Source: Anaerococcus nagyae
Lineage (GTDB): Bacteria; Bacillota; Clostridia; Tissierellales; Peptoniphilaceae
Length of the DNA stretch: 64,000 bases
Assembly (NCBI RefSeq): GCF_017874535.1
Contig: NZ_JAGGLS010000005.1
Span: 62,001-126,000, forward strand
Direction of reading: 5' to 3'
Both the position numbers and the translations under genes were made by a program. The notes beneath the pieces were generated by a model that saw nothing but the letters and a program-made list of their open reading frames with translations, had not been told where the DNA came from and ran no database searches. Of this stretch, positions 1-64,000 are shown piece after piece (the first letter of the stretch is position 1; every line of letters begins with the position of its first letter).

Positions 1-521
1 GAAACTATATTTTCCTCTGTTGCTTCTACTCCTTCAACCTTTACAGCTTTAACAGTATCATTTAAAGAACCTAAAGAAATATATCCAATTGCATCTGGAT
101 CAGAAGATACTGTTGTCATTACACCGTTTGTAGAATTTTGAACTTCTGCATCTACTGTTGTGTGGTCTTCTTTTGTTCCATCATCATTTTTTTCTTCAAG
201 GCCAACTAATTCGATGAATGCTCCCCTTGTACCAGAACCTTCTTCTCTTGAAACTACTACAAAATCGTAGTCTTCGGCATCTGCTGTACTATCTTTATCT
301 TTGTCTTCATCTTTTTTGTCGTCAGCTTTATCATCAGTTGTTGCATCATCTTTTTTTGAATCGTCTTTGTCTGCATCATCTGTTGTAGCTTGATTATCTG
401 TAGTTTCTGTAGCAGCTTTATCATCTGCTTTGTTGTCTTTTGCGTTGTCATTACCACAAGCAGTTAATACTAATCCTAGTGAAAGTGCTGCTGCAATAAT
501 CTTTGAATTTTTAAGTGTCAT
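1..521 (-). CDS. pstS: Phosphate ABC transporter substrate-binding lipoprotein (PstS family), 5' part
   Basis: Partial gene: it begins with ATG at 521 and runs off the left edge. The N-terminus is a lipoprotein signal with lipobox LTAC (Cys22), so the mature protein should be anchored on the outer face of the membrane. Residues 23-84 are a low-complexity Asp/Lys/Thr linker. The binding domain then opens with SREEGSGTRGAF (residues 91-102), a phosphate-binding signature; as far as I recall, streptococcal PstS proteins also begin with this lobe. The role would be high-affinity phosphate capture for a PstCAB importer, which lies outside the window. A good RBS (AAGGAG) precedes the ATG. The family call is firm; phosphate specificity is inferred from the motif and the Pho-like boxes upstream. 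Confidence 0.85.
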   Translation of the reverse strand, partial: MTLKNSKIIAAALSLGLVLTACGNDNAKDNKADDKAATETTDNQATTDDADKDDSKKDDATTDDKADDKKDEDKDKDSTADAEDYDFVVVSREEGSGTRGAFIELVGLEEKNDDGTKEDHTTVDAEVQNSTNGVMTTVSSDPDAIGYISLGSLNDTVKAVKVEGVEATEENIV

Positions 522-564
522 GAAAAATCTCCTTATAATTTTCATATATTTGTTTTCTTTAAGT

Positions 565-618
565 ATATTACACTTACTTTATTTAGTTCATTTTAAACTT
601 ATGTAAAGTTTATGTAAA
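565..618 (-). promoter_or_regulatory. Pho-box-like direct repeats and -10 box of pstS
   Basis: On the minus strand two TTTACA hexamers (618-613 and 607-602) lie exactly 11 bp apart, followed in the same register by a weaker TTAAAA (596-591). A TAATAT -10 box lies at 570-565. PhoP/PhoB-type regulators bind TT(A/T)ACA-like hexamers at 11-bp period that stand in for the -35 element. The arrangement fits a phosphate-starvation promoter for pstS. It is inferred from spacing and sequence only. Confidence 0.5.
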
Positions 619-672
619 ATATACCCCTTACTACATTATCTATATACCCGCTAGATCAATTATAAACACAAT

Positions 673-2037
673 TTAATTTTTTATTTGTTTATCTTCTTCT
701 TTTTCAGGTATTAATATGTTCATAAAAAATGCAAATAAAGTTGTAAGCACTACTGGAGATGAGCCTATTGCTACTTCTAAAGATTCTGGCATAAATGTAA
801 CTCCTGCATTATGAGCTCCTGATACTACTTGAGTAAATCCAAAACCAATAGCAATAGAAACACCTACTATATAAGTATTTCTCATAGAAAGTGGCTGGCT
901 AGTTATCATCCTAATACCATTCATTGTTATAGCAGCAAAGACAGATAAAGTTGCTCCTCCAATTACAGGATATGGAATGGTTAATAATAATGATGAAAAT
1001 TTAGGTACAAGCCCTGCAATTAATATCATAATAGATGCAGTGGTAAATACCTTTTTATTAATTACCTTATTTATAGAAACAATTCCAGCATTTTGTGAAA
1101 ATGTTGCTGTTGGTAAAGTTCCAATGAATGCTCCAATAATGTTAGCTAAAGAAAATCCAATTATACCACCACGAAGCTCATCACTTGTAGCAGGTCTGTC
1201 CATACCCCCTATAGTAGTAGAATTCATATCACCAATTCCCTCAATACAGCTGACAATGAATATTATAATAAATGCTGCTATAGCTGATGGTTCAAATTTA
1301 ATTCCAAAATACATTGGTCTAACTACAGAAAACCATGAAGCTTCACTTACTGGTGTTAAATTAACGTAACCCATAAAATAAGCAAGTATATAACCTACTA
1401 TCATAGATAATAAAACTGAGGCAAGGGAAACCATACCTTTACCGAAATGAGTAAATATTATATTAGCTAATAAAGTTACACCTGCAATAAACCAATATTG
1501 CCATGCTCCCCAACCAGGCATACTTAAATCTCCTCCACCGCCCATATAATTAAGAGCAACAGGATATAGGGATAAACCTATTGATAAAACGACAGTACCT
1601 GCAACTAAAGGTGGAAAATATGGTAATACATATTTTAGAGCATAGCCAAAAATCATAGAAACAACAGCTGCAATTAATTGAGCTCCAAGTACTATTGCTA
1701 CAATATTTTTAGCTCCCAAAGATTCAAATTGACCAGCAAGAGCTATCATAGTTGGAACATAAGAAAAGCTTACACCATAAATCATTGGCAGCTTATTTCC
1801 TATAAGTCTTGCAGGACCAAAAAGAATTAATAAAGTTGTAAGAGCAGATCCTATAAGTGACATCTGAACCAAAAGAATAGAATCAGCATTATCAAGACCT
1901 GCAGCACCAGCGAAAATTAATGTAGGTGCTATACACCCGGCAATCATAGCTATTAAGTGTTCAAAAGCAAGAGGTAGAGATTGTTTTAAGCTAACATCTC
2001 CATTCACATTGAATAAATTAGAATAATTATTTTCCAT
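673..2037 (-). CDS. NCS2-family nucleobase (uracil/xanthine) permease
   Basis: A 454-aa, strongly hydrophobic protein with about 12-14 membrane segments, the usual size for nucleobase:cation symporter family 2. The conserved QNAGIVSINK stretch around residue 315 matches the family signature that begins with QN.G. It imports a purine or pyrimidine base using an ion gradient. Its first residue suggests xanthine/uric acid or uracil transport, but the substrate cannot be fixed from sequence alone. It is monocistronic, with an RBS (AAGGAGAG) just before the ATG at 2037. I looked for a purine riboswitch in the 220 bp upstream and found none. Confidence 0.88.
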   Translation of the reverse strand: MENNYSNLFNVNGDVSLKQSLPLAFEHLIAMIAGCIAPTLIFAGAAGLDNADSILLVQMSLIGSALTTLLILFGPARLIGNKLPMIYGVSFSYVPTMIALAGQFESLGAKNIVAIVLGAQLIAAVVSMIFGYALKYVLPYFPPLVAGTVVLSIGLSLYPVALNYMGGGGDLSMPGWGAWQYWFIAGVTLLANIIFTHFGKGMVSLASVLLSMIVGYILAYFMGYVNLTPVSEASWFSVVRPMYFGIKFEPSAIAAFIIIFIVSCIEGIGDMNSTTIGGMDRPATSDELRGGIIGFSLANIIGAFIGTLPTATFSQNAGIVSINKVINKKVFTTASIMILIAGLVPKFSSLLLTIPYPVIGGATLSVFAAITMNGIRMITSQPLSMRNTYIVGVSIAIGFGFTQVVSGAHNAGVTFMPESLEVAIGSSPVVLTTLFAFFMNILIPEKEEDKQIKN

Positions 2038-2201
2038 ACTCTCTCCTTAATAATATTCTCTAAATATTTAGTAACAATTTAACTAAATAACTTCCGTAAG
2101 AAATTATGTTTTTATTGTAATACAAGATTACAAGTTATTTTTTATAAAACTTGGGGTTTTAAAAAATTAAGATAAATATATATTGGCAGGGAACGTTATC
2201 C

Positions 2202-2229
2202 TTGACATAAATTATGAAAAAATTATAAT
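2202..2229 (+). promoter_or_regulatory. Sigma-A type promoter of asnA
   Basis: A perfect TTGACA (2202-2207) and a perfect TATAAT (2224-2229) are separated by 16 bp. The start codon of asnA follows 30 bp downstream with GAGG at 2251-2254. The rest of the 2038-2259 gap, between the divergent permease and asnA, shows no further structure that I can support. Confidence 0.8.
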
Positions 2230-2259
2230 TTATAAGAATACTTAGAAAACGAGGCATAA

Positions 2260-3273
2260 ATGTATAATATTAAATCACCAGAAGGTTATAAATCTAGCAC
2301 AGATTTATATACTACACAATTATTAATAAAAGAAATAAAAGATTATTTTCAAATCAACTTGGCTAATAACTTAAACTTAAAAAGAGTTAGTGCGCCATTA
2401 TTTGTATCAATAGAATCTGGACTCAACGATAATTTAAACGGATACGAAGGTCCTGTTACATTTGATGTTCCAAATGCAGGAGGAGAAAATTTAGAGATTG
2501 TACACTCCCTTGCTAAATGGAAAAGATACGCACTTAAAAATTATGACTTCAAAGTTCATGAAGGGCTATACACAGATATGAACGCTATAAGACGTTGTGA
2601 AAATCCTGATAATACACATTCATTTTATGTTGACCAATGGGATTGGGAACTCATTATAAGCGAAGAAGATCGCAATGAAGAATATCTTAAAAGAGTTGTA
2701 GATATAATTTATAGGACATTAAAATCTCTTGATGAATATCTATGTACTTTGATACCTCAAAGACATAAGTTGTTAAAAGATCAAATTACTTTTATCACAA
2801 GTCAAGAACTTTTGGACAAATATCCGCATATTAAGGATAGTACAGAAAGAGAAAGACTTGCCGTTAAAGAATACGGTGCAATATTTTTAATGCAGATTGG
2901 TAATAGACTATCTAATGGGGAAAAACATGATAACAGAGCTCCAGATTATGATGACTGGCTACTTAATGGGGATATTATAGTTTATAACCCAATCTTAGAT
3001 GATCAATTAGAACTATCGTCAATGGGAATTAGGGTAAATCCTGAAAGATTAAACGAACAATTAAAGCAATCTGATAACCTAGATAGATTAAAATACGACT
3101 ATCACAGAATGCTAATAGACGGTGATCTTCCTTTAACTGTCGGTGGTGGTATAGGACAATCTAGAATATGTATGTTCTTCTTACAAAAAGCTCATATAGG
3201 AGAAGTTCAAGTTTCCTATTGGCCAGATGATTATAGAAGAGCTTTAGAAAATAAGGGAATCAATCTTTTATAA
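2260..3273 (+). CDS. asnA: Aspartate--ammonia ligase (asparagine synthetase A)
   Basis: A 337-aa protein of the class II aminoacyl-tRNA-synthetase-like fold that makes asparagine from aspartate, ammonia and ATP in the cytoplasm. Family landmarks are visible: the early ESGLNDNLNG stretch (about residues 64-73), the FYVDQWDWE block, and the C-terminal GGGIGQSRICM motif 3 region (about 298-308) carrying the ATP-binding arginine. Length equals the usual 330-340 aa. It is transcribed alone from a strong promoter and ends at a hairpin shared with recQ. Confidence 0.96.
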   Translation: MYNIKSPEGYKSSTDLYTTQLLIKEIKDYFQINLANNLNLKRVSAPLFVSIESGLNDNLNGYEGPVTFDVPNAGGENLEIVHSLAKWKRYALKNYDFKVHEGLYTDMNAIRRCENPDNTHSFYVDQWDWELIISEEDRNEEYLKRVVDIIYRTLKSLDEYLCTLIPQRHKLLKDQITFITSQELLDKYPHIKDSTERERLAVKEYGAIFLMQIGNRLSNGEKHDNRAPDYDDWLLNGDIIVYNPILDDQLELSSMGIRVNPERLNEQLKQSDNLDRLKYDYHRMLIDGDLPLTVGGGIGQSRICMFFLQKAHIGEVQVSYWPDDYRRALENKGINLL

Positions 3274-3283
3274 ATAATAAAAT

Positions 3284-3326
3284 AAAAAGTCTAATCCTAG
3301 CGTTAATATGCAAGATTAGACTTTTT
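3284..3326. terminator. Bidirectional terminator between asnA and recQ
   Basis: A 13-bp perfect stem, AAAAAGTCTAATC against GATTAGACTTTTT (3284-3296 and 3314-3326). The flanking A and T runs give a U-tail on both strands. It sits between the convergent genes asnA and recQ. Confidence 0.85.
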
Positions 3327-3330
3327 GATT

Positions 3331-5148
3331 TTAATATTTTCTATTATTAATTATAAATTCAGATATTTCAGCTATAAAAATATCTCCATATTGCATGAGT
3401 TTTTTATCCCCTACACCTTTAATCTTTAAAAAATCTTCTTCAGATCTAGGCTTATAAATTGCCATATCTTTTAATGATGCATCTGAAAATATAATAAAGG
3501 GAGGTATATTTCTCTTTTTAGATAATTCAAGTCTTACTTTCTTTAAATGATTGAACAGTTCTTCATCATAATCTTCACCATCTACTATATAAGGAATTTT
3601 TTCTTTAAGATCCTCTTTCTCCCTTATAGTATAATTTACATATACTTTTGATTCTTCAAACAAAACTTCTTTTGCTTTTTCAGTTAATCTTAATATAGGA
3701 TATGTACTACCACTTACTCTTATATATCCATCAGCTATTAGTGTACCTATAAGATTTCTTATATAATTTTCACTATTAGTTTTCATAATACCATAAGTCG
3801 ATATATCTTTTAGATTTTTCTCACGTGAATTCTTATTATTAGCTCCCTTTAAACAATCAATTACGGTTCTTGATCCATATCTTTGGTCCAATCTATATAT
3901 GCAGGATAGAACTTTCTGGCTATCGATAGTTGCATCTGTTTTTTCTACTTCATTTAGACAATTAGAGCAATTATTACAGGTATCCATTGCTTCTTGTCCA
4001 AAATATTCCAGGATAAAAGCTCTTAGACATTTGCTAGTATTTACATAATTAATTATAGTCTGTAGCTTTTCTAATTGATATTTTTTATAAGAAGGATTAT
4101 TCGTTTGATTTATAAAAAATTTATTTATAATTATATCATGAGCATTATATAATAATATACAATCACTAGCTTCTCCATCTCTGCCAGCACGTCCTGCCTC
4201 TTGATAGTATGATTCCATATCTTTTGGCATATTGTAATGAATTACATAGCGAACATTACTTTTATCAATTCCCATACCGAAAGCATTAGTTGCAACTATA
4301 ATCTTTTTTCTATCGTATATAAAATCATCTTGATCTTTTACTCTAGTATCCTCACTTAATCCAGCATGGTATTTACTAACATCAAGTCCTAATTTTTTTA
4401 TAGACTTGTATAATTCATCTACCTTTTTTCGAGTCGAAGCATATATAATACCTGAATCATTTTCATGATCCTTTAAATATCTCTTTACAAATTTCATCTT
4501 ATCTGATGGCTTTTCTACCTTAAAGGTTAGATTTTCTCTATCAAAGCCTGTCACTTTAACATAAGGCTCTTTAAGTTTAAGATTAGCTATTATATCTTCT
4601 CGAACTTCTTGAGTGGCAGTAGCAGTAAAGGCTGCTACTGGAACATTTCCAAGAATTTCATATATGCTAGGTATTAATTTATATGAAGGTCTAAAATCAT
4701 GACCCCATTGACTTATACAATGAGCCTCATCTATGGCTATAAATGATACTTTTAATTCTTTTAGAAAATCTAAGAAAAATTTATTTTCAAGTCTTTCAGG
4801 AGATATATATAGAAGTTTTATATTCCCCGATCTAATTTTTCTTATACTATCAATATAATCATCATATGCTAAGCTAGAATTAATAAAGCTTGCACTTATA
4901 CCGTCTTCTACTAGGGAATCTACTTGATCTTTCATCAAAGAAATTAAAGGCGATATTACTAAGGTAATGCCTTCCTTAATTAAAGCTGGTAATTGATAGC
5001 AGATTGACTTACCTCCGCCTGTAGGTAAAACTCCTAATACATCCTCACCTTTTAATATATTTGTAATTATTTCTTCTTGTCCATTTCTAAATGTATCATA
5101 TCCAAAATATTTTTTTAAATTTTCATAAAGTAATTTATCATCTATCAT
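3331..5148 (-). CDS. recQ: ATP-dependent DNA helicase RecQ
   Basis: A 605-aa superfamily 2 3'-5' helicase acting in recombination and fork repair. Walker A is at residues 41-48 (LPTGGGKS), and the DEAH box plus the RecQ aromatic loop (DEAHCISQWGHDFR) at about 140-153. The helicase C domain carries the GRAGRDGE motif. A zinc-binding cysteine set (CNNCSNC, near residue 390), a winged-helix region and a C-terminal HRDC domain (about 525-600) complete the canonical architecture. ATG start at 5148. Monocistronic, convergent with asnA. Confidence 0.95.
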   Translation of the reverse strand: MIDDKLLYENLKKYFGYDTFRNGQEEIITNILKGEDVLGVLPTGGGKSICYQLPALIKEGITLVISPLISLMKDQVDSLVEDGISASFINSSLAYDDYIDSIRKIRSGNIKLLYISPERLENKFFLDFLKELKVSFIAIDEAHCISQWGHDFRPSYKLIPSIYEILGNVPVAAFTATATQEVREDIIANLKLKEPYVKVTGFDRENLTFKVEKPSDKMKFVKRYLKDHENDSGIIYASTRKKVDELYKSIKKLGLDVSKYHAGLSEDTRVKDQDDFIYDRKKIIVATNAFGMGIDKSNVRYVIHYNMPKDMESYYQEAGRAGRDGEASDCILLYNAHDIIINKFFINQTNNPSYKKYQLEKLQTIINYVNTSKCLRAFILEYFGQEAMDTCNNCSNCLNEVEKTDATIDSQKVLSCIYRLDQRYGSRTVIDCLKGANNKNSREKNLKDISTYGIMKTNSENYIRNLIGTLIADGYIRVSGSTYPILRLTEKAKEVLFEESKVYVNYTIREKEDLKEKIPYIVDGEDYDEELFNHLKKVRLELSKKRNIPPFIIFSDASLKDMAIYKPRSEEDFLKIKGVGDKKLMQYGDIFIAEISEFIINNRKY

Positions 5149-5160
5149 ATTTTTATAAAA

Positions 5161-5192
5161 AAATAATTAAGTTCTGAAGAACTTAATTATTT
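5161..5192. terminator. Terminator at the end of the ECF/truA operon
   Basis: A 14-bp perfect inverted repeat, AAATAATTAAGTTC against its complement, with a TGAA loop. It overlaps the stop codon of the upstream gene. The T-run on the minus strand is short, so it is an intrinsic terminator of moderate quality closing the eight-gene leftward operon. Confidence 0.65.
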
Positions 5193-6373
5193 GTCTTTTC
5201 TTCCTTATTATTTATAGAATAGTCAGCTTGACCTGATTCTTCTAATTCTTCTTCAATATCTTCATTGAGCGTTTTTTCAGCTTCGGATTGAATTTTTTGC
5301 TCCATTTCTTGTTGAGATTCTTCTTCATTTTCATGCTTACTATCAGAATCATCTCTTTTGCTCTTATTAGTTATATATTCTTCTTCTTCTAGAATAGCTC
5401 CTTCACCTTTATTAAAAATAATATCCCCTACTTTAGTCTCTAGGCTAACGTCTTTCTTAGCTTTATTATCTTTGCTAAATCCATCTTTGATGTTTCTATA
5501 AGATATATTTCCTAAGATAAAGTTTCCTACTTCAAGTCTGGCATCTATATTAAAGCTATCTATCTTATCTTTTGAATTTATTACAATATTACCTGTAGAA
5601 GTTGAAAAATCAGATTTTTGACCCAGTTTACTATCGCTTATAACTATGTCTCCTGAATTAGTTGTAAGTTTAGAATTGAGAAGCTCTGAGTTATCTAATA
5701 TTATATCTCCTGCTTCATTGCTAACACTACCGCCAAAAAATGAATTGTCAAAAGTTACATGGCCACTTTTAACATTAAGGTCCAAATCTTTAACTTCAAG
5801 GTCAGTTATCTTCACATTTCCTGCTCCAATATTAGCCTTTATTTCATCCAAAGGCTCATCTTTTGGCAAGAAAATTCTAACTATTTGAACTTTATTTTTC
5901 ATATTAAGCTCTTTACCTTGTATATTTGATTTTAAATTTAGCTCACCATTTTCATAAGAGACATCCACTGTATAAATATCATCTTCTCCTTTGTAAAGAT
6001 GAGTATACTCTATATATGGATTTGTATTTGATCTTTGAATTCTAACATCAGCTGTTTTTAAATCAATATTGATCTTCTTAACTTGATTTAAATCCACTCT
6101 CATTATATTGGACCCATTATAAGAATCCTCATCTACAACCTGAGAAGTTTTAGATTCTCCTACATTAGAATTTTTATTTTTATTTAAAAAATATAACAAA
6201 GCAGCTAAAGCAACAACTATAATAATTCCAATAATAATTTTTATTTTTTTATCATATTTAGGGAGCTTTAATTTTCTTCTACTTTTATTATTTGTTTCAC
6301 TTAATATCTCTTCAATTTCTTCATCATATTCTTCTACATTATCATTTACTTCATTATTTCTATTATCTTCCAT
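5183..6373 (-). CDS. Membrane-anchored DUF4097-type beta-repeat protein
   Basis: 396 aa. An acidic, charged N-terminal cytoplasmic tail is followed by one membrane helix (about residues 44-63). An extracytoplasmic region then shows short repeating strands such as VSNEAGDIILDNS and LTTNSGDIVISDS, typical of DUF4097 putative adhesin-like beta-helix proteins. The last 60 residues are again very acidic and Glu/Gln-rich. Function unknown. I chose the ATG at 6373 (GGAG six bases upstream) over an in-frame GTG at 6385. It overlaps the previous gene by 11 bp, so the two are probably translationally coupled. DUF4097 assignment is by pattern only. Confidence 0.65.
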   Translation of the reverse strand: MEDNRNNEVNDNVEEYDEEIEEILSETNNKSRRKLKLPKYDKKIKIIIGIIIVVALAALLYFLNKNKNSNVGESKTSQVVDEDSYNGSNIMRVDLNQVKKINIDLKTADVRIQRSNTNPYIEYTHLYKGEDDIYTVDVSYENGELNLKSNIQGKELNMKNKVQIVRIFLPKDEPLDEIKANIGAGNVKITDLEVKDLDLNVKSGHVTFDNSFFGGSVSNEAGDIILDNSELLNSKLTTNSGDIVISDSKLGQKSDFSTSTGNIVINSKDKIDSFNIDARLEVGNFILGNISYRNIKDGFSKDNKAKKDVSLETKVGDIIFNKGEGAILEEEEYITNKSKRDDSDSKHENEEESQQEMEQKIQSEAEKTLNEDIEEELEESGQADYSINNKEEKTNN

Positions 6374-6776
6374 AGTTCTCTCCACTAAACTCTAGCTTTG
6401 ATGATTGTATTATTAGTAAAAATAAAGTATAAATAAATATCCATACTATATATTCTATTTTATAAACTCCATCATTAATAAATGGATGTAAAAATATCTC
6501 ATAAATTTTTACTTCATCAATACCGCTTATAAAATATTGTACCATAAATAATAAACTTATTACATTATAGAAGGCTAGTATTATATTTAAGATGTGTTTA
6601 GAAAACTTTAAATTATTACTCTCTATAAAGATAATTGCTAGATAAAATACAATAGAAGTAATTATAGCAAAAGCTAAAAAATTTGCCTTTTTAACAAATA
6701 GAAATCCTAAAATAGACAAAAGAATTATTATTAAAACTTTAGCTTCATTATAAAAAAATTTTTTATTATCACTCAT
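6363..6776 (-). CDS. Small four-helix membrane protein of unknown function
   Basis: 137 aa with four predicted membrane segments and few charged residues between them. I do not recognise a family. The start is the ATG at 6776, inside the truA stop region (ATGAGTGA), with GGAG eight bases upstream; an upstream in-frame start at 6803 would lie deep inside truA and lacks support. Overlap with truA and with the DUF4097 gene shows it belongs to the same operon and may work with the DUF4097 protein at the membrane. This is inferred from context only. Confidence 0.6.
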   Translation of the reverse strand: MSDNKKFFYNEAKVLIIILLSILGFLFVKKANFLAFAIITSIVFYLAIIFIESNNLKFSKHILNIILAFYNVISLLFMVQYFISGIDEVKIYEIFLHPFINDGVYKIEYIVWIFIYTLFLLIIQSSKLEFSGENYGR

Positions 6777-7512
6777 AATCAATACTCCATAAATAAAGTC
6801 CACAAGGACTTAAGGCTGGGTTAGCTCTATTTTCATTATCTGGTTTAAAGTAACTTTTAAAATCATTTATAGTTAGTTTCCCTCGGGATAATTCAATAAG
6901 ACTTCCTACCATTATTCTTACTTGGTTATGTAAAAAGCTATTAGCCTTAAAATAAATTAAAAGCTTGTTATCTTCTTGCTGATAATAACAATTATCGATT
7001 TTCCTAACTGTATTTATATCTAAATTTTTATCAGCTCTCATAAAGGACTTAAAATCATGCTCACCCTTTAAAACTCTAAGGCCTTCTTCTAATTTATCCA
7101 AGTCTAAAGAATAAGTAATTTGTTCCATATAATTTCTGTATATAGGATGCATAACTTTATCTCTATTTATCACATACTTATAAGTTTTAGTCTTTGCTGA
7201 AAATCTAGCATGAAAAGATAAATCTACTTCTTTTGTTTCTAAAGCTATGATATCATTTGGTAAAAATGGATCTAGATGATATTTAAATGCCTTTGGATTT
7301 ATATTACTAGCCGTTAAGAAATTTATGTACTGAGCATAGGCATGCACGCCAGCATCAGTTCTGCCAGCTGCTATAATCCTATTATCTTCACTTGTAACCT
7401 TATTTATTGCTTTTTTTACTTCGCTTTCCACACTTCTAAAATTTTCTTGGTATTGATAGCCATGAAAATTTGTACCATCATAGGCAATCTTTAATAAAAT
7501 ATTTTTCACCAT
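6769..7512 (-). CDS. truA: tRNA pseudouridine(38-40) synthase TruA
   Basis: 247 aa. It isomerises uridines 38-40 in the tRNA anticodon arm. The catalytic aspartate lies in GRTDAGVHA (about residue 53), followed by the expected HARFSAKTKTYKY and FLHNQVR blocks. The start is the ATG at 7512, which overlaps the ecfT stop (ATGGTGA); this gives the standard N-terminus MVKNILLKIAYDGTNF. An upstream in-frame start at 7542 would overlap ecfT by 37 bp and is less likely. The ecfA1-ecfA2-ecfT-truA order is common in Firmicutes. Confidence 0.95.
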   Translation of the reverse strand: MVKNILLKIAYDGTNFHGYQYQENFRSVESEVKKAINKVTSEDNRIIAAGRTDAGVHAYAQYINFLTASNINPKAFKYHLDPFLPNDIIALETKEVDLSFHARFSAKTKTYKYVINRDKVMHPIYRNYMEQITYSLDLDKLEEGLRVLKGEHDFKSFMRADKNLDINTVRKIDNCYYQQEDNKLLIYFKANSFLHNQVRIMVGSLIELSRGKLTINDFKSYFKPDNENRANPALSPCGLYLWSIDYE

Positions 7513-8303
7513 AGATAATGTTTTGTGATTACTAAAACACAAAATCCGATGAATATAAAAAGTGTTAAGTAATCTTTTTTCCCCATAAATATTTCGTTTA
7601 GCTTAGTACGCTCTTCACCAATCCTATATAAACGAGCTTCCATAGCAGTTGCCAATTCATCTGATCTTTTAAATGAATTTATAAATAAAGGTACTAATAA
7701 AGGGACCATAGCAACAGCTCTATTAAAAATATTTCCTGATTCAAAGTCAGCTCCTCTTGCCATTTGTGCCATTTTTATTTTATTAGCTTCATCAAATAAG
7801 GTTGGTATAAATCTAAGGGAGATACTTATCATCATAGCTAATTCTCCAGCAGGAAAACCAAACTTTTTTAGAGGAGAAAATATTTTTTCCAATCCATCAG
7901 TCAGCTCCATTGGACTAGTTGTATAGGTCAAAACAGATGTTGATACTATAATCAAAACTAGTCTTAACACTGTAAATAGAGTCTTATAAAGTCCCTCATC
8001 AGAAATACTTAGAGATCCTATACTTAAAATAGTATTGCCAGGTGTAGTAAATAAATTTATAATTGCAGTAATAATTATTATAAATAATAAAGGTCTTAAT
8101 GACTTAAAAACACTTTTAATTGGAATTTTTGCAACATATAACATTACAAACACCAAAAGTGCAAATGGAATAAATGTTATAAAGTCATCTACAAAAAATA
8201 TTGTAATAATATAAGCAAAAATTCCTATTATTTTTACCCTTGGATCAAGCCTATGGATAAATGTATTGAATGGTAAGTATTGGCCTATTGATATCTTATT
8301 CAT
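7506..8303 (-). CDS. ecfT: Energy-coupling factor transporter transmembrane protein EcfT
   Basis: 265 aa with about five to six membrane helices. It contains the coupling motif region AQMARGADFES and a second Ala-Arg-Leu motif (MEARLYR), which dock onto the two ATPases. EcfT links EcfA1/EcfA2 to exchangeable substrate-binding S components that import vitamins and metals. No S component is encoded beside it, so this is a shared group II module. The start is ATG at 8303, overlapping the ecfA2 stop; a GTG one codon upstream is possible. Confidence 0.93.
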   Translation of the reverse strand: MNKISIGQYLPFNTFIHRLDPRVKIIGIFAYIITIFFVDDFITFIPFALLVFVMLYVAKIPIKSVFKSLRPLLFIIIITAIINLFTTPGNTILSIGSLSISDEGLYKTLFTVLRLVLIIVSTSVLTYTTSPMELTDGLEKIFSPLKKFGFPAGELAMMISISLRFIPTLFDEANKIKMAQMARGADFESGNIFNRAVAMVPLLVPLFINSFKRSDELATAMEARLYRIGEERTKLNEIFMGKKDYLTLFIFIGFCVLVITKHYLW

Positions 8304-9153
8304 CACTAACTCCTAGATAGCTTGATAATTCTTTTACTGCTGATTCTATAGTATATATATCATCCGCTACTTCATTACCTATTTTTTTATAAGCTCTCAT
8401 AAATTTTGCAATTTGAGGTATATCTAATCCTATACCTTCTAGGTCTACTTTATTAAAGGTGTCATATGTCGTAGCATCACTAAACACTTCCCCTTTATTC
8501 ATAACAATGACCCTATCAACGTATTCTGCAACATCTTCCATAGAATGACTTACCAATACTATGCTCAATTCTGGATCATTATTGTAAATACTTATTATCT
8601 CAGAAAATATTTCTTCTCTACCAGCTGGGTCAAGTCCAGCTGTAAGCTCGTCTAAAACTAAAACCTTTGGATTCATAGATATAATTCCTGCAACAGCAAC
8701 CCTTCTTTGTTGCCCCCCTGATATCTCAAAGGGTGATATATCTTTATATGTTTCATAGTCAAGTCCCACCTTATCCATAGCTTCCTTAACTCTTATATCA
8801 ACATCTTTATCGGATAGTTTCATATTTTTAGGCCCAAAAGCTATATCCTTAGCTATAGTTTCCTCAAATAACTGATGTTCTGGATATTGAAAAACTAAAC
8901 CCACTTTAAATCTGATATCTCGGCGTTTTTGTTTATCTTTGGTGCTTACCCCGTCGACAATAACTTCCCCATTACTAGGAAGCAATAATCCATTTAGCAA
9001 CTGAACAAGAGTTGATTTACCTGAACCTGTTTGTCCAATAAGTCCTATAATTTCATGACTACCTATTTTTAAATTAATATCTTTAAGGGCATATACTTCA
9101 CTTGGTAATCCTTCGTTGTATATATAGTCTACGTTTTTTAATTCTATATTCAT
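8296..9153 (-). CDS. ecfA2: Energy-coupling factor ATP-binding protein EcfA2
   Basis: 285-aa ABC ATPase. Walker A is GQTGSGKST (about residues 39-47), the Q-loop FQYPEHQLFEE, the signature ISGGQQRRVA and Walker B VLVLDELTAGLDP. The GQTGSGKST form and gene order point to the EcfA2 subunit that pairs with EcfA1. It overlaps ecfA1 by 4 bp and ecfT by 8 bp, so translation is probably coupled. Confidence 0.93.
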   Translation of the reverse strand: MNIELKNVDYIYNEGLPSEVYALKDINLKIGSHEIIGLIGQTGSGKSTLVQLLNGLLLPSNGEVIVDGVSTKDKQKRRDIRFKVGLVFQYPEHQLFEETIAKDIAFGPKNMKLSDKDVDIRVKEAMDKVGLDYETYKDISPFEISGGQQRRVAVAGIISMNPKVLVLDELTAGLDPAGREEIFSEIISIYNNDPELSIVLVSHSMEDVAEYVDRVIVMNKGEVFSDATTYDTFNKVDLEGIGLDIPQIAKFMRAYKKIGNEVADDIYTIESAVKELSSYLGVSDE

Positions 9154-9971
9154 ATGCTCTCCAAGAATTCATCTATACTTAAAGGGAGCTTATCAAACTT
9201 TACTCCTTTTTGTTCTAGTTCATAGGCAACTTCTGTAACTTGTGGAACAGTAAGTCCTAATTTCTTCATATCACTAACTTTGGAAAATACTTCTCTTGCA
9301 CTTCCTTCAAGAGCCTTTTTACCTTTATCTAAAACCACTATTTTATCAGCAATAATTGCCTCTTCCATATAATGAGTAACGTATATTATAGTTTTATTAT
9401 GATTCTTATTTAGCTCTTCAACTAGCTTTATAACATCCTTACGACCTTTAGGATCAAGCATGGCTGTTGGCTCGTCAAAGATTATATACTCACTCATCAT
9501 AGCAACTACGCCTGCTATAGATACTCTTTGCTTTTGACCACCTGATAAGTTCGCTGGATTTCGCTTTTTAAAATCACTCATACCTACAAGCTCTATAGCA
9601 CTATTTACTCTTTGTCTTAATTCAGGATTAGGAACTCTAAGATTTTCCACACCAAAGGCAACCTCTTCTTCTACTGTAGTGGCAACCATTTGGTTATCAG
9701 GATTTTGAAACACCATAGAGCATTTTGCACGATAATCCCAAATATTTTCTTCATCTTTGCTGTTTAAGTCATCTAACCATATATCACCTGCACTAGGAAA
9801 AATTTGAGCATTTATCAACTTGCCTAGAGTTGATTTTCCAGAACCATTATGACCAAGAATCGCTACAAAATCTCCTTTATTTATTGCAAGGTTAAGACCA
9901 TCTATTGCAAGATGGCCTTCATTTCCTTCTTCTGATGGATATCTATAACTTAAATTTTCTATCTTTATCAT
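9150..9971 (-). CDS. ecfA1: Energy-coupling factor ATP-binding protein EcfA1
   Basis: 273-aa ABC ATPase with Walker A GHNGSGKST (about residues 40-48), Q-loop VFQNPDNQMVA, signature LSGGQKQRV and Walker B EYIIFDEPTAMLDP. The QNPDNQ Q-loop is typical of EcfA1. It forms the heterodimeric motor with EcfA2 for the EcfT module. It starts 9 bp after the L,D-transpeptidase stop, within the same operon. Confidence 0.93.
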   Translation of the reverse strand: MIKIENLSYRYPSEEGNEGHLAIDGLNLAINKGDFVAILGHNGSGKSTLGKLINAQIFPSAGDIWLDDLNSKDEENIWDYRAKCSMVFQNPDNQMVATTVEEEVAFGVENLRVPNPELRQRVNSAIELVGMSDFKKRNPANLSGGQKQRVSIAGVVAMMSEYIIFDEPTAMLDPKGRKDVIKLVEELNKNHNKTIIYVTHYMEEAIIADKIVVLDKGKKALEGSAREVFSKVSDMKKLGLTVPQVTEVAYELEQKGVKFDKLPLSIDEFLESI

Positions 9972-9979
9972 AATTTTCC

Positions 9980-11395
9980 CTAGTATACCATAGCTGGTGA
10001 ATTATTTGTACTTGATTCGTAAACTACAACTGGTGTAAGAGGATCTACATTCTCAAATAAAGCTCTTGCAGAAGATGGAGGTAGGTTAAAGCATCCATGT
10101 GATCCTTTAGTAAGATAAATACTTCCGCCAAAGCTAGATCTCCATGGAGCATCATGGAAGCCTTCGCCATCCCATCCTATTGGCATCCAATAGGCAACTG
10201 GTGTTTCATAAGATGTAACTCCATCAAAATTAGTTCCTCTGAGCTTGGTATTTTGAGCTTTGCTTAAAATTTGTCCAACACCTACATTGCTTGCCCAGTT
10301 ATTTGTAGGTCTTCCTGATACAAAGTCAGATTCTAAAACAACATTTCCATTCTTGTATAGCCACAAGTGTTGACGAGATATATCTACTTCTACGTAAGTA
10401 TCTCCTATATCTTCTCCTGTATCAGTTCTTACATAGGCAATATTAGCATAAACTGGTTCAATTGTTCCGCTTTTTCTAGAATTTACTTGCTCATAAATCT
10501 TATCAATCATTCCTTCATGATCTAATTTAAATCCATAAACTCCAGGGCCCACAACTATTTCTCCTATACCTGTTGCATTAAATTTACGATTTTTCCCATA
10601 GGTATCTGTTTCACTTGCAAGCATATTTACATATTCACTTACTTTATCATAATTTAATTCAAATCCATCTTCCCCTAAATCAATAAGATCCATGAGTGAA
10701 TCACCCTCAAGCTTAAAATCAAAACCATTAAAATTGAATTTAATAGACATGTCTTCTAATTTATGAGAATCAGCAAGTATATCCTTAATTTTTTGAGAAT
10801 CTTTCCTAACTTCAGGACTTATATAATAACTGTCATCTAATTTTAATTCTTTTTCTTTTGTGTTTATGCTATCTATAATTGATTCTTTTAACTTATTTTT
10901 ATCTACCTTATTACCTTCAACTTCATCTTTTATAACATACTTACCGTTTTTAGATACTACCTTGGCATTTTCTGGCTCTGTTATGCCGTTTACTAATTCA
11001 GAATCATTTACTAACTTATCAAGTTTTTCTTTGTTGTATTCAATTTTTGGTTCAAAATTATATTCTTTTTTCGAATTAGATATCAAAGCCTTAGGCCAAG
11101 TAAAAGGATTTTGATCTATAGTTGCATCTTTTGGTAGTTCTGAATAATAATCTATATCAGCTGGACTTATAGTAAGATTTCTACCATCACGCCCCTTAAC
11201 AGATAATCCAAAATCATCAGGTACACTTGCTAAAGCGGCAGATTTTGACGCATAAGAAATATCCTTCCCATTAAGAATAGTTCCAGGAAGCGCTACATAT
11301 GAAAAAATTACAGTCCCTATTAAATAGATAGCAATTATTACTGAAACAATTATAATACCAGTGTGTTTTTCTGTGTTATTCTCTTTTGAATCCAA
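9980..11395 (-). CDS. L,D-transpeptidase (YkuD domain) with peptidoglycan-binding N-domain
   Basis: 471 aa. An N-terminal membrane anchor (about residues 13-33) precedes an extracellular region of about 290 aa resembling PG_binding_4 repeats. The YkuD catalytic domain (about 335-465) carries the active-site motif SHGCFNLPP, with Ser432 and catalytic Cys435. It makes 3-3 peptidoglycan cross-links or attaches proteins to peptides, outside the cell. The start codon is TTG at 11395, supported by GGAGG six to seven bases upstream. It lies 15 bp after the RNA methyltransferase gene, in the ECF operon. Confidence 0.9.
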   Translation of the reverse strand: MDSKENNTEKHTGIIIVSVIIAIYLIGTVIFSYVALPGTILNGKDISYASKSAALASVPDDFGLSVKGRDGRNLTISPADIDYYSELPKDATIDQNPFTWPKALISNSKKEYNFEPKIEYNKEKLDKLVNDSELVNGITEPENAKVVSKNGKYVIKDEVEGNKVDKNKLKESIIDSINTKEKELKLDDSYYISPEVRKDSQKIKDILADSHKLEDMSIKFNFNGFDFKLEGDSLMDLIDLGEDGFELNYDKVSEYVNMLASETDTYGKNRKFNATGIGEIVVGPGVYGFKLDHEGMIDKIYEQVNSRKSGTIEPVYANIAYVRTDTGEDIGDTYVEVDISRQHLWLYKNGNVVLESDFVSGRPTNNWASNVGVGQILSKAQNTKLRGTNFDGVTSYETPVAYWMPIGWDGEGFHDAPWRSSFGGSIYLTKGSHGCFNLPPSSARALFENVDPLTPVVVYESSTNNSPAMVY

Positions 11396-11410
11396 TACTT
11401 TCCTCCGTAT

Positions 11411-12538
11411 CTAGTTTTTGCTTGGTTTCTTACCATAATATTGATAAAAATCTACTTTTTGTCCACCATTATAAAGCTTACGCTTCTTAGAAAGTTTTTT
11501 TCTAAATCTTCTATCAAAACTTTCATCACTTGTTATAAAGTATAAAGACCAAGTTTCTTTACTCTTAAATATGTGATTTATCTTTTCATAAATCTTATTT
11601 GTATCAAAGTCTGATAATCTTTGTCCATAAGGCGGATTTGTTATAAGTATGCCATAATCATCTTTTAATGCAACTGATGAAATATCTCGTGTTATAAAAG
11701 AAATATCTTCTTCTACTCCAGCGTTCATGGCATTATTTTTAGCAAGACTTATAGCTCTACCCGAAACATCCGAACCTAGAATGTTTAGCTTTTTATCATA
11801 ATCTATAGCTTCCATAGCTTCCTTTTTTGCCATCTTATGATAATTATCATCTATAAAAATAAATTCTTGATAGTCAAAATATCTATCAATTCCTGGAGCT
11901 ATATTTCTAGCCTTTCTTGCAGCTTCTATTAAGATAGTTCCAGATCCACAAAATCCATCAAATAAAAACCTATCAGGATTATAAAAAGATAAATCTACCA
12001 AAGCAGCTGCAAGATTTTCTCTCAAAGGTGCTTTTACACTATCTTCCCTATAGCCTCTTTTATGCAGGCCTTCTCCAGATGTATCGACAGTAACTTTTGT
12101 CGTGTCTTTATTTAGCATTATCTCTACCACGACTTTTTCAGCTGATTTAGTAAAATAATTTACCTTATACTTTTTTTGCATAGATTCTATGATAGCTTTC
12201 TCACTAATAGACTGAATAGTCCTAAGTGAATAAAGTTTTGACTTATAAGATCTTGCATTTACTATAAAATTAGCATCTTTCGATAGAAAATCAGGCCAAT
12301 TTATAGCTTTTATTCCTTCAAAAAGTTGATCAAAATCTTTAGACTCAAAAGAACCTATTTCTAAATATACTCTGTCAGCTTCTCTAAGATTTATATTAAG
12401 TTTTGCTATATCCGATAGATTTGCCCTAAGCTCTATCATTCCATCACTAACTTTAAAGTCATCGTATCCCATATCTTGTAATTGTCTTTTTACAAGTGCT
12501 TCAAGACCAAAGCTAGTGGTAATCAATAATTTAACCAT
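11411..12538 (-). CDS. THUMP-domain class I RNA methyltransferase (RlmL/YpsC-like)
   Basis: 375 aa. The N-terminal THUMP-type RNA-binding domain (about 1-150) is followed by a Rossmann methyltransferase domain. A SAM-binding block reads FDGFCGSGTILIEAA (about residue 190), and the N2-guanine methyltransferase motif reads NPPYGQRL (about residue 300). It probably methylates guanine N2 in 23S rRNA (G2445-type). It is the first gene of the leftward operon that runs to 5183. The exact target nucleotide is inferred from family membership. Confidence 0.88.
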   Translation of the reverse strand: MVKLLITTSFGLEALVKRQLQDMGYDDFKVSDGMIELRANLSDIAKLNINLREADRVYLEIGSFESKDFDQLFEGIKAINWPDFLSKDANFIVNARSYKSKLYSLRTIQSISEKAIIESMQKKYKVNYFTKSAEKVVVEIMLNKDTTKVTVDTSGEGLHKRGYREDSVKAPLRENLAAALVDLSFYNPDRFLFDGFCGSGTILIEAARKARNIAPGIDRYFDYQEFIFIDDNYHKMAKKEAMEAIDYDKKLNILGSDVSGRAISLAKNNAMNAGVEEDISFITRDISSVALKDDYGILITNPPYGQRLSDFDTNKIYEKINHIFKSKETWSLYFITSDESFDRRFRKKLSKKRKLYNGGQKVDFYQYYGKKPSKN

Positions 12539-12612
12539 AATTTTATTATAACTTTAAATATATAAATTTCATCTTAACTTTAATAATATTTTTTAAAAAA
12601 CAAATAATTTAA

Positions 12613-12632
12613 AAGCCACTTAAAAGTGGCTT
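12613..12632 (-). terminator. Terminator after the hydrolase gene
   Basis: An 8-bp stem, AAGCCACT against AGTGGCTT, with a four-base loop, four bases beyond the hydrolase stop codon. The T-run is short. It separates this transcription unit from the downstream methyltransferase operon. Confidence 0.7.
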
Positions 12633-12636
12633 ATTT

Positions 12637-13452
12637 CTAATTTTCTTCTAAGAATTTATACATCTTATCAAACATTATCATCCTATGGTCATAGTTTTTA
12701 AACGAATGATCAGCTCCCTCTATTTGTTCATATATAGAATGTGGATAAGATTCATTTAGTTTGACATTTGCATCATTAAATACTAATTCATCATCAGTTC
12801 CTCTAATTATAAGAACATTGCCCTGGTATTTACTAGCTTGACCGTAAATATCTTTTTTTATAAAGTCTATTAAAAAATTTTTACTTAATTTGGCTCCACC
12901 TATATCTACATCATCCATTTCATGAACTTTTTTTATTACAGTTAATAGATCTGTGTCTTCACTTGTTTGACTATTATCAAAATATGACGTTGCAGCTACT
13001 TTTATATAATCAAGATTATTCATATCACTAGCTGGAGCTAATAATACCATAGCTTTTGGCTTAACCTTATCTGCAATAAGAGTAGATATTACACCACCCA
13101 AGGAATGACCTACTAGGTAAATTCTATTTCTATCTACGTACTCTCTTAACCTTGTAAAATCATAAATCATTACAGCTTCTTCTACTTCACGACTTACAGT
13201 CATATCATAAAAATCACCATCTGACTCATTAGTTCCTGAAAAGTCAAATCTAACTACTACATATCCTCTATCTGTAAGGTATCTAGCATTTTGACTTCTC
13301 ATCCATGTAGAACCATTTCTATCGCCACCAAAACCATGATACATAATAACAGTTGGATATTTTTTAAGAGCATCAAAATTGTCCGGAGTATTGACAACTC
13401 CTCTTAAGGTAATTCCATCTTTTTTTGTTATTTGCTCATAAATATAATTCAT
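12637..13452 (-). CDS. Alpha/beta hydrolase
   Basis: 271 aa. The nucleophile elbow is GHSLGG with Ser117. The probable acid Asp lies in RGTDDELVF and the His in GADHSFKNY near the C-terminus. The oxyanion region YHGFGGDRNGS is at about residues 39-48. The family covers esterases and acyl-peptidases of the COG1073 type; the substrate is unknown. No signal peptide, so it is cytoplasmic. The start codon overlaps the stop of the upstream FAD protein by one base (TAATG), so the two are translationally coupled. Confidence 0.85.
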   Translation of the reverse strand: MNYIYEQITKKDGITLRGVVNTPDNFDALKKYPTVIMYHGFGGDRNGSTWMRSQNARYLTDRGYVVVRFDFSGTNESDGDFYDMTVSREVEEAVMIYDFTRLREYVDRNRIYLVGHSLGGVISTLIADKVKPKAMVLLAPASDMNNLDYIKVAATSYFDNSQTSEDTDLLTVIKKVHEMDDVDIGGAKLSKNFLIDFIKKDIYGQASKYQGNVLIIRGTDDELVFNDANVKLNESYPHSIYEQIEGADHSFKNYDHRMIMFDKMYKFLEEN

Positions 13453-14834
13453 TAATTATTTTCTCCATTAATAATCCTAGCCATTTCGACTCCTGACGCG
13501 GATGCTTGTGATAGGGAATGGGTTACTCCTGAACCATCTCCTAGACAATATAATCTTTTTTGAGAGGTTTCGAATCTCTCATTAACATCTACTACTGAAT
13601 TATAAAATTTCACTTCTATACCATATAAAAGTGTATCATCATTTGCCATACCTGGGGCGATTTTATCTAGTTGATATATCATTTCTATAATATCATCAAG
13701 TTGTCTTTTAGGCATGACTAGAGATAGATCTCCTGCAGTAGCATTTAATGTCGGGGTAGTAAATGATTTTGCCATACGTCTTTCGGATGAACGTCTACCT
13801 TTTACAAGATCTCCAAATCTTTGCATTAATACACCACCACCTAGCATATTAGAAAGTCTTGCTATTGACTCTCCATATTCATTAGAATCTTCAAATGGTT
13901 CTGTAAATCTATTTGTAACTAGTAGAGCAAAATTTGTGTTATTAGTTTGTAAAGCTGGATCTGTATACGAATGACCATTTACTGTTAAAATGCCATTTGT
14001 ATTTTCTGTTACAACATGACCATAAGGATTCATACAAAATGTTCTAATAATATCATTGTATTGCTTAGTTTGATACATGATCTTTGCTTCATATACATCA
14101 TCTGTTATATGCTTAAATACTTCTGCAGGAACTTCTACACGAACACCTATATCTACACGATTTTTCTTTGTATTTATATTAAATTTATCACAAATCTTTG
14201 ATATCCATTTAGATCCCGAACGACCTGCAGCTAAGACTAAATCCTTACAAGAAAAAACTTCCCCATCATCAGTTTTCACTGCATATTCATCACTTGAATA
14301 ATCTACATCTACAACTTTTGACATAAATTTAAAGTCAATAATATCTTTTACATAGTCATAAATTCTTTGAAGAATAACTTTGTTGCGTTCTGTTCCAAAA
14401 TGACGTACTCTAGCATCTAACAAATGAAGATCATGTTGTAAACATTTTGTTTTAAGGTCATTCCTATCTGTAGAATAAAGCTCTAAATCATTACCACCAT
14501 CAAATTCCATCAAAACTGAATCTACATATTCCATAAGTTCCATCGCTTTTTTCTCACCTATGTATTGATGTAAGTCCCCTCCAAAATTGTTGGTAATGTT
14601 ATACTTGCCATCTGATAGGGTACCAGCTCCACCAAATCCATACATAATGTTACATGGCTCACACCCTATACAATGATCCACTTTACCTTCTGTTATAGGA
14701 CAAATTCTGCCTGCTACTTTTCTTCCCGCATCTATAACTAAAACTTTTTTATCAGTATTAAGCTTTTTAAATTCATAAGCCATAAAGGCCCCAGCTGCTC
14801 CAGAACCAACAACTATTACATCATAATTTTTCAT
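13452..14834 (-). CDS. FAD-dependent dehydrogenase of the COG2509 type
   Basis: 460 aa. The dinucleotide-binding motif VVGSGAAGAF is at residues 8-17. A cysteine-containing segment with CPITEG and CIGCEPCNIMYGFGGAG (about 45-75) is typical of this uncharacterised FAD-dependent family. A C-terminal GDGSGVTHSLSQASASG block also binds FAD. The reaction is not known. It is co-transcribed with the hydrolase through a TAATG junction. No membrane segments are visible, so it should be cytoplasmic. Confidence 0.8.
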   Translation of the reverse strand: MKNYDVIVVGSGAAGAFMAYEFKKLNTDKKVLVIDAGRKVAGRICPITEGKVDHCIGCEPCNIMYGFGGAGTLSDGKYNITNNFGGDLHQYIGEKKAMELMEYVDSVLMEFDGGNDLELYSTDRNDLKTKCLQHDLHLLDARVRHFGTERNKVILQRIYDYVKDIIDFKFMSKVVDVDYSSDEYAVKTDDGEVFSCKDLVLAAGRSGSKWISKICDKFNINTKKNRVDIGVRVEVPAEVFKHITDDVYEAKIMYQTKQYNDIIRTFCMNPYGHVVTENTNGILTVNGHSYTDPALQTNNTNFALLVTNRFTEPFEDSNEYGESIARLSNMLGGGVLMQRFGDLVKGRRSSERRMAKSFTTPTLNATAGDLSLVMPKRQLDDIIEMIYQLDKIAPGMANDDTLLYGIEVKFYNSVVDVNERFETSQKRLYCLGDGSGVTHSLSQASASGVEMARIINGENN

Positions 14835-14900
14835 ATATACCTCTTAATTTCTATTTTTAGCCTTGAGTATTATACAGTAAAGTGTTTATAATACAAGAAG

Positions 14901-15446
14901 TCACTCATATACAGCACGCTGTCCACCTATTAATTTAGGACGTGATTTAAGAGCTGTGACGCGAGCTTTTCCAATATATTTTTCTTTAAGCCTTAGGGGA
15001 ACTTGAACAAATCTTACATGCATGCCAATTTCAGTATCTCCAATATCTATTCCTGCATCAGCTACAATATGTTCAATCATAACGGGATTTTCCATCTTAT
15101 TAAAGGCTGCAACACTCATTGCTCCGCCAGCATGGAGAGCTGGCACTACTGAAACTATTTCAAAGCTACGCTTCATCGCTAGTTCTTTTTCCACTACCAA
15201 AGCTCTATTTATATGTTCACATCCCTGTACTGCTAAATATATTTTCTTATCATTTAAAATACTTAGAAATTCTTCAATTACAGCATTTCCTATTTCTTGT
15301 GATGAATCTTTACCTATATTATCACCATTTATTTCACTTGAAGAGCCTCCTAAAACTAGTATATCTCCTTCTCTTAGATTAGCCTCTTCTATTACCTCAT
15401 TTATAATATTTTTACTTGCTTTTTTTATTTCATCTAAGTTTATCAT
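14901..15446 (-). CDS. TIGR01440/UPF0340 family protein (YwlG-like)
   Basis: 181 aa. It contains the family's VLGGSSSEI and [10 protein letters not shown] blocks and the ending [10 protein letters not shown]. The function is unknown; the fold is probably CoA-transferase-like. The start is the ATG at 15446, which gives [10 protein letters not shown] and has AAAGGAGTGAG upstream; an in-frame start at 15509 has no RBS. It lies alone between the FAD gene and the glycosylase. Confidence 0.85.
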
Positions 15447-15538
15447 TTTACTCACTCCTTTACTATTATTATACGATTTAAGCAAAAAAATGATGCCTAA
15501 GTTTAGCAATATACCAACATAAGCACCAATATTAAAAT

Positions 15539-16441
15539 TTATTTTCCTATTTTCTCTTCTCTACCATAATAAAATAGATACTGCTGAGCATAGCCAGCTA
15601 GATCTCCAAATATCTCTCTTGCATAATCATCCACTTGTTTTTTAGGAACCTCATGACCTATAAACAAAGTCTCCATTACTCTTTTTATCCATACATCTAC
15701 AGGGAATGTTTCTCTTCTATGGTAAGTAAATAAAAGTATGCAATCACTAACCTTTGGTCCTACTCCTGGAAGTTCCATAAGTTTTTCTTTAAGATCAGCT
15801 GTTTCTAATAGTTGATCGCTTTCATAATCTAGAAATCCATCTCTTATCATTTTGCTAGCTTCTACTATCCTTACATCTCTGAATCCCACTCTTGCATATT
15901 CTCTAAGTTCTATTGGATCCACATCAGCTAAAACTTCTGGCCTAGGGAAAGAATAGTATTTATTGCCCCTATACTCTCCTATGTAATCTCCATATCTTTC
16001 ACTTATAATTCTAATAGAGTTTTTAATTCTTGTTATACCGTTATTCGCAGATATTATAAAGGAAATTACTGTTTCAAATAGCTCTTGATTTAATATCCTA
16101 ATTCCATAACCATATTCACTAGCTAATTTTAAAGTTTCATTACTTGATAATTCGTTCTTTATTAAATCATAATCTGTTCCAAGGTCAAAGTAGTCATAGA
16201 ATATTTCATAGAATTCATCAATACTAATATTTTTTATTAAAACATCTTCGTCTCTTTGTAAAACATTTATAATTTTCCCTAAAAAAACCGCAGTATACGA
16301 ACCATCTTCTTCAACTATAAAGTTAAAACATTGTCCACATTCAAATATATGGGTCGGATTAAAGGAAGGAGTTTTTAGAACTAATCCATCATCAGTTTCT
16401 TTAATATCTATGTCTTTTTTATTATCAAATTGATATCTCAT
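15539..16441 (-). CDS. 8-oxoguanine DNA glycosylase/AP lyase, OGG1 type
   Basis: 300 aa. The N-terminal OGG-N domain (about 1-110) is followed by a HhH-GPD domain. The hairpin [11 protein letters not shown] holds the catalytic lysine (Lys230), and FPVDVW holds the activating Asp249, both placed as in human OGG1. It removes 8-oxoG opposite C and nicks the abasic site. This OGG1 form, rather than MutM, is seen in several clostridial lineages. The start overlaps the sortase stop by one base, so the two genes are coupled. Confidence 0.92.
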
Positions 16442-17232
16442 TATCTCACCCTTACTGCATGTATGGCAAGTCTTTGGTCTGCATAATCATATTGACAAGT
16501 TGATAAGGTAATTATTTGATCATCTTCCTTAAAATCTTCTTTTGGAAGTACTACCTCAGAATTGCTCATAAGTTGATTAAAATATGGAATCACATCATCT
16601 CTATTCGTAAAATACAAGGTTCTATAAGCATAGTCAGCAGGTATACCATAGGCTGAGAATATCCTATACTCACGTAGTTCATCCCTTGTACAAAGATAGA
16701 TAGTGGTATGCTTTTCTGCAAATTCCTGTTTTCTATATTGGTCAAGAGGAGTAAACATTGAGTTTATTTCCAAATGGTGGCCATATATAACTGTATTGTC
16801 ATCATTAAAATCAGGCTTATTATTCATATCTATGAATAAAGAACCAGCAATGTCATATTCCTTACTTATACTCTTATGTAAATAAAAATCATTATCTGGA
16901 CCTTGTAAAATTGGATAAGATACTCCAACGTCAGGTATATCTATAAAACCTACTATATCATCATTATTATATTTTTTCTCTAGAGCATCTATAACTTTGA
17001 AATAGTGTTTTTCTTTTTGTTTAAAAGGATCAAGAGTATTTGCTTGATTATCCTTATTATCAGAAGAACTACCCATTTCTTCGTCTTCTACTTTTTTTAC
17101 TATATTTGCAATTTCTTTATTATTTTGTGAATTTGTCCTGTAATCAAGCAGTCTTTTTCCTAATATTGCTATAGATCCCAAGATTATTAGTATAAGAAAA
17201 AATCTGATGACACTCATCACTTTTGATTTCAT
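16441..17232 (-). CDS. srtB: Class B sortase
   Basis: 263 aa. It has an N-terminal membrane helix (about residues 8-28), an acidic stalk, and a catalytic domain with the His in VIYGHHLE. The active-site Cys is in TLSTC (Cys246) and the Arg eight residues later (Arg254). Class B sortases anchor proteins or assemble pilin on the cell wall. No NPQTN-type substrate gene is visible in the window. The start is ATG at 17232 with AAAGGTGG upstream; an in-frame start at 17277 lacks an RBS. It is coupled to the glycosylase gene. Confidence 0.9.
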   Translation of the reverse strand: MKSKVMSVIRFFLILIILGSIAILGKRLLDYRTNSQNNKEIANIVKKVEDEEMGSSSDNKDNQANTLDPFKQKEKHYFKVIDALEKKYNNDDIVGFIDIPDVGVSYPILQGPDNDFYLHKSISKEYDIAGSLFIDMNNKPDFNDDNTVIYGHHLEINSMFTPLDQYRKQEFAEKHTTIYLCTRDELREYRIFSAYGIPADYAYRTLYFTNRDDVIPYFNQLMSNSEVVLPKEDFKEDDQIITLSTCQYDYADQRLAIHAVRVR

Positions 17233-17316
17233 TTTTCCACCTTTAAAATTATTATTACTATTAGTATAATATACCATAATAAAGTAAATATGAAAAATAT
17301 TTTAAGGAGAAAATAA

Positions 17317-17550
17317 ATGAATGATTATAAATTATTTGTAGGTACAATCTGTCCATATTGCGCTAAAGTTGAAAACTTTGTGGAAGAAGAAAATATAAAT
17401 ATAGACATAGTTAATATCGAAGAAGACAGAGAAGCTATGAGAAAATTAATAGAAGAGGGTGGCAAAAGACAAGTTCCTTGTTTATATCATGATGGAGAAT
17501 ATCTATATGAATCTGACGATATTATAGATTTCTTAAGAGATAACAATTAA
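17317..17550 (+). CDS. Glutaredoxin-like thiol protein
   Basis: 77 aa, a single thioredoxin-fold domain. The redox motif is CPYC (Cys12, Cys15), and a cis-proline loop reads QVPC. It resembles glutaredoxin or the N-domain of glutathione S-transferase. It reduces disulfides or mixed thiols in the cytoplasm; the physiological reductant is unknown, since many of these anaerobes lack glutathione. RBS AAGGAG is seven bases before the ATG. It probably shares a transcript with the HAD phosphatase 48 bp downstream. Confidence 0.85.
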   Translation: MNDYKLFVGTICPYCAKVENFVEEENINIDIVNIEEDREAMRKLIEEGGKRQVPCLYHDGEYLYESDDIIDFLRDNN

Positions 17551-17598
17551 TTGTCATATTCTTTGCTCAATTGGGAATAAATTTTGTAAGGAGCAAAT

Positions 17599-18417
17599 AT
17601 GGTTAAATTAATAGCATCGGATATAGATGAGACCCTAGTAGATGAACTAAAAAATGTACCCCAGAGAAATAGAGAAGCTATAGCTAAAGCTGAGCAAATG
17701 GGAGTCAAAGTTATACTTGCCACTGGACGCGGTCCTTATGAACTAAATGATATACCAGATCAAGCTGGAGTTATACGTGAAGATAGATTTATAATATGCT
17801 GTAATGGAGCTATAATATTAAGAGCAATAGATCGTGAAATTGTAGATTCGTTACCTCTAGACTTTAAATATGTAAAAAAAATCTTTAATTACGCCTATGA
17901 AAATAATTTACAATTTTTTATATATACTCTGGATAAGAAATACGCTATAAACTTAGATTCTTTAGAAAGATCCGATCAATATACAAATGATACAAATGTA
18001 GAAATAATTGATGGAGATAGTATAGAATTTCTTAAAGATAAGCTTATTTTAAAAGCTCTAATCAAAGATCTTGATATTGACTACTTACATTCATTAGAGG
18101 TGGATATAGCTGATATCACTAATTACGATTTGGAAATAGCTTATTCTTCAGACATGTTTATGGAAATAAATGCCAAGGGTGTTGATAAAGGCTTAGCTCT
18201 CCAAAAAGTATGTAATCATTACAATATAGATGTAACTGATACTCTAGCTATAGGAGATAACTACAATGATGTAGCCATGCTAGAAGATGCAGGTATAGGA
18301 GTAGCTGTTGCCAATGCTCATCTACAAGTAAAAGAAGTTTCTGACTATGTAAGTTATGCAACAAATATAGAAGGAGCTGTAGGTGAAGTTATAGAAAAAT
18401 ATGTATTGTATAAATAA
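17599..18417 (+). CDS. Cof-type HAD-IIB phosphatase
   Basis: 272 aa. HAD motif I is DIDETL (nucleophile Asp8, general acid Asp10), motif II ATGRGP, and motif IV GDNYNDVAML, with an alpha/beta cap between them. Cof-type enzymes dephosphorylate sugar phosphates, flavin precursors or PLP; the substrate is not predictable. RBS AAGGAG lies before the ATG. It ends at a strong bidirectional terminator. Confidence 0.92.
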   Translation: MVKLIASDIDETLVDELKNVPQRNREAIAKAEQMGVKVILATGRGPYELNDIPDQAGVIREDRFIICCNGAIILRAIDREIVDSLPLDFKYVKKIFNYAYENNLQFFIYTLDKKYAINLDSLERSDQYTNDTNVEIIDGDSIEFLKDKLILKALIKDLDIDYLHSLEVDIADITNYDLEIAYSSDMFMEINAKGVDKGLALQKVCNHYNIDVTDTLAIGDNYNDVAMLEDAGIGVAVANAHLQVKEVSDYVSYATNIEGAVGEVIEKYVLYK

Positions 18418-18459
18418 AAAATAACTGACTAAGAGCATAATTCCTAGTCAGTTATTTTT
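18417..18459. terminator. Bidirectional terminator after the HAD phosphatase
   Basis: A 15-bp stem, AAAATAACTGACTA and complement, with a 13-base loop. It has A/T tracts on both sides and serves the rightward HAD gene and the leftward small membrane protein gene. Confidence 0.85.
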
Positions 18460-18730
18460 AATTATACCAATATTTATCAGCAAAAAATTTTTTATACACT
18501 AAATATATTAGACCTCCACCTATTATAAGTGGTAAAAGTTTAATAATTAGACCAACACCTAGACCTAATATTACAATGGGTAGGAATATGATGCCAGCTA
18601 TTAATAAAAATGGTAATGCCAAAGTTAATCCTAATAATTTAAATATTAATTTAAGTCCACCAAATATTAACTTAAAAATTAATGAAAAAGCAAAAGCTCC
18701 AACTATAAATATTAAAATTGTAGTTAACAT
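18458..18730 (-). CDS. Very hydrophobic 90-aa membrane protein
   Basis: 90 aa, almost wholly hydrophobic, with two to three helices rich in Gly, Leu and Ile and a short basic C-terminal tail. I do not recognise a family; it resembles short inner-membrane proteins linked to envelope stress. An ATG with AAAGGGTT upstream supports translation, and the frame ends inside the shared terminator. The function is unknown. Confidence 0.55.
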   Translation of the reverse strand: MLTTILIFIVGAFAFSLIFKLIFGGLKLIFKLLGLTLALPFLLIAGIIFLPIVILGLGVGLIIKLLPLIIGGGLIYLVYKKFFADKYWYN

Positions 18731-18811
18731 ATCCTAACCCTTTCTTTATATGTATTAATTATCTTAATTCTATTATACCATATTTTAAATAATTGCAAGC
18801 ATATTTTTTAA

Positions 18812-18838
18812 AAAAATAAAGCTCCGATTAAGAAGCTT
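18812..18838 (-). terminator. Terminator after the mutarotase-like gene
   Basis: A 7-bp stem, AAGCTTC against GGAGCTT with one G-U pair, directly at the stop codon. It is followed on the minus strand by TATTTTTTT. Confidence 0.75.
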
Positions 18839-19545
18839 CATAAAGTTACTTTAATATTGATACTTTGTTCGAATTTCTTACCTGGTTTTAGTCTATAAGC
18901 TCCTCCATTGTCATCTTTAAAAGCTATAGATTTATAAGTTGGTTCTACACATAAATAATCTCCCTTAAAATCTGACCAAAATACAAATTCATTTATATTT
19001 TTTAAACCTTCTATAAATATTTTATTACCATTAGTAACAAAACTCTCTTTAAAAGAATTATCTATTATACTATTAGGGAGTTGATTCTTATCTATCTTCT
19101 TATTATTAATAAAAATGGCTTTATGTTCAGCATAGAAATATGGATGAAAACCTGGAGCAAGAAGTACTTGTTTGTTTGAATTATTTTCTATAAGTAGCTT
19201 TGCAAATAAATTTGTATGGCTAAGTTTATAATCTATTATAAATTTAATGCCTTCATATAAGCCTATACCATCTAAACTTAACTTGGCAAAATCCTCACCA
19301 TAATCTATAAATTGCCAATTAAGATCTCTAGCAAAACCATGGTTTTCTAAGCTATATAAAATCTTATCCTCTCCAAAATTAGGGGCGCATAAATGCATAC
19401 CGCCCCTTACTTTTAATTGATCTTCAATTTTTACCATTACTTTTGGAAAGAAAATTGATTTACCCTTAACTTCAAAAGTATCTATATATGCTCCACTGGA
19501 ATTTATTTCCACATGTGATATAGAATTTTCTAAAGTTATTTTCAT
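18838..19545 (-). CDS. Aldose 1-epimerase (galactose mutarotase)-like protein
   Basis: 235 aa, shorter than canonical GalM but similar to the YihR/LacX-like branch. The GFHPYF motif carries the conserved His (about residue 139). The C-terminal WSDFKGDYLCVEP stretch supplies the usual acidic base. It probably interconverts sugar anomers in the cytoplasm. The last gene of a leftward group: the start lies 3 bp after the ferritin stop. Confidence 0.8.
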   Translation of the reverse strand: MKITLENSISHVEINSSGAYIDTFEVKGKSIFFPKVMVKIEDQLKVRGGMHLCAPNFGEDKILYSLENHGFARDLNWQFIDYGEDFAKLSLDGIGLYEGIKFIIDYKLSHTNLFAKLLIENNSNKQVLLAPGFHPYFYAEHKAIFINNKKIDKNQLPNSIIDNSFKESFVTNGNKIFIEGLKNINEFVFWSDFKGDYLCVEPTYKSIAFKDDNGGAYRLKPGKKFEQSINIKVTL

Positions 19546-19548
19546 AAA

Positions 19549-20055
19549 TTATTGAATCTGAGGCTCTTGAGCTGGTGCTCTTTGACCTAATTCTTGATCT
19601 AGCATATAGATTGAATGCCAATCATCTCCAACTCTTTCCATTCTTGTAATTAGTTTTGTGAAGTTTTCTTCTTCTTCAACTTGTTCATCTATATACCATT
19701 GAATGAATGAAAATACTCTTGCATCTTCTTTTCTAGCTACATCTGATATATGAGTTATTCTCTCTGTAACTTCTTTTTCATGGTCTAAAGCTGTTTTAAG
19801 AACCTCAAGTATTGAACCATAGTCATATTTTGGCTCATCAATTGCTGTATAATGTGGTCTATATCCTACAGATTGTAAGAATTTTCTCATGCCTTCACCA
19901 TGCATAATTTCTTCTTCTACTTGGATATCTAACCAAGTTGTAAATCCATCAAGATCAAGATCATCTGTATAAGCGCTCATTGCCTTATAAATATATGCTG
20001 ATTCAAACTCAAAGTTCATTTGTTCATTTAATAAATCTAATAATTGTTCACTCAT
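19549..20055 (-). CDS. ftnA: Ferritin (iron-storage)
   Basis: 168 aa, all helical. The ferroxidase glutamates are visible in NEQMNFEFESAYIY and DIQVEEEIMHGEGM, with a further EEQ-type site in WYIDEQVEEEENF. This is non-haem ferritin that stores iron as a 24-mer and limits oxidative damage. Its gene overlaps the small 102-aa gene upstream by 8 bp, so it is translationally coupled to it. Confidence 0.95.
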   Translation of the reverse strand: MSEQLLDLLNEQMNFEFESAYIYKAMSAYTDDLDLDGFTTWLDIQVEEEIMHGEGMRKFLQSVGYRPHYTAIDEPKYDYGSILEVLKTALDHEKEVTERITHISDVARKEDARVFSFIQWYIDEQVEEEENFTKLITRMERVGDDWHSIYMLDQELGQRAPAQEPQIQ

Positions 20056-20356
20056 TTTTATCTCCTTCTTTCATTTCTAAATATTTATCATATAAGACAT
20101 AGACACCATAAAAATCTATTTTATTTTCCAATAAAATTGAAGTTATTTTTGGTATAGTGTCTAAAGTGACGGGAATTGTAAAGGAATCTTCGCTTATACT
20201 TATACCATCATAAGCAAGCAAATGCTTATCCGTAATCAAATTAAAAATACTTTTAATATCTTCCCTATCAAAATAATCACCTATATCAAAAGTGACAGGA
20301 AATATCTGATTTTTTTCTTTATATTCTACTTTTTTAATTAAAGATAATTTTTCCAT
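20048..20356 (-). CDS. Unknown 102-aa protein coupled to ferritin
   Basis: 102 aa, soluble, mixed alpha/beta, with no motif I recognise and no cysteines. It looks like a small two-half protein (IFPVTFDIGDYFD and FTIPVTLDTIPK resemble each other), possibly an internal repeat. Its stop overlaps the ferritin start by 8 bp, so it could help iron handling; this is inferred from context only. Confidence 0.6.
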   Translation of the reverse strand: MEKLSLIKKVEYKEKNQIFPVTFDIGDYFDREDIKSIFNLITDKHLLAYDGISISEDSFTIPVTLDTIPKITSILLENKIDFYGVYVLYDKYLEMKEGDKNE

Positions 20357-20398
20357 AAAAATCCCTCATTTTCTATTATAAAGAATACCCATTATAAG

Positions 20399-20426
20399 AA
20401 AAAAAACACAGTTTTAATTATCTGTG
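20399..20426 (-). terminator. Terminator at the end of queH
   Basis: A 5-bp stem, CACAG against CTGTG, overlaps the queH stop codon. It is followed on the minus strand by eight T residues. Confidence 0.65.
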
Positions 20427-21064
20427 CCTTCTTGATTAATATTTTTTTTATGTTCTTGCATTTCCTTGTATGAAAAAATACATCCACAATAAGATTGCCT
20501 ATAAAGATCGTATTGTTTTGATAAATCTATAGATATCTTATAGCCATTTCTCTTCTTAAAATCGGAATATAAATATTTAACTCCATAATTTTCTTCTAAA
20601 GCTTTTCCTATTTGATTAATCCACTTAGAATTTTTGTAAGGAGAAATGGAAAGAGTTGTGCAAAAATAATCATAGCCATTTTCACCGGCATATTTAGCAG
20701 CTTCTTCTAATCTAAGCTTATAGCAATCATAGCAAGCTTTTCCACCTTCAGGGAGTTCCCTTCTCTTCTTAGCTATATTAGCAAAATCTGTAATATTATT
20801 TTCTGGAACAATAATTTTTCCATCAAGTCCCATACGGCTCGCTAAAATCTCCACTTGTTTTGTTCTTTTATCTAACTCACTTCTAGGATAAATCATGGGA
20901 TTATAATAAAACATATCAATATCAAAATCATCTTTTATCCTATACATAACAGCTGTAGAACATGGAGCACAACATACTTGCATTAAAAGCTTTGGCTTCA
21001 ATCCTTCTTTTTTATTTTTTTCTATAATTTTTTCCATCTCTACATTGTAGTTTATATTATTCAT
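20414..21064 (-). CDS. queH: Epoxyqueuosine reductase QueH
   Basis: 216 aa, formerly DUF208. It has the diagnostic cysteines: CCAPCST (Cys31, Cys32), CYDCYKLRL and YCGCIFS. These bind an iron-sulfur cluster and the reaction metal. It reduces epoxyqueuosine to queuosine in tRNA without cobalamin, replacing QueG. ATG at 21064. Other queuosine genes are not present here. Confidence 0.93.
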   Translation of the reverse strand: MNNINYNVEMEKIIEKNKKEGLKPKLLMQVCCAPCSTAVMYRIKDDFDIDMFYYNPMIYPRSELDKRTKQVEILASRMGLDGKIIVPENNITDFANIAKKRRELPEGGKACYDCYKLRLEEAAKYAGENGYDYFCTTLSISPYKNSKWINQIGKALEENYGVKYLYSDFKKRNGYKISIDLSKQYDLYRQSYCGCIFSYKEMQEHKKNINQEGTDN

Positions 21065-21100
21065 AAGCTATATTATACCTTTTTGCTAATTAAAAAAGCA

Positions 21101-21301
21101 CATACAAATGTATGCCAGAGCGTAGACAAAGTCAGTTTAATAATTCATTAATAATTCAAAAATAAAATTACGCTATAACCCATCTCGACTAAGTGAGTGA
21201 AACGAACGCATGGAGAGATCTCATGAGATTTCTCCACTCCTTGCACTCGGTCGAAATGGGCAAATTTTTAGTTTGTCAACAGTCTGACATACAAATGTAT
21301 G
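21101..21301. mobile_element. MITE-like element inserted into the rpsI terminator, with flanking 14-bp duplication
   Basis: A 173-bp non-coding element (21115-21287) is flanked by identical CATACAAATGTATG copies at 21101-21114 and 21288-21301. Its ends form an 18-bp imperfect inverted repeat (13 matches): CCAGAGCGTAGACAAAGT and TCAGACTGTTGACAAACT. The middle holds an internal palindrome, CCCATCTCGAC to GTCGAAATGGG (21179-21260). Joining the two flanks restores a terminator stem (GCGCATACA/TGTATGTGC plus TTTTTT) for rpsI. No ORF lies inside. Mobile origin is inferred. Confidence 0.6.
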
Positions 21302-21321
21302 CGCTTTGTAATTTTCTGATA

Positions 21322-21714
21322 TTATCTCTTTGAGAATTGTGAAGATTTTCTTGCCTTTTTTTGACCTGCTTTGTATCTTTCCTTTTTACGTGGGTCACGT
21401 GTAAGAAATCCTGCTCTCTTAAGAGCTTGTCTATAATCAGGATTTACTTCAAGTAAAGCTCTAGCTATAGCGTGTCTAATAGCTCCAGCTTGTCCATTGT
21501 ATCCACCACCATTAACATTAACTTTAATATCAAAGTCATTTTCATTTTCTGTAAGTGTTAGTGGTGATTTTGCAATAATTCTTAGTGTTTCAAAGTCAAA
21601 ATAATCTTCTAAATTTTTACCATTTACTAAGATATTTCCGCTACCTGGTTTCATTGTAACTCTGGCAACAGAAGTTTTTCTACGTCCTGTTGATTGTATA
21701 ATTGTATCTGCCAT
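21322..21714 (-). CDS. rpsI: 30S ribosomal protein S9
   Basis: 130 aa, full length. It opens [15 protein letters not shown] and ends with the canonical lysine/arginine-rich tail finishing SQFSKR, which reaches the P-site tRNA. The [18 protein letters not shown] block is intact. It lies 13 bp after rplM and is co-transcribed with it. Confidence 0.98.
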
Positions 21715-21727
21715 TACTTAAGTCTCC

Positions 21728-22168
21728 TTACTTTAATTCCAATTTTTCAGGCATTTGTGCTTCGTGATTATGATCAGGTCCTGCTACTACTCTAAGTTTT
21801 TTAGCCATTTGACGACCTAATTTGTTGTGTGGAAGCATACCAACAACTGCATGTTCAACGATTCTTTCTGGATGTTTATCCATCATATCTTTGTAAGATG
21901 TGATTTTAAGTCCTCCAGCATATCCTGAATATCTCTTGTATTCTTTTTGATTTTCTTTGTTTCCAGTAAGTTTAACTTTATCAGCGTTAACAACAATTAC
22001 ATAATCTCCCATATCCATATTTGGAGTAAATGTAGCTTTGTGTTTTCCTCTTAAAATTGCTGCGACTTCGCTAGCAAGACGTCCTAAAACAGCTCCTTCT
22101 GCATCAACGACATACCATTTTCTTTCGATGTCGTTTGCACTTGGAGTATAAGTTTTTTGATATTTCAT
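21728..22168 (-). CDS. rplM: 50S ribosomal protein L13
   Basis: 146 aa. It has the characteristic [16 protein letters not shown] start and the [12 protein letters not shown] block. The start is ATG at 22168, seven bases after AGGAGG; a TTG one codon upstream would be too close to the RBS. It is the first gene of the rplM-rpsI operon and is probably feedback-regulated through the leader upstream. Confidence 0.98.
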
Positions 22169-22171
22169 CAA

Positions 22172-22320
22172 TATTCCTCCTATAAAAATTTTCGCCTATC
22201 ACATTTGGACACCGCTTCTGATAGGTGGCGGCTGTACTCGTCCTGACATTTATTTTTAAAATCGCTTACAGGAAGCGCGATTTAATCGAAAAGTTTCATA
22301 AAAGAAACTTAATAATCGAC
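22172..22320 (-). ncRNA. Ribosomal leader (L13-type) of rplM-rpsI
   Basis: The 150-nt 5' UTR folds into successive hairpins: an AAGTTTC/GAAACTT helix, an AAATCGC/GCGATTT helix, and a CGCCACCTATCA/TGATAGGCG pairing next to the RBS. This matches the general form of the Firmicutes L13 leader, where the ribosomal protein binds its own mRNA. Exact consensus matching was not possible by eye. Confidence 0.6.
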
Positions 22321-22326
22321 TGCTCT

Positions 22327-22355
22327 ATATTACTATAAATCATACTATTTGTCAA
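22327..22355 (-). promoter_or_regulatory. Promoter of rplM-rpsI
   Basis: TTGACA (22355-22350) and TAATAT (22332-22327) are separated by 17 bp. The -35 box lies just before the end of the upstream potC gene, so there is almost no separate intergenic space. Confidence 0.75.
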
Positions 22356-22359
22356 ATTA

Positions 22360-23154
22360 TTATGATAAAAAATTAGTCTTTGGTTCTTCTTTCTCAAATA
22401 TAATCTTTCTATTTTTCAAAAGTAGAAAAATAAATACAATTACAAATATTATTGCAGAAAGTGCATTAATAGCTGGATTAATCCCACGCCTTGCCATACC
22501 ATATATAGTCATAGATAGATTTGATACACCATTGCCTGTTGTAAAATATGAAATCGCAAAGTCGTCTATAGAAAGGGTAAATGAAATCAAAGCACCTGCT
22601 AGTATACCGTTTTTAATATTTGGAATCAATACATTTCTTACTGCATAAGAGGGAGTTGCACCTAAGTCTAGAGCTGCTTCAATTATATTTTTATCCATTG
22701 ATTCAACTGCAGGCAAGACTGTCAGTACCACATATGGTATGCAAAACATTATATGAGATAAAATCATGGTTATATATCCTAATTGTAATTTTAAAAAACC
22801 ATATAATCCCATAAGAGAAATTGCTGTTATTATATCTGGATTTAAAACTGGCAAATAGTTAATATTCAAAACCATATCTTTTTTTCTACCACGTAATTCT
22901 GAAATACCTATAGCTGAAAGTGTCCCTATAAAGCTTGCAACTATAGTAGCAACTATTGCAACTATTAGAGTTGTTCTGACGGCAGAAATTATTTCAGGAT
23001 TTTCAAAAAGTTCAACGTACCATTTAGTAGTAAATCCAGCCCACTTTCCACGTAATTTACTATCATTAAATGAAAATACTATCATTACAACTATTGGCGC
23101 ATAAAGAAAGACAAATACAAGTATAGTATAAATCCTATCAATTATTTTTCTCAT
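22360..23154 (-). CDS. potC: Spermidine/putrescine ABC transporter permease PotC
   Basis: 264 aa, six membrane helices, with the EAA loop signature AALDLGATPSYAVRNVLIPNI. It opens with the PotC-like IYTILVFVFLYAPIVVMIVFSFND. It pairs with PotB to form the membrane channel. It is the last gene of the potDABC operon (order D-A-B-C) and overlaps potB by 4 bp. Confidence 0.92.
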   Translation of the reverse strand: MRKIIDRIYTILVFVFLYAPIVVMIVFSFNDSKLRGKWAGFTTKWYVELFENPEIISAVRTTLIVAIVATIVASFIGTLSAIGISELRGRKKDMVLNINYLPVLNPDIITAISLMGLYGFLKLQLGYITMILSHIMFCIPYVVLTVLPAVESMDKNIIEAALDLGATPSYAVRNVLIPNIKNGILAGALISFTLSIDDFAISYFTTGNGVSNLSMTIYGMARRGINPAINALSAIIFVIVFIFLLLKNRKIIFEKEEPKTNFLS

Positions 23155-23975
23155 ACTATATCTCCCTCTAAATCTCTACCAAATCTTCTTTGAATAGCTA
23201 GTGCTAGAATTAAGATTATCATAAGAATTATAGCTGTAGCTGAACCAAACCCCCAGTCGCCAGTAAAGGTAAATTGTTGGTCAATAAGATTACCTATCAT
23301 GTATACTTTCTGTCCTCCAAGCAAATTGGAAACTACAAAAGTAGAAATAGCTGGAATAAATACCATTATAATCCCAGTATAAACACCTGGTAAAGAAAGT
23401 GGAAAAATTACTTTTCTAAATATAGTTTTCCTATCTGCTCCTAAGTCTAATCCAGCATCAATTAGATTAGGATCAACTTTCTTAAGAGCATTATAAATTT
23501 GAATTACCATGAAAGGTAAGAATTCATAAATCATACCCAAAATTACTGCCGTTGGAGTATACATAACACCAAGTGACTTCCCTCCAAGAATAGCTATAAA
23601 TCTATTAAGAATCCCATTCCTACCTAAAAGTGTTATCCAACCATAGGTCCTAAGTAAAAGATTAATCCACATAGGCATTATAAATACAAAAATAAGGGAA
23701 GAAGCTATTCTCTCATCCATTTTTGATATTATATATGCAACAGGATAACCTATTAAAAGACAACCTAGAGTTGATAAGAACGCTATAAGTAATGTCACAG
23801 ATAACATTTTTAAGTATAAGGGTTCAAAGAACTTCCTATAATTTATAAAACTAAATTTAAAATGGTCAAAAGCTATAGATTCGGAGCCATTAAATGAATA
23901 AAAAAGTATTAGTAATATTGGTAATATTATAAAAACTCCTGCCCAAACAAGGTATATATTCAAATATTTTTTCAT
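23151..23975 (-). CDS. potB: Spermidine/putrescine ABC transporter permease PotB
   Basis: 274 aa, six membrane helices, with the EAA-type motif DAGLDLGADRKTIFRKVIFPLSLPG. It pairs with PotC. It overlaps potA and potC by 4 bp at each end, which implies coupled translation of the three subunits. Confidence 0.92.
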   Translation of the reverse strand: MKKYLNIYLVWAGVFIILPILLILFYSFNGSESIAFDHFKFSFINYRKFFEPLYLKMLSVTLLIAFLSTLGCLLIGYPVAYIISKMDERIASSLIFVFIMPMWINLLLRTYGWITLLGRNGILNRFIAILGGKSLGVMYTPTAVILGMIYEFLPFMVIQIYNALKKVDPNLIDAGLDLGADRKTIFRKVIFPLSLPGVYTGIIMVFIPAISTFVVSNLLGGQKVYMIGNLIDQQFTFTGDWGFGSATAIILMIILILALAIQRRFGRDLEGDIV

Positions 23976-25036
23976 GACTTCTCCCTCTTAGAATAAATAT
24001 CAAAGTCTTTACTAACTTCCTCCATAACGTGTATAGCATCAGGGTCGATTGCAACACATACTTCTGCTCCAATAGGAATATTTTCTGGATTGTGGACATT
24101 TATAGAAAAATCTTTACCTGTAATTTTCAAATCATAGTAAGTTCCCTTAAACATCGAATTTTCTACTTTGCCTCTTAGATTAGCTTCATTACTTAAATAT
24201 AAGTATTCAGGACGAAGCATTACACTTACACTTTTTCCAGGCTCCACCTTGTCTACGCAAGTATAATCATAACCTAAGAAATTTACTTTTGATCTATCTA
24301 CCATCTTTCCTTTAAAGATATTAGAATCCCCTAAAAAGTTTGCAACAAAAGCATTTACTGGCTCTTCATAAATGTATTGTGGAGTCCCATATTGTTCTAT
24401 AATTCCACTATTCATAACAGCAATTTTATCAGACATAGATAGGGCTTCTTCTTGATCGTGAGTTACATAGATAAATGTAATTCCCACTTCCTTTTGAATG
24501 TTTTTTAACTCCACCTGCATCCTTTTTCTAAGTTTTAAATCTAAAGCTCCAAGTGGCTCATCAAAAAGTATAATTTCTGGTTTATTTACAATAGCCCTTG
24601 CTATGGCTACCCTTTGCTTTTGTCCACCTGATAATCTAGATATAGCACGATTGCCATAACCGCTTAGATCAACTAAATCTAAAGCTCTACTGACCTTAAT
24701 TTTAATATCCTTTTCTTCTATCTTTTTTATTCTTAAACCAAAGGCTACGTTATCGAAAACGTTAAGATGTGGAAATAGGGCGTAATTTTGAAAAACCGTA
24801 TTTATATTCCTATAATTTGGTGAAATATTGGAAATATCTTTTCCCTCAAATATAACTTCTCCCTCATCTGGATGTTCAAAGCCAGCTATTATTCTAAGAG
24901 TTGTTGTCTTTCCACATCCAGATGGGCCTATAAGAGTTAAAAACTCTCCTCTTTCCACTGATAAACTTATATTATCTATTATCTTCTTGCCATCGAAATA
25001 TTTGTTAATATTTTTAAGTTGTAAAACTAGACTCAT
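23972..25036 (-). CDS. potA: Spermidine/putrescine ABC transporter ATP-binding protein PotA
   Basis: 354 aa. Walker A is GPSGCGKTT (about residues 37-45), signature [10 protein letters not shown], Walker B IILFDEPLGALD, and a C-terminal TOBE-type OB domain (about 270-340). It powers polyamine import through PotB/PotC. It starts 10 bp after potD. Confidence 0.93.
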   Translation of the reverse strand: MSLVLQLKNINKYFDGKKIIDNISLSVERGEFLTLIGPSGCGKTTTLRIIAGFEHPDEGEVIFEGKDISNISPNYRNINTVFQNYALFPHLNVFDNVAFGLRIKKIEEKDIKIKVSRALDLVDLSGYGNRAISRLSGGQKQRVAIARAIVNKPEIILFDEPLGALDLKLRKRMQVELKNIQKEVGITFIYVTHDQEEALSMSDKIAVMNSGIIEQYGTPQYIYEEPVNAFVANFLGDSNIFKGKMVDRSKVNFLGYDYTCVDKVEPGKSVSVMLRPEYLYLSNEANLRGKVENSMFKGTYYDLKITGKDFSINVHNPENIPIGAEVCVAIDPDAIHVMEEVSKDFDIYSKREKS

Positions 25037-25046
25037 CTTCTTCTCC

Positions 25047-26081
25047 TCAATATGCAGCTAATACATCTACCCAGACGTCATTATAAACCTGCATATAATC
25101 TTCTAAATCTTTAAACATTTCAATCTCTGGTAATTTTTCAAAATCTGGATAAGCTATCTTAGAATTTGCTATATAAGCTGGAAGATTCTCTCTAACTCCT
25201 TTTACAGCCGAGGTAAATCCCTCCATCCATTTAGCATTGATACTTGCTACTTTAGGATCTGTAAAATAATTTATAAAAGCTTCGGCATTCTCTTTATTCT
25301 TAGCACCTTTTGGTATAGCCATAGAATCCACTTGAAGATTCATACCTTCCTTTGGTATTACATACTTTAGATGAGGATTTTGCTTTTGCATCATCAAGGC
25401 ATCTCCTGAATACATCACAGTTATAGCCGCATCTCCTTGAACTACCAAATCACGGGCCTCATCTGTAAGATAAGCATAAACCAGAGGCTTTTGTTTAATT
25501 AATTCTTCTTTTGCTTCATTTATCTGATCCATATCTCTCGTATTTATGGAATAGCCTAGCTTTTGTAAAGCTACTGATAGGCTAAGTCTAGGCAAATCAT
25601 ACATTATGATTTCTCCCTTATATTTAGGATTCCATAAATCAGCCCATTTTGTTATAGGTTCTTTTATAATATCTGTATTATAAACTATACCAAAATGTGA
25701 TGTAAAATAAGGAACTGTATATTCATTACTAGAATCAAAATCTAATCCCTTATATTCATCATCTATGTATTTAAAATTAGGGATATTAGAAAAGTCAATT
25801 TTTTCCAACATATCATTCTTCTTTAGACGTTCTACCATGTAGTCTGAAGGAAATATTACATCATAATTATTTGAAGATTGAGATAACTTTATAAACATTT
25901 CTTCATCAGAAGTGAATGTTTCATAAATAACATCAATACCTGTTTTTTTCTCAAATTCTGGTATAAGATCTAAGTCTAAGTATTCTCCTGCATTAAATAC
26001 TACTACTTGCTTCTTATTATCTGACTTACATGATGTTAAAAATAGTAAAATCAAAACTAATAAAAAACTTTTCTTTCTCAT
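25047..26081 (-). CDS. potD: Polyamine-binding lipoprotein PotD
   Basis: 344 aa. The signal peptide ends in lipobox LTSC (Cys18). The mature protein is a periplasmic-binding type 2 protein with NAGEYLDLDLIPEFEKKTG at the start and the VDSMAIPKGAKNKENAEAFINYF block typical of PotD. The substrate is probably spermidine or putrescine. The start is ATG at 26081 with AGGAGGGA upstream. An in-frame start at 26156 lies inside the leader terminator and is not credible. Confidence 0.9.
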   Translation of the reverse strand: MRKKSFLLVLILLFLTSCKSDNKKQVVVFNAGEYLDLDLIPEFEKKTGIDVIYETFTSDEEMFIKLSQSSNNYDVIFPSDYMVERLKKNDMLEKIDFSNIPNFKYIDDEYKGLDFDSSNEYTVPYFTSHFGIVYNTDIIKEPITKWADLWNPKYKGEIIMYDLPRLSLSVALQKLGYSINTRDMDQINEAKEELIKQKPLVYAYLTDEARDLVVQGDAAITVMYSGDALMMQKQNPHLKYVIPKEGMNLQVDSMAIPKGAKNKENAEAFINYFTDPKVASINAKWMEGFTSAVKGVRENLPAYIANSKIAYPDFEKLPEIEMFKDLEDYMQVYNDVWVDVLAAY

Positions 26082-26110
26082 ATTCCCTCCTAGCTTTTTT
26101 AATTTTAGAC

Positions 26111-26144
26111 AAAAAAAGTCCTTGAACATTATATTGAACAAGGA
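26111..26144 (-). terminator. Intrinsic terminator in the potD leader
   Basis: Stem TCCTTG/CAAGGA (26144-26139 with 26124-26119) with a further CA/TG pairing, followed one base later by seven U residues (26117-26111). It lies about 30 nt before the start codon, so it can stop transcription before potD. An upstream CCUUGU (26206-26201) could compete for the 3' arm CAAGG, giving a possible antiterminator. Confidence 0.7.
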
Positions 26145-26345
26145 TTTTATAATCATATCTATTTACCCATTATTTAAACCCTATAGATATGAAATTTATT
26201 ACAAGGTTTGGCAATTTTGCCCCCTATGGTTGTGAGTTTTAGCTATATAAATGAGTCTAAAGTATAGCTAAATGTGAGCTTGCCCACCAATTCTTACCCC
26301 ATAGATGTTCTTAATGTATTTTCTTTTTTTATTATATTGTTGAGA
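26145..26345 (-). promoter_or_regulatory. Unassigned structured leader of the pot operon (candidate riboswitch)
   Basis: The 5' UTR of potDABC runs about 260 nt from its own promoter. On the minus strand an outer stem CUAUGG/CCAUAG (26304-26299 with 26229-26224) encloses a perfect 10-bp stem UUUAGCUAUA/UAUAGCUAAA (26272-26263 with 26247-26238) and a short GUGGGC..GCUCAC hairpin. Downstream come a GGCAA/UUGCC hairpin and two mutually exclusive stems: AAACC/GGGUUU, and a 9-bp CAUAUCUAU/AUAGAUAUG. A terminator follows. I find no match to TPP, purine, SAM, lysine, glycine, cobalamin, FMN, preQ1 or guanidine classes. The riboswitch role is inferred from architecture. Confidence 0.5.
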
Positions 26346-26347
26346 CA

Positions 26348-26376
26348 ATTATAAATTTAAATATTTCAATTGTCAA
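26348..26376 (-). promoter_or_regulatory. Promoter of the potDABC operon
   Basis: Perfect TTGACA (26376-26371) and perfect TATAAT (26353-26348) with a 17-bp spacer. The -35 box abuts the stop codon of cytX, so pot transcription starts right after the thiD-cytX unit. Confidence 0.85.
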
Positions 26377-26377
26377 A

Positions 26378-27541
26378 TTATTTTTCGCCAAAAACTTTAT
26401 TTAAAATAATAGTGATAATCATTGTAATTATAATCACTAATAGAGTAGGTCCTAAAATAAATTCTTCATTCAAGATAAGTCTATATATTATAAATCCCAA
26501 TATCCAACTTGTTGTATTTAATATATTATAGTCTCCCACATATGCTTCGTTTTTTAGTATAAAATAGTCAGCAATTTGGATAGCAATCATAGGAGCAAAT
26601 ACTGATCCAATAAAGTATAGAAAGTCTGTGATATCATCCATAGGAAAAATCATTGCACTGATAGTACCTATTATACTAACAATTACACCTACTTTTTTCT
26701 CATTAGCATCAAGCTTTATAGATTTAAAAGTAAGCCCTGAAGAATACGCATCCATAAAAGTTGTATTTACTGTTGATAAAATAATTATAACTACAGCAAA
26801 TACTCCAAGCTTTGTTATAGAAAATATAGAAGCAAGAGATGTCTTACCTGTTATTAATGATCCACCCATGCCTATTACATACATCCATATAGAAATCAGA
26901 CTATATACTATAGCTGAAACAAATGTAGATTCTCTACCTTTTTCTGCATTAGATGTATAATCACTGATTAAAGGAAGCCAAGATATTGGCATTGCTACTG
27001 CAAGCTCAACTGCTGCTCCAAAACTCATACTCTCTTTTGCCGGTCCAATAGATAATATATCATCTTTGAAAATATATCGTGAAAGGATTATTGTCAATAT
27101 AAATAAAAGTGTCATAGAAACTGTATTGACTTTTCCAAGATCACTGATACCTATCATAAGCCAAACTATAATTAAAGCTCCTGTTAAAAACGCCCATAAG
27201 TTGTGGCCGAAAGAAAATATTTCACTTGAAGAAATAGCTGCATCATAAATCATAATCGCAGTCCAGCCTAACAATTGTAAAAAATTTAAAAAGGAAAATA
27301 TCTTTCCTCCCTTGCTACCAAAAGTAAGCTTTGTAGTTTCCATGGCACTTCTTTTGGATAAGGCTCCTATAAGACCCGCTAGGTATAAAAATATAAATCC
27401 TATCAAGTGCCCAATTAATATTGCTAAAAATCCATTTTTAAACCCCATTGGAGCATAATAAGTACCCGTAAGAATTTCAGCTATAGAAACTGCCGCACCA
27501 AACCAGATCAATCCATTTTCAAATACACTTGTTTTTTTCAT
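26378..27541 (-). CDS. cytX: Hydroxymethylpyrimidine permease CytX
   Basis: 387 aa, about 12 membrane helices, an NCS1-family cytosine permease relative. Early GLIWFGAAVSIAEILTGTYYAP is typical of CytX. It probably imports the thiamine precursor hydroxymethylpyrimidine. The gene lies 2 bp after thiD, so both are under the TPP riboswitch; the substrate assignment rests on that context. Confidence 0.85.
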   Translation of the reverse strand: MKKTSVFENGLIWFGAAVSIAEILTGTYYAPMGFKNGFLAILIGHLIGFIFLYLAGLIGALSKRSAMETTKLTFGSKGGKIFSFLNFLQLLGWTAIMIYDAAISSSEIFSFGHNLWAFLTGALIIVWLMIGISDLGKVNTVSMTLLFILTIILSRYIFKDDILSIGPAKESMSFGAAVELAVAMPISWLPLISDYTSNAEKGRESTFVSAIVYSLISIWMYVIGMGGSLITGKTSLASIFSITKLGVFAVVIIILSTVNTTFMDAYSSGLTFKSIKLDANEKKVGVIVSIIGTISAMIFPMDDITDFLYFIGSVFAPMIAIQIADYFILKNEAYVGDYNILNTTSWILGFIIYRLILNEEFILGPTLLVIIITMIITIILNKVFGEK

Positions 27542-27543
27542 AA

Positions 27544-28347
27544 CTAATTCCTATACTTTTCTTTTATATCAAAAGCATGATTCATAGGACCACTTCCTTT
27601 GCCTAGATCAAGTCCATCCCTTAAAGCCCCTTCCAAGTACTTTTTAGCAGCTCTAACAGATTCTTCTATAGATTCACCCTTAGCGAGATTAGCTGCTATA
27701 GACGAAGATAAGGTGCAACCAGTTCCATGAGTATTTTCATTGTCAATGCGTTGTCCATTAATCCATGTTTTTTTAAGACAATCAATCTCAAATAATACGT
27801 CATTGGAATCATTTATAGAGTGTCCTCCCTTTAAAAGTACATTTACACCAAGTTCATTGGCCACTTTTTCTGCAGCAGTTTCCATATCTTTATAACATTT
27901 TATTTCTAAACCTGATAATATCTCTGCCTCTGGAATATTAGGCGTTATAAGATCTGCTAATGGTAATAATTTTTCCTTAAGGGTATCTATAGCATCTTCT
28001 TTTAATAATCTTGCTCCACTTGTTGCAACCATTACTGGATCGATAACTATATTTTTTGCATCATATTCAACTAATTTATCAGCTATAATAATTATTAACT
28101 CTTTATCAGAAACCATGCCTATTTTAACTGCATCTGGATATATATCAGTAAAAACTGCATCCATTTGGGCTTCTAAGAAATTAGGCTTTACATCCATTAT
28201 ATCTGTAACCCCTGTAGTATTCTGTGCAGTAAGAGCCGTAATTGCACTCATAGCAAACACCCCATTTAAAGTCATAGCTTTAATATCAGCCTGTATACCT
28301 GCTCCTCCAGAACTATCAGAGCCTGCAATTGTAAGAGCTGTTTTCAT
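27544..28347 (-). CDS. thiD: Hydroxymethylpyrimidine/phosphomethylpyrimidine kinase
   Basis: 267 aa. It starts with the typical MKTALTIAGSDSSGGAGIQAD and ends with the anion-hole NTHGTGCTLSSSIAANLAKG, where the catalytic Cys/Asp region of ribokinase-like enzymes lies. It phosphorylates HMP and HMP-P for thiamine. The start is ATG at 28347 with AAGGAGGGA; an in-frame start at 28380 falls in the riboswitch terminator. Confidence 0.95.
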   Translation of the reverse strand: MKTALTIAGSDSSGGAGIQADIKAMTLNGVFAMSAITALTAQNTTGVTDIMDVKPNFLEAQMDAVFTDIYPDAVKIGMVSDKELIIIIADKLVEYDAKNIVIDPVMVATSGARLLKEDAIDTLKEKLLPLADLITPNIPEAEILSGLEIKCYKDMETAAEKVANELGVNVLLKGGHSINDSNDVLFEIDCLKKTWINGQRIDNENTHGTGCTLSSSIAANLAKGESIEESVRAAKKYLEGALRDGLDLGKGSGPMNHAFDIKEKYRN

Positions 28348-28366
28348 TATTCCCTCCTTTTTTTCA

Positions 28367-28395
28367 TAAAAAAAGAACACCCCTAGAGGTATTCC
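28367..28395 (-). terminator. Terminator of the TPP riboswitch
   Basis: A 9-bp stem, GAATACCTC against GGGGTGTTC (with G-U pairs), then seven T residues, just before the thiD RBS. It is the expression platform of the TPP aptamer. Confidence 0.8.
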
Positions 28396-28404
28396 AATTC
28401 TATC

Positions 28405-28490
28405 TTAGCTTTCCTACGTTGGCATTATCCAAAACAGGTAAGGTCGATGGTCTACCATCCTCTCAGTCCTTTGTATAGAACTCCCTGTTC
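28405..28490 (-). promoter_or_regulatory. TPP (THI-box) riboswitch controlling thiD-cytX
   Basis: Minus-strand RNA carries the conserved THI-box pieces in order: GGGAG, CTGAGAGGA, GACCTTACCTG, GGATAATGCCA and CGTAGGAA. It is followed by a terminator, so thiamine pyrophosphate should switch the operon off. Clear match to the TPP class. Confidence 0.93.
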
Positions 28491-28513
28491 AATCTTATTT
28501 TCTTTATATTTTC

Positions 28514-28542
28514 ATTTTATAAAACATAAAAATATTTGTCAA
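28514..28542 (-). promoter_or_regulatory. Promoter of the TPP-controlled operon
   Basis: TTGACA (28542-28537) and TAAAAT (28519-28514) with a 17-bp spacer. It lies next to the end of trkH and directly upstream of the aptamer. Confidence 0.7.
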
Positions 28543-28543
28543 A

Positions 28544-30004
28544 CTATTTATTATTTAGATTCTTATAAGTAATTGGTGAAAATAATAATATCATAGGATA
28601 TAATTCCAATCTTCCAAATAGCATAGCTAATGTTAGAGTAAATTTTGAAAGATACCCCATATTTGCAAAACTTTCAATAGGTCCAAATTCACCAAGTCCT
28701 GGCCCTACATTATTGAAAGTTGTAGCTACAGCAGTAAAGGAAGTTTCCAGATCATTTGTATCCAAAGTTACTATTAGCATAAAAATCACAAATAATAAAA
28801 TATAAACTACCAAGTATTTATTCACAGATTTCTCGACTTCTTCATCAATTCTTTTACCATCCAGGGTATTTACTGTAACTCTCTTGGGATTTATAGTTTG
28901 TTTTACTTGATTTACAGCTGATTTACAAAGCATAGTAATTCTTGAAACCTTAAGTCCTCCAGCAGTTGATCCAGCTGAGCCTCCTATAAACATTAATAAG
29001 ATTATTATATTTCTAGAAAACATTGGCCATTTACCATAATGGGCTGAAACATAACCTGTGGTTGTAATTACTGATATGACTGTAAAAAATGCATTAACTC
29101 CCGAATAAAATTTATCTGCATATAGTGCTGAAATGTTAATAAATATTAATATTGATGCGGTTAAGACAATTATTGCATACCATTTAAGCTCTTCAGATTT
29201 AAATGATTCTCTCACAGATTTAATAATTGCATAATAATATAAGTTAAAATTTATACCAAATAAAAACATTGCAATAGCTAGTACTATTTCTATGTATCTT
29301 GAATCATAGTAACCCACAGAAATTCCACGATTGGCAAATCCACCTGTTCCTGCAGCACCAAAAGCAAAAATAATACTATCAAATAAATTCATTCCACCGA
29401 ATAATAAGAATATTGTAGTTATAGCAGTCATTATTAAATAAATAATATATAAAGCTCTTGCAGTATGTGATAGCTTTGGTGTAATCTTTCCAAAAGTAGG
29501 TCCAGGGACTTCAGCTTGCATAAGGTTTGTGGATTCTTTGTTGGCTTTTGGTAAAATTGCAAGGGTAAAAACCAATATTCCCATACCACCAATCAAATGT
29601 GAGAATGATCTCCAAAATATTATGGAGTGAGGTAATATTTCAACATCTGTAGCTACAGATGCACCGCAAGTTGTAAAACCACTTGCCATTTCAAAAAATG
29701 CATCTAAAAATGTATGATAATTTGTTGGAGTTAAAAATAATGGTATTGCTCCAATTATTGAATAAAGAATCCAACAAGAGGCTGTTGTAAACATAGCTTC
29801 TTTAGTATAGATATGTCCCTTTTCACTACTAAATTTAAAAAGTAAGGTTCCTATTGTTGCTGATAGTAAAATTGGTATGACAAAATATAATTTATCACTT
29901 AGACTTTCCTTGTAAATAAATGAAACAATTAAAGGAAAAATCATTAAAATTGCTAATACTTGAAGTAACCTTCCTAAGGCGTTTTTAACTACTTTTAAAT
30001 TCAT
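28544..30004 (-). CDS. trkH: Trk potassium uptake membrane subunit, copy 1
   Basis: 486 aa, with about ten helices. The four P-loops of a TrkH/KtrB channel are visible: GFTTCGAS, GAAGTGGFANRG, TTTGYVS and FNNVGPG. They form the potassium filter. It partners TrkA for potassium uptake. The gene is 2 bp after trkA copy 1. It is a paralogue of the 31474-32913 gene. Confidence 0.92.
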   Translation of the reverse strand: MNLKVVKNALGRLLQVLAILMIFPLIVSFIYKESLSDKLYFVIPILLSATIGTLLFKFSSEKGHIYTKEAMFTTASCWILYSIIGAIPLFLTPTNYHTFLDAFFEMASGFTTCGASVATDVEILPHSIIFWRSFSHLIGGMGILVFTLAILPKANKESTNLMQAEVPGPTFGKITPKLSHTARALYIIYLIMTAITTIFLLFGGMNLFDSIIFAFGAAGTGGFANRGISVGYYDSRYIEIVLAIAMFLFGINFNLYYYAIIKSVRESFKSEELKWYAIIVLTASILIFINISALYADKFYSGVNAFFTVISVITTTGYVSAHYGKWPMFSRNIIILLMFIGGSAGSTAGGLKVSRITMLCKSAVNQVKQTINPKRVTVNTLDGKRIDEEVEKSVNKYLVVYILLFVIFMLIVTLDTNDLETSFTAVATTFNNVGPGLGEFGPIESFANMGYLSKFTLTLAMLFGRLELYPMILLFSPITYKNLNNK

Positions 30005-30006
30005 AT

Positions 30007-31377
30007 CTACTCCAAAATGTCATCTATTTGAGTGATGTTTTTATTTTTTGTAATCAATAATACTCTATCACCCATATCAATTACCGACTCTCCACTTGCC
30101 ACTTCAATATCTCCATTGTATTCAGAATGTTCGATAATAGCTACAAGTGTTCCTGATTTTATTGGCAGATCTTTTAATTTTTTATTAAATACTCTAGAAT
30201 TTTCACTAACTTCAAATTCTAAAACTTCTACTTGATCATCTTCAAGCTTGTATAGATTACTTAAAGTTGAAACTCCTCTAGCATCTTCTTTTGATCTGAT
30301 AAGTCTATTTATATAATTACTAGCTGCTGTTTTTGGAGTGAACGTAGCATCCAAATCCAAAACACCAGTTATTTTTAATAGATTGGTTCTATTTACTTTT
30401 GCAATTATCTTATCAATCCCGTATCTTTCTGCCATTAGAGCAATCAAAATATTTTCTTCATCTATGCCTGTAAGAGAAACTACTGCATCAAAATTTTCAA
30501 CCCTAGTTTCTTCTAATATATCAGGATCCGATCCATCTGAATTTATTACTATGGCCTCTTTATATTCTTCTTGAATGGATATTGCTTTTTCTCTATCAAT
30601 TTCTATAATTGTAACATTAAAATTACGTTCTAATAACAAGCCTGTTAGATGTCTAGTAATCGAACTTGCCCCAATTATTAAAACATTCTTTATTCTTATA
30701 CTCTCAGGTATTTCTGATTTATAAAATTTATCTATACCTGATTTTGTTCCCATTATATAAAGTTTATCTCCACTTTCTAATATAAAATCACCATTTGGTA
30801 TATATATTTCACCATTAACATTAACGATTCCTATGATTATATCGAATGTTCTAAGATAAGAATTCGCTTCCATCAAGCTATGTCCAGCAAGCTTAGAATT
30901 CTTACCAAGCTGTATTTCAATCATTAGAGCCCTATCTTTAAGGAAGCTTTGCACATTTCTTGCATGAGAATATTTGATTGATCTCTGTATGGATTTGGCT
31001 GCCAAAAATTCTGGATTTATTATTTCATTTGAGTTAGTAATATCTTTTATACGATCATAATGATTTACATATTTTGGATCTCTAAGCCTTATTATGATAT
31101 TTTTAGCTCCCAAGGATTTAGCTAAAGAAGATGCTATTACATTTACATCATCACTCATAGTTAAAGCTATAAAAAGATCACATTTTCCTACATCTGCTTC
31201 TTCTAAAACATCAATATCACGACCATCCCCAACTATAGCCATAACATCATTTTGTTCAAGTAATCTATTTAAAACCTCTTTATCCTTATCAATAACTAAA
31301 ATATCATGATCTTGTAAGGATAATTCATTAGTCAAGTGGGAGCCTACTTTTCCTGCACCCAAGATTATAATGTTCAT
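30007..31377 (-). CDS. trkA: Trk regulatory NAD-binding subunit TrkA, copy 1
   Basis: 456 aa with two tandem RCK modules. The first Rossmann motif is GAGKVGSHL (residues 6-14), and a second appears in IIGASSITRH near residue 235, each followed by a TrkA-C domain. It gates TrkH by binding NADH or ATP on the cytoplasmic face. RBS GGAAGAA precedes the ATG. Confidence 0.92.
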   Translation of the reverse strand: MNIIILGAGKVGSHLTNELSLQDHDILVIDKDKEVLNRLLEQNDVMAIVGDGRDIDVLEEADVGKCDLFIALTMSDDVNVIASSLAKSLGAKNIIIRLRDPKYVNHYDRIKDITNSNEIINPEFLAAKSIQRSIKYSHARNVQSFLKDRALMIEIQLGKNSKLAGHSLMEANSYLRTFDIIIGIVNVNGEIYIPNGDFILESGDKLYIMGTKSGIDKFYKSEIPESIRIKNVLIIGASSITRHLTGLLLERNFNVTIIEIDREKAISIQEEYKEAIVINSDGSDPDILEETRVENFDAVVSLTGIDEENILIALMAERYGIDKIIAKVNRTNLLKITGVLDLDATFTPKTAASNYINRLIRSKEDARGVSTLSNLYKLEDDQVEVLEFEVSENSRVFNKKLKDLPIKSGTLVAIIEHSEYNGDIEVASGESVIDMGDRVLLITKNKNITQIDDILE

Positions 31378-31473
31378 TTCTTCCTCCTCAGCCTAATAAG
31401 TATAGCATTTTTATTTACAAATTCAACTATAAACTATAAATAATCTAGTATTTAGATCTTTATAGTTATTACC

Positions 31474-32913
31474 CTATATTCTCTTATAAGTAGAAGGCGT
31501 AAATAATAATAGTAAAGGATATATTTCAAGCCTACCTAAAAGCATAGCAATAGATAGAACAAATTTAGAAGCCTCCCTTAATTCATAAAAACTTTGAGCT
31601 TCACCAAATTGCCCTAAGCCATTATAAGTAGTAGCTACTGCTGTAAAAGCCTCTAAAAAGTTATTTATATCAATAGCAACTATAGCAAGTAGTATAAAAA
31701 ATATTAGTATGTGAATTATAAAATAACTCATCACTGATTGCTGCAACTTATCATCCACTGTCTTATGTTCAAACTCAACTACTGTTATTCTATTGGGGTT
31801 AATCATCATCCTGAATTGATTCACTGAAGATTTTACCAACAAAACAAGCCTAGACATCTTTAGCCCACCAGCAGTAGAACCAGCCATACCCCCAACATAC
31901 ATAAGTCCTACTAAAATCACTCTAGAAAATATAGGCCAAGTAGATGTATCACTCCCAACATATCCTGTTGTAGAAGATATGCTAGTTACAGCAAAGACTA
32001 CATCGACCAATTGCCTTCCTAACTTCTCATACATGCTAAAAGTATTTATGAAAATTAATAATATAGAAGTAATAAGCATAACACTATACCATTTTAACTC
32101 TTCAGATTTATAGAAGTTTTTAGATCTTTTAAAAAAAGCCATATAATAAATATTAAAATTTATAGAAAACATAAACATTGCAATAGCAAGCACTATTTCT
32201 GTATAAGTTGAATTGTAATATCCTACAGATAAGTCTCTATTAGCAAAGCCCCCAGTTCCTGCTGCTCCTAAACCGTATATAATAGAATCAAATAGGTCTA
32301 AGTCCCCTAAAGATAATAAAATAATAGTTATAAGAGTCATAGATATATAAATAGTATATAAAACTTTAGATTGATCAGCCACTTTAGGTGTAATTTTACC
32401 AAAAGTTGGCCCTACAGACTCAGCTTTCATTATCATAGTTGATTTTTTGCTTTGTTTTGGAAGAATGGAGACTGTTAGAGATATTATTCCCAAACCACCT
32501 ATAAATTGAGCAAAAGATCTCCAAAAAATTATAGAATTTGGCAAGCTTTCGACATCTCTAGCAATAGTTGCTCCTGTAGTAGAAAATCCAGCTACCGATT
32601 CAAAAAAAGCATCAAAAAATGTATTGAAGTCTCCTGGATAAAGGTATAAAGGAATCGCTCCAAATATGGAATACACTAGCCAGCAAATTGCAACAAGTGT
32701 TAAGGCGTCTTTTGTATTGAAAGTTTTTTTAAACTCTATTTTTTCATAGAGTATATATCCACTTAAAAATATGATAAGTGCAGGTATAAAAAAATCTAGT
32801 AGATATCTTAGAGGTTCCTTATATATAATTCCTACCAAAAAAGGAAATAGCATCATCCCCGCAAACAGCATATTAAGTCTTGCCAAGGAGTTTAAAATAA
32901 ATTCTTTTTTCAT
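31474..32913 (-). CDS. trkH: Trk potassium uptake membrane subunit, copy 2
   Basis: 479 aa and clearly homologous to copy 1. P-loops 1-3 are AGFSTTGAT, GAAGTGGFANRD and SSTTGYVGS. The fourth loop differs: where copy 1 reads NNVGPGLGEFG, this copy reads NGLGQFG, lacking three residues and the VGP core. The filter may have altered ion preference or flux. The gene overlaps trkA copy 2 by 4 bp. Confidence 0.9.
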   Translation of the reverse strand: MKKEFILNSLARLNMLFAGMMLFPFLVGIIYKEPLRYLLDFFIPALIIFLSGYILYEKIEFKKTFNTKDALTLVAICWLVYSIFGAIPLYLYPGDFNTFFDAFFESVAGFSTTGATIARDVESLPNSIIFWRSFAQFIGGLGIISLTVSILPKQSKKSTMIMKAESVGPTFGKITPKVADQSKVLYTIYISMTLITIILLSLGDLDLFDSIIYGLGAAGTGGFANRDLSVGYYNSTYTEIVLAIAMFMFSINFNIYYMAFFKRSKNFYKSEELKWYSVMLITSILLIFINTFSMYEKLGRQLVDVVFAVTSISSTTGYVGSDTSTWPIFSRVILVGLMYVGGMAGSTAGGLKMSRLVLLVKSSVNQFRMMINPNRITVVEFEHKTVDDKLQQSVMSYFIIHILIFFILLAIVAIDINNFLEAFTAVATTYNGLGQFGEAQSFYELREASKFVLSIAMLLGRLEIYPLLLLFTPSTYKRI

Positions 32914-34280
32914 TTTTTCACCAATATATCATCTATCTCTTTGAATGCTTTCTTTTTTGAAACAACAATTACTTTATCATTCTGACTAATACTTGTATCT
33001 CCGTTTGGAATAATAACTTGATTTGTATCAAATTTTTGAATAAAAGCAACTATAGTATCTTCTTTTATATTTAATTTCTTTATAGGCACTCCTATTATAG
33101 TAGAACCTTCTAAAACCTTAAATTCAACTGCCTCTACTTCATTATCTTCTACCAGGTAAAGACTACTTATAGAAAATCCTGATTTATTTAGCTTACCCCT
33201 TATAATCCTTAATATATGATTAGCTGCTTCTTTAATAGGTGTAACTGTCACATCAATATCTAATACCCCTGTCACCCTAAGCAGATCTTTATTATCAACT
33301 CTAGTTACCACTTCTTTAACTTCAGCTTTTTCAGCCAAAAGTGCAATAAGTATGTTTCTTTCATCAATCCCAGTTAATGCTATAACTGAATCATAGTCCT
33401 CTAAGTTTTCCTCTGCTAAAAAAGTAGAATTTGCTCCATCACCATGTATTACGATAGCGTTAGGAACTTGACGATGAAAATCACGAGCCTTTTTCTCATC
33501 AATTTCAATAACTTTAACATCGAATCTCTTTTTAATAAGATCGCTTGCCAAATAATATGCAATTCTAGATGCTCCAATTAAAAGAGATGATTTAATATCT
33601 GTATTATTCCCAAATTCTCCTAAGTATAATTTTCTAAGATCACTAGGAGTCCCAATAACATGTATGCTGTCTAAAGCTTCGATTATAAAATCTCCATTTG
33701 GAATATGTATTTCTTCATCTCTATCTACAATAGTAATAAGTAAATTTTCCAGAAATCCATTTTGACTTAAATCCGATAAACTATTACCAACCATCTTAGA
33801 ATTACTAGGAATGGTAAATTCTATCATTTGAACTCTACCTTCAAAAAAAGATTCTACCGAGCTTGCCATAGCATAGTCTAGTGTAAGTTCAACTTCTATT
33901 GCAGCAAGCATTTCTGGATTTAGAAAATAATCTATGCCCATAAATTTTTTCATAAATTCATAATTTTCTTGATATTTAGGACTTCTTGCTCTTGCTATAG
34001 TAAATCCAGCACCAAATACTTTTGCCATATTACCCGCAACAATGTTTACCTCGTCATCATCTGCAAGGCTTATAAAAAAATCTGAATCTCCCACCTCGGC
34101 TTCACGAAGCAAAGATGGATCTGTTCCATCGCCTAAGATGCCCATTACATCATTTTCTGCTAGGAGATAATTTAGTGCATCTTGATCCTTTTCTATAACT
34201 AAGACATCGTGACCTTCATCTGACAATACAGATACTATATAGGATCCTACAGAGCCTGCACCCATTACAACAATTCTCAT
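32910..34280 (-). CDS. trkA: Trk regulatory subunit TrkA, copy 2
   Basis: 456 aa, two RCK modules starting VVMGAGSVGSY at residue 4. It is a paralogue of copy 1 in the same orientation. The start is ATG at 34280 with GAAAGGA upstream; an in-frame start at 34343 lacks support. It is translationally coupled to trkH copy 2, and the pair forms a second Trk system next to the first. Confidence 0.9.
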   Translation of the reverse strand: MRIVVMGAGSVGSYIVSVLSDEGHDVLVIEKDQDALNYLLAENDVMGILGDGTDPSLLREAEVGDSDFFISLADDDEVNIVAGNMAKVFGAGFTIARARSPKYQENYEFMKKFMGIDYFLNPEMLAAIEVELTLDYAMASSVESFFEGRVQMIEFTIPSNSKMVGNSLSDLSQNGFLENLLITIVDRDEEIHIPNGDFIIEALDSIHVIGTPSDLRKLYLGEFGNNTDIKSSLLIGASRIAYYLASDLIKKRFDVKVIEIDEKKARDFHRQVPNAIVIHGDGANSTFLAEENLEDYDSVIALTGIDERNILIALLAEKAEVKEVVTRVDNKDLLRVTGVLDIDVTVTPIKEAANHILRIIRGKLNKSGFSISSLYLVEDNEVEAVEFKVLEGSTIIGVPIKKLNIKEDTIVAFIQKFDTNQVIIPNGDTSISQNDKVIVVSKKKAFKEIDDILVKK

Positions 34281-34341
34281 GATTAATCCTTTCTCATTAT
34301 ATTTATATTTTATAATAAAAATGACAAATAATAAACCACGC

Positions 34342-34363
34342 AAAAAAAGAGGCTTAAAGCCTC
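34342..34363 (-). terminator. Terminator after the M20 amidohydrolase gene
   Basis: A 15-base GAGGCTTTAAGCCTC hairpin followed by seven T residues on the minus strand, in the gap between the amidohydrolase and trkA copy 2. Confidence 0.8.
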
Positions 34364-34378
34364 AATTTAATACTAGTA

Positions 34379-35593
34379 TTATTGCTTGAGATCCTCTCCC
34401 TCATTTAAGAAAGTATAAGCATATTGAGCTAATACTAGTGCTCCATCTTTAAAGGCAGACTCATCAGGATTAAAGTTTTGAGCATGATTTGTTGGAAAAG
34501 TTGACTTATCATCTGGATTTCTTGCTCCAATGCACATATATGATCCTGGCATTCCTTTATAATCTTCAAATCCTGCAAGAAGTAATCCAAAGTCCTCAGA
34601 GCCAGCAACTCTAAGATCAGTTTTTACATGATCCTTACCGAATATTTCACTTGCAACTTTAACGGCAGTATCTGTCGATCTTTTTTCATTTATAACTGGA
34701 CCTGCTCCTTGATTATAGGTAAATTTAGCACTGCCTCCATACATATCCGCTGAAATATCTGCTATTTTTTGAAGTTCTTTTAAAAATTCATCGGCTGAAT
34801 CATTATCAAAAAATCTAAAACTTCCTGTTAATTTGGCATCACTTGCTACAGCATTTCCAACTGATCCTGCTGAAATGACTCCAAAATTTAACACTATAGG
34901 TGTATTTAAAGCATCTACTTTTCTTGAAACTGCTCCATTTGCTCCATTTATAAATGTATTTAACATCATAATAGCATCACTACCTAGATATGGTGTGGAA
35001 CCATGAGCAGACTTACCTTTAAAGCTAACTTCAAAAAAATAGTTTCCAGCCATTACTTGGTTATATCCAGTAGCAGCATATCCTAAATCAAAATTTGTAA
35101 ATATATGAATAGCAAATCCACTATCTACTCCCTTTGTAACGCCTTGTTTTACTACTGATTTTCCACCATCTCCTGTTTCTTCTCCTGGTTGGAATAGTAG
35201 TCTAACAGTTCCTGGTAGCTCATCTTTTACTTCTATTAAAGCACGAGTAGCTGCTAATAGCATAGCAACATGAGTATCGTGACCACAGGCATGGGATTTA
35301 CCTTCATTTTTAGATTTAAAGTCAAACTCATTTGTTTCTTGAATTGGTAGGGCATCAAAGTCTGCACGAAGCAAAACTGTCTTTCCATCACTATCTGGAT
35401 TTATATCAGCAACAAGACCTGTTGGTTCAAGTTGCTTAACCTCTAGTCCATATGATTCTAACTTTTCTTTTATATAATCATTTGTTTCATACTCCTGCAT
35501 AGCAAGCTCTGGATTTTGATGAATTTCGCGTCTTTCTTTGATTATTTGATCTTCGTCATTATAAATTAACTCTTTTAATTTTTCTTTAGACAT
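34379..35593 (-). CDS. M20-family amidohydrolase (N-acyl amino acid hydrolase type)
   Basis: 404 aa. Metal ligands and motifs are visible: GKSHACGHDTHVAM (about residues 94-107), QPGEETGDGG with the catalytic Glu (about 147-156), and GSEDFG near the C-terminus. Members hydrolyse N-acetyl or hippuryl-type amides, and some act on N-acetyldiaminopimelate. The substrate is not fixed by sequence. Cytoplasmic; no signal peptide. Confidence 0.9.
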   Translation of the reverse strand: MSKEKLKELIYNDEDQIIKERREIHQNPELAMQEYETNDYIKEKLESYGLEVKQLEPTGLVADINPDSDGKTVLLRADFDALPIQETNEFDFKSKNEGKSHACGHDTHVAMLLAATRALIEVKDELPGTVRLLFQPGEETGDGGKSVVKQGVTKGVDSGFAIHIFTNFDLGYAATGYNQVMAGNYFFEVSFKGKSAHGSTPYLGSDAIMMLNTFINGANGAVSRKVDALNTPIVLNFGVISAGSVGNAVASDAKLTGSFRFFDNDSADEFLKELQKIADISADMYGGSAKFTYNQGAGPVINEKRSTDTAVKVASEIFGKDHVKTDLRVAGSEDFGLLLAGFEDYKGMPGSYMCIGARNPDDKSTFPTNHAQNFNPDESAFKDGALVLAQYAYTFLNEGEDLKQ

Positions 35594-35625
35594 CTTATCT
35601 TCCTTTCTGTTACCAAGTTTATCCC

Positions 35626-36402
35626 CTAAACTTCGTAGGATATTTTCTCATCATTATCTATTTGTTCTTTATATTTATAGTCTAGATAATGATCTGATAA
35701 TTCAACTAAGGCAAAAACTAAAGCTATAAATATTATATAGATAACAAATAATATTGACAAAACTAATGAAAGTGAGTTTCCTACAGTTGTTGGCTTCGAT
35801 GATGCAACTACAATTATAAATATATACAATATTGATGGTAAAATAAGCCATTTTAAGTATGTCTTAAAGGTTTTAGAAAACAAATCACTCCCAATTTTAA
35901 AAACCTTTTTAAAAAGTTCGCCAAAAGATAAATCAGGATTATCTGCTGCTACAAAATGATTATATGCAGTAAAAAAAGTATATACTATAGATAATATTGT
36001 CAATAATATTAATAATCCCATCATAGATCCAAAACCAGCAAAGTTATTCCCAGATATCATTGCACTTGTAAGGCTTGATATTAACCCAATTCCAAAACCT
36101 ACAATTAATAAATATGGTAATATAGAAATAATAAAACAAAGTCCAAACAGTTTAAGTGTAAGGTAGTTAAAGTTATCAAAGTACTCTCCTAAACTTCCCA
36201 TCCTATTAAATACAAGTCCACGAGCTATAATGAATCCAAAAATTGTTTGTACTGCTGTAGTTAAGATCGTATTTAGTATACTAGATCCAGTATTAAAATC
36301 TGAATTAGCATATGCTCCTGTTAATGATACTATTAGTACTAAAATTAATGTTACGATGATCTGAATGATAATTACAGATGAAAATTTATAATCTCTTCTC
36401 AC
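35626..36402 (-). CDS. Multi-pass membrane protein of unknown function
   Basis: 258 aa with about six membrane helices; I do not recognise a family. The start is a GTG at 36402 with AAGGAGG well placed (AAGGAGGAATA GTG), so a GTG start is preferred over any downstream ATG. The C-terminus is charged and cytoplasmic. It is divergent from the GNAT gene and lies 32 bp upstream of the amidohydrolase in the same direction, so the two may share a transcript. Confidence 0.65.
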   Translation of the reverse strand: MRRDYKFSSVIIIQIIVTLILVLIVSLTGAYANSDFNTGSSILNTILTTAVQTIFGFIIARGLVFNRMGSLGEYFDNFNYLTLKLFGLCFIISILPYLLIVGFGIGLISSLTSAMISGNNFAGFGSMMGLLILLTILSIVYTFFTAYNHFVAADNPDLSFGELFKKVFKIGSDLFSKTFKTYLKWLILPSILYIFIIVVASSKPTTVGNSLSLVLSILFVIYIIFIALVFALVELSDHYLDYKYKEQIDNDEKISYEV

Positions 36403-36450
36403 TATTCCTCCTTAATGTTTATATCATCAATACTTATAACTTATATATTT

Positions 36451-36490
36451 ATTGAATCCATATCTCTTCACCTTTATTTATGGGTTCAAT
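36451..36490. repeat. Inverted repeat upstream of the GNAT gene
   Basis: A 12-bp inverted repeat, ATTGAATCCATA against TATGGGTTCAAT (one T-G pair), with a 16-base spacer. It has no T-run on either strand, so it may be an operator or a leader hairpin in this divergent intergenic region. Confidence 0.5.
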
Positions 36491-36505
36491 AATCTACTTG
36501 TTTAT

Positions 36506-36529
36506 TAATTACCCAAATTTGGGTAGTTA
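36506..36529. promoter_or_regulatory. 24-bp near-perfect palindrome, possible operator
   Basis: The core ACCCAAATTTGGGT (36511-36524) is a perfect 14-bp palindrome. Extending it gives TAATTACCC to GGGTAGTTA with one mismatch over 24 bp. It lies about 20 bp upstream of the GNAT start codon, where a regulator could block transcription. No regulator gene is adjacent, so the protein is unknown. Confidence 0.5.
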
Positions 36530-36549
36530 TATATTAAGAGGTGAAGAAA

Positions 36550-36834
36550 ATGATTATTAGATTTAACCAAGAAGATCATGAAGCGCAGGCTTTTGATAGT
36601 GATAAGAATAAAATTGCTTATTGCCAATATGAAGAAAAAACAGATACTACTTGGGCTATTACCCATACAGTTGTAGATAAAAACCACCAAGGTGAAGGAC
36701 TTGCTGAAAAACTTCTAGATGAGGTTTGTAACAATGCTCGTAAAAAAAATGTAAAAATTATACCTATATGCTCTTACGCTGAGAAAAAATTTGATAGCCA
36801 AGCTGAAAAATATGGTGATTTAGATGCTAGGTAA
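36550..36834 (+). CDS. Small GNAT acetyltransferase (YjdJ-like)
   Basis: 94 aa, a one-domain Gcn5-related fold of the short NATD1/YjdJ type. The acetyl-CoA loop is about residues 45-55 (HQGEGLAEKLL), and a C-terminal CSYAEKKF block follows. The substrate is unknown. The start is the ATG at 36550 with AGAGGTG as RBS; a GTG at 36541 is inside that RBS and is rejected. It ends at its own terminator. Confidence 0.8.
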   Translation: MIIRFNQEDHEAQAFDSDKNKIAYCQYEEKTDTTWAITHTVVDKNHQGEGLAEKLLDEVCNNARKKNVKIIPICSYAEKKFDSQAEKYGDLDAR

Positions 36835-36844
36835 TAACTTTCTT

Positions 36845-36868
36845 GCTGGGATTTTCCCAGCTTTTTTT
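36845..36868 (+). terminator. Terminator after the GNAT gene
   Basis: A perfect 6-bp stem, GCTGGG against CCCAGC, followed by seven T residues. Confidence 0.8.
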
Positions 36869-36883
36869 AATTGTTATTTTTTC

Positions 36884-36912
36884 TTTACCAAGTAGATGTT
36901 TTTTGCTATTAT
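36884..36912 (+). promoter_or_regulatory. Promoter of the MFS transporter gene
   Basis: TTTACC (36884-36889) and TATTAT (36907-36912) with a 17-bp spacer, 35 bp before the start codon. The -10 is good and the -35 is weak. Confidence 0.5.
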
Positions 36913-36947
36913 ATTTCTTAGATTATTTTGTGAAATGAGGAATTAAT

Positions 36948-38111
36948 TTGAAAAATGATTTAAGAAAAAAAGCCGCTATACTTTCTATAGCTTTATTTGT
37001 AGCAGGTAATAGTATAATTTCTGGTAGTCTTGTATTTATGCAAGAAACATTTGACATATCAATTACAAATGCTGGATTTTTAATAACTCTCTCATCCATA
37101 GCTACAATTGTAACTATGATTTTAAGTGAAGTAATAACTAAAAAAATAGGTATGAAAAATTGTGTATTACTCGGATTATTTTTAGTAGCAATAAGTTCCA
37201 TTTTTCCTATTATAAAAACTAGTTATTGGTCAGTTTTTATAAGTAGAATTATTATGGGAGCTGGAGTTGGCCTTTTTAATGGTCATAGTGCAAATTATAT
37301 AAATGTATTTTTTGAAGGTGATGAAGCTTCAAGACTACATGGTATAAGAAATTCTACTGAATTTATAGGACAAACAATTTTACTATTCATAGCTGGACTT
37401 TTAATTAAAATAAAATGGACTTTCTCATTTTTAGCCTATGCTTTAGCTTTTATTGTTCTTTTTTATTTTGATAAAACTATTCCTGATATTAATATTGAAG
37501 AAAAAGAAAATTTAGGAAAATTTCATTTTAATAAGCAAATCTTTTTTTATATATTCTTTGGCGCTGTTATGATTATGAACGTAAGTTCTCTAAGTATAAG
37601 ATTCCCTACAGTAGCTACACTGGCTAAGGGTAAGGGTGCTGATATTAATATATACATGATAGCCCTACCACTATCTGGTATGATTTCTGGGTTTCTTTTT
37701 GGATTTATAAATAAAAATCTACGTGAAAAGACTATTCTTTTAGGATTAGCTATATACACAATATTTAATGCAATTATTGCCTTATTAGGCGATAATATGT
37801 ATGTATTTTTACTTTGCATGGTCCTAATAGCTTTCTCACAATCACTTTGCACACCGTATCTTTTTGCAGAAGTTTCAAGATTTGTAAGAGGTAGCCATGC
37901 AAGGATTGCAAACAACCTTATTTTTATAGGTTGCAATATGGGAGGATTTGTAGCTCCTTTTTTTCTAAATGTAATTAATAAAATTCTGCATACAAATTCA
38001 ATAACACTTTCCTTTATATCATTTAGTCTTATATACTCTATTATGTTTCTAATAAACTTGCGTGAATTTGTAAAGACAAGAAAAATAAAGCTTTTGTCAC
38101 AAAATATATGA
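36948..38111 (+). CDS. Major facilitator superfamily transporter
   Basis: 387 aa, 12 membrane helices, with an MFS loop motif region ITKKIGMKNCVLLG between helices 2 and 3 (about residues 63-76). Probably a drug or metabolite exporter; the substrate is unknown. The start is TTG at 36948 with TGAGG seven bases upstream, rather than a later ATG. No terminator follows. Confidence 0.82.
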   Translation: MKNDLRKKAAILSIALFVAGNSIISGSLVFMQETFDISITNAGFLITLSSIATIVTMILSEVITKKIGMKNCVLLGLFLVAISSIFPIIKTSYWSVFISRIIMGAGVGLFNGHSANYINVFFEGDEASRLHGIRNSTEFIGQTILLFIAGLLIKIKWTFSFLAYALAFIVLFYFDKTIPDINIEEKENLGKFHFNKQIFFYIFFGAVMIMNVSSLSIRFPTVATLAKGKGADINIYMIALPLSGMISGFLFGFINKNLREKTILLGLAIYTIFNAIIALLGDNMYVFLLCMVLIAFSQSLCTPYLFAEVSRFVRGSHARIANNLIFIGCNMGGFVAPFFLNVINKILHTNSITLSFISFSLIYSIMFLINLREFVKTRKIKLLSQNI

Positions 38112-38360
38112 TTCCAATATTGTAGAGTATCTTCTAAAAATATTTGACGCTAATGAGCCTTATAAATTATCATCAAATGTACTAAGAAGTTACTCTAATA
38201 GCTAAATTGCAATTAGTAAGCCTATAATTTTGCTTATTTTATAAATATACTACTGCCATTTTCTGATATAAAATATTAACCTAGTTTAATAGGAAATATA
38301 CTAATTTATGTACTTTTCTAAAATTTAATAAAATGTTAAAATATGATAAAGGAGATTATT

Positions 38361-38945
38361 ATGAGAATGGTTGAAATAATAACAAAAGAAAACTGGATTA
38401 AAGAATATGACTTCTTTAATAAATTTAAAGAATCTCCATATTTTGATGTCCTACTAGAAACATATGAAAACTTAAATACAGATATACTTTTTAAATCCAA
38501 AGTCCATGGCCAAGCTCACATAGAAAGGGTCATTTTTTATTCGTTAATCTTATCTTGGAAATATAGCTTAGATAAAAGAGATACCGATATTTTAAGATAT
38601 GCAGCAAGCCTTCATGATACAAAAAGAGAGAATGATGGATGGGATGTAGAACATGGTAGACGAGCTGCCATAGACTCAATAGATTATGCCAAAATCAATC
38701 CAGATGATAAAAATATTTTGCAAGCAGTTATTACTGCACATTCTGCTAATGACAATGATATGAAAGATATTATCGAAGAATTTGAAGTAAAAAACTTTGA
38801 TAGAGCAATTTTTTTAACAAAACTATTTAAAGATGCTGATGGTCTGGATAGAGTTAGGATAAATAGGCTTGATACATCCTATCTTAGAAATGAATTTTCA
38901 AAAGAAATTGTAGATTTCGCCTATGTATTATTTGAAAAATACTAA
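38361..38945 (+). CDS. HD-domain phosphohydrolase
   Basis: 194 aa. HD motif residues are visible: HGQAHIERV (first His, about residue 55), SLHDTKRE with the paired His-Asp (about 90), VITAHSAND, and KDADGLDRVR with the distal Asp (about 160). The family removes phosphate from nucleotides or cyclic dinucleotides; the substrate is unknown. The start is ATG at 38361 with AAAGGAG; an earlier frame start at 38343 overlaps the RBS. Confidence 0.85.
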   Translation: MRMVEIITKENWIKEYDFFNKFKESPYFDVLLETYENLNTDILFKSKVHGQAHIERVIFYSLILSWKYSLDKRDTDILRYAASLHDTKRENDGWDVEHGRRAAIDSIDYAKINPDDKNILQAVITAHSANDNDMKDIIEEFEVKNFDRAIFLTKLFKDADGLDRVRINRLDTSYLRNEFSKEIVDFAYVLFEKY

Positions 38946-38950
38946 TGAAA

Positions 38951-38979
38951 TTGACATATTAAGCCATCTATACTAAAAT
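38951..38979 (+). promoter_or_regulatory. Promoter of the NlpC/P60 gene
   Basis: Perfect TTGACA (38951-38956) and TAAAAT (38974-38979) with a 17-bp spacer, 30 bp before the start codon. Confidence 0.75.
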
Positions 38980-39008
38980 TATATTATATTAAAAAACTAG
39001 GAGAAAAG

Positions 39009-40274
39009 ATGTCAAAAAGTATCAAAAAACTATTTTTAACTTCATTGGTATTTTCTCAAATTTTTATAAATCCAAGCTTGTCCCATGCAGATTCCATAGT
39101 TCTAAACAAAAATATAACTGATGGGGTAAATATTAGAGTCAAAGAAGATGTAAATAGTGAAATATTAGGTGGGATCGAAGATTTTACTCCCTATGAAATA
39201 AAAGGAGAATCAGACGATTGGTATCAAATAGAATATGATGGTCAAAAAGCTTATGTTGCCAAAAGATGGTTCTATAAGTTAAACCATACTAGTATAATTT
39301 CTGAGACCAATCTTAAAGAAAAACCTGATAGCAATTCTAAAAATCTTACCGACTATAAACTTAAAAAAGATAGTAAAGTAACTATCCTTGCCTTTGAACC
39401 TGATAGCGAATTTGTAAAAGTTTCGTATGATGAAGATTTTAAAGACAATGAGAAAATAAATGTAAAGAATCTAGCAGAAACTGAAAATGATTCAAAAAAT
39501 AAATCAAGTGATAATAAAAGCAATGTTAAAACTGTAACACTAGGTAGTTTAAGTAGCTCTCTTGAAATCCCTGAGGTTGTTACTTTATCTAGCGAAAATA
39601 AAGACAATGATAATCAGAAAGATGATAAAAATAATAGCAAAGGATTGAAAGAAGGTTATGTAAAGCTATCCTCACTAGCTATTTCAACTAAAAGTGGTAA
39701 GGATCTTGATGATTTTAAATCTTTTTATAACGATGTAAATAATCATATAAAAACTCAGCTTAAAAGAGAAGAAGAGTTAAAAAATCAGATGAAGAATATT
39801 ACGGAAGTTAGATATGTAACTACTACCACCTACGGAAATGATATTCAATCCAATAATCAAGAACAAACAAGTGTTGTGGATAATAGTCAGACTATAACAG
39901 TACCAGTCACAGGATCAGAAGCTGGTACTAAACTATATAATTGGGCAACCCAATTTGTAGGAAGACCCTACGTTTGGGGTGGTGTAGATCCTTGGAATGG
40001 TATAGATTGCTCTGGTTTTACTATGCAAATATATAGACAAATAGGCATAAGTCTACCACACTTTGCCCAAAGTCAACAAAGATATGGTGTAGAAATACCT
40101 TTAGGTAGCGAAGCAGCTGGAGATTTAGTATTTTTTGGAACAAGCCTTAATAATATAACCCATGTCGGTATGGCAGATGGTAATGGTAATATGATCCACG
40201 CTTCAAATCCAAATTCAGGCATAAAGATAAGTCCTATCAGAAATCCAATTTCTATAAGAAGAATTATTCAATAA
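39009..40274 (+). CDS. Secreted NlpC/P60 endopeptidase with SH3 domains
   Basis: 421 aa. A signal peptide (about 1-27) precedes two bacterial SH3-like repeats (about 30-170). A charged, low-complexity linker with a coiled-coil-like segment leads to a C-terminal NlpC/P60 domain (about 305-421). The catalytic Cys is in IDCSGF and the His in ITHVGM, with a following IHASN. It cuts peptidoglycan stem peptides, probably in daughter-cell separation. RBS AGGAGAA precedes the ATG. Confidence 0.92.
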   Translation: MSKSIKKLFLTSLVFSQIFINPSLSHADSIVLNKNITDGVNIRVKEDVNSEILGGIEDFTPYEIKGESDDWYQIEYDGQKAYVAKRWFYKLNHTSIISETNLKEKPDSNSKNLTDYKLKKDSKVTILAFEPDSEFVKVSYDEDFKDNEKINVKNLAETENDSKNKSSDNKSNVKTVTLGSLSSSLEIPEVVTLSSENKDNDNQKDDKNNSKGLKEGYVKLSSLAISTKSGKDLDDFKSFYNDVNNHIKTQLKREEELKNQMKNITEVRYVTTTTYGNDIQSNNQEQTSVVDNSQTITVPVTGSEAGTKLYNWATQFVGRPYVWGGVDPWNGIDCSGFTMQIYRQIGISLPHFAQSQQRYGVEIPLGSEAAGDLVFFGTSLNNITHVGMADGNGNMIHASNPNSGIKISPIRNPISIRRIIQ

Positions 40275-40289
40275 AATAATATAATATGA

Positions 40290-40328
40290 TTATCCCCTAT
40301 ATAATTAAAATTTAGGGGATATTTTTAT
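40290..40328 (+). terminator. Terminator after the NlpC/P60 gene
   Basis: A stem TATCCCCTA against TAGGGGATA, then TTTTTA. Confidence 0.75.
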
Positions 40329-40360
40329 TCTAATCTTTATATTAATTTAGTTAGAAAAAG

Positions 40361-40740
40361 AGATTTATCCACTACGCTTCGGTCGAAATGGATGGGTAGC
40401 TTTGTTCTCTTTGTTTTAAAAAATAAGTACAAATGTCTATATCGATTAAATGAAGGATATAGAGAAATATCATAGGTATTTCCAGATTTCTAAACTTCGA
40501 TTCGCTCCAGTCGAAATAGGTGGATGATTTTATGAACTTTATTTATAGAATAATGACAAATAACTATATTGGCTAAATAGAGTACACAAAAAACATCATA
40601 AGCAATTATAGATTTCTCCACTCTACTTTGCTTCAGACGAATAGATAGAAATTTTATGTACTTTGATTATAAAATAAGTACAAATAATATACCAACCCGA
40701 CTAAAGTAGAGAGATCTCTTAAGTACATCGATATTTCTAA
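40361..40740. repeat. Three degenerate tandem ~125-bp repeat units
   Basis: Units begin at about 40361, 40484 and 40610 (periods 123 and 126 bp). Each starts with a diverged version of AGATTTCTCCACT-CGCTTCGGTCGAAATGG. Each then has a T-rich stretch and, in the first and third copies, a shared AAAATAAGTACAAAT. The same core occurs at 21180-21260 and 60595-60800. No ORF is present. This repeat cluster accounts for most of the 560-bp gap between NlpC/P60 and the DUF1002 gene. A mobile origin is likely but unproven. Confidence 0.55.
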
Positions 40741-40783
40741 AATATCCTGGCTAGATCTAAATTTGTTTTGTTATTTTTTTCAA

Positions 40784-40830
40784 AGCATAAAAAAACTAGC
40801 TGAGATAAGCTAATATCCTAACTAGTTTTA
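40784..40830 (-). terminator. Terminator after the DUF1002 gene
   Basis: An 8-bp AAAACTAG/CTAGTTTT stem separated by about 22 bases. It is followed on the minus strand by T residues. Confidence 0.65.
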
Positions 40831-40835
40831 TTTAT

Positions 40836-41804
40836 CTAATCATTATTTCCAGAAAAAATATTTACAAACGAATTTGCTATTGACTTAAAGAAGTTAAGTA
40901 ATGAATCAAGTAAGCCACTATCTTGAGCTTCTTTTGCTATATTATCAATTGATTCTTTATTATCGTTATAAAATTTATTTGCATTATCAGCAAGTTCATT
41001 GCCGAATTTCATAAGATTTTCTCTTACTTCTTCACTATCTATAGCAGAAGAATTTTGATATTTATCAAAGTAATTTATAAGTATGTTTATATTATTATCA
41101 CTTAGAACGTTTTGGAGATTTACATCTTTTAATGCATCTTGTATATAGATACCGATTTGATTAGCATCAGCTGCTTGTCCTGTTTCTTCTTTATGATCAG
41201 CTAACTTTTGCTTAACTTCTATAACAACCTTATCTAGATCCTCAGGTTTGAAATTATCTTTTCCTTCATTTTCTTTAGATATTTCATTTACCGCTTCCAA
41301 TTCATCTTGAGCAACTTTTGCGCGTTCTGGATCTACTTTTTCTCCACTTAAATCCATAGCAACATATACTCCAACTAATGCTGACTCTCCTGTAACCGGT
41401 TTTGGACTTGCTACATAGATTTCTGCATCACTAATACCTGCTGTTATGGCAGCATTTGTATATTGTCCTTGAGTGATAGATGTAATATTTGTTGGAGTTA
41501 CAATATTAACTTTGATTCCAGATTTTTCTGGCAATTTTTTAATATATACTGATGAAATCATATTGCTATTATCAGTATAATATCCTAAATATTTTTGTAA
41601 GTCACTTCCCGAAGCCCTACTATAATTTATATTTGAATCATTCTTCTCTACACCAAAAGCATCATTCATTTGATTAATTTGTTCTTCACTTAAAGCCGCT
41701 CCATAAACTACATCGTTTTTATTTGAATCAGCACTTTTTGCAAAGGAAATCGATGGCAGTAAAATACTTAAGACACAAACTAGTGTCAACAATCTTTTTT
41801 TCAT
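40836..41804 (-). CDS. Secreted DUF1002 protein
   Basis: 322 aa. A signal peptide (about 1-22) precedes a conserved region with the VVYGAALSEEQINQM start and the ITAGISDAEIYVASPKPVTGES block of DUF1002. The C-terminal third is helical and acidic. The function is unknown; homologues occur in many Firmicutes and are exported. The gene is 9 bp after the Mrp ATPase, so the two form an operon. Confidence 0.85.
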   Translation of the reverse strand: MKKRLLTLVCVLSILLPSISFAKSADSNKNDVVYGAALSEEQINQMNDAFGVEKNDSNINYSRASGSDLQKYLGYYTDNSNMISSVYIKKLPEKSGIKVNIVTPTNITSITQGQYTNAAITAGISDAEIYVASPKPVTGESALVGVYVAMDLSGEKVDPERAKVAQDELEAVNEISKENEGKDNFKPEDLDKVVIEVKQKLADHKEETGQAADANQIGIYIQDALKDVNLQNVLSDNNINILINYFDKYQNSSAIDSEEVRENLMKFGNELADNANKFYNDNKESIDNIAKEAQDSGLLDSLLNFFKSIANSFVNIFSGNND

Positions 41805-41813
41805 AAACCACTC

Positions 41814-42602
41814 CTATAAACTTTCAATTTTTTCTATGATTGGATTTAATTCTGCTGGATTAATATCTTCAATTAGACCACTATCAATTTTTGAAGATAT
41901 TTCTGGATTTATTGGTAGTTTTGCTATGGTATCAATATTATGATTTTCTGCAACTTCATCAACGTGACTATCACCAAATATCTTATGCTCGCTTCCACAA
42001 TCTGGGCATTTAAAATATGACATATTCTCTACTATTCCTATTACTTTTTTACCCATCATGCGAGCCATCTTAAGTGATTTTTCTACAACCATTCCAACTA
42101 AATCTTGTGGTGTTGCTACCGCCACTATTCCATCTATTGGTAAAGATTGGAATACTGTAAGTGGTACATCACTTGTTCCTGGAGGCATGTCTATGAGCAT
42201 ATAATCAATCTCTCCCCAATCTACATCCGAATAGAACTGCTTGATTACCCCAGTTACTATGGATGATCTCCACACTACTGGATCCGTCTTATTTGGTAGG
42301 ATCATATTAACTGATATAACTTCTATTCCATCACGAGATAGACCTGGGTACATAAGTCCTTCTTTAGTACCTCTTACACTTTCGTCTATACCAAAAGCTT
42401 GTGGTATAGATGGTCCTGTAATATCAGCATCAAATATAGCTACTTTGTAACCTTTTTTATTTAATTTATTAGCAATCATACTAGTTACAGATGACTTACC
42501 AACACCACCTTTACCACTCATAACTGCTATAACATGACCAACTCTAGAACCTTCATGAAGATTAACCTTAAATTGATCGAAATTTCTTTTTTTTTCTTCC
42601 AT
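41814..42602 (-). CDS. mrp: Mrp/NBP35-family iron-sulfur carrier ATPase
   Basis: 262 aa. P-loop SGKGGVGKSS (about 22-31) with the deviant Walker A lysine. The Switch region reads DADITGPSIP and the conserved CPDCG motif near residue 193 binds the bridging iron-sulfur cluster. It delivers Fe-S clusters to apoproteins. The start is ATG at 42602 (AAAGGAG six bases upstream); the preceding ATG at 42605 is too close to the RBS, and the frame's further start at 42635 is in the upstream terminator. Confidence 0.92.
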   Translation of the reverse strand: MEEKKRNFDQFKVNLHEGSRVGHVIAVMSGKGGVGKSSVTSMIANKLNKKGYKVAIFDADITGPSIPQAFGIDESVRGTKEGLMYPGLSRDGIEVISVNMILPNKTDPVVWRSSIVTGVIKQFYSDVDWGEIDYMLIDMPPGTSDVPLTVFQSLPIDGIVAVATPQDLVGMVVEKSLKMARMMGKKVIGIVENMSYFKCPDCGSEHKIFGDSHVDEVAENHNIDTIAKLPINPEISSKIDSGLIEDINPAELNPIIEKIESL

Positions 42603-42623
42603 CATAAACTCCTTTATTTGAAA

Positions 42624-42648
42624 AGAAAAAAGCATTATTAAAAATGCT
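42624..42648 (-). terminator. Terminator after the PfoR-like gene
   Basis: A 6-bp AGCATT/AATGCT stem with a six-base loop, followed on the minus strand by a run of T residues. It isolates the PfoR-like gene from mrp. Confidence 0.75.
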
Positions 42649-42729
42649 CTTCTTTTTATTAATTATATTCAACTTTCATTAAATTTCCATTAAAGTATTT
42701 ACAGTAAATTATTAGTTATAATAAAAATA

Positions 42730-43749
42730 TTAAAATTCGATCTTCATATCTCCATCTTTTATAAGGTCTTTTTTATACATTATCTTATAAATTATAAAAG
42801 ATAAAATAGCTGGAAGGATTATTTGTAAGACTAGAATTTGTAATAAAACTGCACCTATTCCCCTACTTGACCCTAAAGTTTCTAGAGTAGAAATTTGTCC
42901 TACTAAACCGCTTGTTCCCATACCAGATCCTAAAGGTGAATTCTCCATCTTAAAACCTACTGTTGCAATTGGACCAATTATCGCTCCTGAAAGAGTTGCT
43001 GGTAACCATATCCATGGGTTTTTTATTATATTAGGTACTTGAAACATGCTAGTTCCAAGCCCTTGGGCAAGTAAACCTTCTATTCCATTATCCTTATAGG
43101 ATACAACTGCAAAACCAACCATTTGTGCGCAACATCCCACTGTAGCTGCTCCTCCAGCAAGTCCCGATAAACCTAGCATCATGCAAATTGCAGCTGAAGA
43201 TATTGGAAGAGTCAATGCCACTCCTACTAAAGTAGAAACTACAATACCCATTAAAAATGGCTGAAGTTCTGTAGCATGCATTATAACATTTCCAATCCAA
43301 GTCATAAAACTTGCCACGCCTGGGCCTATAAAATCTCCTAGAAAAACTCCTATAAGAATTGTAACAGTTGGTGTAATTATTATATCAAGCTTTGTTCTCT
43401 TTGAAACTAACTTACCAAATTCTGTTGCAAAAATAGTAGCGATGTAAACTCCGACTGGCCCACCTAGCTCATAGGCACCAAGACCAACTATTGTTGATGC
43501 AAATAAAACTAAATTAGGAGCATTAAGTGCATAAGCTATAGAAACAGCAATAGCCGCACCTGTAGCTTTCCCAACTAGAGGCCAAATCCTTTCCGTAAAA
43601 AAGCTTATAGCAAAAATATTTCCTATAGAATTTAAAATAGTTCCTACTAGAAGAGAAGCAAATAGTCCAAAAGCCATTGCTCCTAGAGCATCTATAAAAT
43701 ATACCTTAGGAGAAAGACTAATACCTTGTTCATCTAAATATTTTCTCAT
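42730..43749 (-). CDS. PfoR-type PTS_EIIC_2 membrane protein
   Basis: 339 aa, about ten hydrophobic segments with many Gly residues. It matches the PTS_EIIC_2 family that includes Clostridium perfringens PfoR, without phosphotransferase A or B domains. The name comes from its reported effect on perfringolysin expression; its biochemical role is unclear and it may transport a small metabolite. It lies 122 bp downstream of niaR. Confidence 0.8.
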   Translation of the reverse strand: MRKYLDEQGISLSPKVYFIDALGAMAFGLFASLLVGTILNSIGNIFAISFFTERIWPLVGKATGAAIAVSIAYALNAPNLVLFASTIVGLGAYELGGPVGVYIATIFATEFGKLVSKRTKLDIIITPTVTILIGVFLGDFIGPGVASFMTWIGNVIMHATELQPFLMGIVVSTLVGVALTLPISSAAICMMLGLSGLAGGAATVGCCAQMVGFAVVSYKDNGIEGLLAQGLGTSMFQVPNIIKNPWIWLPATLSGAIIGPIATVGFKMENSPLGSGMGTSGLVGQISTLETLGSSRGIGAVLLQILVLQIILPAILSFIIYKIMYKKDLIKDGDMKIEF

Positions 43750-43871
43750 AAAATCCCCTTACAATTTGATGAAACTAGTATACCACAAATATTTCCCGTT
43801 GTATATACATGTAAGCATTTAATTTACTAACTAATTCTATGCAATAAATTAATTAAAATATTAGCTATTTC

Positions 43872-44369
43872 TTATTTCAAATATCCCTTAGCTTTAAGAG
43901 CTTTTTCTATTTTTTCTATAACTTCTATACTTTCAGCACTTATGGTGTGAAAATGATTGTTTAAGGTTAGGTTTTTTAGCGGAGTAGATTCGTCCATACT
44001 TTTTACGAAATTATTTACGCCATTTCTGGAATGGATGTCTAGGTCTTTTTTTATAATTCCATATACTGGATGATTTATAAATACATCTATTATTACTCCC
44101 CCATTATCAACTATAGTATTTAACTCGTCTTTTATATCTTTATCTTCATGGCTTGACTCTATAATCCTAATTATATTTTTACTATCGCCAATTTTATATC
44201 CCTTATTTGTAGAGATTATATTTATACCAAAGGCTTTAAGTACTCCTATGTCTTTTACGATTATTTGTCTAGATACAAAAAAGTGTTTGCCTAAAGCTTC
44301 CCCGCTTATAGGTTTTGACGCTTTTTGTAATAATTTAATAATTTCTTCTTGTCTATCACTTAATTTCAT
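43872..44369 (-). CDS. niaR: Niacin-responsive transcriptional repressor NiaR
   Basis: 165 aa. An N-terminal winged helix (about 1-60, starting LSDRQEEIIKLL) is followed by a 3H domain (about 75-165) with the histidines in INHPVYG, DIHSRN and NNHFHTIS. The 3H domain senses nicotinic acid or a derivative; NiaR represses niacin transport and NAD synthesis genes. No NAD gene is nearby, so its target here is unknown. It is divergent from the T-box transporter. Confidence 0.88.
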   Translation of the reverse strand: MKLSDRQEEIIKLLQKASKPISGEALGKHFFVSRQIIVKDIGVLKAFGINIISTNKGYKIGDSKNIIRIIESSHEDKDIKDELNTIVDNGGVIIDVFINHPVYGIIKKDLDIHSRNGVNNFVKSMDESTPLKNLTLNNHFHTISAESIEVIEKIEKALKAKGYLK

Positions 44370-44403
44370 ATTTTCCCTCTTTAAATAAGTATACCATCTT
44401 CTC

Positions 44404-44432
44404 TTGACTTTTATAAAAAAATCTTGTACTAT
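44404..44432 (+). promoter_or_regulatory. Promoter of the T-box operon
   Basis: TTGACT (44404-44409) and TACTAT (44427-44432) with a 17-bp spacer, just upstream of the T-box RNA. Confidence 0.7.
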
Positions 44433-44439
44433 ATGAAAA

Positions 44440-44698
44440 ATGACATTGATAAGAAGAGTAGCTTATAGGAAAAATAAAGAGAGTCCCTGTTTGGTGCGAA
44501 GGGATATTTGGAATATATGTGAAAAAAGCCTTTGAGTTTCTTTGGGGATAGTAATTGATCTAAAGACGGGTTTGCCCGTTATAGCAAACGAGTATGATGG
44601 TACTTATTGAGATGTGCTTTGTGAAAAGTGCATGAATTTGGGTGGTAACACGGCATTCGTCCCATAGCGGATTAGAAGCACGTGTATTTTTTTTGCTT
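44440..44698 (+). promoter_or_regulatory. T-box leader, probably lysine-specific
   Basis: The 5' UTR of the amino-acid ABC transporter. Stem I carries AGAGAG (44479) and the GGTGCGA loop. The distal specifier-side strand reads GAA then AAA then AGCC-CTTTGAG (44521-44535). A nine-bp stem III (ATGTGCTTT/AAAGTGCAT) is followed by the T-box GGGTGGTAACACGG (44640-44653). The terminator runs 44647-44698, ending in eight U. All three frames of the A-run after GAA encode lysine (AAA/AAG), so uncharged tRNA-Lys should induce the operon. Confidence 0.9.
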
Positions 44699-44735
44699 AA
44701 AATAAACTAATCCAAATTTTATGAAAGGAATTATT

Positions 44736-46328
44736 ATGAAAAGAATAAAAAGAACATTATTGAATCTGATCTTAATTTTATTTGCATTTTCAGGTGTCAG
44801 CTACGCAAGTAACCAAGATCCAGTATTAAGAGTTGGTATGGAAGTAAATTATGCTCCATTTAATTTTTCAGAAGTAGATGATAAAAATGGAGCTATCCCA
44901 GTTGCTAATTCAAATGGTGAGTATGCCAATGGCTATGATGTAGCCATAGCAAAGGAACTTGCTGATAAACTCGGAATGAAGCTAGAGATTTATAAGATAG
45001 ATTGGGATGGATTAATACCAGCTCTTACCAGCGGTAAAATCGATGCTATAGTAGCAGGTATGAGTCCTACCCCAGAACGTAAAGAACAAATAGATTTTAC
45101 AAATAGTTATTACAATGCAGAAGTTGGAGTAGTTGTTAAAAAGGGGTCTTCATATGAAAAAGCAAAGAGTATACATGATTTTAAGGATGCAAAGATCACA
45201 GCCCAACTTGGAACATTCCACTATGATTTGATAGATCAAATGGATGGAGCGAAAAAGCAACAAGCTCTAGACTCTTTTCCAACTATGATTACTGCAACAA
45301 ATGCAGGTACAATAGATGGTTATCTTTCTGAAGAATCTGGCGCAGCTAGCGCTGTTAAATCAAACCCTAATTTAGTATTTTTAAGTTTCAAAGATAAAGA
45401 TGGGTTCACAATAGATAAAACCTACACTTCTGTAGCCGTAGGGGTAAAAAAAGGTTCAGAACTTACCGAAAAAATTAACAAAGCTCTAAATAATATCCCA
45501 GAATCAGAAAAAAAAGACATAATGGATAAAATGGTTGACTTAACAAACGAAGTAGATAAAGATGAAAATCCTACTAGTGAGCAAAGCTTTGGAGCAGAGA
45601 TGAAATCTATATGGCAAAGATATTCCTCACTATTTATTAAAGGTATATTAAATACATTATTTATAGCTATAGTTTCTACCACTTTAGGATTTTTGATTGG
45701 TCTATTGGTAGCAGTTATTAGAAAAATACAAGTTAACAAAATAAAAAATCCTATCGGTTATGTCCTTTATAAAATCATCAACTTTGTCCTAGGAGCTTAC
45801 ATAGAAATTTTTCGCGGCACACCTATGATGGTACAAGCTGTAATAATTTTTTATGGACTAAAGCAATACTTTAATATAGACCTATCAACTATGTTTGCAG
45901 CCATACTAATAGTTTCAATAAATACAGGTGCTTATCTATCAGAAGTAGTGCGTGGTGGAATCAATTCTATAGATAAAGGGCAATTTGAAGCCTGTAAGGC
46001 TTTGGGAATGACTCACTGGCAAACAATGAAAAATGTAATCATTCCTCAAGCTGTAAAAACTATCCTACCATCACTCGGTAATGAATTTGTAATAAATATC
46101 AAAGATACATCAGTACTTAATGTAATATCAGTTACAGAATTATTCTTTATGAGTAAGTCAGTTGCAGGATCTACCTATCAATTCTTCCCAACTTATCTCA
46201 TAACAGCAATAATCTATTTTGTATTAACTTTTGTAATAACAAGAATACTATTATTAGTTGAACGCAATATGAATGGACGTGACTTTATCCATGAATCTAG
46301 TACAGGAGTAAAACATGCCAATAATTGA
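44736..46328 (+). CDS. Amino-acid ABC transporter, substrate-binding protein fused to permease
   Basis: 530 aa. The signal peptide ends near residue 24. The SBP_bac_3 domain (about 30-280) has [12 protein letters not shown] and the [14 protein letters not shown] block. The HisM/GlnP-type permease (about 300-515) has the EAA motif [23 protein letters not shown]. Binding protein and channel are one polypeptide. The start is ATG at 44736 with GAAAGGAA; the upstream in-frame ATG at 44721 lacks an RBS. Lysine is the inferred substrate. Confidence 0.92.
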
Positions 46329-47049
46329 AGTTAAAAATCTAGAAAAAAACTTTGGAGATAATTTAGTACTTAAAGATATAAATTTTAGAGTAGAAAAGAA
46401 CGAAGTAGTGTCAATAATTGGTTCATCGGGTTCTGGTAAATCTACCCTACTTCGTTGCCTAAATCTCTTAGAAACACCAACAAGCGGTCAGATCCTATAT
46501 GATGAAAAAAACATTTTAGATAATAGTTTTGATGAAAGACATTATCGCTCAGAAGTGGGCATGGTTTTTCAAAACTTCAACCTTTTTGATAATAAAGATG
46601 TTTTAGAAAATTGTACCCTTGGACAAGAACTTGTTCTACACAAAAACAAGAAAGAAGCTAAAGACTTAGCTATGGAATATCTAACAGATGTTGGTATGGA
46701 TAAATTCTTCCATGCAATGCCAGATCAATTATCAGGTGGTCAAAAGCAGAGAGTCGCTATAGCTCGTGCCCTTTGTATGAATCCCAAAGTTCTATTATTT
46801 GATGAGCCTACAAGTGCTCTAGACCCAGAAATGGTCGGAGAAGTCCTAGATGCTATGACTAATCTTGCTAAAACAGGTATCACTATGATCGTAGTAACTC
46901 ATGAAATGGACTTTGCTAGAGATGTATCAACTAGGGTATTATTCATGGACAAAGGTATAATCCTTGAAGATGGTTCTCCAGAAGAAATTTTTGAAAATCC
47001 ACACCATAAAAGAACACGCGAATTTCTTTCACGTTTCTTAAATAAATAG
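46315..47049 (+). CDS. Amino-acid ABC transporter ATP-binding protein (GlnQ/HisP type)
   Basis: 244 aa. Walker A is GSSGSGKST (about 36-44), the Q-loop [13 protein letters not shown], the signature [10 protein letters not shown], and Walker [14 protein letters not shown]. It energises the fused permease. It overlaps that gene by 14 bp and is under the T-box. Confidence 0.94.
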
Positions 47050-47057
47050 GAGTTTAA

Positions 47058-47570
47058 ATGAAAGATTTAGTAGAAATATATTCATCAGACAATGATTCAT
47101 TTGCTGTAGGTTATGTGATCTATCAAAGTGATGATAGATTATTCACCCACCTTGTAGATGATCAAGGTAAATTTGATGGTTATTTATTGTTTGATAAAAA
47201 TACAATTGACGGTATTGAAAAGAATAGCGAATATCTTAAAAAAATTGAAACCTATATGGGTTTTTGGGGCAATATCTCTATAGGTGATAGCGATAACGAG
47301 ATATACTCTTCTAAACCTGACTTTATAGATCTAATAAAATATGCCAAAGATCATAAGAAAATCATAAGACTTGCGACAAGTTTTAATTATTATGATTCTA
47401 TAACTGGTTTTGTAAAGGACTATAATGACGATATTGTCAATATAGATGCAATAAATACATCAAATGCCAAAATATTTGATACATTCGAAATACCAATAGA
47501 AAAACTTATAAGCCTAGAAATAGAATCAATAGATAATTTCTTGCTAGGCTACGCTTATAAAAAATCATGA
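47058..47570 (+). CDS. Unknown protein following the T-box transporter
   Basis: 170 aa, soluble, beta-rich, acidic. Two halves look related (a first half around residues 15-80 and a second half from 95), each with a phrase like DSFAVGYVIY or DSITGFVKDY, so it may contain two small barrel repeats. No family is recognised. It sits 8 bp after the ATPase and overlaps murJ by 4 bp, so it shares the operon. Confidence 0.6.
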   Translation: MKDLVEIYSSDNDSFAVGYVIYQSDDRLFTHLVDDQGKFDGYLLFDKNTIDGIEKNSEYLKKIETYMGFWGNISIGDSDNEIYSSKPDFIDLIKYAKDHKKIIRLATSFNYYDSITGFVKDYNDDIVNIDAINTSNAKIFDTFEIPIEKLISLEIESIDNFLLGYAYKKS

Positions 47571-49069
47571 ATAATACACTTTTATTAATAATTTTAAATC
47601 TAATAGGTAAACTTTTTGCTTTTGGTAGAGAAATGATATTTTCTTATGTATATGGTACAGGCCCTATAACAGATGCCTTTAATACCTCAACTACAGCTGC
47701 TACCCTCATATTTTCAGTAATAACTTATGCACTAAGCAAAACCTATATACCAACTTACGAGGAAATAATAAAAAAAGAGGGGGAAAAATCTGGAGATAAA
47801 TTTACAAATAACTTATTGAACTTTTCCCTTTTTTTGTCAACGTTAATAATGATTTTAGGGTTGATATTTGCTCCATCAATTGTTAAGCTCTTTGCAGCAG
47901 GCTATAGTGGAGAAAAATTAAAAATAGCAACTTTATTTATGCGTGCCATAATGATTACCATATATCCAAATATATACGCTGCTATTTTATCTGCTTATTT
48001 ACAAGTTAAGGGAGACTTTCTTACACCAGCATTACCTTTTCTAATCCTAAATGTAATACTATCTATAACAATAGTTATATCTAAGTCCAATGTAAGTATT
48101 ATAGCAATCGGTATATTTTTAGCCTACCTTGTCCAGTTTGTAGTATTTCCAAAAGCTATTAAAAAAGTAGGGTTTAAAAGAGGAAAAGTAAAATTCGTAT
48201 ATGATGAAAACATCAAAAAAATTGTTCTTTTATCCCTGCCTACTACATTTTCTATGGCAGCAGTCTATATATCAACTATTGTAGATCAATCATTTGCTTC
48301 TTTAGTTGCAAGCGATGGTGGAGTTTCTATACTAAATTATGCACTGAAGATTATAAGAATAATAAGTTCTACATTTATAGTGCCTTTCCAAGTTACTGCA
48401 TATCCAATTATAGGCAAACTTGTAGCAGAAGGTGATATAAAGGGAATGAAGGAAGTTACAAGTAAAACAATGGTTAAAATACTTATACTATTTGTCCCAT
48501 CAATTATAGGTATGATGGTCCTATCAAGGCCAATAATATCATTTGTATACTATCGAGGTGCTTTTTCATATCAGGATATGATTATGACAAGTGATGTATT
48601 ATTTTACTACACACTTTATTTAATAGGTCCTGCTATAGTAGATGTACTTTACCTATCATTTTTTAGTCACCAAAATACAAAAGTACCAACTATAATATCA
48701 TTTGTTCAGTTAGGTATAAATATAATCCTCGATTATACTCTTTCTAAAGCTTATGGATTGGTTGGGTTAGCCCTTGCTACAACAATTAGCCAAGTAGCTC
48801 CGATAGTGATAGCCTTTATAATCTATAATAAAAGCTATGGAAGCTTAAATATAGGATATATTTTTAAAAATTTAATAAAAATATTATTAGCTGGAGCTAT
48901 AATCGGAGCATTTGCAAACTACTTCTACAAATTAAGACCATCTAATTTATGGTTATTAGTTACTATTGCCCTTACAGGACTAATTTATCTTCTTATCGTA
49001 TATTTACTAAAAGTCGATGAGCTTGATGAAATAGCATCTGCCTTTAAGCTAAAAAAGAAAAAATCATAA
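47567..49069 (+). CDS. murJ: Lipid II flippase MurJ
   Basis: 500 aa, 14 membrane helices of the MATE/MVF superfamily, starting LNLIGKLFAFGREMIFSYVYGTG. It flips undecaprenyl-linked peptidoglycan precursors across the membrane. It is the last gene of this operon. ATG overlaps the previous stop (ATGA). Confidence 0.88.
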   Translation: MNNTLLLIILNLIGKLFAFGREMIFSYVYGTGPITDAFNTSTTAATLIFSVITYALSKTYIPTYEEIIKKEGEKSGDKFTNNLLNFSLFLSTLIMILGLIFAPSIVKLFAAGYSGEKLKIATLFMRAIMITIYPNIYAAILSAYLQVKGDFLTPALPFLILNVILSITIVISKSNVSIIAIGIFLAYLVQFVVFPKAIKKVGFKRGKVKFVYDENIKKIVLLSLPTTFSMAAVYISTIVDQSFASLVASDGGVSILNYALKIIRIISSTFIVPFQVTAYPIIGKLVAEGDIKGMKEVTSKTMVKILILFVPSIIGMMVLSRPIISFVYYRGAFSYQDMIMTSDVLFYYTLYLIGPAIVDVLYLSFFSHQNTKVPTIISFVQLGINIILDYTLSKAYGLVGLALATTISQVAPIVIAFIIYNKSYGSLNIGYIFKNLIKILLAGAIIGAFANYFYKLRPSNLWLLVTIALTGLIYLLIVYLLKVDELDEIASAFKLKKKKS

Positions 49070-49090
49070 GAACTTTATCCATTAAAAAAT

Positions 49091-49118
49091 CCCCAAAATC
49101 TAAAGTACGATTTTGGGG
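49091..49118. terminator. Bidirectional terminator after murJ
   Basis: A 10-bp stem, CCCCAAAATC against GATTTTGGGG, with an 8-base loop. It lies between the convergent murJ and the glycerol operon. Confidence 0.75.
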
Positions 49119-49150
49119 TATTTCTATCTTAGGAAAAATTATAGAAAAGT

Positions 49151-49507
49151 CTATGCTCTCTCATCTGTAGCAATTACATTTACTCCTGTATCTAGGACGT
49201 TATCAATTACTACATCACCTATATGCACTGGGGTTTTAATCTCAGTATTATTGATTTCTTTCATACATTCAAATATTAATCCTTTTGGAATAGCAGTTTC
49301 TGTTTTTACTGGAACACTGTAAGCATTACTTCCAGAAATTTTAACTGTCGAACATACCATCCTCTTTGGATCCTTTACTTCATCTCTTACGTAATTTTCT
49401 CCACGTTTACAGTTATTTCCTGATATATCTGTTATCTCTTCCCCATCCATGGTTACTACTACTTGACAACCTAATGGGCAATTGATACATGTGAATTGTT
49501 TTTTCAT
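49151..49507 (-). CDS. DUF1667 cysteine-containing protein
   Basis: 118 aa. An N-terminal CINCPLGC (about 7-14) plus later NCKRGENY and VCSTVK cysteines suggest metal or iron-sulfur binding. DUF1667 proteins are regularly encoded beside the anaerobic glycerol-3-phosphate dehydrogenase flavoproteins, as here. Function unknown; probably an electron-transfer partner. ATG overlaps the stop of the flavoprotein gene by 4 bp. Confidence 0.85.
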   Translation of the reverse strand: MKKQFTCINCPLGCQVVVTMDGEEITDISGNNCKRGENYVRDEVKDPKRMVCSTVKISGSNAYSVPVKTETAIPKGLIFECMKEINNTEIKTPVHIGDVVIDNVLDTGVNVIATDERA

Positions 49508-50763
49508 ACTTCCTCCAATTTAATAGTGATTTTTTTAGTTTCTGGATCTATATCTTCTTTTTTAAGTCTGAGTAGTTCCATTTCACCTGGAGCTAGAACT
49601 CTTTTTTTACGCTCAACTATGCATTTATCATCTGTATATACACAAATTTTTCTAGATGGGTATACGTTGTTCACTCTAAATTTAACTATTATTGATTCAT
49701 CCATATTTTCATAATCTATAAATTGAGGAAGTGTGTATGATATGCCATTTCCTGCTTCTAGATCAATTGTATGCTCTGATGTTTCTTTGAATTCACCTTT
49801 TATATAGTTTGCTGCATTAACTGCTGCAAGTTCACTTTCTTCCGATACAAAGTCTACTAAATCATGAACGTGTAAAACATTTCCTGCTGCAAATATACCA
49901 TCTACATTTGTCATTAGCTTATCTGATACATAAGCTCCCTTTGTTCTTGGATCTAGCTTAATATTTGCCTCTTTAGTAAGTTCGTTTTCTGGTAGAAGGC
50001 CAACTGAAAGAAGAACTGTATCACATTCTACAAATTTTTCTGTTCCTTCAATTACTCTTAAGTTTTCATCTACTTTTGATAGATAAACTCCTTCTACTCT
50101 ATCAGTTCCTTTAATGCCTGAAATTGTTGTTGAATAATAAAGTGGAATATCATAGTCGTGTAAGCATTGAACTATATTTCTCTTTAGACCACCTGAAAAT
50201 GGCATAAGTTCTGCTACACATTCTACTTCTGCGCCTTCTAGAGTCATACGTCTTGCCATGATAAGTCCTATATCTCCAGATCCTAATATAACTACTTTCT
50301 TTCCTGGTAGATATCCTTCAAGATTTACTAATTTTTGAGCTGTACCTGCACTATAAACACCAGCTGGACGACTTCCTGGAGTATTTAGCGCTCCTCTTGG
50401 TCTTTCTCTACAACCCATAGCTAGAATTATTGCTTTTGGTTTTACTTCAAACATTCCACGTTCTTCATTCATTAATAAAACTGTTTTATCTTCGTGAAGA
50501 TCCATTACGATGGTATTCATCATTATATCTATATCTCTTTTTTGAGCTTCATCAATAAATCTATGTGCGTATTCAGGACCTGTTAACTCCTCTTTGAATC
50601 TTTGTAACCCAAACCCGTTATGGATACATTGATTTAATATACCACCTAATCTATTATCACGTTCTACCACAAGGATATTTTTGATTCCTTCATCGTAGGC
50701 TTTTACTGCTGCTGAAAGTCCTGCTGGACCTCCACCAATTATTACTAAATCATAGTCTTTCAT
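49504..50763 (-). CDS. NAD(P)/FAD oxidoreductase of the glycerol operon
   Basis: 419 aa. FAD motif IIGGGPAGLSAA at residues 7-18, NAD(P) motif ILGSGDIGLIMARR near 162. It belongs to the pyridine nucleotide-disulfide-like flavoproteins that accompany GlpA-like enzymes. It probably passes electrons from glycerol-3-phosphate oxidation to NAD(P) or a carrier. It lies 9 bp after the dehydrogenase gene. Confidence 0.88.
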   Translation of the reverse strand: MKDYDLVIIGGGPAGLSAAVKAYDEGIKNILVVERDNRLGGILNQCIHNGFGLQRFKEELTGPEYAHRFIDEAQKRDIDIMMNTIVMDLHEDKTVLLMNEERGMFEVKPKAIILAMGCRERPRGALNTPGSRPAGVYSAGTAQKLVNLEGYLPGKKVVILGSGDIGLIMARRMTLEGAEVECVAELMPFSGGLKRNIVQCLHDYDIPLYYSTTISGIKGTDRVEGVYLSKVDENLRVIEGTEKFVECDTVLLSVGLLPENELTKEANIKLDPRTKGAYVSDKLMTNVDGIFAAGNVLHVHDLVDFVSEESELAAVNAANYIKGEFKETSEHTIDLEAGNGISYTLPQFIDYENMDESIIVKFRVNNVYPSRKICVYTDDKCIVERKKRVLAPGEMELLRLKKEDIDPETKKITIKLEEV

Positions 50764-50772
50764 TTCTTCCCC

Positions 50773-52200
50773 CTACTTTGCTCTCTTTTCAATATAGAAA
50801 GAGTCTTTACCTTTTTTAGTTATCTCTTCTTCACTAACGCCAAGTTCTCTAGACAAGATCTCAATAATTGATGGTAAGCAGAAACCACCTTGGCATCTAC
50901 CCGCTGTAGCTCGACAACGTCTCTTGATTCCATCTACTGTTCTTGCTCCAACAGGTGCATGGATGGCATCTACAATTTCGCCTTCGGTTACTTTTTCACA
51001 TCTACAAATGATCTTGCCATATAATGGATTTTCTTTAATAAGCTCATTATGCTCTTTCCTTGTCATCTCACTTGTTTTTGGAATAGCTTTTCTACCTGGC
51101 TTAAAGTCAGATTTTTCTTCTAATTCTAGGGAGTCTTTGATAAGATCTGCCATATACTTACCAATAGCAGGTGCTGATGTAAGTCCTGGCGATTCTATAC
51201 CTACACAATCAAAAAATCCTTTTTTACTTTCCTCTAAGATAAAGTCTCCGTTTGATTCATGAGCTCTGTTTCCTGAAAAAGAGGTGATTACTTGACGAAC
51301 AGGAACATTATCTACTGTATCATTTACTTTATCAATTACTTCTTCTATAGCCTCTCTAGTTGTTACTAAGTCTGCTTTATCATCAACAAAGTCTGATGTA
51401 GGTCCTATCAAAGTATTATCATCAATTGTAGGAGTTACAAGTATACCTTTACCTTTTTCTGTAGGTAGGTTAAATAAGACATGATTTACATATCCTTTTG
51501 TTGCTTTATCAAGGAGTAAATATTCTCCACGACGTGCTCTGATTTCAAACTTATTATCATCAAATACCATATCATGGATTTGATCAGAATATAAACCTGC
51601 TGCATTTACAACTGCCTTTGTTTCTATTTCTTCACCATCAGCAGTAATTAACACATAGTGATCTTCTTTTTCAACTATATCTTTAATTTCTGCATTTAAT
51701 TTATATTCAACACCATTTATATTTGATCCTTCAGTATAAGCTATGTTCATTAAAAATGGATCTACTATACCAGCTTCTTCACAGTATAAAGCAGCATATA
51801 CGTTTTCTTCAACATGAGGTTCTAATTCACGAATTTCTTCGTTATAAATTATTTTCATGCCACCAACACCATTTTCTATACCTTGATCATATAGTTTTTG
51901 TAAATTTGGGAAGTCTTTTTCATCATGGCATAAAACTAAGGTTCCTATTTGCTTGTATGGAAAAGATAGCTCATCTGCTAACTCTCTCATCATGTGGTTA
52001 CCTTCAACATTCATTTTCGCTTTCATACTACCTGGCTCAGCATCATAGCCACCGTGGCAAATAGCAGAGTTTGCTTTTGATGTCTCTTCGCAAACATCAG
52101 CATGCTTTTCTACTACAAGGAAATCTCCCTTGTATTTTGATAAATTGTAAGCTACAGATGTGCCTGTTACACCTGCTCCTATTATTACAACATCTTTCAT
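50773..52200 (-). CDS. glpA: FAD-dependent glycerol-3-phosphate dehydrogenase (GlpA-like) with Bfd-type domain
   Basis: 475 aa. FAD motif VVIIGAGVTGTSVAYNL (about 3-19), DAO fold, and a C-terminal Bfd-like iron-sulfur domain with CRC and CRATAGRCQGGFC (about 400-445). It oxidises glycerol 3-phosphate to dihydroxyacetone phosphate. The start is ATG at 52200 with AAGGAGAA; the further in-frame start at 52254 lies in the attenuator. It follows glpK after a terminator. Confidence 0.88.
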   Translation of the reverse strand: MKDVVIIGAGVTGTSVAYNLSKYKGDFLVVEKHADVCEETSKANSAICHGGYDAEPGSMKAKMNVEGNHMMRELADELSFPYKQIGTLVLCHDEKDFPNLQKLYDQGIENGVGGMKIIYNEEIRELEPHVEENVYAALYCEEAGIVDPFLMNIAYTEGSNINGVEYKLNAEIKDIVEKEDHYVLITADGEEIETKAVVNAAGLYSDQIHDMVFDDNKFEIRARRGEYLLLDKATKGYVNHVLFNLPTEKGKGILVTPTIDDNTLIGPTSDFVDDKADLVTTREAIEEVIDKVNDTVDNVPVRQVITSFSGNRAHESNGDFILEESKKGFFDCVGIESPGLTSAPAIGKYMADLIKDSLELEEKSDFKPGRKAIPKTSEMTRKEHNELIKENPLYGKIICRCEKVTEGEIVDAIHAPVGARTVDGIKRRCRATAGRCQGGFCLPSIIEILSRELGVSEEEITKKGKDSFYIEKRAK

Positions 52201-52221
52201 ATTCTTCTCCTTATATGTACT

Positions 52222-52259
52222 AAAAAAGAGCCAGTATATGGCTCTTTTGGGCAAAAGAG
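52222..52259 (-). terminator. Terminator with alternative hairpin between glpK and glpA
   Basis: On the minus strand a 10-bp stem AAAAGAGCCA/TGGCTCTTTT (52248-52239 with 52233-52224) is followed by six T residues. An upstream segment can pair with its 5' arm instead, as CTCTTTTG/CAAAAGAG (52242-52259). The two forms exclude each other, as in an attenuator. It is likely a target of GlpP, whose gene lies upstream; this is inferred. Confidence 0.7.
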
Positions 52260-52296
52260 TCCTAGAAAATCCTTAAACTCTTTCTCAATTACTATT

Positions 52297-54382
<2,086 letters not shown>

Positions 54383-54403
54383 AAAACCTCCATTTAAAAG
54401 GAC

Positions 54404-54438
54404 AAAACGAGCCCATTCATATTCAATTGGCTCGTTTC
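54404..54438 (-). terminator. Leader hairpin upstream of glpP
   Basis: A 9-bp stem, AAACGAGCC/GGCTCGTTT, with a 17-base loop and a T-rich tail, ahead of the glpP RBS. The GAGCC/GGCTC core is shared with the glpK-glpA terminator, suggesting both are GlpP targets. The T-run is weak. Confidence 0.55.
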
Positions 54439-54512
54439 TCATCACTCATATTATTATATATACACTTTATCATAAATTTTATAGTTTTGCAAATCTTTTC
54501 CTAAATATTTTA

Positions 54513-55109
54513 CTAGAAATTTTGCTTACCTTCTGTTACACCATCTCCACTTAAAACTTTTGGGATTGTTTTTAAAAATATTTTCAAATCATTCATAAAA
54601 GTTAATTGACTAGCATATAAACCATCTGTATAGGCCTTATCTTTTGGAGATAAATTATCTCTACCAGATATTTGTGAGAGTCCAGTAATACCTGGTTTTG
54701 CTGAGTAAGCATTATTAGCAGCTCTTAAATCTAACAATTCTTTTTCCTTTAAAATTACAGGTCTTGGCCCAACAAAACTCATATCACCTTTAAGAATATT
54801 AATTAACTGTGGGATTTCATCAAGACTTGTCTTTCTTAAAAACTTTCCTAAAGGAGTTATGTAAGCATCTGGATTATCTAGCTCCCATGTGGAAGCGTTT
54901 TTGGGAGCCGACATTTTCATAGATCTAAACTTATAGCATAAGAAAGGCTTGTTATACCTGCCTGCTCTTTCTTGTTTAAATAACACAGTTCCTTTCGGTT
55001 CATATATTTTTGATATAATAGCTATTATCAAAAATAATGGGCTAAGGATTACTATAAGTATTAAACTTAATAAAAAGTCTAATAATGGTTTTATTAAATT
55101 TTGATACAT
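54513..55109 (-). CDS. Undecaprenyl-phosphate sugar transferase (bacterial sugar transferase domain)
   Basis: 198 aa. One N-terminal membrane helix (about 8-30) precedes the catalytic domain with GTVLFKQERAGR, CYKFRSM, KTSLDEIPQL and FVGPRP motifs. It attaches the first sugar-1-phosphate to undecaprenyl phosphate for glycan assembly. It lacks the extra N-terminal helices of WcaJ, so it is the short, monotopic form. Which sugar it uses is unknown, and no glycan cluster is nearby. Confidence 0.9.
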   Translation of the reverse strand: MYQNLIKPLLDFLLSLILIVILSPLFLIIAIISKIYEPKGTVLFKQERAGRYNKPFLCYKFRSMKMSAPKNASTWELDNPDAYITPLGKFLRKTSLDEIPQLINILKGDMSFVGPRPVILKEKELLDLRAANNAYSAKPGITGLSQISGRDNLSPKDKAYTDGLYASQLTFMNDLKIFLKTIPKVLSGDGVTEGKQNF

Positions 55110-55132
55110 ATAACCTCCTTGCCCTCATTTAG

Positions 55133-55831
55133 TCAATTCGTAAACAAAGCAAGTTCTTTTTCGTTTAATTCTCTATAATCGCCTTCATTTAGGAATGGAT
55201 CCAGTCTAAGTTCCCCTATTGCGATTCTCTTAAGCTCTACTACTTCATTTCCTAAATTTGAAAAAAGTCTTTTTACTAAATGAAACTTTCCCTCAGTAAC
55301 TTTTACTATGGCTTTTTTATCATCTATTATCTTAAGTTTAGCTGGACGAGCTTGATAATCATCTTCTGCTATGTAAACACCTTGTAAAAATTCTTCTACT
55401 AAAGACTCATCTATTAAATCCCTAGTCTCTACTTCATATGTCTTTTCAATATTTGAATTAGGACTTGTAATCTTATGTATAAAATTTCCATCTGTTGATA
55501 AAATTAATAATCCTCTAGTATCTTTATCTAGCCTGCCTGCTATAGATAAGTCAAGGGTTTTATAAAAATCATCCAAAATATCAACTACAGTGGGATCAAC
55601 ATCATAAGTTGAAGATATGTAACCTTGTGGTTTATTCATCATTATATAGATATTTTCAAAATATTCTACAAATTCCCCCATATAAAAAACTTCATCTACA
55701 TTAGGATCAACTTGGGTTGATGTATCTTTGACAATATCCCCATTAATAACTAGAGCTCCTTTTTTTGCATTACGCTTGATATTTCTTCTTGTATCAAGGT
55801 TAGCATTTCCAATCATCTTATCTACTCTCAT
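55133..55831 (-). CDS. rsuA: 16S rRNA pseudouridine synthase RsuA
   Basis: 232 aa. An S4-type RNA-binding start (about 1-55) precedes a catalytic domain with the Asp in AGRLDKDTRGLL (about residue 98). It makes pseudouridine 516 in 16S rRNA, by family. Its start overlaps the PadR gene by 14 bp, an unusual pairing. Confidence 0.9.
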   Translation of the reverse strand: MRVDKMIGNANLDTRRNIKRNAKKGALVINGDIVKDTSTQVDPNVDEVFYMGEFVEYFENIYIMMNKPQGYISSTYDVDPTVVDILDDFYKTLDLSIAGRLDKDTRGLLILSTDGNFIHKITSPNSNIEKTYEVETRDLIDESLVEEFLQGVYIAEDDYQARPAKLKIIDDKKAIVKVTEGKFHLVKRLFSNLGNEVVELKRIAIGELRLDPFLNEGDYRELNEKELALFTN

Positions 55832-56150
55832 CTATTCCCCCTATCACTTTGTATACAGCTTGGTTAAGTTCCTTATAAGATTCATAGAAATCTTCTAGAT
55901 ACTTACTACCTTTAGCTGTTATATAGTAATACTTACGGCGTGGACCTATCTCCGACTTTTTATAGCCTCCCAATATATAACCTTTTTTTGTAAGTCTCTG
56001 CAAAATTGGATATACTGTACCCTCTGTCATAGTATAGAAGCCATTATGCTTTAGCTCTTCTACTATTTCATAGCCGTAAGTTTCATTATTTTTTATAATA
56101 TGGAGAATTACCCCATCTATTACCCCTTTTAGCATTTGAGATTCTATCAT
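55818..56150 (-). CDS. PadR-family transcriptional regulator
   Basis: 110 aa. The winged helix reads GYEIVEELKHNGFYTMTEGTVYPILQRL, typical of PadR. A short C-terminal helix dimerises. PadR proteins usually control neighbouring transporter or stress genes; here the only overlapping gene is rsuA, so the target is unclear. The start codon is ATG at 56150. Confidence 0.88.
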   Translation of the reverse strand: MIESQMLKGVIDGVILHIIKNNETYGYEIVEELKHNGFYTMTEGTVYPILQRLTKKGYILGGYKKSEIGPRRKYYYITAKGSKYLEDFYESYKELNQAVYKVIGGIDESR

Positions 56151-56190
56151 ATTATCACCTTTCTATATTGTATAACATAGTAGACAATAA

Positions 56191-58746
56191 TCAATACCTA
56201 TCACAATAATATTTCATAGGGCAAAACTTACACTCACTTGTATCCGATGTTTTACCATATATATTCTCGTTTAAAATATTTTTTGCTATCCCATCAATAA
56301 CACTTATATCAAAATTTAAATCTTCTACTTTAATTAACTCGTCTTTTTCTATAAAATAAAGATATAAATTATTAGTTTTTTCCTTATTAAGCTCCATAAG
56401 ATACTTATAAGTTACCAGCTGATTTTTATATTTTTTTAAAGTCAAATCATCAAATGACCCTGTTTTTATATCCATAATAGAATTGTCTTCTAAGATAATG
56501 TCAATATTTCCTTGGAGTATATAAAAATCCCTATCTAACTTGTAATTTGACTCTGTGTCTATCACCTTGAAATCTTTCTTGATAAAATTTAAAATAACAT
56601 TTTTATATTTTAAATTATTCTTTAAAAAAGGTTCTATATTAGAATCGCTAGGATATTTTGAAATATATTCACTTAGCTCATGAACTCTACTACCATAAAT
56701 TAAGTTTTTAGTTTTAGGTAAACTATAGGACAACCTTCTTAAAAACTTATATTTAAGTGGACATGCGTTATATATTTCTATATCTGTAGTATAAGCCAAA
56801 ATTTGCTTATTTCTTTTTTCTTCATGCCTTTTAAAATCAATAGTTGAAAGAATTGAACTATCATTAAGCTTTTTCGAAAAATTTTCTAATCTATAATCTC
56901 TAGAATTATCCAATAAAACTAGCAAATTCTTAGCCCTAGTAAATGCAGTATAATATTTTCTATAAAAATCTTTAATCGGCCTTTTATTATCATTTTCTTT
57001 ATAAGAGTAATACTCAAGTAGTCTAGGATGATCTCCCCTAGGGTAATCATTAAGACCAGATACAAATACCACATCAAATTCTAACCCTTTAGAATTATGA
57101 ATAGTCATAAAGTTTATAGCTTCATATGATTGATTCAAGGCTTCAAATTCTCTTATAGAATTTGTCTTGTAAAAATAAAATATATAACCATAAATAAATT
57201 CAAAATAATAATCAGAATCATTTTTATCAAAAATTTGCTCGTACTCACTTAATTTTCTTGAAAAAATTCCTATATTATTAAGAGCTCTATCATTTTCTAT
57301 ACTTCCCAGTTTTTTATCAAGAATTTCTTTTAAAATTTTTAAACTAAAGGACTTATACAAAATCTCAGTTAAACCAATATCTTTTTTGTTTCTAAAATAA
57401 GATACTAACTTATCCATTTCCTTAGATTTTATAGTTTGATCATCAAATAACGATGCTAAATACTGTCTATATTCCAACTTCTTTTTTTGCTCATAGCTTA
57501 GATAAGGATTATCCTCTAAATTACTAGGATAAGAAGTAAATGCTCTTACAAAAATATACATAAGAATTCTTATTTCATATCTTTCAAAAAAATTACTTGA
57601 TCCCATATTTAAGACTGCAAGTCCCTTTGATTCTAAAAATGCTTGCAAACTTTTAGGATAATAGCTATTAAGGGTAGGAAAAAGAAAACCTATCTGGTTT
57701 AAGTCAATATCTCTATTTAAAAGTTTTATAATTTTATATAGGTTTTCAAAATTATCAGCTCTGGCCCTAACAACCGAATTCTCATTCTTGTTATCTTTAA
57801 AAGAATTTAGCACCTTATTATCAAATTCCTCAACATCCATCCATGACTTTGCTATATCAATTATAGATTGATTGGAGCGATAATTTATATCTAAGCTATA
57901 AAAATTAGCATCTACTCCTAGTTTGTATTTACAAACTTTACCAAAATCCAAGAGATTTTTAGGATCTGCTCCCCTAAAGCTATATAAGGACTGATCATCA
58001 TCTCCAAAAACCATAATATTTTTATCTTTTATCAGCTTAAAGGCTATCTCTTGTTGAATAAAGTTTGTATCCTGATATTCATCAATTATAACAAAATCAA
58101 TAGAGTTTCTAATCTCTTCTCCAATTTGAGAATCACTTAATAAATCATAAAAGTTTTTTAAAATCAATTGAAAATTTATCAAATTATTTTCTCTTAATAT
58201 CTCTAGATGATTTATATAAACTTCATATGCTAGCCTATCCTTTGGATTATTTGAAATTTTTAATGAATTAATGTCTATTAGATTATTAGTAATATCTTCA
58301 AAAACTTCTTGTATAAGGCGAACTCTATTGCCACTAAAGCTTTCCTTAAAACCATTTATTTGTTCAAAACGATATAAGTTTCTTTCCAATAAATATCCTT
58401 CTGTATAAGAATCGATTACCTCAGCCTTAAAAAAGTTATTATTAAGCTTCTTATATTGGTCTATATAAATATTTGCTAAAGAATGGAAATTTCCTATTTT
58501 CAGATCTTTTAGGTCCGTATTTATATTTTCTTTTGTAAATTCTGATAGTATTCGACTATTAAGTTCTGCAGCTGCTTTTTTAGTAAATGTGGTAATTAGG
58601 ATTCTATTAGCTGGAATATACTCATTTTTTACCAAATCCACAACTTTTTTTACAATTGTAAAAGTCTTACCTGTTCCCGGCCCTGCGATAATTGCAGCTG
58701 GAGTTTTAGCTTCTTCTATTACTTTCTTTTGGGCTTTATTAATCAT
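56191..58746 (-). CDS. UvrD/Rep-like DNA helicase with C-terminal iron-sulfur PD-(D/E)XK nuclease
   Basis: 851 aa. SF1A helicase motifs: Walker A AGPGTGKTFT (about 21-30), VIIDEYQDTNF, GDDDQSLYSFRG, and YTAFTRAKNLLVLLD. The C-terminal part (about 660-851) is RecB-like with DIKTGS (nuclease lysine/Asp) and cysteines in YNACPLKYKF and CKFCPMKYYC (839, 842, 848), the four-Cys pattern of AddB/Cas4 clusters. It probably processes DNA ends. It overlaps a GNAT gene by 4 bp. This is one polypeptide, not AddAB. Confidence 0.88.
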   Translation of the reverse strand: MINKAQKKVIEEAKTPAAIIAGPGTGKTFTIVKKVVDLVKNEYIPANRILITTFTKKAAAELNSRILSEFTKENINTDLKDLKIGNFHSLANIYIDQYKKLNNNFFKAEVIDSYTEGYLLERNLYRFEQINGFKESFSGNRVRLIQEVFEDITNNLIDINSLKISNNPKDRLAYEVYINHLEILRENNLINFQLILKNFYDLLSDSQIGEEIRNSIDFVIIDEYQDTNFIQQEIAFKLIKDKNIMVFGDDDQSLYSFRGADPKNLLDFGKVCKYKLGVDANFYSLDINYRSNQSIIDIAKSWMDVEEFDNKVLNSFKDNKNENSVVRARADNFENLYKIIKLLNRDIDLNQIGFLFPTLNSYYPKSLQAFLESKGLAVLNMGSSNFFERYEIRILMYIFVRAFTSYPSNLEDNPYLSYEQKKKLEYRQYLASLFDDQTIKSKEMDKLVSYFRNKKDIGLTEILYKSFSLKILKEILDKKLGSIENDRALNNIGIFSRKLSEYEQIFDKNDSDYYFEFIYGYIFYFYKTNSIREFEALNQSYEAINFMTIHNSKGLEFDVVFVSGLNDYPRGDHPRLLEYYSYKENDNKRPIKDFYRKYYTAFTRAKNLLVLLDNSRDYRLENFSKKLNDSSILSTIDFKRHEEKRNKQILAYTTDIEIYNACPLKYKFLRRLSYSLPKTKNLIYGSRVHELSEYISKYPSDSNIEPFLKNNLKYKNVILNFIKKDFKVIDTESNYKLDRDFYILQGNIDIILEDNSIMDIKTGSFDDLTLKKYKNQLVTYKYLMELNKEKTNNLYLYFIEKDELIKVEDLNFDISVIDGIAKNILNENIYGKTSDTSECKFCPMKYYCDRY

Positions 58747-59243
58747 AACAATAGTTCATAGGCATATCTCGGCATAGGTCTACCATTATCATTTATATAG
58801 ATAATTCCTATATATGAAAACCCAAGCTTTTTTATAAGCCCTCTCATCCTAAAATTATCCTTATGAGTATCAATCCTAAGTGAATCCTTACCATTCTTTA
58901 TTGCAAAATCTTTTATTTGCTCAAAAAATAGGCTTCCTATTCCCTTTCTAGCTTTATTTCTATCTACACAAAATGTATGGATTGTAATGGAATCATCGCC
59001 TTTCATAGCTTTTCTTACACTGGCATAAGTAGGATCGTAGTCAGGGCTAAGATAAGCATAGGCTAAAATTTCTCCATCTTTCTCATATACGTAAGAATTA
59101 TTTCTTGAAACTTGTTGACCTAACAATGACAAATTAGGTGTACCATTTTGCCACTGATCAACGCCATCATTTTTTAATGATTTCTTAGCTTGTTCTAATA
59201 TTTCTGATACTTTTTCTAAATCTTTAAAATTTGCTTTTCTCAT
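58743..59243 (-). CDS. GNAT acetyltransferase
   Basis: 166 aa, a one-domain Gcn5-related acetyltransferase. The acetyl-CoA pyrophosphate loop is near KARKGIGSLFFEQ (about 112-124), and a NFRMRGLIKKLGF block follows. The substrate is unknown. It is translationally coupled to the helicase (4-bp overlap). Confidence 0.85.
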   Translation of the reverse strand: MRKANFKDLEKVSEILEQAKKSLKNDGVDQWQNGTPNLSLLGQQVSRNNSYVYEKDGEILAYAYLSPDYDPTYASVRKAMKGDDSITIHTFCVDRNKARKGIGSLFFEQIKDFAIKNGKDSLRIDTHKDNFRMRGLIKKLGFSYIGIIYINDNGRPMPRYAYELLL

Positions 59244-59341
59244 AAAAGCATTATACCATTATTGTTTTTAAGTAATTTGTGAAAATTCGGGTAAAATTTA
59301 ACATAGACGATAAATAATTAGAATTTAAAGAGGTGTTATAT

Positions 59342-60517
59342 ATGTACGATTATTTAATAATAGGAAATGGTATAGCTGGTCTTTCTGCTACAGAAGAGAT
59401 TAGAAAAAAAGATGCTGACGCAAAAATACTTATAGTATCAGCTGAAAAACCAAGCACATATTGGAGAACAAGACTTTCTGATTTGATTTCTAAAGAATTC
59501 AATGACGATGATATATATGTAAAAAAAGAACCATGGTATAGCGAAAGACATATAGATGAAAGACTACAAACAGCTGTAGATAAATTAGACCTAGATAGAA
59601 ATGTAGCTGTCCTATCAGATGGAGAAGAAATAGAATATGCAAAAGCACTACTTGCAACAGGAGCACATCCATTTGTACCACCAATAAAAAATATTAGCAG
59701 CGATGGGGTTTTTGCTATAAGAACTATTGATGACCTCATGAATTTTAAATATTATGTAAACGGCAAAGATAAAGTTATTGTTATAGGTGGAGGCATTTTA
59801 GGACTTGAAGCTGCTTATTCTGCAAAACTTCTAGGTAAAAAAGTTACAGTTATAGAAAGCTTTGACTATTTATTATCTCGTCAACTAGACCAAGATCTTT
59901 CTCAAAAACTTGAAAGTACACTAAATGATATGGGAATTTCAACTTATACAGGTAAAAACACTAGTGAAATTTTATCTAAAGATGGCAAAGTGATAGGAGT
60001 TAAGCTTGATGATGGAAGTACTATAGATGCCGATGCAATCATGGTTCAAGCTGGCGTTCGTTCAAATGTAGAAGTTGCTAAAAATTCAGGACTTGAAGTA
60101 GATCGAGGAATTATAGTAGATGATACTTTACAAACTGAGAAAGAAAATGTATTTGCTGCAGGAGATTGCGCTCAAATAGGCAATTTTACAATTGGCTTAT
60201 GGACTTCCAGCCAAGAAATGGGCAAAATTGCAGGACACAATATGACAGGTAGCAACGAATGCTACGAAAAGCCAAAGCCATTCTCAACTTTAATGATAGG
60301 CGATACAAAGATATTTTCGGCAGGAATTACTTCAGGTGAAGGTATAGAAGAAATATCTAGTGAGAAGGACGGAAATATCTACAAGCTATTTAAAATGAGC
60401 GATCAATACGTAGGTGGAATTCTTTGGGGAGATATCAAATATCAAAATGATGTTAAAAATATAGTATTTTACCACGAGGAATTAGAAAATACTAAATTAT
60501 CCGAGATGTTTAAATAA
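59342..60517 (+). CDS. NAD(P)H:FAD oxidoreductase (rubredoxin/nitrite reductase-like)
   Basis: 391 aa. FAD motif IIGNGIAGLSA (about 6-16), NAD(P) motif VIGGGILGLEAA (near 145), and GDCAQIGN near 275 for FAD. It resembles NirB-type and rubredoxin reductases, so it probably reduces a small redox protein. The start is ATG at 59342 with AGAGGTG; a GTG at 59333 lies in the RBS. Monocistronic. Confidence 0.88.
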   Translation: MYDYLIIGNGIAGLSATEEIRKKDADAKILIVSAEKPSTYWRTRLSDLISKEFNDDDIYVKKEPWYSERHIDERLQTAVDKLDLDRNVAVLSDGEEIEYAKALLATGAHPFVPPIKNISSDGVFAIRTIDDLMNFKYYVNGKDKVIVIGGGILGLEAAYSAKLLGKKVTVIESFDYLLSRQLDQDLSQKLESTLNDMGISTYTGKNTSEILSKDGKVIGVKLDDGSTIDADAIMVQAGVRSNVEVAKNSGLEVDRGIIVDDTLQTEKENVFAAGDCAQIGNFTIGLWTSSQEMGKIAGHNMTGSNECYEKPKPFSTLMIGDTKIFSAGITSGEGIEEISSEKDGNIYKLFKMSDQYVGGILWGDIKYQNDVKNIVFYHEELENTKLSEMFK

Positions 60518-60548
60518 ATTTTATATTTGAAAATTTATTTACCTAAGA

Positions 60549-60578
60549 ACAGGACAATAGTATGTCCTGTCTTTTTTT
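60549..60578 (+). terminator. Terminator after the NAD(P)H/FAD oxidoreductase
   Basis: An 8-bp stem, ACAGGACA/TGTCCTGT, then seven T residues. Confidence 0.8.
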
Positions 60579-60589
60579 GCTTAATATTA

Positions 60590-60803
60590 GAGATCTCTCC
60601 ACTTCAGTCGAGATGGTATGTATTTCCCACAATTTTATTAAGCAGGCTCCAACCATTTCTAACAGAGCAAAAGGAGTGGAGAAAGCTTAGTAATAATCAA
60701 TACAAGGATCCCTCCGCTTCGGTCGAGATGGTATGTATTTCCCACAATTTTATTAAGCAGGCTCCAACCATTTCTACCTGAGCAAAAAGGAGTGGAGAAA
60801 TCT
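60590..60803. repeat. Tandem duplication of a ~115-bp repeat unit
   Basis: Two units offset by 115 bp. About 50 bp are identical between them, from TCGAGATGGTATG to CCAACCATTTCT (about 60608-60660 and 60723-60775). The first unit is bounded by TCTCCACT and its complement AGTGGAGA (60596-60603 and 60675-60682); the second has CCTCCGCT instead. The CCACT-CGGTCGAGATGG core matches the other repeats of the window. It accounts for most of the 423-bp gap between the oxidoreductase and COG4091 genes. No ORF longer than a fragment is present. Confidence 0.65.
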
Positions 60804-60851
60804 ATTGATTTGCTTTGTCTTAAAAATAAAATTATAAATTTAATGCTTTAT

Positions 60852-60892
60852 AAAAAATCCCTCAGAATCATTAAAATATATCTGGAGGGACT
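60852..60892 (-). terminator. Terminator after the COG4091 gene
   Basis: A stem TCCCTC/GAGGGA with an adjacent AGA/TCT, one bulge, followed by TTTTTT on the minus strand. Confidence 0.75.
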
Positions 60893-60940
60893 TTTCTATT
60901 ATTAACTTTTTAAAATCAATTATTAAATACTAAAATATTA

Positions 60941-62233
60941 TTACAATTTCATAGAGTTTTGTCTACGTCTAAGTCTTGTTATAGTAGCTCTTTCATCGAT
61001 TTCTACCATATTCATTTCTATCAATGTATCTTTTGGGATATCACAAGTTGCTACTGTTTTTGGTGTTATTAAACCTATAGGAAGTAAGTCTTCATTCATC
61101 GATCTTGTATGGCTTGTAAGTTTACCATATACTTTCTCACTTCCAATACCATCCAAGCTTTCTCCTGCTTTTATATCTCTTTTTGCTATTGTTATAGTAT
61201 CTGCAACTTGACCTTGGATTGGAGCAATTGTTGGTTCATTTTCTACAACTGCATTATATATTGTAATAGGCGCCTCAAGACTTGTTAAGTGATATGGTCT
61301 ATACATTAGATAATTTGGACCATCCCCAAATCCTAGAAATTTCATAAGATCTCTTACATCCTCTTTATCACTTGTAGCAATAATAAAAACTCCAGGAGCC
61401 ATTCCTTTAGAAAATTCTACTATCTTATAATTATCTAAAATTCCACCTTCTCTTTTTAACTTAAAATCTTCAACAGCTGTTTCCGGACTAGTATCTATGC
61501 CATGGCAGCCAAATGTATCTGGTAAAAATCCTAAGGCATTACATACAGAGTTAAGCTCGAGCATAGTATTTGTGCCATCTACAAAGCTTGTTAACATTTT
61601 TGCAGATAAGTTTTTTCCTTTCGCCTCTTCTTTTAAGGTTTCTGGAGTTGCATACTCATCAAGTTTATTATTTTTACCTTTTGCAGCTACAAGAACATCT
61701 AGGCCCATCCCAAAAGCTTGATCGCATAGATCTATAATTGCACCCGGTTCATCTCCTAATATTCCTGTATAAACAACTCCTGCTTTTTTTGCCATATCAT
61801 GTAAAACAGGTCCTACAGTTGCTTCACACTCTACATTAAATGAAATCATATGTTTGTGATATTGTATTGTTTTGCGAGCTATCACAGCACCAAACGAAGG
61901 ATTTCCTGTGCAATCTATAACAGCGTTTATTTGTAAAAGCTTATAGCTAAGTCTATAGTTAGTAGACACACACACATAGCCTTTTTCCAATACTTCATAT
62001 CCCTCGTTATAATCATCAGTGTATATTATTCTTTCTTCTGGAATACCCGCTTTTTTTAAGGCATCTATGGCTTTTTGTGGTGTTCTATCAATTACTAGTT
62101 TAACTTCCATAGCGTCAATATTTGATAATTGTGAGATAAGGCTAGCACCCATCTTTCCTGCTCCTATTATTGCAAGTTTAATGGATTCACCATTGTATTT
62201 CATTTCATTTAAGTTTCTACTTATTTTAAACAT
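60941..62233 (-). CDS. COG4091-type dehydrogenase with C-terminal SAF domain
   Basis: 430 aa. The NAD(P) motif LAIIGAGKMGASL is at about 19-31. The central region resembles homoserine dehydrogenase, and a C-terminal SAF domain (about 335-420) follows. COG4091 members are predicted homoserine-dehydrogenase-like proteins; the actual substrate is unknown. It overlaps the preceding flavoprotein gene by 8 bp. Confidence 0.8.
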   Translation of the reverse strand: MFKISRNLNEMKYNGESIKLAIIGAGKMGASLISQLSNIDAMEVKLVIDRTPQKAIDALKKAGIPEERIIYTDDYNEGYEVLEKGYVCVSTNYRLSYKLLQINAVIDCTGNPSFGAVIARKTIQYHKHMISFNVECEATVGPVLHDMAKKAGVVYTGILGDEPGAIIDLCDQAFGMGLDVLVAAKGKNNKLDEYATPETLKEEAKGKNLSAKMLTSFVDGTNTMLELNSVCNALGFLPDTFGCHGIDTSPETAVEDFKLKREGGILDNYKIVEFSKGMAPGVFIIATSDKEDVRDLMKFLGFGDGPNYLMYRPYHLTSLEAPITIYNAVVENEPTIAPIQGQVADTITIAKRDIKAGESLDGIGSEKVYGKLTSHTRSMNEDLLPIGLITPKTVATCDIPKDTLIEMNMVEIDERATITRLRRRQNSMKL

Positions 62234-63434
62234 CTAAGCTCCTTATATAATCACTGGCTATCTTGGCAGTTGATGCTGCCCAGCTAATATTGTAGCCTCC
62301 ACAAGCTCCCGCCACTTCTTGGCATTCTCCTATAAAGAATACATCTGGATAAATAGTAGAAGTCATAGTTTTAGGATCTATATATTTGATATCAACTCCA
62401 CCAATAGTAACCTGTGCATTTTCTTTATCATGAATTTTTTTAACCGAGAAACTTAAGTTCTTTAGGCTTTTTGTTAAGTTATCAAAATCCTTATCACTTA
62501 AATTCCCGCTTATTTTTTTTAAACTAACATTTGATATATTTAGTATATCATCTATTAGTTTCTCATTTATTATACCTATTAATATATCCTTTATAGGTCT
62601 GCTTGGAAATTTTTTTGATAACTTGAATAAAAAATTTCTAAAGTCTTTTCTATTATATTCAGGGAAAAAATCTATTCTAATTTCACATTCTCTGTTTTTC
62701 ATTAAGTGTAAAGACAAATCATTAGAAATATCTAAAATAGCTGTTCCTGTCAAGCCATAATCTTGGAATATAACGTCATCCACCGACTCTTTTACATATT
62801 TACCGTCTACAAATAAGCTTGCTCTTGCAGAAACCTTAGTTCCCTTAGCCTTTTTTGAAAGTTTCTCTTTTGTTTCATAGTTAGTTATTGCATAGGTCAT
62901 TTTTGTAATAGGAATCTCATCTTCTATAAGCTCAAAAATTTTACCATCTGAGCCAGAGTTTTTAAGAGTAATACCTCCTGCAGCTATAACTAACTTATCG
63001 TATGAGTAATTATTTGTAGATGTCTTTACTTTTTTTCTCTTAAAATCAATGCCAGTAACTTTTTCATCAAACATAAATTCTATACTTTCTTTAGCTGATA
63101 AGTAAAGAATATCTCTTACAGTCTTACTAGACATAGTCTTTGGATAGCATCTTCCTGATGGAAGGTGCGTAGTTGCTATTCCAAGTTCATGAAAGTACTC
63201 TATAAGATCCATGTTTGTAAAATAATCTATTACATTTTTTACAAAATCATCATTTGATGAAGTAAAATTATCCACACCATAATTAAGATTAGTGAAATTA
63301 CAACGACCGTTTCCAGTTGCAAGCAATTTTCTTCCCGCAAATTCATTCTTATCCAAAACTTTGACATCGGATTTTCCCATAAAGTTTGCAAAAAATAAGC
63401 CTGCTACTCCTGCACCAATTACTATAATTTTCAT
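62226..63434 (-). CDS. HI0933-family FAD-dependent oxidoreductase
   Basis: 402 aa. FAD motif VIGAGVAGLFFANF (about 4-17) and conserved GRKLLATGNGRCNFTN (about 37-52), YPKTMSSKTV and a C-terminal GECQEVAGACGGYNISWA. The family (also called BaiN/YhiN-like) has unclear substrates. Its start overlaps the MurE-like gene by 4 bp. Confidence 0.88.
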   Translation of the reverse strand: MKIIVIGAGVAGLFFANFMGKSDVKVLDKNEFAGRKLLATGNGRCNFTNLNYGVDNFTSSNDDFVKNVIDYFTNMDLIEYFHELGIATTHLPSGRCYPKTMSSKTVRDILYLSAKESIEFMFDEKVTGIDFKRKKVKTSTNNYSYDKLVIAAGGITLKNSGSDGKIFELIEDEIPITKMTYAITNYETKEKLSKKAKGTKVSARASLFVDGKYVKESVDDVIFQDYGLTGTAILDISNDLSLHLMKNRECEIRIDFFPEYNRKDFRNFLFKLSKKFPSRPIKDILIGIINEKLIDDILNISNVSLKKISGNLSDKDFDNLTKSLKNLSFSVKKIHDKENAQVTIGGVDIKYIDPKTMTSTIYPDVFFIGECQEVAGACGGYNISWAASTAKIASDYIRSLDV

Positions 63435-64000
63435 TGAGCTGCTATCGCCTCAAGGACAGTTTCATACTCATTATAAGGAGTTTTTTCATTGCCATTTAGT
63501 TTTAAAAAATGCTCCTCACCCTTACCTAACATTAGGATATAATCTCCCTTATTAGCTTTACTTATTGCATAAATCATTGCTTCTTTGCGGTCTTTTATAG
63601 TTTTGTATTCTCCATCATATTCTTTAATACCAAGGACAATTTCATCTCTAATTTTTTCATAGGTTTCAAACTTCGGATCATCAGTTGTTACTACTGCAAA
63701 GACATCATTTTTTGCACAAGCATTACCTATTAGTCTTCTAAATTCAGCATTTCTATCGCCATTTATGCCGAAAACTGCTATAGTTTTTACATCTTTTGGA
63801 ATAGACTTAAAAATAGCTTCAAAGGCTCTTGGGGTATGAGCAAAATCTATTATTATATTTTTTCCTAAGTCATTTTTTACATACTGAAATCTTGATGGAA
63901 TACCTTTAAATTCTTTTAATTTGCTAGATATTTCTTCTAAGCTAGCTCCCATAAGATTTAATGTAGCTATGGCTGCAAGTTTATTATAAATTTCATAATC
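63431..64000 (-). CDS. murE: MurE-like UDP-N-acetylmuramyl-tripeptide ligase, C-terminal part
   Basis: Partial: the reading frame is open to the right edge. The visible part holds the central-domain end (YEIYNKLAAIATLN near 63950-64000), the IDFAHTPRAFE hinge and a C-terminal domain with the GDYILMLGKGEEHF loop. Where meso-DAP enzymes have DNPR, this one has DDPK, so the added third residue may not be meso-diaminopimelate. Assignment is to MurE rather than MurF or MurD by the YAHTP-like and GKGEE motifs. Confidence 0.85.
   Translation of the reverse strand, partial: DYEIYNKLAAIATLNLMGASLEEISSKLKEFKGIPSRFQYVKNDLGKNIIIDFAHTPRAFEAIFKSIPKDVKTIAVFGINGDRNAEFRRLIGNACAKNDVFAVVTTDDPKFETYEKIRDEIVLGIKEYDGEYKTIKDRKEAMIYAISKANKGDYILMLGKGEEHFLKLNGNEKTPYNEYETVLEAIAAQ

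Follow-up and report, generated by a model that had tools for sequence, protein, structure and literature searches.

The potD-like gene of Anaerococcus nagyae is preceded on the minus strand by a structured RNA leader of approximately 230 nt that carries a U7 terminator at its 3′ end, which raises the question of what kind of RNA this is and what, if anything, it senses. We analysed a 64 000-nt stretch of the genome (contig NZ_JAGGLS010000005.1, positions 62 001 to 126 000; hereafter the window), for which an initial annotation, made from the letters alone, had proposed a riboswitch-like leader controlling the pot operon; what it had observed was confirmed, and how it had interpreted these observations is partly supported. 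The perfect TTGACA-17-TATAAT promoter it had described (26376-26348) was the sole 12/12 match amongst 19 promoter-like sites between positions 25000 and 27500, a scan that is uninformative as such, with 15.6 sites expected in shuffles, and inspection by eye shows TTGAC[A/T] and TATAAT ahead of the leader in every one of the nine genomes that carry it. The outer CUAUGG/CCAUAG stem, 10-bp stem and short hairpin are likewise present, and the 237-nt leader had a folding energy of -49.2 kcal/mol, where shuffles averaged -36.2 (z -3.3; 2/200 shuffles as low), whilst the 111-nt core alone folded less unusually (z -1.8; 13/200 shuffles as low). The terminator lies just before potD as described, with 29 nt between the end of its seven U residues and the potD ATG (26081) in the window, and is absent from the output of a simple terminator scan. 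The positions of all parts are given in the table. As a side observation, the open frame of potD can be extended upstream, across the terminator, as far as an in-frame ATG at 26156 (25047-26156, minus strand, in the window); this ATG is probably not used as the start since its counterpart is out of frame in genome L004.

Features of the leader and of the potDABC-like operon in the window (P1 to P5, predicted helices).
Feature	Position	Strand	Remarks
Promoter	26348..26376	-	-35 TTGACA 26376-26371, -10 TATAAT 26353-26348; 12/12 match
Whole leader RNA	26111..26341	-	start ~26341 predicted from -10 box; end = last U of U7
5′ tail ACAUUAAGAACA before P1	26306..26317	-	invariant, 9/9
Three-way-junction core P1-P3	26223..26305	-	double compensatory changes in P1, P2 and P3
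P1, CUAUGG/CCAUAG	26305-26299/26229-26223	-	double compensatory change at 1 pair
P2, short hairpin	26287-26283/26278-26274	-	double compensatory change at 1 pair
P3, perfect 10-bp stem	26272-26263/26247-26238	-	double compensatory changes at 4 pairs
P3 loop with invariant ACUCAUU	26248..26262	-	complementary to AAUGRGU of P5 loop; putative pairing
P4, small hairpin GGCA/UGCC	26210..26221	-	no compensatory change; one extra A in loop in window
AAACC(UUGU), window form of conserved AAAUCC	26201..26209	-	upstream copy of terminator 5′ arm
P5 stem-loop, 9-bp stem	26153..26192; stem 26192-26184/26161-26153	-	double changes at 2/9 pairs; 100% of cells paired
P5 loop motifs	GGGUUU 26181-26176; AAUGGGU 26171-26165	-	
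Possible mini-ORF AUG-GGU-AAA-UAG in P5	26159..26170	-	AGGG 8 nt upstream; by eye
Terminator	26111..26144; UCCUUG 26144-26139/CAAGGA 26124-26119; U7 26117-26111	-	8/8 pairs invariant in 9 species
potD-like, substrate-binding protein	25047..26081	-	changed pocket
potA	23972-25036	-	same operon as potD
potB	23151-23975	-	same operon as potD
potC	22360-23154	-	same operon as potD

Over 36 species pairs of a nine-species alignment, mean pairwise identity was 0.90 in the leader and 0.76 in potD, falling to 0.55 at potD third positions and 0.46 at fourfold-degenerate potD sites, and the excess of the leader over the fourfold sites counts in favour of an attenuation leader. The 43-pair structure was paired in 98.7% of 387 cells, with double compensatory changes at 8/43 pairs in 12 cells (one pair each in P1 and P2, four in P3 and two in P5). 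None of 500 shuffles reached this paired fraction and number of double changes, and the count of further pair types by itself was not unusual (60/500 shuffles). Sliding the partners left 35-49% of cells paired, a control that is biased in favour of the structure because the latter was derived from the same alignment, whilst a parsimony count on the RpoB tree, in which a three-way fork left unresolved was divided arbitrarily, required at least nine double changes. P4 and the terminator showed no compensatory change, all eight terminator pairs never varying. The 5′ tail and the loop motif ACUCAUU were unchanged in 9/9 species, AAAUCC occurred upstream of P5 in 8/9 (AAACC in the window), and conservation extended through the terminator and its loop. 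The leader is a real, strongly selected RNA, and the conservation and covariation in related pot leaders that the initial annotation had named as the support to look for were found before the operon in nine genomes. Taken together, the conserved and covarying P1-P3 and P5, the invariant terminator and the tight linkage to the operon support an attenuation leader.

This RNA is confined to one clade in the genomes searched. Each of 31 Anaerococcus genomes contained one strong PotD homologue, nine of them (window included) at 72-100% identity and the other 22 at 36-40%; the leader was found in all nine of the former, with one match per genome, and a covariance model of the core (R1) gave no credible match in the remaining 22. 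The nine genomes form a single clade with support of 99/96 in an RpoB tree (30/31 genomes, one being without the locus; midpoint rooting only). Wider R1 searches, run with fast filters on overlapping samples of 130 family, 249 order, 391 class and 398 phylum genomes, returned no credible copy; the sole extra matches, G039 (E 0.004) and G366 (E 0.055), lie within long open frames with stems broken or skipped and were read as chance. Eighteen other pot operons, 10 from other genera and 8 from the 22 other Anaerococcus, were searched with unfiltered R1 over ~5 kb upstream of potD; the best E was 0.06, for a match with broken stems that was likewise judged chance. Plasmid and phage records contained no leader, and one exact pattern match in viral contigs had no model match at that place. 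Leader-type and canonical-type PotD never occurred together in any of the 31 genomes.

The gene order trkA-trkH-(thiD)-(cytX)-leader-potDABC-rplM-rpsI is kept in eight genomes and the window, and the leader stands upstream of potDABC in 9/9, also where thiD (present in 5/9) or cytX (2/9) has been gained or lost on its other side; a co-regulated thiamine function, considered on account of these two neighbours, was dropped given their patchy presence. By eye, potD follows a potC-like frame in the relatives, so that the potD-first order is, as far as seen, particular to the leader clade. In three of the nine genomes (L003, L006 and L007) an insertion of ~0.7 kb separates the terminator from potD, and leader conservation is not relaxed in these species. 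The insertion (L003 765-1500, L006 823-1500, L007 2533-3322) is noncoding, and the inverted repeats it bears are imperfect (79-80% over 66 nt in the comparisons for L003 and L007). The inner part of the insertion runs one way in L003 and L007 and the opposite way in L006, so that an invertible or MITE-like element is possible.

What the leader might sense was approached through the transporter. All four subunits are homologous to Pot proteins by their best NCBIfam and PDB matches, the closest PDB match of the binding protein being PotD 4eqb (E 4e-70); PotD, PotB and PotC fell below the NCBIfam equivalog cut-offs and PotA just above that of the potA subfamily. According to the available text of PMC11414716, the amines of spermidine are bound by PotD residues E36, D168, E171 and D257, and W34, Y37, W229 and the critical W255 pack against the molecule. 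In the PotD of 9/9 leader genomes we found D168L, E171L, W255Q, W34A and W229Y, with E36, Y37 and D257 kept, and so not the spermidine-contacting residue set of a PotABCD-type transporter. Positions 168/171/255 were G, E and W in 21/21 other Anaerococcus PotDs checked (of 22) and S, D and W in 21/21 nearest relatives from other genera; W34A is not clade-specific, as it also occurs in 5/21 relatives (3 unreadable). The residue table also took in S83, Y85, Y293, Q327 and T35. Since the PotD of exactly the leader clade has lost the carboxylates D168 and E171 together with W255, polyamine sensing, which the initial annotation had suggested, is weakened and a polyamine ligand is doubtful; judging from these residues, a transporter substrate with fewer positive charges is likely. 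Searching the genus for spermidine synthase domains was uninformative, as all matches were weak, 18/31 over the cut-off, the best at 48 bits and most near 30.

The initial annotation had also proposed two mutually exclusive stems downstream of the core. This is borne out in part: there are competing pairings, but nested folding favours none of them and in 9/9 species preferred P1 plus the terminator (terminator pair probability 0.95-0.98 in full-length folds). P5 too belongs to the default fold, with a pair probability of ~0.5 in the window, and in L009 P1 reached 0.74 and P3 0.4. Relative to P1, a nested antiterminator between the P1 3′ strand and the terminator arm cost 5.6-10.1 kcal/mol and one between the P5 loop and the terminator arm, with P5 not kept, 3.6-10.7 kcal/mol, with pair probabilities of ≤0.04, and this preference for P1 and terminator over costly antiterminators counts against a switch. 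The CCUUGU (26206-26201) once put forward as an antiterminator is found in the window only, the other eight species having AAAUCC followed by GAAU, UGAU or AGAU; it is the local form of the upstream AAAUCC copy (AAACCUUGU), of which the UUGU part is not conserved.

AAAUCC is present twice, upstream of P5 and in the terminator's 5′ arm, and both copies are complementary to the P5 loop; this, and the invariance of an arm that could vary in a plain hairpin, fits a second pairing partner for the terminator arm. Column shuffles scored as low in 92/1000 cases for AGGRUUU in the P5 loop as partner of that arm (first pair lost in L010), 5/1000 for the competing candidate AYAGGGG (P1 3′ strand plus GG), 33/1000 for the P5 loop with the upstream AAAUCC and 18/1000 for P5-loop AAUGRGU with P3-loop ACUCAUU (in L004 the lowest-energy P3-loop/P5-loop duplex lies in another register), these loop complementarities being statistically weak, as ten segment pairs were tested uncorrected. 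In the folding model the upstream AAAUCC-GGRUUU pairing was transient (0.8-0.9) in 3/9 species and hardly formed (≤0.07) in 6/9. Given the cost of the nested antiterminators, a choice of the P5 loop between the two AAAUCC copies is a hypothesis that would require pseudoknots. A long helix of the 5′ tail and P1 5′ strand with the P5 5′ strand and loop, seen in minimum-energy folds of some truncated RNAs, was not adopted because of unpaired cells in L004, L005, L008, L009 and L010 and because it shows no double change.

Our reading, of moderate confidence, is that the element regulates the potDABC-like operon of a single Anaerococcus clade in cis, by transcription attenuation, and that it most likely represents a riboswitch family not yet described. 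Two general features of a riboswitch, a covarying structured leader and a place 5′ of potDABC in 9/9 genomes, are present, and the changed substrate pocket in 9/9 counts for the riboswitch reading, whilst conservation through the terminator and its loop is unusual for an expression platform and counts against it. In such a riboswitch a ligand would bind to the P1-P4 part and thereby decide whether the terminator forms; it would probably be the compound carried by the transporter, or one made from it, and probably neither spermidine nor putrescine. In the off state, GGRUUU of the P5 loop would pair with AAAUCC just upstream of P5 and leave the terminator free; in the on state, it would pair with AAAAUCC in the terminator 5′ arm, forming a pseudoknot that keeps P5 and blocks the terminator. 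Complementarity between the P3 and P5 loops could link the aptamer to this choice. The most specific version, which we put forward tentatively as possible rather than probable, is a new riboswitch class, arisen or kept in a single Anaerococcus clade with a substrate-changed pot-type importer, that senses a non-polyamine, probably mono-cationic, compound and whose P5 loop chooses between two AAAUCC copies, the first lying next to the aptamer and the second within the terminator arm.

Several of these observations suit other explanations. The main rival, unlikely but still deserving attention, is a small RNA of ~230 nt that is transcribed independently, from its own promoter to its own terminator, and would act in trans; its place before potD would then be inherited and the operon transcribed by partial read-through. 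The whole RNA is conserved, terminator and loops included, termination is the default in nested folds, and leaders of the three insertion species are 92.3-94.2% identical to those of L004, L005 and L008; with an insertion that did not relax leader conservation and a conserved terminator loop, a small RNA fits at least as well as a riboswitch. Its occurrence solely at the potDABC operon, never at a second genomic place, and its position 20-36 nt before the potD start in 6/9 genomes (gene start as called by the search) argue the other way, although simple linkage would also give both. Improbable in our view is control of the attenuator by a regulatory protein in place of a metabolite, or a 5′ end that is structured for stability or constant termination and does not switch: no antiterminator is favoured in nested folds, but the 9-pair stem and three-way junction, kept at this level in all species, would exceed the needs of known antiterminator proteins, whose targets are simple hairpins.

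We consider decidedly improbable a ribosome-dependent attenuation through the three-codon mini-ORF AUG-RGU-AAR-UAG in the P5 loop, an idea akin to polyamine-responsive leader ORFs such as speFL and mdtJI, known to control polyamine genes (PMC10319736, in its available text). AUG, UAG and an AGGR 8 nt upstream occur in 9/9 species and the third codon varies synonymously only (AAA/AAG); yet the P3-P5 loop complementarity and the stem of P5 themselves call for AUG and UAG, the second codon is GGU in the window against AGU in the other eight, three codons carry little information, and a ribosome there would leave the terminator arm uncovered. Hardly any credence can be given to a diverged copy from a known riboswitch class, be it TPP, SAM-I, the spermidine variant of SAM-I or some other Rfam family, even if a thiD with a near-cut-off TPP riboswitch lies upstream in the window and a spermidine riboswitch does exist as a SAM-I variant. 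The Rfam 15 search, one of the tests that the initial annotation had named as able to refute its proposal, found no family at gathering score; the best unfiltered match in the region, to an unrelated family, had E 3.7, and neither a SAM family nor a T-box was amongst the matches up to E 10.

That spermidine riboswitch, the one established (Salvail et al., PMC10853860), shares two traits with the potD leader, so far as its available text goes: a narrow distribution, and transcription termination within an RNA leader of polyamine-related Gram-positive genes. It has the four-stem SAM-I architecture and stands before speE, speB, ldcC and others, whereas the potD leader forms a three-way junction, matches no SAM family in Rfam and precedes a transporter with a pocket that is not polyamine-like; 'potA' and 'spermidine transport' do not occur in the text of PMC10853860. 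The potB 5′ fragment of Borrelia burgdorferi likewise shows RNA-level premature termination at a pot locus, but it lies inside coding sequence, responds to 5-10 mM spermidine and, in the accessible text (PMC10319736), is described without a conserved aptamer. A description of our leader was not found in open-access PMC full text and may be listed in the supplements of PMC8040213, which, in its available part, reports thousands of human-microbiome RNA candidates.

The combination of an Rfam-orphan leader and an altered-pocket transporter offers two linked handles, RNA and binding protein, on one metabolite, and if the substrate has changed, 'potD' names in the leader clade may mislead. The conservation through the terminator makes the leader a good case for the study of expression platforms or, if the trans-acting alternative is true, a small RNA hidden as a leader.

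Two other RNA elements were seen in the window. A T-box leader (RF00230, 44437-44667, plus strand, 114.7 bits) is, like the proposed potD switch, a terminator/antiterminator leader; the potD leader has no T-box match. A TPP riboswitch (RF00059, 28394-28497, minus strand, upstream of thiD-cytX), at 50.6 bits just under Rfam's 54.3 cut-off, is a cis-regulatory RNA in the same neighbourhood but a separate element, the potD leader having no TPP match, and four more TPP riboswitch matches above cut-off are found elsewhere in the genome.
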